From a bacterium (GTDB taxonomy: Bacteria > Bacillota_I > Bacilli_A > RF39 > UBA660), in the NCBI GenBank assembly GCA_029007415.1, contig JAQXHT010000051.1, forward strand, positions 1 through 32,166: a stretch of 32,166 bases of DNA, in the 5' to 3' direction. Shown here one piece after another: positions 1 to 32,166 of this stretch. The translations under genes and the position numbers were made by a program. Numbering within the stretch: the first letter of the stretch is position 1; the number at the start of each line of letters is the position of its first letter. The notes under the pieces are model-generated. The model searched no databases. It saw nothing but the letters and a program-made list of their open reading frames with translations, and was not told the DNA's origin.

Positions 1-251
1 CCATTATTTGATATGGAGAAATTGGAGTATTAAAATAAGAGGCTTGTAATAGCCTCTTTTATCGTTTTATCAGATATATTATTTTTCCTTAATTATATTT
101 TTACTGCAAATATAAGTTACTAAGAAGTATCCTCCATAAATCGCAACAATAAATATTGCAATACCAATTATTGATGATACTAAATTAGCGGCTCCAAAGG
201 CACTTAACAAAAAATTACAAAATTTAATTCCAAATACAGAATGGATTTATG

Positions 252-623
252 TCAAGTTTTTAGATAAGCAAGTAATTCTGAATCTTTTTTAATTATATCA
301 ACTATACTTTTTTCAGAACTTTCTTGATTTATATAATCCCCAAACACATAATCTATACAATGCGCAAAACAAGGCGTTCCGGTATCATGGAGTAAAGCAG
401 CAATAGTTTCTTTTTTCTGATGAGTAAAGTGCCAAGTCATGTGAGTAACAACTAATGAATGGTCAAATCTCGGATATAAAAATTTTGGAGAATATAGTTT
501 AGTATAATCACAACCACAAAACTGAGTTATATTTTTAAGTCGATTTAGAGTTTTTGTATTTAAATACTTATCTATAAATGTTGGATATTCTTTATCAATG
601 AAAATGTTTAAGTATTCATCCAT
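252..623 (-). CDS. HD-domain phosphohydrolase-like protein, short/possibly C-terminally truncated
   Basis: ORF; FDHSLVVTHM and LLHDTGTPCFAH motifs typical of HD hydrolases; only 123 aa. Confidence 0.5.
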   Translation of the reverse strand: MDEYLNIFIDKEYPTFIDKYLNTKTLNRLKNITQFCGCDYTKLYSPKFLYPRFDHSLVVTHMTWHFTHQKKETIAALLHDTGTPCFAHCIDYVFGDYINQESSEKSIVDIIKKDSELLAYLKT

Positions 624-641
624 TTTATATTCAACTCTTTA

Positions 642-931
642 TTAAATAACTAAATCTCTTTGATAATCTGTTATTTCACTACCAAGTTTTAATAATAATT
701 CTTTAACAGTTAATTGCTTCTTTTGAAGAGCCTTCAACTCACTATCAGTAACTCTAATAAATTCTATAAAATTTACTTTTCCATTTGGAGTATCAATGCT
801 GTCAATTTAGATTTTCTATTATAATCGATTCCTTTATAAGATCTAAGCTTATAATTTATTTCTTTATAAGTAATTTCTTTTATTGGCAACTTAAATAAAG
901 TTGTTAATTCTTCTTTTATTTCTTCAAACAC
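642..931 (-). pseudogene. Frameshifted hypothetical ORF
   Basis: GTG start at 931 with GGGAGGT upstream gives VFEEIKEELTTLFKLPIKEITYKEINYKLRSYKGIDYNRKS; continues in another frame as IDSIDTPNGKVNFIEFIRVTDSELKALQKKQLTVKELLLKLGSEITDYQRDLVI*; one apparent indel near 805-815. Confidence 0.5.
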
Positions 932-1008
932 TTTAAACCTCCCGTTTTGATTGATATAATATCATGTTTTATAGGAAATTGCAAAATATAATCTTACAGT
1001 AACAAGTA

Positions 1009-1440
1009 TTAATTAGTATGTATCATATAATATCTTGTTTGTGTTTCTTCTACTACTTCGAATCCTAATTTTTTATATAAAGAAATAGCTTTTACATTTT
1101 CTTTATAAACCCACAAATACACTATATTATGTTCTTTTAAGATAGCATTTATTATGTTAGTGCCAATCCCTTTGTCTCTATAAGACTCCTCAATAAAGAT
1201 TTCATCAATTAAAATATCATTATCTTTTTTTGTTACGAGATAGCAACCTATTATCTTATCATTAGACATAATTATTTTATAATTCTTTACTTCTAATAAA
1301 ATTTGTCTATCAATATAGCTATTTATTTTGTCTTTTTCAAAACTTGTTAAATTAGTGGCATAGCTAAAAATAGTGTTAGCTTTTACTTCTTTTAAATAAT
1401 TAATATCAGAATCAGCTGCAGTTCTTATATCATATTTCAT
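1009..1440 (-). CDS. GNAT family N-acetyltransferase
   Basis: ORF; IDEIFIEESYRDKGIGTNIINAIL acetyl-CoA binding motif and SLYKKLGFEVVEE. Confidence 0.85.
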   Translation of the reverse strand: MKYDIRTAADSDINYLKEVKANTIFSYATNLTSFEKDKINSYIDRQILLEVKNYKIIMSNDKIIGCYLVTKKDNDILIDEIFIEESYRDKGIGTNIINAILKEHNIVYLWVYKENVKAISLYKKLGFEVVEETQTRYYMIHTN

Positions 1441-1468
1441 CTAATAACTCCTTCTTATTTTATATTAA

Positions 1469-1503
1469 AAACTTATTTCCATTAATATTTTGGAAATAAG
1501 TTT
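1469..1503 (-). terminator. Rho-independent terminator downstream of proS
   Basis: 12-bp perfect stem aaacttatttcc/ggaaataagttt followed by a T-rich stretch on the minus strand. Confidence 0.65.
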
Positions 1504-1513
1504 TATTATAATA

Positions 1514-2938
1514 TTAATACTGAATTCCCCAAACGACTAGGTGTTTAGCTTCTTTACCACACACTACGCACTTATCATCTATCTTTTCAGCATCTTCTAA
1601 TATACAACGTGATTTAGTTCCCTTAATTTCTTTCATCTTAAGTTCACATTCTTCATCTCCACACCACATTGCTTTTATAAAACCTGGTTGAGTTTCCATT
1701 ATATTCTTTACATCAGCTAGGTTATGGGCTTCAAATGTTAGTTTTTCTCTACGTTCTAGTGCTCTTTCATACATATCATTTTGAATAGTATCTAAAAGGT
1801 TTGCCACTGTTGAAGCAACATCACTATCGGCTTCTGTAGTAATTTTTTCTCTAGTATCGCGTCTAGCTAGAACAATTTTATTTTCTTTTAGGTCTCTTTC
1901 ACCGACTTCAATACGAACAGGAATTCCTTTAACTTCTGCTTCGGCAAATTTAAATCCTGGACTTCTATCAGAGTCATCAACCACATAAGAAATACCTTTA
2001 GCAGTTAGAGTTTCTTCTAAGTCTGCAATTTTCTTATTAACTAGGTCGCTATCTCCTATTTTAATAATCGTAGCCTTTACTGGTGCTATCTTTGGCGGTA
2101 ATACCAAACCAAAATCATCACTATGCACCATTATTAAAGCTCCAATCATTCTAGTAGTAGTACCCCAAGATGTTTGATAACAATAACTATCTTGGTTATT
2201 TCTATCTTTAAATTTTATATCATAAGCTCTAGCAAACTTATCACCAAAGTAATGACTTGTTCCAGATTGAAGCGCTACTCCATTGTACATTAAGGCTTCT
2301 ACTGTTAGAGTGTATTCAGCTCCAGCAAACTTTTCTTTTTCAGTTTTCTTTCCGGTAATAACAGGAATAGCCAAATATTCTTTAAATAGTTTTTCATAAA
2401 TACCAAGCATTCTCTTTGTTTCTTCTTCTGCTTCACGACTAGTCTCATGAACAGTATGTCCTTCCTGCCATAGAAATTCACGACTTCTTAAGAAAGGACG
2501 AGTTTCTTTCTCCCAGCGGAACACACTACACCACTGATTATATTTAAGAGGAAGGTCACGATAACTTTTAACAACGTCGTGATAGTAATCACTAAATAAT
2601 GTTTCACTGGTTGGTCTAACACATAGTGGTTCTTCTAGTTCTTTCTCGCCACCCTTAGTAACCCAAGCTACTTCAGGAGCAAAACCTTCTACTAATTCTC
2701 CTTCTTTTTCTAGTAAAGTTTTAGGAATTAATAAAGGCATATAAACATTTTTATGACCAGTCTCTTTAAACATTTTATCTAGTGTTTTTTGAATTTCTTC
2801 CCATAAAGCATAACCATTTGGTTCAAAGATGATACAACCTTTAACACTGGAATAAGTAGCAAGATGAGCAGCTTTTACAACATCAGTATACCACTTAGCA
2901 AAATCAACATTTCGTTCTGTTATTTTCTCATTCTTCAT
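1514..2938 (-). CDS. proS: Prolyl-tRNA synthetase (short, archaeal/eukaryote-like type)
   Basis: ORF; VRPTSETLFSDYY, FRWEKETRPFLRSREFLWQEGHT motifs. Confidence 0.95.
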   Translation of the reverse strand: MKNEKITERNVDFAKWYTDVVKAAHLATYSSVKGCIIFEPNGYALWEEIQKTLDKMFKETGHKNVYMPLLIPKTLLEKEGELVEGFAPEVAWVTKGGEKELEEPLCVRPTSETLFSDYYHDVVKSYRDLPLKYNQWCSVFRWEKETRPFLRSREFLWQEGHTVHETSREAEEETKRMLGIYEKLFKEYLAIPVITGKKTEKEKFAGAEYTLTVEALMYNGVALQSGTSHYFGDKFARAYDIKFKDRNNQDSYCYQTSWGTTTRMIGALIMVHSDDFGLVLPPKIAPVKATIIKIGDSDLVNKKIADLEETLTAKGISYVVDDSDRSPGFKFAEAEVKGIPVRIEVGERDLKENKIVLARRDTREKITTEADSDVASTVANLLDTIQNDMYERALERREKLTFEAHNLADVKNIMETQPGFIKAMWCGDEECELKMKEIKGTKSRCILEDAEKIDDKCVVCGKEAKHLVVWGIQY

Positions 2939-2947
2939 ATTTTCCTC

Positions 2948-4102
2948 CTAATGAACATAAAATATTCCCATATAGATTAAAAAGGCTAAGTAAAGAAGAC
3001 AAGTAATCGCTCCATTTACTCTTTCAAAAGTGCTACTTTTATATTGAACACCAACAGCAGTTGTCATAAAGACACCACCGATTAAACCACCAATATGTGC
3101 AGCATTATCAATTCCTGGTACAAGAAAACCTAAGATAAGGTTTAAAGCTATTAAAGGAATTATCTGACTTTTAATGACTGTTCCTAAGTAAACACGGTAG
3201 TGATAACCAAAGTAAACCATTGAACCAAGAAGTCCAAAGATAGCTCCACTTGCTCCAACACTAACACTAGTGCTAGAAACAATAATGGATAGTAGTGAAG
3301 CAGTTACGGCACTAAATAAGTAAACAAGTAAATATTTCCATCTACCAAGAAAACTTTCTAATTGAACACCAATAATCCATAAAGCATACATATTGAAAGC
3401 TAAATGAGCAATATTAGCATGAACAAAGGTACCTGTTAATAAACGGTAATATTCCCCTTGTTTAATATAAGGACCAAATACTGCTAACTCTCTAAAGACA
3501 TCATCACTTTTCCCAAGTAATAAAGGAACAAAGAAAAGAGCAACATTTAAAAATACTAAGATAGCAGTAATAATTGCTTTCTTTGGCATAAATATTTTAT
3601 CCGTTTTCGTATGGTCTTGATAGTTATGTTCATTTATTTCATCAGTTATCTTAATAAATAAATCCGCACCTGTTTCTTTATTTTTGCTAATATTTTTATA
3701 TAAATCTGGATAAGCTTCTAATAATAATTTATTATTCTTAACATCTTTTTCATCAGTTATATGAACAGCTCTTCCTCTTTTTGGTAACTCTTTAGTAAGG
3801 TCTACACTACTTCCTAGATTTAAAAAGATACTTAAGACATTTAGTCTAAAAGAAAATGTTTTAGCTTTAATTTTCTTTATTATACGATTAGTTTTAAAAA
3901 CATCAAACTTATATTGTTCTTCATTATGGATATGACCGATTACTATTCTTATTATTTCACAATCTTCATCTAAATTTTCTAACCAAATCTCATCATCTAC
4001 ACCATTTAATACTATTGGTGTATAATTCTTTTCAGTTATAAAATAATGAAGAAGTTTCATAGCAATCATATTAGTGTCATCTATTTCAAGCACATTATTC
4101 AT
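2948..4102 (-). CDS. Rhomboid family intramembrane serine protease
   Basis: ORF; VHANIAHLAFNMYALW, GASGAIFGLLG and AAHIGGLIGG rhomboid motifs. Confidence 0.9.
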   Translation of the reverse strand: MNNVLEIDDTNMIAMKLLHYFITEKNYTPIVLNGVDDEIWLENLDEDCEIIRIVIGHIHNEEQYKFDVFKTNRIIKKIKAKTFSFRLNVLSIFLNLGSSVDLTKELPKRGRAVHITDEKDVKNNKLLLEAYPDLYKNISKNKETGADLFIKITDEINEHNYQDHTKTDKIFMPKKAIITAILVFLNVALFFVPLLLGKSDDVFRELAVFGPYIKQGEYYRLLTGTFVHANIAHLAFNMYALWIIGVQLESFLGRWKYLLVYLFSAVTASLLSIIVSSTSVSVGASGAIFGLLGSMVYFGYHYRVYLGTVIKSQIIPLIALNLILGFLVPGIDNAAHIGGLIGGVFMTTAVGVQYKSSTFERVNGAITCLLYLAFLIYMGIFYVH

Positions 4103-4147
4103 TAATTCATCACCCTTCTTCTTTCAAGTATTATACACGAATTTACG

Positions 4148-5023
4148 TTAATTCTCAAGAGAAGCAAGTTCATCTTGAAATTCTTTTGGTGGTTCTTTCG
4201 TAAACTCTAAATGTTCTTTAGTTAATGGTTCTACTAGTTCTATCTTGTAGCTATGAAGCATTTGACCAAAACTAGTTGTTTTTTTACTATGACCATAGAC
4301 TGGATCGTTTACAACCGGATGATTGATATAAGCTAAATGAACTCTAATCTGATGCGTTCTTCCCGTATCAAGCTGACACTCTATCAAAGTTTTATTTTGA
4401 TATCTTTTAAGAACTTTAAAGTGAGTAACTGCTTCTTTTCCTCCTGCTATTACTTTCATCTTAAGTCTATCTTTAGGATCTCTTCCAATCGGTGCATCAA
4501 TAGTTCCTCTAGCTGGTTTAATAACTCCTTCAACCAAAGCAAGATAAGTTCTTTTTACTTCTTTTTTCTTTAACATTAGACTTAAAGCTTCTTTCGTTTC
4601 TTCATTTTTTGCTACTAACATTAAACCACTAGTATCTTTATCTAAACGATGAACAATACCAGGTCTTAATAAATCATCTGTTAAAGGATAATCTACTAGT
4701 AAGGCATTTACTAACGTATCATTCATATGACCAGGAGCAGGATGAACAACTAAACCGCTTTGTTTATTGATAATTAACAAATTTTCATCTTCAAAAACAA
4801 TATCAAGTGGTATTTCCTTCTTTTCTAAATTACTAGTTACTTCTTCTTTTAAGACTTCGATAATGTCACCTTTAGCAACTTGGTAATTACAACTAATCTC
4901 TTTATTATTAACTAAGACTTTACCATCTTTTATCTTACGTTGTATTTTACTTCTAGATTCTTCTAACATATTACTTAAAACAACATCTATTCTTCCAGTT
5001 TCATCATTTATTTCTAACTTCAT
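4148..5023 (-). CDS. rluD: RluA/RluD family rRNA pseudouridine synthase
   Basis: ORF 4148..5068 with S4-like N-terminus and GIVHRLDKDTSGLMLVAK motif; the likely real start is MKLEINDETG at 5023. Confidence 0.9.
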   Translation of the reverse strand: MKLEINDETGRIDVVLSNMLEESRSKIQRKIKDGKVLVNNKEISCNYQVAKGDIIEVLKEEVTSNLEKKEIPLDIVFEDENLLIINKQSGLVVHPAPGHMNDTLVNALLVDYPLTDDLLRPGIVHRLDKDTSGLMLVAKNEETKEALSLMLKKKEVKRTYLALVEGVIKPARGTIDAPIGRDPKDRLKMKVIAGGKEAVTHFKVLKRYQNKTLIECQLDTGRTHQIRVHLAYINHPVVNDPVYGHSKKTTSFGQMLHSYKIELVEPLTKEHLEFTKEPPKEFQDELASLEN

Positions 5024-5480
5024 TTTTTTCACCCTTCCATAGTTCATAGATAAGTAGTAAAACTCCAATCACAATTAGCATATCAGCAAAATTAAAAATT
5101 GGAAAGTGATAATTAAATATTATAACACTAATATAATCAATTACATAATTAAGTACTAAACGGTCATAGAAATTACCAAGTATTCCTCCTAGAATCATTA
5201 TATAAGAGATATTTAGTAATGTTTTATTTTTCTTACTTATTAGTTCTTTATAAATTACTAAAAATGCTAGTAAGGAAAGAATAGCAAGAAGAGTGGTTTT
5301 TCCTTCCATAAGAGAAAAAGCCGCTCCAATATTTTTTACATAGACTAAAGATACGAAGTTTGGTATTAGAGTAACAGTGCCTTTTAGGTAATTAACTACT
5401 AATACTTTAAATAATCTATCTATTAAAAATAAAATAATTATTACTACCGTATATTTTAGCTTATCTTTCATCAGTAACAC
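5004..5480 (-). CDS. lspA: Lipoprotein signal peptidase (signal peptidase II)
   Basis: ORF; NIGAAFSLMEG and GILGNFYDRL...VIDYI...FNFADMLI motifs. Confidence 0.9.
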   Translation of the reverse strand: MLLMKDKLKYTVVIIILFLIDRLFKVLVVNYLKGTVTLIPNFVSLVYVKNIGAAFSLMEGKTTLLAILSLLAFLVIYKELISKKNKTLLNISYIMILGGILGNFYDRLVLNYVIDYISVIIFNYHFPIFNFADMLIVIGVLLLIYELWKGEKNEVRNK

Positions 5481-8367
5481 CTATTTCTTCTATCTGACTA
5501 ACAATCATTTGAATTTGGTCGTATCGCTTTTCTACTCTTCCCACTATTTTATAAAGATGACCTTTCTTTAATTCTATATTATTCCAAATTTTCGGAAAGA
5601 AGGTATAATCGACACTTCCTGTTTCGTCACTACAACTAGCAAAAGCCATTTTATCACCTTTTTTAGTAGTTATTTCTTTAATACTTTCTACTAATACAAC
5701 TGTTGTTACTAATTTATCAAAGTATTTATTTAGTTGTTCTAAAGAAATACAGTTAGTAACTGTTCCTTTATAACTAGTCGCAGGATGATTACTTATATAA
5801 AGACCAAATAAGTCTTTTTCTTGTTCTAGCAATAAATAGTTATCATATTCATCTACTACTTCAATATCTGGTATTAAGACTAAACTAGGGTCTAAATCTT
5901 TAACTAGTTCGCCATAATTATATAAAGAGTCTAGGTTCATTATTAAAGTTCGTTTGTTATATTTAAAGTTTCTAAAACAATCAGCTAGTATTAGAGTTTC
6001 GAGTTGCTTTTTGGTTATTCCTTCTCCTACTAGTTCTCTAATCGCTTCAAAGATATCAGTAAATTTTTCTTTTCTTGCTTTAATAACTGTTCTTGAAACA
6101 CTAACTCCAATTCCTTTAATGGTAGAAAAGGGAAATACTATTTTACCAGCAATAACTTTAAAGACATCTTCACTCTCATTAATATCTGGTTTTACCACCT
6201 CGATTTTAACACTTCTAACTTCTCTTATATATTCGTTTAGTTTACTTTCTACACCGATAACATTTGTTAATAAGTTGGTATAAAAATAAAGTGAGTAATG
6301 AACTTTTAAATAAGCCATTTTATAAGCAACCATTGAGTAGGCTACCGCATGACTTCTATTAAAACCATAACCAGCAAATTTTAGAATTTGAGCAAATAAT
6401 TCTTTCGAAATAGTTTCATTCTTTCCTAGTTCTTTAGCTTTACGTAAAAATCTTTCTTCTTCTTTTTCTAAGACATCTTTTTTCTTTTTGCTTATCGCCC
6501 TTCTTAATATATCTGCTTCTCCTAAAGAGTAACCAGCATAAGAACTAACTGTTTGCATTACTTGTTCCTGATAAATCATAATACCATACGTTTTCTTTAG
6601 AATGGGCTCTAGACAGTTATCTAAGTAGGTTACTGTCTCCTTGCCTTCTTTTCTTTTAATATAAGTGTCTATATTAGCAGCAGGTCCTGGTCTAAATAAT
6701 GCTATAGCAGCAACAATATCTTCAAAATTAGCGGGTTTTAAATCTCTTAAGAATTTACGCATTCCACTAGATTCAAACTGAAAGATACCTGTTGTGAAGG
6801 CTTTACTAAATAATTGATAACAAGCTGAATCATTAAGAGTAATATCATAGAATGGAATCTTTATTCCTTGAAACTTTTCAATATCTTTTAAGATATTCAT
6901 AATTAAAGTAAGATTTTTAATTCCTAGAAAATCCATCTTTAAAAGTCCTAGTTCTTCTAGATAATTCATTGAATAACTAGTTAAGTACATACCGTCACTC
7001 ATAGTAAGAGGTAATACTTCATCGAGTTCTTTCTGACACATTACTATTCCAGCAGCATGCGTTCCAATCTGTCTTGGAAAGCCTTCTAATCTACTTGCTA
7101 TTAAATAGACACTTCTAAGTCCTTCATCACTATCTATTTCACTTTTGAATAACTTATCATTTTGATAATAATAGTTAAGTGTTTCTTTACTCATCGGCGG
7201 AATAAAAGAGTTTAAATGATCTATTTTATAGTTCGGTATTTTTAAAACTCTTGCTACATCTCTTAAGACTTGTTTAGCAGAAAGGGTTGAGAAAGTAACT
7301 ATTCCAGCAACTTTCTTTTCGCCATACTTTTCTTTGACATAATTAATAACATCTTCACGATACATATCAGGTAAATCCGTATCAATATCAGGCATACTAA
7401 CTCGTTCTGGATTTAAGAATCGTTCAAATAGTAAATCATATTTTAAAGGATCTATTTCAGTTATTCCTAAAGAGTAAGCTACTAAGCTACCAGCAGCACT
7501 TCCCCTACCTGGTCCTACTAAGATATTATTTTTCTTAGCATATAATATGAAGTCATATACTACTAAAAAGTAGTTAGAAAAGCCCATTTTTTTAATAATA
7601 GATAATTCATAGATTAATCTATCGAAATAATTTTTTAAGACATTACCTTTTAGTCGTTTAGTTAAACCTTTAATAGCTAATTCTTTTAAATAAGTGTCAG
7701 CATCTAAGTTATTAGGGCAGTTATAAATAGGTAGTAACAATTCTGCCTTAGGAAAAGTAATATTACATTTATTAATTATTTCTAAGCAAGTTTTATCACT
7801 AACAAATTCTTTATCAGTTAAGTCATAGTGCATTTCATCATAGATACTTTTACCATCACGTATTAAATATAAATATTTTAAATAGTCAGCTTCTTGTTTT
7901 TCCTTATATAAGCATTCTCTTAAGAATACAACTTTTTCTGTTAATTCTAAGGCTTTAGTTCTTTCTTCTTCCGTTTTATATCCTAGGTATATTGAAGGCG
8001 TAGTTATTTCTTTTAATAATTCTCTACTCTCATAGGGAAGACAGATAATAAGTTCTTCTTGATAATTATTTAAATCAGCAAGTTCTACTCTACTAGTATT
8101 AGCAAGAGTTGATAATTTAATCAAATGCAAATAACCAGTATAACTCTTAGCATAACAAAGAACTATTCTATCTGCTATCTTTAATTCTAGACCAATAACA
8201 GGTTTTATTCCCTTTAAATTACATTTCTTAATAAACTCCATTGTTCCATACATAGTATTATCAGTAATAACAGCATAGTCATTGCCTCTAGCAGCATTTA
8301 ATTCAATAATATCATCTACTGATAAAAGGCTAGATAACAAGGAATAATAACTTTTAACATATAACAT
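5461..8367 (-). CDS. dnaE: DNA polymerase III subunit alpha
   Basis: ORF 968 aa; PHP N-terminus, VGPGRGSAAGSLVAYSLGITEIDPLKYDLLFERFLNPERVSMPDIDTD. Confidence 0.95.
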   Translation of the reverse strand: MLYVKSYYSLLSSLLSVDDIIELNAARGNDYAVITDNTMYGTMEFIKKCNLKGIKPVIGLELKIADRIVLCYAKSYTGYLHLIKLSTLANTSRVELADLNNYQEELIICLPYESRELLKEITTPSIYLGYKTEEERTKALELTEKVVFLRECLYKEKQEADYLKYLYLIRDGKSIYDEMHYDLTDKEFVSDKTCLEIINKCNITFPKAELLLPIYNCPNNLDADTYLKELAIKGLTKRLKGNVLKNYFDRLIYELSIIKKMGFSNYFLVVYDFILYAKKNNILVGPGRGSAAGSLVAYSLGITEIDPLKYDLLFERFLNPERVSMPDIDTDLPDMYREDVINYVKEKYGEKKVAGIVTFSTLSAKQVLRDVARVLKIPNYKIDHLNSFIPPMSKETLNYYYQNDKLFKSEIDSDEGLRSVYLIASRLEGFPRQIGTHAAGIVMCQKELDEVLPLTMSDGMYLTSYSMNYLEELGLLKMDFLGIKNLTLIMNILKDIEKFQGIKIPFYDITLNDSACYQLFSKAFTTGIFQFESSGMRKFLRDLKPANFEDIVAAIALFRPGPAANIDTYIKRKEGKETVTYLDNCLEPILKKTYGIMIYQEQVMQTVSSYAGYSLGEADILRRAISKKKKDVLEKEEERFLRKAKELGKNETISKELFAQILKFAGYGFNRSHAVAYSMVAYKMAYLKVHYSLYFYTNLLTNVIGVESKLNEYIREVRSVKIEVVKPDINESEDVFKVIAGKIVFPFSTIKGIGVSVSRTVIKARKEKFTDIFEAIRELVGEGITKKQLETLILADCFRNFKYNKRTLIMNLDSLYNYGELVKDLDPSLVLIPDIEVVDEYDNYLLLEQEKDLFGLYISNHPATSYKGTVTNCISLEQLNKYFDKLVTTVVLVESIKEITTKKGDKMAFASCSDETGSVDYTFFPKIWNNIELKKGHLYKIVGRVEKRYDQIQMIVSQIEEIGVTDER

Positions 8368-8515
8368 AAAAAACTACTCCTTTCTGAATATCACTATATC
8401 ATATTTTTGTTCGAAAAACTACTAATTTTTCACATTTTTCCCAATAATAATTTGACTTTATCACCTATCTATGGTAAAGTTAATAAGCAGAACGAGAAAT
8501 AAAGGAGGAGAAATT

Positions 8516-8710
8516 ATGGCAATTAAAGTTACTAATAAGAAACCTTTAACAGGAAATAAAAGATCACACGCTTTAAACGCTACTAAAAAGCAACAAAAGC
8601 CTAACTTACAAGTAGTAACATTAGATGATGGTACTAAAGTTAGAATGAGTACTCGTGAAATTAGAAATATGCGTAAACAACAAGCAGTTGTTACTGAAGA
8701 AGCAGCTTAA
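8516..8710 (+). CDS. rpmB: 50S ribosomal protein L28
   Basis: MAIKVTNKKPLTGNKRSHALNATKKQQKPNLQ; the ORF call at 8471 is N-extended; AAAGGAGGAGAAATT RBS precedes ATG at 8516. Confidence 0.9.
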   Translation: MAIKVTNKKPLTGNKRSHALNATKKQQKPNLQVVTLDDGTKVRMSTREIRNMRKQQAVVTEEAA

Positions 8711-8714
8711 AAAA

Positions 8715-8739
8715 GAGATAAATTTTCAAATTTTATCTC
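8715..8739. terminator. Bidirectional terminator between convergent rpmB and trmL
   Basis: agagataaattttcaaattttatctct inverted repeat flanked by A- and T-runs. Confidence 0.7.
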
Positions 8740-8742
8740 TTT

Positions 8743-9249
8743 TTATTTTTCTAAATAATCAGCACCTTTATGCGGTTCTTCAAATAATAAGTTGTTAAAG
8801 TTTTGCTGTCTCAAAGCTTCGTAAATAACAACTGCTACACTATTACTAACATTTAAAGCTCTAACATTATCACTCATTGGTATTCTAAGACAATGGTCTA
8901 GATCATCTTTTAATATTTCTTTGGGAATGCCAGTGGATTCTTTTCCAAAGATGAAATAATGATCAGTATTAGTATCACTATAATCAAAACTAGTATGTGG
9001 TTTTCTTCCGTATCTAGTTAGGTAATAGTAAATACCTTTATTTTTACTTTTAAACTCTTCAAAGTCGTTATATTCTTCATAATTCAACTTATCAATATAG
9101 TTAACACCACTTCTTTTTAAGTGATTGTCATCTAAGACAAAACCATAAGGTTTAATTAAATGAAGTTTCGTATTAGTAGCAACACATGTACGCATTATAT
9201 TACCTGTATTTTGGGGTATTTCTGGTTCAAATAAAACAATATGATTCAT
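8743..9249 (-). CDS. trmL: tRNA (cytidine(34)-2'-O)-methyltransferase (SPOUT)
   Basis: ORF; NHIVLFEPEIPQNTGNIMRTCVAT, FGKESTGIP, RIPMSDNVRALNVSNSVAVVIYE. Confidence 0.92.
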   Translation of the reverse strand: MNHIVLFEPEIPQNTGNIMRTCVATNTKLHLIKPYGFVLDDNHLKRSGVNYIDKLNYEEYNDFEEFKSKNKGIYYYLTRYGRKPHTSFDYSDTNTDHYFIFGKESTGIPKEILKDDLDHCLRIPMSDNVRALNVSNSVAVVIYEALRQQNFNNLLFEEPHKGADYLEK

Positions 9250-9250
9250 A

Positions 9251-9754
9251 TTAAATACCTACCCTATATTTTTTTATGAATTTGATAGTTTCTTCTACGG
9301 TTAACTTAGTAGCTTCTCCTTCACCTAGATAAGATACTATTTTCCCATTTTCAAAAGCTAAAAATAAGGGTGTATTATTAATATTAGAACTCATTCCATA
9401 GTTAGCAAAAATACTATTTATATAATTTTCTTTATTAGCAACGCCTTGCAAATCAATATAAGTTATAGAGTCTTGAAGACCATTTTTTAATAATTCTTTT
9501 TTCAAGTTAGTATCAAAACTACGACAAGCAGGATCAGTTGCAACACACATATAAACAACACCATCAGGATTTTCTAAAACGAAATGGTCAAGTTCTTCAG
9601 TATTAATTTCTGATACAATATTTCTCAATACAGGAATAGTTGTTTTATAGTTTTGATAAGTACTATACCAACTAGCAGCATATAAAACCACTACAATCAC
9701 TACTAAATAAATAATTGCTAAAGTTACATAATTTTTCTTCTTTTTCTTAAACAT
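9251..9754 (-). CDS. Membrane-anchored thioredoxin-like protein
   Basis: ORF 9251..9787; N-terminal TM segment after KKKKK; thioredoxin-like C-terminal part with ATDPACRSF; likely start MFKKKKKN at 9754. Confidence 0.55.
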   Translation of the reverse strand: MFKKKKKNYVTLAIIYLVVIVVVLYAASWYSTYQNYKTTIPVLRNIVSEINTEELDHFVLENPDGVVYMCVATDPACRSFDTNLKKELLKNGLQDSITYIDLQGVANKENYINSIFANYGMSSNINNTPLFLAFENGKIVSYLGEGEATKLTVEETIKFIKKYRVGI

Positions 9755-9963
9755 TTGCTCCACCTCTTTATATTTCAATTCTACCATAATTTTTGAACTT
9801 TGAAAATGATTAGTAAAAGAAAATATCTACTTTAATAAACAACTTATATGAGAAGATACATCTTCATCTTTTGTTTTAAATTTAATTTTTATATATTACA
9901 CTAACAAAACTAGACGAATTAAATCTATCTGTTAGAAACCTTTACATAAATTATAAAAGGAAG

Positions 9964-10149
9964 GTGAAGTTTATGAATTATAGAATTAATAATAACGAAC
10001 GTGGATTAGTTCCTTTTGTTCTAGGTGGTGCTTTAGGTTATGGAATTGGTGCTTATGGTAGACCTAATTATCAATTTTATTCAATGTATTATCCACCTGT
10101 TTATTATCAGCCATATCCTATTTATAATTATCCATACTATAGACGATAA
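9964..10149 (+). CDS. Small Gly/Tyr/Pro-rich protein of unknown function
   Basis: 61-aa ORF with upstream AAAGGAAGGTGAAG; GYGIGAYGRPNYQFYSMYYPPVYYQPYPIYNYPYYRR; ends at a terminator. Confidence 0.6.
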   Translation: MKFMNYRINNNERGLVPFVLGGALGYGIGAYGRPNYQFYSMYYPPVYYQPYPIYNYPYYRR

Positions 10150-10172
10150 AAAGCTGTCAATTGACAACTTTT
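10148..10172. terminator. Bidirectional terminator
   Basis: aaaagctgtcaattgacaactttttt inverted repeat between convergent ORFs. Confidence 0.65.
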
Positions 10173-10177
10173 TTCTT

Positions 10178-11536
10178 TTAAGCTTCTTCTAAGAAAGCAA
10201 TATAACCTTTATATGATTCATATAAATCAAGCTTACTAGTTACTTCGTATGGGGCATGCATACTAAGAACTGGTAGGCCACAATCGATTACTTCAACATT
10301 GTAATTAGCTAAGATGTAGGCGATTGTTCCACCACCGCCTTGGTCAACTTTACCTAACTCACCAAATTGATAAGTGATATTGTTATTATCCATTATATTT
10401 CTAAGTGTTGCGACAAATTCAGCATTAGCATCACTGCTACCACCTTTTCCTCCTGAACCAGTATATTTACAAAATGCTAAACCTCCTCCTAGATAAGCTT
10501 CATTATTTTTATTGCTAGCACTCTTATATAGTGGATCATATCCCGCTGTTACATCACAAGATAGCATCTTTGAATTAGATAATACTTTGCGATAAACTCC
10601 TTCTTTTTCATCTAGTAATAAGCAAATATCTGCAACAGTATTAACAAAGAAATGTGAATCCATTCCTGTTGAACCCATACTGCCAATTTCTTCTTTATCA
10701 GTGAAGATAACACAAGTTGTTTTTCTTGGATTAGTTACTTTTAACATAGCTTCTAAACAAGCATAAGAACAAGACCTATCATCTTGACCATACCCCATCA
10801 CCATACTGCGGTCAAATCCTAAATCTCTTGCAGGAAAAGCTGGTACTACTTCTAATTCACTAGAAATGAAGTCTTCTTCTTCAATATCATATTTATCTTT
10901 TAATATTGCTAAGATATTTTTCTTAACCGCTTCTTTTTCTTCACCTTTTAAGCTCTTACTTCCTACTAAGACATCTAAGTCTTCACCAGTTACCACAAGA
11001 GAAGCGGTCTTTTTCATTTGGTCTTTTGCTAGATGAATTAATAAATCTGTGATACCTAATACGGGGTCAGTCAAATCTTCACCAATATTTATTTTAATCT
11101 TGGTACCATCTTTTTTAATAACAACACCATGAAGTGCTAAAGGAATAGTAACCCATTGATATTTTTTAATACCACCATAGTAATGGGTATCAAGATAAGC
11201 TAAATTTTCTTCTTCATATAAAGGATGAAGCTTTAAATCAAGTCTTGGCGAATCAATATGAGCTCCTAAGATATTCATACCATTCTTGATATTTTCTTCA
11301 CCAATTACAAATAAGGCTACTGATTTACCACGATTACATAGATAAACTTTATCTCCTTTTGTTAAAGAAGTAACATCATCTAAATTTTTAAACCCTGCCT
11401 CCTCTGCTCTTGCAGTGATGTAGCTAGCACATTCTCTTTCTGTTTTACAACTAGTAATAAACTCTTTATAAGTATTACCTAGTTCCATTAAATCATTAAG
11501 TTCTTTTTCATTATATTTATCCCAATTATTTTTCAT
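10178..11536 (-). CDS. M18 family aminopeptidase
   Basis: ORF 10178..11599; LGAHIDSPRLDLK, FTDKEEIGSMGSTGMDS, SMHAPYEVTSKLD; ATG at 11536 preceded by GGAGGATAG is the likely start. Confidence 0.9.
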   Translation of the reverse strand: MKNNWDKYNEKELNDLMELGNTYKEFITSCKTERECASYITARAEEAGFKNLDDVTSLTKGDKVYLCNRGKSVALFVIGEENIKNGMNILGAHIDSPRLDLKLHPLYEEENLAYLDTHYYGGIKKYQWVTIPLALHGVVIKKDGTKIKINIGEDLTDPVLGITDLLIHLAKDQMKKTASLVVTGEDLDVLVGSKSLKGEEKEAVKKNILAILKDKYDIEEEDFISSELEVVPAFPARDLGFDRSMVMGYGQDDRSCSYACLEAMLKVTNPRKTTCVIFTDKEEIGSMGSTGMDSHFFVNTVADICLLLDEKEGVYRKVLSNSKMLSCDVTAGYDPLYKSASNKNNEAYLGGGLAFCKYTGSGGKGGSSDANAEFVATLRNIMDNNNITYQFGELGKVDQGGGGTIAYILANYNVEVIDCGLPVLSMHAPYEVTSKLDLYESYKGYIAFLEEA

Positions 11537-11671
11537 ATATCTATCCTCCACTATTAGTATAACAGAATAGTAAAAAAATAATAAAGAAGTTGTTAACATA
11601 TTTTGACATAATAAGTCTTAACTGGTATTAATCTTTTTTGAAAGACATATTTTGTTTATAGGTGATACCTT

Positions 11672-12766
11672 TTGAAAAAGTTTTTATTAGTACTTAGTCT
11701 TTTAACTATTATTTTTCCTTTGTATACTAAAGCTAGTGATACTGCTAGAAGTTCTATTGTTATGGATATAGATAGTGGTAGAGTTTTATATGAGAAGAAT
11801 GCGAATGAGAAGAGATTAATTGCTTCTACTACGAAGATTATGACTGCTCTTCTTGCTCTTGAATCTGGTAAATTAAACGAGATGGTAGAATCAAAAGAAG
11901 AGATATTAAAGATGTATGGAACTAGTATTTATCTCAGTCTGCACGAAAAGATGAGATTAGAAGATTTAGTTTATGGACTGTTACTTAGAAGTGGTAATGA
12001 TGCAGCGGTAGTTATTGCTACTTACCTCTCAGGTAGTGAAGAAGCTTTTGTTAAAGAGATGAATAAGAAAGCAAAAGAAATTGGAATGCTTAATACTACT
12101 TTTCAAAATGCTCATGGTTTAGATGAAGAGACACAAAACTATTCTACAGCACATGATATGGCCCTTTTATCTAGCTATGTTTATAAGAATTTTAAAAAAT
12201 ATCGTACAATTACTAAGACTTATAAATATCAGGTGCAAACTAAAGAGAAGAGCTATCTTTGGTATAACCGAAATAAACTTTTAAAGTCTTATGAATATTG
12301 TACTGGTGGAAAAAATGGTTACACTCCTAGTGCTGGTAAAACTTTAGTAACTACTGCTAGTAAGGATAGATTAAATCTAACTGTTGTAACACTAAAAGAT
12401 GGTGATGAATATAACACGCATAAAGAATTATATGAGTTAATGTTTAATAAGTATAAGTCTTATAAGTTAATTGATAAAGATAATTTTAATATTTATGATA
12501 AGAAGTTAAAAGATAAAGTCTATATTAATAAGAGTTTCACTTATCCTCTTACTGAAGAAGAAAAAAATCATATTGAAATAAAAACTAAAGTAGATACTAA
12601 TATTAAAAAAGGAAAGATTGGTTATATTAGTATTAAACTTTACAATAAAGAAATTGGTAACATTAAAATCTATTTAAAAGAAAAAAAGAGCCAGAAGAAA
12701 AAGCTCTTTGGATTTCTAAATGTTAGCAATATAAATTTATATATTTCTAGAAATATCTGCAATTGA
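11672..12766 (+). CDS. D-alanyl-D-alanine carboxypeptidase (PBP5/DacF-like, S11 peptidase)
   Basis: ORF (TTG start) with signal peptide; ASTTKIMTALLALE (SxxK), SGNDAAV (SxN), CTGGKNGYT (KTG-like). Confidence 0.9.
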   Translation: MKKFLLVLSLLTIIFPLYTKASDTARSSIVMDIDSGRVLYEKNANEKRLIASTTKIMTALLALESGKLNEMVESKEEILKMYGTSIYLSLHEKMRLEDLVYGLLLRSGNDAAVVIATYLSGSEEAFVKEMNKKAKEIGMLNTTFQNAHGLDEETQNYSTAHDMALLSSYVYKNFKKYRTITKTYKYQVQTKEKSYLWYNRNKLLKSYEYCTGGKNGYTPSAGKTLVTTASKDRLNLTVVTLKDGDEYNTHKELYELMFNKYKSYKLIDKDNFNIYDKKLKDKVYINKSFTYPLTEEEKNHIEIKTKVDTNIKKGKIGYISIKLYNKEIGNIKIYLKEKKSQKKKLFGFLNVSNINLYISRNICN

Positions 12767-13309
12767 TGTAAATTTAAAAGCCTTTAGTCCTATTTCATTA
12801 GCAGCAATAATATTTTTTTCTTTATCATCAAAAAATACAGTTTCTTCTTTATTTAAATTATATTTATCAAGTATTAGGTTATAAATGTCATAATCTGGTT
12901 TTAGTAAATGTTCTTGATAGGAATATACTCCTCCACTAAATATGTCATCTAAATTAATAACGCTATTTATATAATTGAAACTGTCTTCTGTTATATTTGT
13001 TAATAAAAACAATCTATAACCTTTCTTTTTTAGACTTTTTATGTATTCAAAATTATTTTTCATCAATGGATATGATTTACTTAAATTATCTTTTTCTAAA
13101 ATATATTTAATAATCGTAAATTCTTTATTATCTTTAAAACCATTTATATAATCCTGAACACTTATTTCTCCTAATAAACACTTTTTGAATGTTTTACCAT
13201 AAGTTATTTTATAGATATAGTCACAATTTTTACCTAATAACTTTTCAGTATTTTCTTTGCTATCATCAAAAAGTATACCGCCAATATCTAATATAATATT
13301 CTTAACCAT
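12737..13309 (-). CDS. HAD family hydrolase
   Basis: ORF; ILDIGGILFDDS, FLLTNITED, LKPDYDIYNLILDKY, VFFDDKEKNIIAA. Confidence 0.85.
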   Translation of the reverse strand: MVKNIILDIGGILFDDSKENTEKLLGKNCDYIYKITYGKTFKKCLLGEISVQDYINGFKDNKEFTIIKYILEKDNLSKSYPLMKNNFEYIKSLKKKGYRLFLLTNITEDSFNYINSVINLDDIFSGGVYSYQEHLLKPDYDIYNLILDKYNLNKEETVFFDDKEKNIIAANEIGLKAFKFTSIADISRNI

Positions 13310-13349
13310 AAATTTCTTCCTCTCAATGTATAGGAGCCATCTTTTGAAA

Positions 13350-13375
13350 AGTTATTCCAGTACACTGGAATAACT
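13350..13375 (-). terminator. Terminator downstream of the metallophosphoesterase gene
   Basis: agttattccag taca ctggaataact perfect inverted repeat with A/T runs. Confidence 0.65.
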
Positions 13376-13395
13376 TTTTTACATAACAATAGAAA

Positions 13396-14301
13396 TTATG
13401 AATTAATTTGATTAAGTCTAGTTAGATTAATAGCTGGTCTATCACAAAATCTAAAGTCGTAAACATTAACTCCTACACCACTAGTAATATAAAATTTAGT
13501 ATTGTTAATTTCATAATAACCATCTTTATATTTCTCAGCTCCTTCTCTAGTTAACAAACTACCAATCAAAGGAAGTCTTACCTCTCCTAAATGAGAATGT
13601 CCAGCGAATGCTAAATCGATGTTACTGTATCTTGCTAAAACATCATCTAAAGAATCTGGCTTATGAGTCATTAAGATAGAATAAATATTATCAGTTTTTC
13701 CTTCACTACTATAATAAGCAAGTAAAGTATCTAAGTTTTCTTTATCACTATTAAGTCCCATCAGAAGAATAACATCATCTTTTCGATAGATTAAATCATA
13801 ACTATTATCCAAGATAGTAAACCCTACATCTTTTAAAATAAGACTTGCTTGTTCTGTATCATTTTCTCCTAAAACTGCATATTTTAAACTGCTAGATGAT
13901 AATTTCTTTAACTCTTTAATTAATTCTTCCCTTTTTTTAGAATCAATACTTTCACCATTTAATAAATCACCTGTAAAAAGTAATAAATCAGGTTTACTTC
14001 TATTTATTAGGTCAACTGTTTCTCTTACCATTTCGATAGAAGCATCATGCAAATCAGAGAATGTTACTATTTTATAACCGTGAAAAGAAGTAGTTATCTT
14101 ACTACTTTCTACTCTATCTTCTTTTACTAACATTTTAACTGTTCCAATTTTTGTGACATACAAAAAGAAAGAAAAAGAAGCAACTAATATAATAATAATT
14201 ATGAGAACAATTCTTTTAATAATCTTTATTTGATGTTCTTTTTCTTCATCTTTAATTATTTCTAATTGTTTCTCCTTATTTAGCTCGCTTCTTTTATCCA
14301 T
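13396..14301 (-). CDS. Membrane-anchored metallophosphoesterase
   Basis: ORF; TFSDLHDASIE, LLLFTGDLLNG, LGENDTE, LMTHKPDS, FAGHSHLGEVRLP. Confidence 0.88.
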   Translation of the reverse strand: MDKRSELNKEKQLEIIKDEEKEHQIKIIKRIVLIIIIILVASFSFFLYVTKIGTVKMLVKEDRVESSKITTSFHGYKIVTFSDLHDASIEMVRETVDLINRSKPDLLLFTGDLLNGESIDSKKREELIKELKKLSSSSLKYAVLGENDTEQASLILKDVGFTILDNSYDLIYRKDDVILLMGLNSDKENLDTLLAYYSSEGKTDNIYSILMTHKPDSLDDVLARYSNIDLAFAGHSHLGEVRLPLIGSLLTREGAEKYKDGYYEINNTKFYITSGVGVNVYDFRFCDRPAINLTRLNQINS

Positions 14302-14371
14302 AATATCATACCCTTTTCTAAATTATATCAAGAAAATCTCTTTTCGTACACTTAATTTTCCTATAATTCTT

Positions 14372-17320
14372 TTATATGATTTCTTCTTTATTTTCAATTG
14401 CTACTCTAACTAGTTTTGAAACTCCTGACTCTTGCATCGTAATTCCATATAGAGTATCAGCATATTCCATCGTTTTCTTTTTATGGGTGATAATTAAAAA
14501 CTGGGTTTTATTTTTATAATGTTCTAGATATTTACCAAACTGAGTAACATTTGCTTCATCTAAAGCAGCTTCTACCTCATCAAAAATACAGAATGGTACT
14601 TTTCTAATATTTAATATTGCAAATAACAAACTAATAGCAGTTAGAGTTTTTTCACCACCTGATAATAGTTGAATAGTTGATAGTTTTTTTCCTGGTGGTG
14701 AAGCGATTATCTCAATACCCGTTGTTAATAAATCATCTGGATTAGTTAGTTTTAAGTCAGCACTTCCACCATGAAACATCTTAGAGAAAACTATTTTAAA
14801 TTCTTCTTTAATTTCTTCAAAAGTCTTTAAGAATTCATCTTTCATTACTTGGTCTAGTTCTCCCATTATCTCTAATAAAGTTCCTTCTGCTTTTTCCAAG
14901 TCTTCTTTTTGATGTAGTAAAAATTCATATCTTGTCTTTACTCTATCATACTCTTCTATCGCTTGTAAGTTAACCATACCTAAATCTTTAATAATCATTT
15001 TATATTGATTAACTAGCTTTCTTGATTCTTCTACTTCTTCTGTTAATTGATAATCATTTCTAGCTTTTTCATAAGTCATTGTATATTCTTCTGATAAAGT
15101 TTGTAAATAACTATTAAGTTTAATATCAATTCTTGATAATTCTATTTCCAAGTTTTTCATTGTATCTTGTTTTTTCTTTAGAATTCTACCTTCATAAGTA
15201 TCTTCATCTTCAAAGCTAGCAATGTTACTTTTAAGAGTTTTTAATTTATTATCAAGAAAACTCTTCTTTTGTTCAAGTTTTTCCTTATAGGTACTCTTCT
15301 TATAGAAAGCTTCAATTAGTTCTTTTTCTTTTTCATCAAAACTATCAGTGGAAGCTTCTAATCTTTTAATTGATTCATTTTTTCTAGTAAGACTTTGTTT
15401 TAATTCACTATATCTTTTTTCCTTTTCAGTAATAGTATCTTTAATGCTTTCTAGCTCTTTAGCTAGATTATAGTAAATATCTTCAATTGTAGTAATTTTC
15501 TCTTCTGTTTCTTTAATATCTAATAATACTTTACTCCTTGATTTAGTTAGTGCTTGATAAGTTCTCCGTAAAGACTCTATTTCTTGTCTTATCATTACAG
15601 AACTTCTTCCTTTATAGAAAGTTCCACCCGTCATAGAACCACCTGAGTTGATAACATCACCATCAAGAGTTACTATTTTATAGCGATTAGCAGTGTATCT
15701 TGCTATTTGAATAGCACTATCCATATCTTTAGCTAAGACAACAAGACCAAATTGGTTATAAATTACATCTTTATATTTTTCTTCGGTTTTAATTTTATCT
15801 GCTAAGATACCACAATAACCATTAACTTTTTCTAACTGACTTTTTACTTCTACCGGAATATATCGTGGTTTAATGACTGTCAAAGGGAAGAAAGTTGCTC
15901 TTCCTTTCTTTTTATTTTTTAAGTTTGCAATTGCTTCTTTAGCACAAGTTTCATCTTTTACTAAGACAAAGTTTTTACTAGCTGCTATGGCTATATCTAA
16001 AGCTTTAGCATAAATATCATCAGTTGTAACAACATTACCAATCGTATCATAGATTCCTTTTAGCGATTCTTCTTTTAAAATATAGCGAATAACTTCTGGT
16101 AGATTAGAACCCTTCTCTTCTTCACTTACTAAAAAGTTAATCTTATTCTTATAGCTCAACTGGTCTTGATCTATTTTACTATATTCACTTAGGTAGTTTT
16201 TCTTAGCTATTTTAGTTGAATCTAATTCTTTCTTTTTAGTTGTTACTTCTTCTTCTTTTTCTTTTACTTCTTCTTTTAAGTTTGTAAGTTCTTCTTCTAA
16301 AAGTGCTAGTTCTTTTTTATCTTTCGATTGTTCTGTTAAAAGAAGACGTAACTCTTCTTCGCTTTCTCCTTTTTCTTTTTTACTACGTTCTAGTTTAAAT
16401 AGTTCTAAACTTCCTTCTTGTCTTACAACTTCCTCAGCAGTTTTTATTAATTCATTCTGAACAAAAGTTATTTCTTTTTGTAGTTCATCTTCTTCTTGTT
16501 TAAACTTTAAAAGCTTACTATCTCTGACATTTTCTTCTTTTAATGCTAAAGATATTTCTTCATCTAACCTATGTTTTTCTTCTTTTTTTAGTTTTTCTTC
16601 TTCTGTTAAATGATATATGTCATAAGCAAGTAATGCTATTTCTAAAGATTCTAACTTTTTCTTATATTCTAAATATTTTTTAGCTTCTTCGCTTTGTCTT
16701 TTCAAAGGAGTTACTTGTAGTTCTAACTCCGTTATAATATCTTGCACTCTATCTAAGGCTTCATGAGTACGGTCTAATTTTCTTAAAGCTTCTTCTTTTC
16801 GTTTCTTGTATTTTAAGATACTAGCAGCTTCTTCAAAGATAAGACGTCGTTCATCTTTACTTTCACTTAGTATCTTTTGTACTTCACCTTGACCAATGAT
16901 ATTGAAGGACTCTCTTCCAATACCACTATCTAAAAATAGATTTAAAATATCTTTCAAACGACATTTTTGATTATTCAAAAAGTATTCATTTTCACTACTT
17001 CTAAATACACGTCTTTTAATTGATACTTCTGTATAAGGTATTGGTAAATAATGATCATTATTATCAAAAACAAGTTCCACCGAAGCGACATTTTTCATTT
17101 TTCTTGAAGCACTTCCGACAAAGATGACGTCACTCATAGCGCCGTCACCTCTTAAAGTTTTAACTGATTGTTCTCCTAAAACCCATCGAACCGCATCAAC
17201 GATATTACTTTTTCCACTACCATTCGGTCCAACAATACAGGTCGTTTCATCATTTAATACTATATCTATTTTATCAGCAAATGATTTAAAACCATTCACT
17301 ACTATTTCTTTTAAATACAT
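14372..17320 (-). CDS. smc: Chromosome segregation SMC protein
   Basis: ORF 982 aa; GPNGSGKSNIVDAVRWVLGEQS Walker A, coiled coils, hinge, LLSGGEKTLTAISLLFAI, FCIFDEVEAALDEANV. Confidence 0.96.
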   Translation of the reverse strand: MYLKEIVVNGFKSFADKIDIVLNDETTCIVGPNGSGKSNIVDAVRWVLGEQSVKTLRGDGAMSDVIFVGSASRKMKNVASVELVFDNNDHYLPIPYTEVSIKRRVFRSSENEYFLNNQKCRLKDILNLFLDSGIGRESFNIIGQGEVQKILSESKDERRLIFEEAASILKYKKRKEEALRKLDRTHEALDRVQDIITELELQVTPLKRQSEEAKKYLEYKKKLESLEIALLAYDIYHLTEEEKLKKEEKHRLDEEISLALKEENVRDSKLLKFKQEEDELQKEITFVQNELIKTAEEVVRQEGSLELFKLERSKKEKGESEEELRLLLTEQSKDKKELALLEEELTNLKEEVKEKEEEVTTKKKELDSTKIAKKNYLSEYSKIDQDQLSYKNKINFLVSEEEKGSNLPEVIRYILKEESLKGIYDTIGNVVTTDDIYAKALDIAIAASKNFVLVKDETCAKEAIANLKNKKKGRATFFPLTVIKPRYIPVEVKSQLEKVNGYCGILADKIKTEEKYKDVIYNQFGLVVLAKDMDSAIQIARYTANRYKIVTLDGDVINSGGSMTGGTFYKGRSSVMIRQEIESLRRTYQALTKSRSKVLLDIKETEEKITTIEDIYYNLAKELESIKDTITEKEKRYSELKQSLTRKNESIKRLEASTDSFDEKEKELIEAFYKKSTYKEKLEQKKSFLDNKLKTLKSNIASFEDEDTYEGRILKKKQDTMKNLEIELSRIDIKLNSYLQTLSEEYTMTYEKARNDYQLTEEVEESRKLVNQYKMIIKDLGMVNLQAIEEYDRVKTRYEFLLHQKEDLEKAEGTLLEIMGELDQVMKDEFLKTFEEIKEEFKIVFSKMFHGGSADLKLTNPDDLLTTGIEIIASPPGKKLSTIQLLSGGEKTLTAISLLFAILNIRKVPFCIFDEVEAALDEANVTQFGKYLEHYKNKTQFLIITHKKKTMEYADTLYGITMQESGVSKLVRVAIENKEEII

Positions 17321-17454
17321 ATCTTACACCTACATTTTCTATATAGATTTTACCAAATTATAAGGTATTTAACAAGGAGTTTAGACTATATAACGGTAAA
17401 TACTATATTTTTGAAAAGTTAATTTTTATTTGATGTAAAGACTATTTCTTTTTG

Positions 17455-17536
17455 CTATTATTTAAAGTTACTTAGATTAATTTCTCTAATCATATTACTA
17501 TCCACTTTATTAGTACTATCAATAATAGATAATAAA
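17455..17536 (+). pseudogene. Decayed copy of a 30-aa hydrophobic peptide ORF (toxin-like copy A)
   Basis: ttaaagttacttagattaatttctctaatcatattactatccactttattagtactatca matches the two intact copies but lacks the MKTKTF start, RBS and promoter. Confidence 0.6.
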
Positions 17537-17641
17537 AAGGCACTCTTCATCAAGATAGAGTGTCACCCAAAATCTTTTTGAAGGAGACATTCACTACCAA
17601 ATAAATGTTCCTATTTTTTTATGTTATGCAAGTTCTCTTGC
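17535..17641 (-). ncRNA. Candidate antisense/antitoxin RNA A (convergent to peptide ORF A)
   Basis: Minus-strand -35 TTGTTA, 17-bp spacer, extended -10 TGCTAATAT (17649-17654); 5' hairpin GCAAG-AGAA-CTTGC; ends in GACACTC..GAGTGCCTTTTTAT terminator. Confidence 0.5.
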
Positions 17642-17728
17642 TACATACATATTAGCACAACACTTATCATTTAACAAGGCATTTTGCTACGAGAAAAGTT
17701 CAAATATTAAAAAGTGTTATCTATTCAA

Positions 17729-17757
17729 TTGGTTAATTATCTTATCTATGTTATTAT
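17729..17757 (+). promoter_or_regulatory. Promoter of peptide ORF B
   Basis: TTGGTT - 17 bp - extended -10 TGTTATTAT. Confidence 0.55.
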
Positions 17758-17789
17758 CTTTAACAGGAACATTTATAGATGAGTGTCAT

Positions 17790-17816
17790 CCTTCTTATAT
17801 AAAACATATAAGGAGG
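17790..17816 (+). promoter_or_regulatory. Shine-Dalgarno-sequestering hairpin, copy B
   Basis: ccttcttatat-aaaac-atataaggagg: 11-bp stem with one G-U, containing the SD of the 17826 ORF. Confidence 0.6.
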
Positions 17817-17825
17817 TGGTGATTT

Positions 17826-17918
17826 ATGAAAACTAAGACTTTTATTCTAAAATTTCTTAGATTAATTTCATTAATCTTACTACTATCCACCTTATTGGTA
17901 CTAGCAGTAAAAAACTAA
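17826..17918 (+). CDS. 30-aa hydrophobic peptide, candidate type I toxin (copy B): MKTKTFILKFLRLISLILLLSTLLVLAVKN
   Basis: ORF absent from the supplied track because of its size; strong SD aaggaggtggtgattt; near-identical peptide repeated at 18209. Confidence 0.65.
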   Translation: MKTKTFILKFLRLISLILLLSTLLVLAVKN

Positions 17919-18025
17919 AACAAAGACACTCTTCATTAAAGTAGAGTGTCAACAACAAACTTTGAAGGAGACATTCACTACCAAATAAATGTTCCTCTTT
18001 TTTATTTTATGCAAATTTATTTGCT
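17919..18025 (-). ncRNA. Candidate antisense/antitoxin RNA B
   Basis: Minus-strand TTGTTA - 17 bp - TGCTAATAT (atatta at 18032-18037); 5' hairpin GCAAA-TAAA-TTTGC; terminates in the hairpin shared with ORF B. Confidence 0.5.
17925..17950. terminator. Shared bidirectional terminator, copy B
   Basis: gacactcttcattaaagtagagtgtc, 8-bp stem. Confidence 0.6.
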
Positions 18026-18111
18026 ACATACATATTAGCACAATACTAACTTATTAACAAGTAATTTTACTACGGAAAAAGTTTAAATATTTAAAAGTAT
18101 TATCTATTTAA

Positions 18112-18140
18112 TTGGTTAATTACTATATCTATGTTATTAT
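18112..18140 (+). promoter_or_regulatory. Promoter of peptide ORF C
   Basis: TTGGTT - 17 bp - extended -10 TGTTATTAT, same as copy B. Confidence 0.55.
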
Positions 18141-18171
18141 CAATAACAGGAACATTTATAGCTGAGTGTCA

Positions 18172-18201
18172 ACCTCCTGTCACAAAAAATAGCAAGGAGG
18201 T
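18172..18201 (+). promoter_or_regulatory. Shine-Dalgarno-sequestering hairpin, copy C
   Basis: acctcct ... aggaggt, 7-bp perfect stem masking the SD; sequence differs from copy B but pairing is preserved. Confidence 0.6.
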
Positions 18202-18208
18202 AGATAGA

Positions 18209-18301
18209 ATGAAAACTAAAACTTTTATTTTAAAGTTACTTAGACTAATTTCACTAATCTTGTTACTATCTACTTTATTAGTATTATCAATAAATAGATA
18301 A
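18209..18301 (+). CDS. 30-aa hydrophobic peptide, candidate type I toxin (copy C): MKTKTFILKLLRLISLILLLSTLLVLSINR
   Basis: ORF with SD aaggaggtagata; paralogous to 17826..17918. Confidence 0.65.
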   Translation: MKTKTFILKLLRLISLILLLSTLLVLSINR

Positions 18302-18407
18302 TAAAAAGGCACTCTTCATTAAAGTAGAGTGTCAACAAAACATTATGAGGTGACATTCACTTCCAAATAAATGTTCCTCTTTTTTATTTTATGCAAATTC
18401 ATTTGCT
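18302..18407 (-). ncRNA. Candidate antisense/antitoxin RNA C
   Basis: Minus-strand TTGTTA - 17 bp - TGCTAATAT (atatta at 18414-18419); 5' hairpin GCAAA-TGAA-TTTGC; shared terminator ggcactcttcattaaagtagagtgtc (18308-18333). Confidence 0.5.
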
Positions 18408-18568
18408 ACATACATATTAGCATAATACTAACTTATTAACAAGTAATTTTACTACGAGAAATACTATAACTTTTTTCTTTATCATTTTAAAATATATTAC
18501 GAAAGAAAGTAATATCACATTTTTCCATTACGTTACTATTTCTAACATATTTTGTATATAATTAAAAG

Positions 18569-18595
18569 ACACTCTTCATAGAATAGAGAGTGCCA
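18569..18595 (-). terminator. Terminator downstream of obgE, same family as the toxin-locus terminators
   Basis: gacactcttcatagaatagagagtgcc. Confidence 0.5.
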
Positions 18596-18607
18596 AATAA
18601 AATTTAA

Positions 18608-19876
18608 CTAGTTATTTTTAAATTCGAAATAGAAGTCTAGTATTCTGACCATATCACCATCTTGAGCGCCCATTTCTTCTAACTTTTCATCGATTCCCAT
18701 TCTTCTTAATTTCTTAGCAAAGCGTAACATTCCTTCTTCAGTACTAAATTTAGTCATTTTGAATAGTTTTTCTACTTCTTCACCTTTTATAACGAAACAG
18801 TCATCTTCTTTTTCAATGGTGAATGGTTCTTCCTCTTTAAATTTATATAAAACATAATCTTCATAATCATCATTTTCATATAAATCGACTTCTCTATTTT
18901 TAGATACTATCTCTTCTAAGTAATCAACCACTTCTTGAAGACCAGTTTTTTCAAAAGCTGATATTGCAAAGATTTTCTTATCTTTAATATTTTCTTTTAA
19001 GATATTTAGTTTTTCTTCACTTCCTGCTACATCCATTTTGTTTGCTACAACAACCATGTCTTTTGCCATTAACTTTTCGTTAAAAGCTTTTAATTCATTA
19101 TTGATTAATTTATAGTCATTAAGTGGATCTTCGCGAGACATATCTAAAACGTGAAGTAAAACTTTAGTTCTTTCGATATGTTTTAAAAATCTATCACCTA
19201 AGCCATCACCTTTACTAGCTCCTTCAATTAATCCTGGTAAATCTGCCATAACAAATGTATCACCATTAGTTGCTCTTACCACTCCCAAGTGGGGATGAAG
19301 GGTTGTAAATGGATAATCAGCTATTTTGGGTTTTGCTTTTGAAACACTAGAAATTATAGTACTCTTTCCAACACTAGGAAAACCAACTAAACCAACATCA
19401 GCTAAAAGCTTTAATTCTACTTTTATTTCACGTTCTTCACCTGGTTCACCATTTTCAGAAAAATTAGGAGCAGTATTAGTTTGCGTTTTAAAAGCAGTGT
19501 TACCACGTCCTCCACGTCCTCCATGTGCTACAACAAAAGATGAATCTTTTCCTTTTAAGTCTGCTAAAACAAGACCGGTATCCATATCGGTTATTACCGT
19601 ACCTTGTGGTACTTTAACAACAATTGGTTCCCTACTCTTCCCATGTTGATTTTTACCTTTACCGTTTTCTCCTTTTTCTCCTTTAATTAACTTTTGATAG
19701 CGTAAATCAAGTAAAGTGTGAAGTCCTTCATCTACTTTAAAGATGATATCAGCTCCGTGGCCTCCATTTCCACCATAAGGTCCACCATAAGCGATATATT
19801 TTTCTCTTCGAAAAGCAGTACAACCATCTCCACCATTTCCTGCTTTTACTTTTAATACTACTTCATCTACAAACAT
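18608..19876 (-). CDS. obgE: GTPase Obg/CgtA
   Basis: ORF; Gly-rich Obg fold, GFPSVGKSTIISSVSKAKPKIADYPFTTLHPHLGVV, DLPGLIEGAS, C-terminal OCT domain. Confidence 0.96.
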   Translation of the reverse strand: MFVDEVVLKVKAGNGGDGCTAFRREKYIAYGGPYGGNGGHGADIIFKVDEGLHTLLDLRYQKLIKGEKGENGKGKNQHGKSREPIVVKVPQGTVITDMDTGLVLADLKGKDSSFVVAHGGRGGRGNTAFKTQTNTAPNFSENGEPGEEREIKVELKLLADVGLVGFPSVGKSTIISSVSKAKPKIADYPFTTLHPHLGVVRATNGDTFVMADLPGLIEGASKGDGLGDRFLKHIERTKVLLHVLDMSREDPLNDYKLINNELKAFNEKLMAKDMVVVANKMDVAGSEEKLNILKENIKDKKIFAISAFEKTGLQEVVDYLEEIVSKNREVDLYENDDYEDYVLYKFKEEEPFTIEKEDDCFVIKGEEVEKLFKMTKFSTEEGMLRFAKKLRRMGIDEKLEEMGAQDGDMVRILDFYFEFKNN

Positions 19877-19919
19877 AGCTAATCACCTTTCTTTCTCTAA
19901 AAGAAAAAAAGCAGCTGTA

Positions 19920-20210
19920 TTACTCAGCAACTGGGTAAACAGATACTTGCTTTTTATCTCTACCTACACGTTCAAACTTAACAATACCATCAACAGTAGT
20001 ATAGATAGTATCATCATTACCACGTCTAGCGTTAACTCCTGGATAAATTTTTGTTCCTCTTTGACGATATAGAATACTTCCTGCTGTTACGAATTCTCCA
20101 TCAGCAGCTTTTGCTCCTAAACGTCTTCCGATTGAGTCACGTCCATTTGAAGTTGAACTTTGTCCTTTTTTATGTGCAAAGAATTGAATGTTTAACTTTA
20201 ATAATTCCAC
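19920..20210 (-). CDS. rpmA: 50S ribosomal protein L27 with cleavable N-terminal extension
   Basis: [31 protein letters not shown]; the LNIQFFA^H extension matches the Prp protease site, with prp adjacent. Confidence 0.95.
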
Positions 20211-20223
20211 GTTTGTCTCCTCC

Positions 20224-20526
20224 TTACTTTATCTCAATATTATCTTTATAATTTTCTTCTAATTCCTTTAGTAAAGAAATCATATTGCAAATTAAGGTTT
20301 CTGTTATTTTGTCTTGTTTACAAACATTTATTGTTAATCCTTTTTTAGTCACCTGATATGTCAAAGCTTCTTTATCTATTGATAAGATACCATTAATTGT
20401 AGTAGTAACAATTGAACTTGCTGCACTACAAACGATGTCTTTGCCATAATCATCATACATAGCGTGACCTAATATTGCAATTTTTTGGTAAAATCCATTT
20501 TCTTTTTCTGTTTTAACCTTAATCAT
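20224..20526 (-). CDS. prp: Ribosomal-processing cysteine protease Prp
   Basis: ORF between rplU and rpm[21 protein letters not shown] (His/Cys dyad). Confidence 0.92.
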
Positions 20527-20528
20527 AA

Positions 20529-20831
20529 TTAACCATTAATTTTAGTAATTTTGATTTTTGTATAAGGTTGACGATGTCCTTGAGTTTTACGATTACTTCT
20601 AGACTTGTTCTTATACTTAAAGATACGGATTTTCTTACTTTTTCCTTGTTTTAAAACAGTACCTTTAACAGTAGCACCATCAAGATAAGGAGTTCCAATT
20701 TTTCCATCGATCATTAATACTTCATCGAAAGTAACTTCTTTTCCATCTTCAACATTTAATTTTTCAACGAAGATTTCGTCTCCTTCACTAACACGATATT
20801 GTTTTCCACCGGTTTTAATAACTGCGTACAT
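20529..20831 (-). CDS. rplU: 50S ribosomal protein L21
   Basis: [25 protein letters not shown]...[10 protein letters not shown]. Confidence 0.95.
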
Positions 20832-20849
20832 TTTTTATACCTCCTTTAT

Positions 20850-20938
20850 TTAACTTAAGACTCGCTCTTAAGGTACAGAGAAAATTCTGTTTCTACCTTT
20901 TCAATGCGGTTTGAGAAAGAGGTTTCCTCTCGCTACAA
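20850..20938 (-). ncRNA. Candidate L21 leader (autoregulatory 5' UTR)
   Basis: Immediately upstream of rplU; nested stem-loops (cttaagactcgctcttaag; acagagaaaattctgt; agcgagaggaaacctctttctc) on the minus strand. Confidence 0.55.
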
Positions 20939-21002
20939 ACAAGTTTATTTTACCATACGTGTCTTTAATAGTCAAACAATTTTTGTGATAAATTGGTGTA
21001 TT

Positions 21003-24000
21003 TTATTCACCACTTGATAATAAGTCTCTAATATCATTTTCAGATAAAGCTGATAAACTCTCACTATCATTTTTACCTTCAATTAAATTTTCACTTAATA
21101 TCCTTTTCTTTTCTTGTAATTCTACAATTCTCTCTTCAATAGTTCCTTTAGTAATTAATTTTATAACAGAAACCGTTTTAGTTTGCCCTATTCGATGAGC
21201 TCTATCAGTTGCTTGATTTTCTACTTGAGGATTCCACCAAATATCTAAGTGAATAACTGCATCTGCTCCAGTCAAGTTAAGTCCTGTTCCTCCAGATTTT
21301 AAAGTTATCAAGAAACAATTAGTATCATCATTATTAAAGTTTTCTACCATTGCCATTCTATCTTTACTCTTTACAGAACCATCAATCATATAATTAGAAA
21401 TATTATTTTCGATAAATATCTCTCTTACATTATCTAATACTCTTTTAAAGCTACTAAAGATTAGAATTTTATGACCATTTTCGATATTTTCTTTAACTAC
21501 TCTTAATAATTCTTCAATCTTAACTCTATCACCAGTATAGTTTTCATACATTACTGTTGGGTCAATACAAATTTGTCTTAAACGCATAAGTAATTGTAAA
21601 ATCTTCATTCTTGATTTTTGGAAGCCACCAGTTCTAATCATTTCATCCATTTCTTCTCTAGTATCTTTTAAGACTTTCATATATAGCATTTTTTGTTTTT
21701 CTGGTAAATCTATATAGATATTATTTTCAATCTTTGCAGGAAGTGATTTTACGACATCACTTTTCTTTCTTCTTAAAATAAATGGCTTAATTTGATTACT
21801 TAAATTATTTAATACTCTTAAACCTTCCTCATCAACATCTTTAATATTATATTTTTCTCTAAATTTAACAACACTATTTAGATAACCTGGCATAATAAAA
21901 TCAAAGATACTCCATAATTCCGTAACGTTGTTTTCTACTGGTGTTCCAGTAAGAGCTATTTTACACTTAGCTTTTATCTTTTTAATTTCTCTAGTCATAG
22001 TAGCTTGATGATTTTTTATATTTTGTGCTTCATCAACAACACATAGTTCAAAGTTCATATCTTCATATTCATCTTTATCATTTCTAATTAAACCATAACT
22101 AGTAATGAAGATATTATATTCATCTTTTCTAGCAAAAACTTCTTTTCTTTTTGCAACTGTATCAGCTACTGTAACATATTTTAAGTTAGGAGCAAATTTT
22201 TGAAATTCTCTTTCCCAGTTATAAACAAGAGAAGTTGGTACTACTATTATAATCTTTGCATCTTGCTTTTCTTTCAAAATTTGTTTGATAAAGATAATAG
22301 TTTGTAAACTCTTACCTAACCCCATCTCATCTGCTAAGATACCACCAAGGTCACATTTATAAATAGTATTTAACCATCTAACTCCTTCTTTTTGATAATC
22401 TCTTAGTATTTTCTTATCCGCTTCTTCAAATTTTACTTCCAAGTCTTTATACTTTTTGAAGTTAGTAATAAATTCATCAAATAAATTATTAGTTTCAATA
22501 TTTTTATATCTACTATTCTTTAAACTATCAATATAAATAGCTCGATATTTAGGAATAGCTACTTCACCGTTTATGATATCATCTTTCGATAAGTCAAGGT
22601 CTGTTATTAAGTCGTTAAGTTGAGCTAATTCTTCATTATTTTCAAGAGAAACGACATTATTATTTTTTAATTTATAGTATCTTTTCTTTTGCTTAAGAGC
22701 TACAAATAAGTTATTTAAATCTTCTTGATTAATACCATCAGCACTAAACTTATAAGACATTATTCCTTCTTTTCCGATACTAAAGTTATTACTAGTAGAA
22801 ATTCCTTTAAGAATTTTGGTACTATCTATTTTCTTACTAGTAAATATTTGGTACTTTTCACTTAGTTTTGCTAGTTCTTCATCTAAAAAAGCATACATTT
22901 CATCTTGATCAGTCATAATAAAACTATTATCATCTTCAGTAAAATTATAACTTAAAATATCTGTTACCACTTCTTGTTCATAATCATTATCTCTTAAGAA
23001 ATCTGTTTTATCAAAATAGTTTATTTCTCTATCTTTATAAGCTAAAACTATATCACATTTTAACTTAGAATAGGAAATATCAAAGTAAAGTTTTACATCT
23101 GGTTTAGTTGGTAAAGCTACTTCTGTTACATCTTCACTTATAACAATATTATTTTTTACTCTATTGAATAAGCCATTACTAAACTGATTGATACTTGCTT
23201 TATTAAAAGTTAAGCCTTTTAATTTACTACTAGTTAGTTTTCTTATGTAATCACTTTCTTCTTTGGCTAGTATATATAAGTTATGATTATAGTAAACATA
23301 TTTAAACTCATTATCTAGAAAATCATAATTAGCAAAGTCTTCAATTTCTAAAGTAAAGTTATCTGCTTTTTTATTAAGAATGTAACTAGTAGGAAGACCT
23401 TTATAAACATTATATACTACTCCACTATCAGTGATAGTAAACTCTTTTCCTTTTAACATATCTAAAACATTAGCAAATTCTCTTTTAGTAAGAGCAAAAG
23501 CGTAACCACTTGCCGTATAGTAATTACCATTTTCACTTATTTCTGCTAGATAATCTAATAGTTCACTATCTTCTTTAGAAAAGTAATGCATATTAGCATT
23601 ATAAGTCAAAGCTTTTCCAAAATAATATTCATCCTTATTTTTATAAGCATAGATAAAGTTTCTAAACTTGGATGGTACTGATAATGTATATTTTTTCTTG
23701 TCACCTATTCGTAATTTAACATTAACATAGTGATAGACAAAAGCAAACTCTAACTCCACTTCCAGTTTTTGTTTAATATTAGCTTTATTATCAGATTGAT
23801 AATCAGCTAGTATTTTCTTTGATAATTCAAGTTCATCAATTATTTCAAAACTAGCTAAATCATCGCCATCATTCATCAAAACTGCAGCTACGTGTTTACA
23901 AGTTTTTGCTCGGTCAAATTGTGGACAATCACAAGAATAGCCAAGAACATCTTCGCCATTGTTTTTAATCTTAACATTGTAATGTCTTCTCGATGACTCT

Positions 24001-24137
24001 GACTTCACAGAATAAGTATGAATGAAACTACTAGCTAATTTAGTACAACCTATCTTTTCGATATAGCCAGGGTCAAACCATCTTCCCTTAATAAAAGAGT
24101 CACGCCCCACTAAACTTAATATACTAGTATAATCCAT
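21003..24137 (-). CDS. SWIM zinc finger plus SNF2-family DEAD/DEAH helicase
   Basis: ORF; CDCPQFDRAKTCKHVAAVL SWIM motif, GGILADEMGLGKSLQTI, VVDEAQNIKN, LTGTPVENN, RAHRIGQTKTVSV. Confidence 0.93.
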   Translation of the reverse strand: MDYTSILSLVGRDSFIKGRWFDPGYIEKIGCTKLASSFIHTYSVKSESSRRHYNVKIKNNGEDVLGYSCDCPQFDRAKTCKHVAAVLMNDGDDLASFEIIDELELSKKILADYQSDNKANIKQKLEVELEFAFVYHYVNVKLRIGDKKKYTLSVPSKFRNFIYAYKNKDEYYFGKALTYNANMHYFSKEDSELLDYLAEISENGNYYTASGYAFALTKREFANVLDMLKGKEFTITDSGVVYNVYKGLPTSYILNKKADNFTLEIEDFANYDFLDNEFKYVYYNHNLYILAKEESDYIRKLTSSKLKGLTFNKASINQFSNGLFNRVKNNIVISEDVTEVALPTKPDVKLYFDISYSKLKCDIVLAYKDREINYFDKTDFLRDNDYEQEVVTDILSYNFTEDDNSFIMTDQDEMYAFLDEELAKLSEKYQIFTSKKIDSTKILKGISTSNNFSIGKEGIMSYKFSADGINQEDLNNLFVALKQKKRYYKLKNNNVVSLENNEELAQLNDLITDLDLSKDDIINGEVAIPKYRAIYIDSLKNSRYKNIETNNLFDEFITNFKKYKDLEVKFEEADKKILRDYQKEGVRWLNTIYKCDLGGILADEMGLGKSLQTIIFIKQILKEKQDAKIIIVVPTSLVYNWEREFQKFAPNLKYVTVADTVAKRKEVFARKDEYNIFITSYGLIRNDKDEYEDMNFELCVVDEAQNIKNHQATMTREIKKIKAKCKIALTGTPVENNVTELWSIFDFIMPGYLNSVVKFREKYNIKDVDEEGLRVLNNLSNQIKPFILRRKKSDVVKSLPAKIENNIYIDLPEKQKMLYMKVLKDTREEMDEMIRTGGFQKSRMKILQLLMRLRQICIDPTVMYENYTGDRVKIEELLRVVKENIENGHKILIFSSFKRVLDNVREIFIENNISNYMIDGSVKSKDRMAMVENFNNDDTNCFLITLKSGGTGLNLTGADAVIHLDIWWNPQVENQATDRAHRIGQTKTVSVIKLITKGTIEERIVELQEKKRILSENLIEGKNDSESLSALSENDIRDLLSSGE

Positions 24138-24232
24138 AAGAAAACCCCTCCCTTACAAATAGTAGATATATGATAACATTTTTTAATTATTTAATAAAGA
24201 TATTTTTATACATATTTACTATCATTTACATC

Positions 24233-24838
24233 TTATTTCAAGTGATTTATCAAAAAGTTTAACACATCACTTTCATCTCTTTTAATTTCTTTCTTTTCAC
24301 TATCAGTAATATCAACAAAATATTTATTATTTCTCTTATCGATAGAAATACTATCAAGAGGATAATCTTTCTTTATTTTAGTAGTTTTCTCACTAACTAA
24401 GTAAAAATCATCTAAACTCCAAGAGTAAGTAGATTCTTTTCCATTATTAATAACAGCTATACCATAAACCCAACGACAATTTAGCTTTCCATCTTTTGAA
24501 TAAGTATTAACTAAATTAGTATAATAATCAAGCATCTCTGAATCATTTAATCTTTTGCCATTAATTCGTCTTACACAAGTACCTGGTTGTAATTCAGCTG
24601 GTATTCCTTCTATATATAGGTTATCATCCATAGCAAAAACAGGCATATCAACTGCTTCGGCATAACTTCTTGCTTTGATAAGGGCATTTTCGACACCATC
24701 CTTACCAGTTTCTTCTATTTCGATTTTTTTATCTATATCATTAAGAGTAAGTATTTCAATACCATTTTCTAAAAGTCCTTTTTGAAATCTCTTTCCCTTA
24801 CTCTCATTTCCAGTAGCAAATAACACTTTTTTCATCAA
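24233..24838 (-). CDS. Ham1/RdgB-like non-canonical purine NTP pyrophosphatase
   Basis: ORF; KVLFATGNESKGKRF, AMDDNLYIEGIPAELQPG. Confidence 0.8.
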   Translation of the reverse strand: MMKKVLFATGNESKGKRFQKGLLENGIEILTLNDIDKKIEIEETGKDGVENALIKARSYAEAVDMPVFAMDDNLYIEGIPAELQPGTCVRRINGKRLNDSEMLDYYTNLVNTYSKDGKLNCRWVYGIAVINNGKESTYSWSLDDFYLVSEKTTKIKKDYPLDSISIDKRNNKYFVDITDSEKKEIKRDESDVLNFLINHLK

Positions 24839-24933
24839 TTACTCCTCCTTCATCAATTAACAATATCTATTATATCATAGAATATTTGTTCGTCAATAAC
24901 ATTTTAAAAAAAGAAAACAATTAAGTTTTCTAG

Positions 24934-25575
24934 TTAATCTCTATCATTACCACCAATAAGTTGTAAAATATAGACAAAAATATTAATAAAATCTAAGTAT
25001 AATTGAAATGCTCCAAAAATGGCACCCTTATCTTCACCTAAACTATCAAGAAGAACTGGTAGTTTTTTAGTGTCATAGGCAACATAACCGATAAATGCAA
25101 TCATTCCAAGAATACAAAGAACTAAATCTGCTGTACTACTTCCAACAAAGATATTAATGATACTTGCAATAATTATTCCTATTAACATCATAAGTAAAAT
25201 ATTACCTAGCTTGTCCAAAGACATTTTAGTAACTGTTCCAAATAAAGCAAATAAGCCAAACACAATCGCTGTTACTAAAAAGACTAGTATTAAACTCTTA
25301 AGTTCAAATGCTATGAATAGTGTTGAAAATGTAATTCCTGTAATAAATGAATATAACAAGTAACAAAATATCGCCGTCTGTTTGCTCATTTTGTGAATTC
25401 TAGCTGAGAAAAAGAAAGCAACTCCTAATTCTATTAGGATAATAATTATATAACTTGCTCCACTCATTAGATTAATGATAGCATTTTCATAATTTGATAG
25501 TACCATACCAGTTGCAAAAGTAAGTAATAGACCAGCAAATAACCAACCATATACTTTTGAATACAACTTCTCCAT
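24934..25575 (-). CDS. Bax inhibitor-1/YccA family membrane protein
   Basis: Seven hydrophobic segments; VAYDTKKLPVL...GAFQLYLDFINIFVYILQLIGGNDRD. Confidence 0.88.
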   Translation of the reverse strand: MEKLYSKVYGWLFAGLLLTFATGMVLSNYENAIINLMSGASYIIIILIELGVAFFFSARIHKMSKQTAIFCYLLYSFITGITFSTLFIAFELKSLILVFLVTAIVFGLFALFGTVTKMSLDKLGNILLMMLIGIIIASIINIFVGSSTADLVLCILGMIAFIGYVAYDTKKLPVLLDSLGEDKGAIFGAFQLYLDFINIFVYILQLIGGNDRD

Positions 25576-25629
25576 TTTATCCTCCTTCCCTTTTAGTATA
25601 GCATATTTGATTTATCTTTACCAATATGC

Positions 25630-26169
25630 TTATTTTGTTTTATTAAGAATTAGAATAAACTTATCGCCATATTTTCTTTCTTTATATATGGTATAATATT
25701 CACCATAAACAAATTTGTCTTTACTACTACTTTCTAAAATAACTAAACCATCAGTATTTAACAAATCATTCTTTTCTATTAGAATAAGAGCTTCTTTAAT
25801 ATAATCTGTTTTATACGGTGGATCAATAAAGATTAAATCATATTTATTAGTTGTTTCCTTCAAGAATTTACGGAAATCAATTAAATAGACAGTGTCTAAC
25901 TTTTCCCCTAAATTAGTTAAATTATTCTTGATAGTTTTAATAGCTATTTTGTTTTCATCAATGAAGGTACAACTCTTTCCTCCTTCACTTAATGCTTCTA
26001 AACCTAGATTACCACTACCTGCAAAAAGGTCAAGACAATTACTATCTTTAATATAATTTTGAATCATGGCAAATAAAGATTCTTTCACCCTATCCATAGT
26101 AGGTCTTGTTCCTTCTATATCATAACCAATAATATTTCTTCCTTTATATTTACCACTAATTATTTTCAT
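25630..26169 (-). CDS. rsmD: 16S rRNA (guanine(966)-N(2))-methyltransferase
   Basis: MKIISGKYKGRNI, RPTMDRVKESLFAMI, LDLFAGSGNLGLEALSEG, LIFIDPPYKT. Confidence 0.93.
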   Translation of the reverse strand: MKIISGKYKGRNIIGYDIEGTRPTMDRVKESLFAMIQNYIKDSNCLDLFAGSGNLGLEALSEGGKSCTFIDENKIAIKTIKNNLTNLGEKLDTVYLIDFRKFLKETTNKYDLIFIDPPYKTDYIKEALILIEKNDLLNTDGLVILESSSKDKFVYGEYYTIYKERKYGDKFILILNKTK

Positions 26170-26422
26170 CTTTAATCTCTCCTAAGTATTTATTACAAGA
26201 TAATATCAAAAAGTTAAGTCGATTTTCTAGCATTTTATATTTTTTGTATTTCTCATCATTATATATTTCTTTTCTAATCGTTTCATTATAAGTATTATGA
26301 TACTCATCTATCTTAGCAATTAGTTCTTTATCTTCATAAATACTAGCAAGACTTTTCTTAATTTCAAACTTTATCTCCGAATTATCAATCATATCAACTA
26401 GTTCATAATAAGTTCCAATCAT
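26156..26422 (-). CDS. YlbF-like small helical protein
   Basis: 88-aa ORF overlapping rsmD start; size, helical character and ylbF-rsmD-type synteny. Confidence 0.45.
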   Translation of the reverse strand: MIGTYYELVDMIDNSEIKFEIKKSLASIYEDKELIAKIDEYHNTYNETIRKEIYNDEKYKKYKMLENRLNFLILSCNKYLGEIKDENN

Positions 26423-26472
26423 CTGTTAACCACTTCCGTCATTATTATAACAAATACTTAATCAAGAGAAAA

Positions 26473-27600
26473 CTATCTTTTCATTTTTAAATCATTACGA
26501 TAGCAGAAACTACCGCTATCAGCACTTTTTAGAAAGCCATTATAACTTGCTAAGGTTTGTTCTAACTTTTCTGGTTCATGTTTTCTAACGTATTTTACTC
26601 GTTTTTTTATTTTTCGTTTAGTCTTGCCATTTATTAGCATTAATAGTCTTTTATTCTTTAAAACAAAGCGATACCCTAGAAAACAAAAGCCATGATGAAT
26701 TTCTACTATCTGTGTCTTTCTATTAAGTTTTAGTTTTACTTCATCTAATTTCTTTTCTATTTCTTTTAAACAGTATTTAAGATATTCTCTATCTTCATGA
26801 AATAAAATGAAATCATCCATATATCTAACGTAGCATTTTATTCTTAGCTTTTCTTTAATAAAATGATCTAAGTCATTTAAATAATAAACTGCTAATATTT
26901 GACTAGTCATATTACCTATTGGTAGTCCTTTTCCTTTTTGATAAAGTGGTATTGATTCAAGAGACTTAATATGACTTTCGCAATCTCTAATACCTAGTTT
27001 TTTAACTCTTTCAATTTCACTTTCTACTGATTTTTTAATTTCTTCATTAACATAATTATAATTAGTACTAATAATTATTTCTTTTACCATATTAAATATA
27101 CGTTCATCTTTAATAAGCTTAGTTAGCTTATCAAGAAGTATTTCTTGGTCTATTGAATAAAAGTATTTTGATATATCACATTTAAGTACATATATTTTAT
27201 CATGATTTTCCTTCATTTTATTAATGTACTTTTTCACATAATATATTCCTTTACTTGAACCCATAAGTGGTCTTGTAGCTACATTCATTGGTAGTAAAAG
27301 TGGATCAATTAAAGGAAAAAGAAAATAAGTACTAACTAAGTGATTAACTATTTTATCTGGCATTGTTTCACTCATAATCAAACGATATTTCGGCTCTTTA
27401 ATTATAAAGATATGATATTTTTGATGATGATAAGCTTCCTCTTTTAAGGTATTGTAAATTGACATAATATTGCAAGAAAAAAATAGTTCAAATATGAAAA
27501 TCTTATCCTTGTGTTTAGTATTTTTGCGAACGGTATTATAAACATTAGTAAGATTTTCTATCGTAACTACTTCTTCATAACTAAGTGCTTTGCTTTTCAC
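26473..27600 (-). CDS. DGR reverse transcriptase
   Basis: ORF 375 aa; KCDISKYFYSID, KGLPIGNMTSQILAVYYLNDLDHF (DGR-type (I/L)GxxxSQ rather than QGxxxSP), CYVRYMDDFILFHED catalytic motif; adjacent TR/VR with A-specific differences. Confidence 0.96.
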   Translation of the reverse strand: MKSKALSYEEVVTIENLTNVYNTVRKNTKHKDKIFIFELFFSCNIMSIYNTLKEEAYHHQKYHIFIIKEPKYRLIMSETMPDKIVNHLVSTYFLFPLIDPLLLPMNVATRPLMGSSKGIYYVKKYINKMKENHDKIYVLKCDISKYFYSIDQEILLDKLTKLIKDERIFNMVKEIIISTNYNYVNEEIKKSVESEIERVKKLGIRDCESHIKSLESIPLYQKGKGLPIGNMTSQILAVYYLNDLDHFIKEKLRIKCYVRYMDDFILFHEDREYLKYCLKEIEKKLDEVKLKLNRKTQIVEIHHGFCFLGYRFVLKNKRLLMLINGKTKRKIKKRVKYVRKHEPEKLEQTLASYNGFLKSADSGSFCYRNDLKMKR

Positions 27601-27937
27601 TCCTAATCACCCCATAAGAAATTTTTCTGATTTCAATTAAAAAATTACTAACTGACTCGTACTTCTTATGGCTAATAATTTTTTTCTTATAACTAACATG
27701 CATATAATAATCGAGCATAGAAATTTGAATAACTAGTGCTTTTAGATATTTAAGTTTAATTCTATTAGTATCCTCGATTCGGTAAGAAAAAATATTTTCA
27801 ATTATCAAATACATAGTTTTTTCGATATTTTGTTTTAATATCACTTCATTTTTAGGATAGTTAATTAATTGTTTGTTAATATAATCAATCGTTTTTTCAC
27901 TATTAGATAAAAGTCTAAAACTATCATTGGAGTCCAT
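27581..27937 (-). CDS. avd: Avd-like DGR accessory variability determinant (four-helix protein)
   Basis: 118-aa helical basic ORF overlapping the RT start by 20 bp; position and composition. Confidence 0.75.
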   Translation of the reverse strand: MDSNDSFRLLSNSEKTIDYINKQLINYPKNEVILKQNIEKTMYLIIENIFSYRIEDTNRIKLKYLKALVIQISMLDYYMHVSYKKKIISHKKYESVSNFLIEIRKISYGVIRSEKQST

Positions 27938-28331
27938 CGATAAACTCCTTAATTTTATTATAATTTTCAGAACTATTAGAAATTAACATTTCAATTCTTT
28001 TCATTAATAATTCATGGGAACATTTGCTGTAATAACTTTTCTGAGCAATAGCTGATATATCTTTATATAGATTATCATCACTCATATAACTAGTTATTTC
28101 TTCATTTTCTACGATGTAAAAAGAAATATTCTTATCACGTAAATTTTTTGTTACTTTAGTAAGTGCTGCTACTGGGAATCCTAATTTTTCATTATTAATT
28201 TGGTATGAAAAAAGATAATTCATAGTTATAGCATCAAATCCAAAAGTAACATAAAAACTGCCTACTTTTAAGAGAACTATTTCTTCTTGATGTTGTTTTT
28301 TCAACTCTTCATACTTTTCTTTTACTTTCAT
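27924..28331 (-). CDS. MutS-domain-I-like (MSL-type) DGR accessory protein
   Basis: LKKQHQEEIVLLKVGSFYVTFGFDAITMNYLFSYQ...GFPVAALTKVTKNLRDKNISFYIVE resembles the MutS mismatch-binding N-terminal domain; start at 28331 with AGGAGTAAA RBS (track ORF to 28418 is N-extended into TR cassette 1). Confidence 0.7.
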   Translation of the reverse strand: MKVKEKYEELKKQHQEEIVLLKVGSFYVTFGFDAITMNYLFSYQINNEKLGFPVAALTKVTKNLRDKNISFYIVENEEITSYMSDDNLYKDISAIAQKSYYSKCSHELLMKRIEMLISNSSENYNKIKEFIDGLQ

Positions 28332-28350
28332 TTTACTCCTATAATAGTTA

Positions 28351-28732
28351 TGCCAAAGATTAATCTTGTTTCCAATCTTTAGATTATGAGTTATATCATT
28401 ACTTCCTCTAGTTACCAACCTTAATCAATAACATACGGTTAGATTAGCAATAATTATACTAATTCGTAGTAGGAATCTGGACGGGCCCCGAAGGAATTCG
28501 TGACGTTGTTCCAATGATTCAGACTGCCTGAAGGATTCACGTTCCAAACGTTCGCATTAGAGTTGTTAGACTCAAAGTTAGACGGAGACAGCGAAGTTCT
28601 AAGCTCTGAATGCAACACAAACCTGAAAGGTCCGTTAGTAGATTAACCTCACTTACTATATTTTTTCAATGTATCAATATTTTCTCAAATAATAATATTA
28701 GCTAAGAAAAGTATACATTATTTTTTCTGGCA
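28351..28732 (-). ncRNA. DGR TR cassette 1 (TR core 28477..28592)
   Basis: TR core reads LSPSNFESNNSNANVWNVNPSGSLNHWNNVTNSFGARP; terminal TATGCCA/TGGCATA; conserved flanks. Confidence 0.9.
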
Positions 28733-29365
28733 TATAGTTTTTAAAGTAGATTTTAGTTAAATTGCAAGAATTACTAATTTACCTATATATGATGTTAGTT
28801 TTATTTTATAGATAAACGGATACTTACATGTCATATGACAGATATTTTTAAGTAAAACTATGCATGACACAAATTATTTTTCACTACTAGCATATTAGTA
28901 AATATGCCTTACTAGCTCCTATGGTATTTAATTATCTTTAGTAGTTAAATTTAACTGTAATAAACAACTATATATATTATTATCAGTCTTTTTCATAATC
29001 CGTACGAGGTGTCATTACCCCTGTTTCTTTCCGTTAGTATCTATTAGTGTCAAATAATAGATATATTACTCCGCTATAAGTTTTGTATTTTGAGTTATTT
29101 TCTTAATTTATATTAGTATTAAAATAATACAAAAATAAATTTCTTTCTATATCTTTTAATAATAGTAAAAAGTATTTTAAAGATTATAGATAAAGTCATT
29201 ACTCAAAACAAAATTACCATATTTTACCATAGATTTCCCCTCATCATCCATAATAATGGTAACATATCGTTTGAGAATTTTCAATATTTATTCTCAAGTA
29301 TGAATATATTTATACAAGAAAAAAAGCAAAAACTTTTTTAATAATTTTTACTTTTGTTATTGTTA

Positions 29366-29740
29366 TGCCAAAGATTAATCTTGTTTCCAATCTTACAGAT
29401 TATGAGTTGGCTCATTACTTCCTCTAGTTATTAACCTTAATCAATAACATACGGTTAGATTAGCAATGATTATACTAATTTGTAGTAGGAATCTGGACGG
29501 GCCCCGAAGGAATTCGTGACGTTGTTTCCGTTATTCAAGCTGCCTGAAGGATTCACGTTCCAAACATTTGCATTAGAGTTGTTTGAATTGAAGTTAGACG
29601 GAGACAGCAAACTTCTAAAAACTAATACTAGAAGGAAAAAACCGTTATTAGACTAACCTTATTTATATTCTTTTAATGTACCAATATTTTCTTGAATAGT
29701 TAACACCAGTCAAAAAAAGTATACATCATATTTCTTGGCA
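29366..29740 (-). ncRNA. DGR TR cassette 2 (TR core 29493..29608)
   Basis: LSPSNFNSNNSNANVWNVNPSGSLNNGNNVTNSFGARP. Confidence 0.9.
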
Positions 29741-29776
29741 TAGTATTTAAAAACTACTTTGTCTTAATTATGGTTA

Positions 29777-30154
29777 TGCCAAAGATTAATCTTGTTTCCA
29801 ATCTTACAGATTATGAGTTATCTCATTACTTCCTCTAGTTACCAACCTTAATCAATAACATACGGTTTAGATTAGCAATAATTGTACTAACTTGTAGTAG
29901 GAATCTGGACGGGCCCCGAAGGAATTCGTGACGTTATTCCAGTCAATCAGACCGCCCGAAGGAAGGACGTTCCAAACGTTCGCATTAGAGTTGTTTGAAT
30001 TGAAGTTAGACGGAGACAGCAAACTTCTAAAAACTAATGCTAGAAAAAGTCTAAAACCGTTATTAGATTAACCTTTATCATTTTCTTTTAATGTACCAAT
30101 ATTTTTTTAAATAATTAGTTTAGCTAAAAAACGTATACATTATTTTTTTTGGCA
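29777..30154 (-). ncRNA. DGR TR cassette 3 (TR core 29905..30020), template of the VR in this window
   Basis: LSPSNFNSNNSNANVWNVLPSGGLIDWNNVTNSFGARP; only TR whose non-A bases all match VR. Confidence 0.96.
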
Positions 30155-30233
30155 TAACATAGGAAAAATAATACTCCTTTATTTTTTTAAATGCAAGCGA
30201 TTTTATATTTTAAAAATAAACAATTATAGCTTG

Positions 30234-30590
30234 TGTCAAAGATTAATCTTGTTTCCAATCTTACAGATTATGAGTTAGCTCATTACTTCCTCTAGTTAGT
30301 AACCTTAATCAATAACATACGGTTTAGATTAGCAATGATTATACTAATTTGTAGTAGGAATCTGGACGGGCCCCGAAGGAATTTGTTACATCACGATTAT
30401 TCAGGCTGCCTGAAGAAAACACGCTCCAAATATCTATTATAGAATAATTAGAATTGAAATAAAACGGAGACAGCAATATCTTTAATGCTTAGAACCTCGC
30501 ATTAGATTAACCTTGTTATTATTGCAATGTACAAATATTTTCTTAGCAATAATTATTAACTGAGAAAAGTATACATTATTTTTTCTGACA
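30234..30590 (-). ncRNA. DGR TR cassette 4 (TR core 30362..30474, 113 nt), most divergent
   Basis: LSPFYFNSNYSIIDIWSVFSSGSLNNRDVTNSFGARP; ends TGTCA/TGACA. Confidence 0.85.
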
Positions 30591-30629
30591 CTTTTGATAG
30601 AAAAATTATATTTTTATTTAAAATTAATA

Positions 30630-31009
30630 TGCCAAAGATTAATCTTGTTTCCAATCTTTTAGATTATGAGTTAGCTCATTACTTCCTCTAGTTATTAACC
30701 TTAATCAATAACATACGGTTTAGATTAGCAATGATTATACTAATTTGTAGTAGGAATCTGGACGGGCCCCGAAGGAATTCTCGACACTACCCCAATGATT
30801 CAACATGCCTGAAGGATTCACGTTCCAAACATTCGCACTAGAGTTATTTGAATTGAAGTTAGACGGAGACAGCGAACTTCTAAAACTAATGCTAGAATGG
30901 ATCAAAACCGCTATTAGATTAACCTTATATTATTTTTTATTATCAATGCACCAATATTCTTACAAATAGTATTATTAGTTATAAGATGTATACATTATTT
31001 TTTCTGGCA
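30630..31009 (-). ncRNA. DGR TR cassette 5 (TR core 30758..30873)
   Basis: LSPSNFNSNNSSANVWNVNPSGMLNHWGSVENSFGARP. Confidence 0.9.
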
Positions 31010-31037
31010 TAAAATAATTTTGATATTTATATAGTAG

Positions 31038-31398
31038 TGCCAAAGATTAATCTTGTTTCCAATCTTACAGATTATGAGTTAGCTCATTACTTCCTCTAGT
31101 TACCAACCTTAATCAATAACATACGGTTAGATTAGCAATGATTATACTAATTTGTAGTAGGAATCTGGACGGGCCCCGAAGGAATTATTGACGTTATTCC
31201 AGTCAAGACTGCCTGAAGGCTGCACCGTCCAAACGTTAGCGTGAGAATTACCTGAGTTGAATTTAGACGGAGACAGTGAAAAAGAAATCCAAGTGAGAGA
31301 ACCGTTTTTAGATTAACCTTTTCTTTATGTTCAATGTACCAATATTTTTTCTGAATAATTAATTTAATCAAAGAAAGTATACATTATTTTTTCTGGCA
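31038..31398 (-). ncRNA. DGR TR cassette 6 (TR core 31165..31277, 113 nt)
   Basis: LSPSKFNSGNSHANVWTVQPSGSLDWNNVNNSFGARP; ends GTGCCA/TGGCAC. Confidence 0.9.
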
Positions 31399-31442
31399 CG
31401 TTTTAAGTAATATAAATTTTTTCAAATATATTTTATAGATGT

Positions 31443-31808
31443 ATGCCAAAGATTAATCTTGTTTCCAATCTTTAGATTATGAGTTAACTCATTACTTCCT
31501 CTAGTTATCAACCTTAATCAATAACATACGGTTAGATTAGCAATGATTATACTAATTTGTAGTAGGAATCTGGACGGGCCCCGAAGGAATTTGCAACATA
31601 CGTCCAATCATTCAGACTGCCCGAAGGATTCACGTTCCAAACGTTCGACTGTGAGTTGTTTGAATCGAAGTTAGACGGAGACAGCGAAAGGACAAACAAA
31701 CAGAAAGAGTCCGTTAGTAGATTAACCTTATTTATATTTATTTAATGCATCAATATTCTTACAAATAATTATATTAGTTGCAAGATGTATACATTACCTT
31801 TTCTGGCA
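31443..31808 (-). ncRNA. DGR TR cassette 7 (TR core 31570..31685)
   Basis: LSPSNFDSNNSQSNVWNVNPSGSLNDWTYVANSFGARP. Confidence 0.9.
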
Positions 31809-31816
31809 TAAATTAA

Positions 31817-31842
31817 AGGCAAAATGATGAGTCATTTTGCCT
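31817..31842 (-). terminator. Terminator of the DGR target gene
   Basis: 11-bp perfect stem aggcaaaatga-tgag-tcattttgcct just past the TAG stop at 31848, separating target gene from TR array. Confidence 0.75.
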
Positions 31843-31847
31843 AGAAA

Positions 31848-32166
31848 CTAACTTATTGAAACAACATATGGATTTAAAGCAGTTCCATCTCCCTTGGTTA
31901 TCAGTGTATCAGCCTTTAGGTTGATAACTGGACGGGCCCCGAAGGAAGACGAGACGTAAATCCAGTCAAGCAGACCGCCCGAAGGAAGGACGTACCAAAC
32001 GTACGCAAGAGAGTAGTATGAAGAGAAGTAAGACGGAGACAGCGTCCAGAAATATTGGCCATTATATAGATAATAATTACTATTTGCTGTATTATATACT
32101 CCTCCAGCCATTGCTACTTCATCGGCTGTGATAAGTGAAACTGGATAGTCTAGTTTGGCACTTGCA
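31848..32166 (-). CDS. DGR target protein, C-terminal part (5' end beyond window)
   Basis: Reading frame stays open past the track start (32111) to the edge: ASAKLDYPVSLITADEVAMAGGVYNTANSNYYLYNGQYFWTLSPSYFSSYYSLAYVWYVLPSGGLLDWIYVSSSFGARPVINLKADTLITKGDGTALNPYVVSIS. Confidence 0.88.
   Translation of the reverse strand, partial: ASAKLDYPVSLITADEVAMAGGVYNTANSNYYLYNGQYFWTLSPSYFSSYYSLAYVWYVLPSGGLLDWIYVSSSFGARPVINLKADTLITKGDGTALNPYVVSIS
31928..32043 (-). repeat. DGR variable repeat (VR)
   Basis: 116 nt; 15 differences from TR3, all at TR adenines. Confidence 0.97.

Follow-up and report, generated by a model that had tools for sequence, protein, structure and literature searches.

Seven tandem template RNAs of a bacterial diversity-generating retroelement are very probably circularly permuted, with a local hairpin opened into a unit-closing helix

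In the prototype diversity-generating retroelement (DGR) of Bordetella phage BPP-1, the flanks of the template repeat (TR) are needed as RNA on both sides (PMC12875486) and a hairpin follows the variable repeat (VR) (PMC3240598); more than one TR per element has been reported for multi-TR DGRs (PMC6642488). Here the analysis concerned a DGR locus in a 32,166-nt stretch of DNA, referred to as the window (contig JAQXHT010000051.1 of assembly GCA_029007415.1), with a reverse transcriptase (RT), a bAvd, a MutS_I-like protein, seven TRs and a target gene. The locus resembles BPP-1 in having an RT with Avd, adenine mutagenesis and a hairpin after the VR, whereas BPP-1 has a single TR, located between avd and brt. 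With the multi-TR DGRs it shares the presence of several TRs, but neither a permuted DGR RNA nor a unit-closing helix was described in the open-access literature searched. The canonical TR RNAs of related DGRs from uncultured gut Bacilli (L084, L007, L073 and L144) contain P1, a 3' domain, P2 and P3 as in the window, and their loci share its RT/Avd/MutS_I operon and adenine-specific TR-VR differences; in these RNAs P2 is a local hairpin with P3 located 3' of it, whereas the window units have P3 on the 5' side of the TR, and their P2 joins the ends. A comparable reordering is found in permuted tRNA genes and two-piece tmRNA, where a structured RNA gene is rearranged so that the old ends are joined and the former loop carries the new ends, and where end processing is established; the window RNA differs in being a reverse-transcription template whose end processing is hypothetical.

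The RT was assigned to the DGR type from its RVT_1 match and from the loci of its relatives, which carry TR, VR and Avd, and the Avd was recognized by a bAvd match below the curated cut-off (Table 1). TR adenines are replaced in the VR on the minus strand, giving an RNA of minus sense, so that the 5' end of each unit RNA lies at the higher coordinate; the seven units together occupy 28349-31810. No Rfam family reached its gathering score within the window. Judged from its sequence and position, the stem-loop between c7 and the target gene is a putative counterpart of the DGR hairpin/cruciform found after the VR, and equivalent stem-loops were present in two relatives, L167 and L291. The MutS_I-like protein comprises barely more than MutS domain I and has the same place in the operon of relatives such as L167; it might disturb mismatch repair of A-mutated cDNA heteroduplexes. 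A second RT, 42% identical, occurs in the genome of the window (L097, G000:C67:11295-12257), and the 3' domain model described below matches nothing in its surroundings.

Table 1. Features of the DGR locus in the window, with the components of each unit given from 5' to 3' of the RNA
Feature	Position	Strand	Basis or components	End pair (5'/3')
Reverse transcriptase	26473-27600	-	Pfam RVT_1, E 1.5e-18	
bAvd-like accessory variability determinant	27581-27937	-	Pfam bAvd, E 2e-7, 32 bits (curated cut-off 40 not reached)	
MutS domain I-like accessory protein	27924-28334	-	Pfam MutS_I, E 3e-8	
Permuted unit c1 (last before operon, no tail behind)	28349-28734	-	P2 5'-end arm 28728-28734; P3 28668-28719; P1 5' strand 28641-28650; TR 28479-28592; 3' domain 28366-28478; P1 3' strand 28356-28365; P2 3'-end arm 28349-28355	TATGCCA/TGGCATA
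Permuted unit c2	29364-29742	-	P2 29736-29742; P3 29675-29727; P1 29651-29660; TR 29495-29608; 3' domain 29381-29494; P1 29371-29380; P2 29364-29370	TATGCCA/TGGCATA
Permuted unit c3 (donor of the in-window VR)	29773-30158	-	P2 30150-30158; P3 30090-30141; P1 30066-30075; TR 29907-30020; 3' domain 29792-29906; P1 29782-29791; P2 29773-29781	GTTATGCCA/TGGCATAAC
Permuted unit c4	30233-30591	-	P2 30586-30591; P3 30526-30577; P1 30505-30514; TR 30364-30474; 3' domain 30249-30363; P1 30239-30248; P2 30233-30238	GTGTCA/TGACAC
Permuted unit c5	30628-31011	-	P2 31005-31011; P3 30945-30996; P1 30917-30926; TR 30760-30873; 3' domain 30645-30759; P1 30635-30644; P2 30628-30634	TATGCCA/TGGCATA
Permuted unit c6	31037-31399	-	P2 31394-31399; P3 31333-31385; P1 31311-31320; TR 31167-31277; 3' domain 31053-31166; P1 31043-31052; P2 31037-31042	GTGCCA/TGGCAC
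Permuted unit c7	31442-31810	-	P2 31804-31810; P3 31744-31795; P1 31720-31729; TR 31572-31685; 3' domain 31459-31571; P1 31449-31458; P2 31442-31448	TATGCCA/TGGCATA
Stem-loop 3' of VR, at the DGR target hairpin/cruciform position	31817-31842	-	11 pairs; stops 7 bases short of c7	
Target (variable) protein gene, truncated by contig end	31848-32165	-	VR 31930-32043	

Relatives were sought with the RT, with DNA and with covariance models, in GTDB contigs and in genomes sampled from the genus, family and order. These searches yielded about 75 distinct units whose 3' domain is related, nearly all in uncultured gut Bacilli, and 67 of those examined showed the canonical order P1 5' strand - TR - 3' domain - P1 3' strand - local P2 hairpin - P3 tail stem-loop. 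In canonical units the 3' domain ends in GGAAACAAGRUUAAUYCC or similar, followed by a small hairpin, some nine bases and a stem-loop with the consensus AAUAUAG-AU/AC-(helix)-UAUYN-CUAUAUU, after which usually comes the MutS_I gene or the next unit. P1, P3 and the 3' domain covary strongly. Specifically, the 3' domain model (R2) has five helices with 97.8% paired cells and 72 two-sided changes, a level reached in none of 500 shuffles, and 96.8% of P1 cells were paired over 47 distinct strand pairs, as compared with 78.7 +/- 1.3 for re-dealt strands. A tail covariance model (R1), built from the 3' tails of 24 relatives and no window sequence, showed two-sided changes in 13 of its 17 pairs. The local P2 hairpins of the 67 canonical units, which adjoin P1 directly or a few bases later, scored 10.3 versus 5.5 +/- 0.4 when shuffled. 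The template RNA of a gut DGR group that has no Rfam match thereby gains a secondary structure supported by covariation; in the BPP-1 TR flanks, simple folding gave no clear P1.

Canonical units also occur in arrays, as seen in L073, L144, L159 and L160, the largest with six units. In L144 (G398:C68, 2924-4289), four canonical units stand in tandem, and every one of them has a P1 sequence of its own, with the two strands matching. Units from genus g85, G519 and G460 gave no initial match to R1, yet showed the canonical order with diverged tails, and further tail matches in the genus were canonical wherever the 3' domain could be read; two weak tail matches, in L256 and L261, came with no visible 3' domain. 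A P1-P2 motif scan of the genus recovered the window array together with scattered single matches at the level of a reversed-pattern control; of the matches read, two sat in unrelated sequence. In viral contigs the RT relatives were only remote, and exact-pattern scans there gave nothing or one unrelated match.

The window units are homologous to the canonical ones, R2 matching all seven at 104-115 bits (two of them being in its training set), but their order is different. Run unfiltered over the whole window, R1 gave seven full-length matches (E 4e-7 to 2e-4), exactly at the seven unit 5' ends, with a next-best match at E 0.42 and no tail match after the last unit, c1. The tail has thus moved from 3' to 5' of the TR in every unit, and the canonical linear order, which finishes with the P2 hairpin and P3, is absent from the window. 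P2 is split, with its 3' arm and P3 placed at the 5' end of the unit and its 5' arm closing the 3' end: every unit opens with UAUGCC, followed after nine bases by a stem-loop sharing the AC/UAUUG internal loop with the relatives, and stops after the 5' arm of the P2 hairpin (UGGCAUA). The window is a contig from a metagenome-assembled, incomplete genome and repeat arrays may be misassembled; the order was identical in all seven units and in L167. A pairing drawn by hand between the 5' AAUAAUGUAUAC element and the stretch immediately following the TR did not hold in c4-c7 and was abandoned when P3 was recognized.

It is very probable that each cassette is a complete, circularly permuted DGR template RNA, in which the closing helix is P2 and the P1/P2/P3 junction is rebuilt in every unit. 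The RNA core would be a three-way junction in which P1 (10 bp) pairs the leader preceding the TR with the end of the 3' domain, P2 (6-9 bp) extends P1 on the same 3' strand, and P3 is the tail stem-loop with its asymmetric AC/UAUUG internal loop. In the canonical relatives, where P2 is a local hairpin, the junction would be open between P3 and P1, whereas in the window units this side would be closed by an unconserved linker of 11-18 nt and the P2 loop opened instead, so that P2 becomes a helix joining the 5' and 3' ends.

The complementary cassette ends described in the sequence-only reading are present in all seven units with the sequences it quoted, and the linkers flanking them are unrelated, as it had claimed (30-81 nt, and one of 635 nt). 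Contiguous Watson-Crick end matches from c7 to c1 are 7, 6, 7, 6, 9, 7 and 7 bp, the chance of 6 bp between two random sites of the locus being 0.0007. In c4 and c6 both arms depart from the common sequence, and each is matched solely in its own unit. Own-unit end pairing summed to 49, whereas the 5040 possible arm re-pairings averaged 39.3 (p=0.024, or 0.043 counting G-U). The proposed covariation of the ends therefore holds, although within the window its basis is two units and three changed pairs, thin because the seven units are near copies, and the strong support is external. In full-length folds of the window units (375-400 nt, TR included), the mean pair probability of P2 was 0.94-0.98 in all seven, that of P3 0.74-0.99, and that of P1 0.79-0.93 in six, with c6 at 0.10; swapping in the 3' arm of the other class abolished P2 in six units, while c4 retained it through G-U pairs. 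Pairing of P2 inside the units is supported but not proven, and the folds agree with the earlier view of a cassette as a discrete structural unit whose ends pair. The end helix would not, however, be an additional closure of an otherwise ordinary TR RNA: the main helix enclosing the TR is P1, just inside it, and the end helix corresponds to the canonical P2 hairpin opened by permutation.

The same arms could be read as belonging to a canonical array, the 3' arm of one unit pairing across the linker with the 5' arm of the next, in which case the permutation would be a matter of where the units are cut. Canonical arrays do occur in relatives, and most arms share a core, so several neighbours could cross-pair. 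However, arm pairing was 42 within the own unit versus 28 with the neighbouring unit, the changes in c4 and c6 are matched in their own unit alone, and P2 loops of 30-635 nt would be needed. This reading would also leave an orphan tail before c7 and no tail behind c1, which lacks one because its 3' arm leads into the ribosome-binding site and the beginning of the MutS_I gene, and the lone permuted unit of L167 (see below) has no preceding unit to own its tail. We regard it as improbable.

Two further explanations would place the function of the ends elsewhere, and both appear very improbable. As every copy is flanked by terminal inverted repeats between unrelated linkers, the repeats could mark the DNA-level ends by which the copies were spread, as in a small transposon or a recombination cassette; yet in single-copy relatives these ends correspond to both arms of an RNA hairpin that is conserved, there are no evident target duplications, the copies in the genome are confined to the window array, and from unit to unit the ends change in matched pairs, a pattern that would not be favoured by a common transposase. 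Alternatively, the conserved ends could be promoter or terminator elements of each unit with incidental complementarity, the 5' element holding TGTATAC, which resembles a -10 hexamer. Against this, promoter-like sites numbered 19 as compared with 18.8 +/- 4.2 in shuffles, no terminator-like site was found inside the array, and TGTATAC is one strand of the P3 stem.

TR-VR comparisons indicated which units serve as templates. Compared with TR c3, the in-window VR carries changes at 15 of the 24 TR adenines and at no other base (P=6e-13), and a VR on contig C88 carries 13 adenine changes, again with no others, so that c3 accounts for two VRs by 28 adenine-only differences; at least this unit, in the middle of the array, therefore is or recently was a working template. 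TR c1 differs from the VR on C77 by 12 adenine and two other changes, and from this comparison c1 is probably its donor. The VR at G000:C25:15524-15639 was nearest to TR c3 with five non-adenine differences, and its donor may have been altered or be missing from the assembly.

A second, independent permuted case was found in L167 (CALVTC010000006.1), an uncultured Bacilli contig with an RT 62% identical to that of the window. Its permuted unit lies behind the target gene, with the tail at 5340-5397 (28.5 bits), the 3' domain at 5542-5666 and P2 formed by AAATGCCA/TGGCATTT; this P2 pairs with itself over 8 bp, is unlike those of the window in sequence and forms at most 6 bp with the window arms. 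The order at this locus is target gene, permuted unit, a shortened unit keeping P1, canonical unit (tail at 6163-6229, 48 bits), MutS_I, Avd and RT. The canonical TR differs from the VR by 17 adenine changes and no others, and the permuted TR, itself altered, did not give rise to the adjacent VR. Specifically, the permuted TR (5435-5539) is VR-like, with 20 of 27 adenines changed plus nine other changes relative to the nearby canonical TR, and may have been overwritten by mutated cDNA. The shortened unit (5675-5880) consists of a leader, the TR, only AGATTCCTACTACAATTAGTAA... and the P1 3' strand (TAGATTAACCT), without the GGAAAC motif, P2 or P3. L291 and L292, two close relatives, also have a shortened unit upstream of the canonical one and no permuted unit; being kept in three genomes, the shortened unit may be functional. 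The mixed array of L167 looks like an evolutionary intermediate and suggests an origin of the permutation in a tandem duplication whose outer parts were then lost. Permutation was thus seen in two genomes, in eight units in total, the seven of the window being near copies.

Permutation of this kind amounts to a natural swap of the end order of a template RNA, and it hints that RT-Avd probably needs the P1/P2/P3 junction rather than a given terminal order. The best reading is that RT-Avd binds a compact P1/P2/P3 junction, which would be its requirement, while the strand ends are movable. As the junction would be rebuilt within each unit regardless of its flanks, seven templates can be placed in tandem ahead of a single RT-Avd operon, which suggests stackable template modules. 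More tentatively, and on balance doubtfully, the permuted TR RNAs might act as self-contained plug-in modules, an array transcript, whether cut or left uncut in the linkers, giving seven closed RNAs, each of which would load RT-Avd for its own set of targets, in the manner of the guides in a CRISPR array. Were this the case, templates could be gained or lost without upsetting the operon.

The 635-nt non-coding gap (28740-29345) separating c2 from c1 is far longer than the other linkers of the array. This gap matched neither RNA model and is less AT-rich near 28999-29035; it is possibly a decayed unit or another element.

Follow-up and report, generated by a model that had tools for sequence, protein, structure and literature searches.

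A probable chromosomal DGR with seven TR-spacer cassettes and VRs assigned to more than one template

In a textbook DGR one template sets the scaffold of the target protein, and variation is confined to adenine positions. The DGR of Bordetella phage BPP-1 (mtd, avd, TR, brt) possesses one TR, one VR and a single spacer RNA (Sp) between TR and brt, as well as a hairpin downstream of the VR which is needed for efficient homing (PMC3240598) and whose loss impairs repair but does not abolish it (PMC12875486). The multi-VR DGRs of Treponema denticola serve several target genes per genome, with one TR type per isolate and types differing between strains (PMC4891356). In the part of the MetaCSST survey considered here, 28.6% of the DGRs are multi-VR, about 80% of these having one TR and about 20% more than one, and the Stenotrophomonas SKA14 DGR is listed with two TRs and six VRs; for multi-TR DGRs this part of the survey describes neither an array of spacer-bearing TR cassettes nor template switching of orthologous VRs (PMC6642488). 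DGRs with several TRs are already on record in surveys. An array with exchangeable scaffolds seems to be new as judged from a partial literature search, in which neither a TR array bearing spacers nor the switching of scaffolds was found to be described.

We analysed a stretch of 32,166 nucleotides (“the window”) which constitutes the whole of contig C51. The contig belongs to the MAG of a gut bacterium, an assembly of 1.26 Mb that is fragmented into 125 contigs, with a completeness of 77.4% and a contamination of 3.44%. The right part of the window very probably harbours a chromosomal multi-template DGR, in which one RT/Avd pair and a MutS_I-like protein are served by seven TR-Sp cassettes. 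With BPP-1 the locus shares the combination of RT, Avd, TR and a spacer RNA 3' of the TR, the A-specific changes of the VR and the hairpin 3' of the VR (PMC3240598, PMC12875486). In contrast to the single TR, VR and Sp of the phage element, it comprises seven TR-Sp cassettes with several VR genes and encodes the MutS_I-like protein in addition, and its hairpin is AT-rich with a CTC[ACT] loop where the phage consensus loop is GRNA. As in T. denticola, several target genes are present per genome; unlike there, seven TRs coexist in one genome and its VRs are assigned to more than one of them (PMC4891356). DGRs of canonical type from this genus (G003, G008, G017 C103 and others) have the same RT family and the order VR-hairpin-TR-Sp-Avd-RT, yet just one TR and one VR each.

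In the proposed mechanism each cassette would provide a TR followed by its own structured spacer RNA of about 140 nt. Copying of the RNA of any TR would be error-prone specifically at adenines, and its cDNA product would take the place of a VR situated 3'-terminally in a surface-protein-like gene, so that the adenines would supply random diversity and the non-A bases one of seven scaffolds. The DGR is presumed to be active, with each cassette transcribed and the TRs lacking a partner VR usable. Such a template bank could replace the scaffold as well; from each TR, some 10^12 to 10^16 peptides are reachable.

Organisation of the locus

Along the minus strand the VR gene is followed by the hairpin, the seven TR units, the gene of the MutS_I-like accessory protein, Avd and RT. 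The RT (26473..27600, minus strand) matches Pfam RVT_1 with an E value of 1.5e-18, carries the motifs YMDD and IGNMTSQ and is, thus, an RT of DGR type near the repeats; the RTs of related loci likewise adjoin TR/VR pairs. Avd (accessory variability determinant; 27581..27937, minus strand) is indicated by matches to NCBIfam NF033474 (E 1.4e-9) and Pfam bAvd (E 1.9e-7), both scoring under the curated cut-offs. The accessory protein of about 135 codons (27924..28331, minus strand), whose ORF is also open from a TTG at 28418, contains a region resembling MutS domain I (Pfam PF01624, E 5.2e-8). At the opposite end of the locus, the hairpin (31817..31842, minus strand), which resembles a DGR target site, consists of an 11-bp stem and a CTCA loop. 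It lies 3' of the VR. Of the target gene, the C-terminal 105 codons are present (31848..32165, minus strand) before the gene runs off the contig end. For the target proteins, Pfam gave no match above cut-off and a PDB sequence search no convincing match; for a related target domain, AlphaFold reached a pLDDT of 56, and the model was set aside. A scan of the locus against Rfam matched no family.

The genes neighbouring the DGR are bacterial housekeeping genes, and a search of IMG/VR revealed neither a match to the TR pattern nor a close relative of the RT, the RTs found there being at best 21-25% identical. A phage-borne DGR was therefore rejected in favour of a chromosomal one. Elsewhere in the window, positions 17461-18461 of the plus strand contain a tandem array of units of about 383 nt with short hydrophobic ORFs (17826-17918, MKTKTFILKFLRLISLILLLSTLLVLAVKN; 18209-18301, MKTKTFILKLLRLISLILLLSTLLVLSINR), which resembles tandem type I toxin loci and has no confident match in Rfam.

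The seven TRs, all on the minus strand, are TR1 (PSGSLNHWNNVTNS; 28478..28591), TR2 (PSGSLNNGNNVTNS; 29494..29607), TR3 (PSGGLIDWNNVTNS; 29906..30019), TR4 (SSGSLNNRDVTNS; 30363..30473), which is the most diverged, TR5 (PSGMLNHWGSVENS; 30759..30872), TR6 (PSGSLDWNNVNNS; 31166..31276) and TR7 (PSGSLNDWTYVANS; 31571..31684). Translation reproduces exactly the seven peptide cores listed in an earlier note on this DNA. The statement of that note that the TRs differ mainly in their second half holds as a bias (121/205 differences, summed over a set of equal-length TR pairs; 57/94 if neither base is A), but the differences are not confined to this half. The TRs are 114 or 111 nt long, i.e. they differ in length only in frame, and all read without stops. 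Their adenines mostly occupy codon positions 1 and 2, and a stop is reachable by an A-to-N change in one of 121 A-containing in-frame codons, the two remaining frames giving 14/157 and 35/106. These figures exclude a chance origin of the array, and the avoidance of stops across the TRs implies selection on all seven rather than on TR3 alone.

Downstream of every TR a conserved region of about 140 nt is present, which represents its own Sp. On the minus strand these regions extend over 28351..28489 (TR1), 29366..29505 (TR2), 29777..29917 (TR3), 30234..30374 (TR4), 30630..30770 (TR5), 31038..31177 (TR6) and 31444..31582 (TR7). The covariance model by which they are defined (R1) finds exactly seven matches in the genome, all of them within the array and one per TR. 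In an alignment of 32 regions from this and related genomes, compensatory changes are observed in 10 of the 23 base pairs of the Sp consensus, which thus describes a structured spacer RNA 3' of the TR. In addition, the ends of the units (TATGCCA ... TGGCATA) are complementary in 7/7 cases, and in units 4 and 6 a change on one side is compensated on the other; 61/63 cells are paired compared to 10-33/63 when the ends are slid against each other. This complementarity would fit a closing stem of the RNA or an inverted repeat of the DNA; one whole unit folded as a single strand gave a z of -1.36, which by itself says little. Between the units of TR1 and TR2, a stretch of about 600 nt (28745-29340), wider than the other gaps, shows no recognisable TR and possibly corresponds to a deleted or decayed unit. 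A scan of the window array for promoters and terminators gave no excess over shuffles. Among the relatives, the arrays L108 and L109 have intrinsic terminators between most TR units and TTGACA-like/GATAAT boxes before several of them, which suggests that the units of these arrays may be transcribed separately.

Assignment of VRs to TRs within the genome

For the assignment of VRs, template adenines were masked and the mismatches at non-A positions, which serve as a barcode, were counted. Between the VR of the window (31929..32042, minus strand) and TR3, mismatches affect 0/89 non-A positions and 15/25 A positions (Fisher 1.6e-12), i.e. the two differ almost only at TR adenines as is characteristic of a DGR. 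Since the next best TR reaches 6/81 non-A mismatches, TR3 is, as the earlier note had stated, the only TR with a partner VR in the window. The same comparison bears on the alternative of antigenic variation from silent cassettes, in which sequence of unexpressed units would be transferred to the VR gene through ordinary gene conversion, no reverse transcription being involved. The position of the array beside an expressed gene, the short homologous ends and the gene conversion that clearly occurs among the paralogs would all agree with such a process. Gene conversion, however, does not produce differences that fall on template adenines; moreover, RT and Avd adjoin the array, and its A-containing codons avoid stops. 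The A bias between donor and recipient largely refutes this alternative, whose probability we regard as close to nil.

Remote VRs were searched for by means of the 17-nt 3' end shared by TRs and VRs across the assembly and by a protein search for paralogs of the target gene, which are present on other contigs with identities of 50-84%. The further VRs which had been predicted outside the window were indeed found in the same genome, namely on contigs C88, C77 and C25 and, in genes cut by the contig ends, on C118 and C93; the copy of the TR/VR 3' end on C8 is degenerate. The VR on C88 derives from TR3 (0/89 non-A, 13/25 A mismatches, Fisher 1.2e-10) and the one on C77 from TR1 (2/86 non-A, 12/28 A mismatches, Fisher 3.7e-7), with TR2 as next best template of the latter at 8/81. 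The VR on C25 is nearest to TR3 with 5/89 non-A mismatches; all five fall into its second half, and no TR among the seven accounts for them. None of the assembled copies of the TR 3' end fits as an eighth TR from which this VR could originate, and its changes possibly reflect a missing or lost TR, or drift. The diverged paralogs on C24, C72, C123, C43 and C107 were rejected as VRs of the array, as their best matches still contain 21-39 non-A mismatches; lacking a matching TR, they serve as negative controls. Judged by the barcodes, the VRs of this one genome are thus shown to derive from at least two TRs.

Of the six TRs other than TR3, for which remote targets had been expected, TR1 alone has a partner; for TR2 and TR4 to TR7 the 77%-complete assembly contains no matching VR. 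The earlier note had considered it likely that the TRs serve different remote VRs, yet one TR does not correspond to one remote VR: TR3 serves two or three VRs, TR1 one and five TRs none. Because the MAG breaks at exactly these repeats, the VR counts are to be read as minima. With five of seven TRs lacking a partner in the assembly, some of them may be unused. One could go further and assume that only TR3 and, until recently, TR1 are active, the remaining TRs being tandem duplicates in decay. The partnerless TRs would be in line with this, yet all seven retain their frame, their length modulo 3, the avoidance of stops, a complete Sp and the complementarity of the unit ends, and arrays recur in relatives where different TRs are used. 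We therefore judge such a decay unlikely.

A fragmented and slightly contaminated assembly, whose contigs end inside VR genes, also invites the suspicion that single TRs of several strains have been stitched together and that the additional VRs are strain variants of one gene. In that case one would hardly expect units which differ from end to end and have unique spacers between them to reside on one contig, nor remote VRs to be followed by different downstream genes; furthermore, similar arrays have been assembled independently in other MAGs. An artefact of this kind appears highly improbable to us.

Arrays and template use in related genomes

The usual DGR of the genus has one TR, as does that of G017, which contains the closest RT in the genus (62% identity) and a TR of the same type. 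Multi-TR arrays are found in gut Bacilli MAGs whose RTs belong to one clade and comprise 2-8 TRs each, namely three in L104, four in L107, six in L108, six to seven in L109, three in L111, three in L112 and two in L116; G265 has eight spacer units, some of them on other contigs. On the RT tree, the multi-TR label requires at least five changes within a clade of 18 rows, and the arrays therefore grow and shrink readily, although contig ends truncate some of the loci with a single TR. A scan of the family detected the Sp in 23 of 294 genomes, five of which, besides the genome under study, have more than one copy, two of these five depending on weak matches.

Several peculiarities of the related arrays were noted. 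Contigs C14, C39 and C40 of G265 and contigs of G104 carry TR-spacer cassettes remote from the contig with the RT, either dispersed or at contig ends; such dispersed templates would be unusual. Short spacer-less TR units directly precede another TR in L107 (3168-3610), L111 (8136-8239) and L112 (8129-8232), and the VR of L111 derives from its spacer-less TR, which suggests that two TRs may share one spacer. A target-gene fragment in L109 (1-250) has a VR which continues into a 3' end of TR type, and L287 (430-600), which belongs to the same genome, contains a TR-like unit with a 3' flank of VR type; both are apparent swaps of TR/VR junctions. The local VRs of L111 (7841-7943) and L108 (2131-2243) contain a 1-nt deletion relative to the TR, which shifts the frame of the target gene, unlike the remote copies in G062, which stay open.

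Template switching is seen at L111 and L112, which originate from two different MAGs and have an upstream FeoB-like gene as well as a target gene of about 1000 residues in common. Their TRs a, b and c are arranged in the same order, each being closest to its counterpart (89%, 84% and 77%). The VR of L111 derives from TR-a (1/76 non-A mismatches; next best 13/73), whereas that of L112 derives from TR-c (0/81; next best 13/78). As the orthologous VR bears the barcode of TR-a in one locus and that of TR-c in the other, the template has been switched; at the level of barcodes, orthologous VRs of related species are thus shown to stem from different TRs of arrays that are themselves orthologous. 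The local VR of G062 (0/83 non-A mismatches) and those on its contigs C4 (1/83) and C11 (4/83) derive from the TR T3160, and C30a (3/82) derives from T3531. Over most of 600-900 nt upstream, the genes C11, C30a and C30b are essentially 100% identical to the local gene although their VRs differ; since the gene bodies of C11 and C30a match that of the local gene, it is only the VR that distinguishes them. The local VR of G265 likewise derives from one of the TRs of this genome (1/82). Remote targets of G060 and G061 match no TR, and the match in G063 is weak (6/86).

The suggestion that the additional TRs are swap-in alternatives for the same VR is, hence, borne out in relatives, by L111/L112 and by the identical gene bodies with different barcodes in G062, as opposed to strains of the same species. 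Both observations by which the earlier note had wished its proposal to be judged were made: other VRs exist in the genome, and a VR with the barcode of another TR exists in relatives. The orthologous loci of two species show that a VR can change templates. The array is a natural test of how the RT chooses among competing template RNAs, and the barcodes allow template use to be read directly from metagenomes.

Hairpin and remote VRs

The hairpin is kept beside the local VRs of most related loci examined, with a CTC[ACT] loop and a stem which varies together with its complement. In the genome under study it is present at the VR of the window only and absent near those on C25, C77, C88, C118 and C93. 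The homology of the remote VR genes to the window gene ends near the stop codon. The gene on C77 is identical to the window gene in 118/118 nt of the 5' flank and 69/70 nt of the 3' flank, yet the barcodes of the two VRs differ. Near-identical flanks which diverge near the stop codon favour copying from the local gene, and some of the hairpin-less VRs with such flanks may, therefore, be gene-conversion copies rather than direct targets of the DGR.

Extended to all remote VRs, this leads to a rival account according to which the DGR writes the hairpin-bearing local VR only, from whichever TR is then in use, and the remote VRs arise from the local gene by gene conversion or duplication. Remote barcodes would then be an archive of past local states instead of a wiring of TRs to loci. 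Besides the distribution of the hairpin and the flanks of C77, the genes C11, C30a and C30b of G062, with bodies matching the local gene and different VRs, agree with this account, as does the hairpin requirement for efficient homing in BPP-1 (PMC3240598). It is at odds with the VR on C88, which fits TR3 at 89/89 non-A positions despite flanks in which 20/188 sites deviate from those of the window gene (p = 3e-4), and with C4 of G062, which fits T3160 at 82/83 positions in spite of a 5' flank only about 79% identical to the local gene. Direct writing would account for both cases, and so would a conversion tract of very small length. Furthermore, C11 of G062 carries the hairpin, and its loss in BPP-1 leaves some repair (PMC12875486). 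Purely local writing is, in our estimation, a serious possibility which nevertheless falls somewhat short of even chances.

For the chromosomal multi-template DGR proposed here, both routes, direct writing and gene conversion from the local VR, may operate. More tentatively, the locus can be pictured as a two-layer diversifier, in which the bank of seven templates switches the scaffold together with the random positions at a single hairpin-marked site, and the variants are then gene-converted into a dispersed gene family which forms an archive of earlier versions; we put this forward as a conceivable, though rather doubtful, scheme. The array also offers a natural test of whether the target-site hairpin is required in trans.

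With respect to the size of such gene families, G062 and G063 contain about 25 and about 30 paralogs of the target domain, respectively, in small genomes, most of which match no TR. Finally, the genome under study possesses a second, separate DGR on contig C67 (L081, 9632-12350), whose RT is 42% identical and which comprises one TR (11833-11952) and one VR (12231-12350), the latter in a gene of 513 aa.
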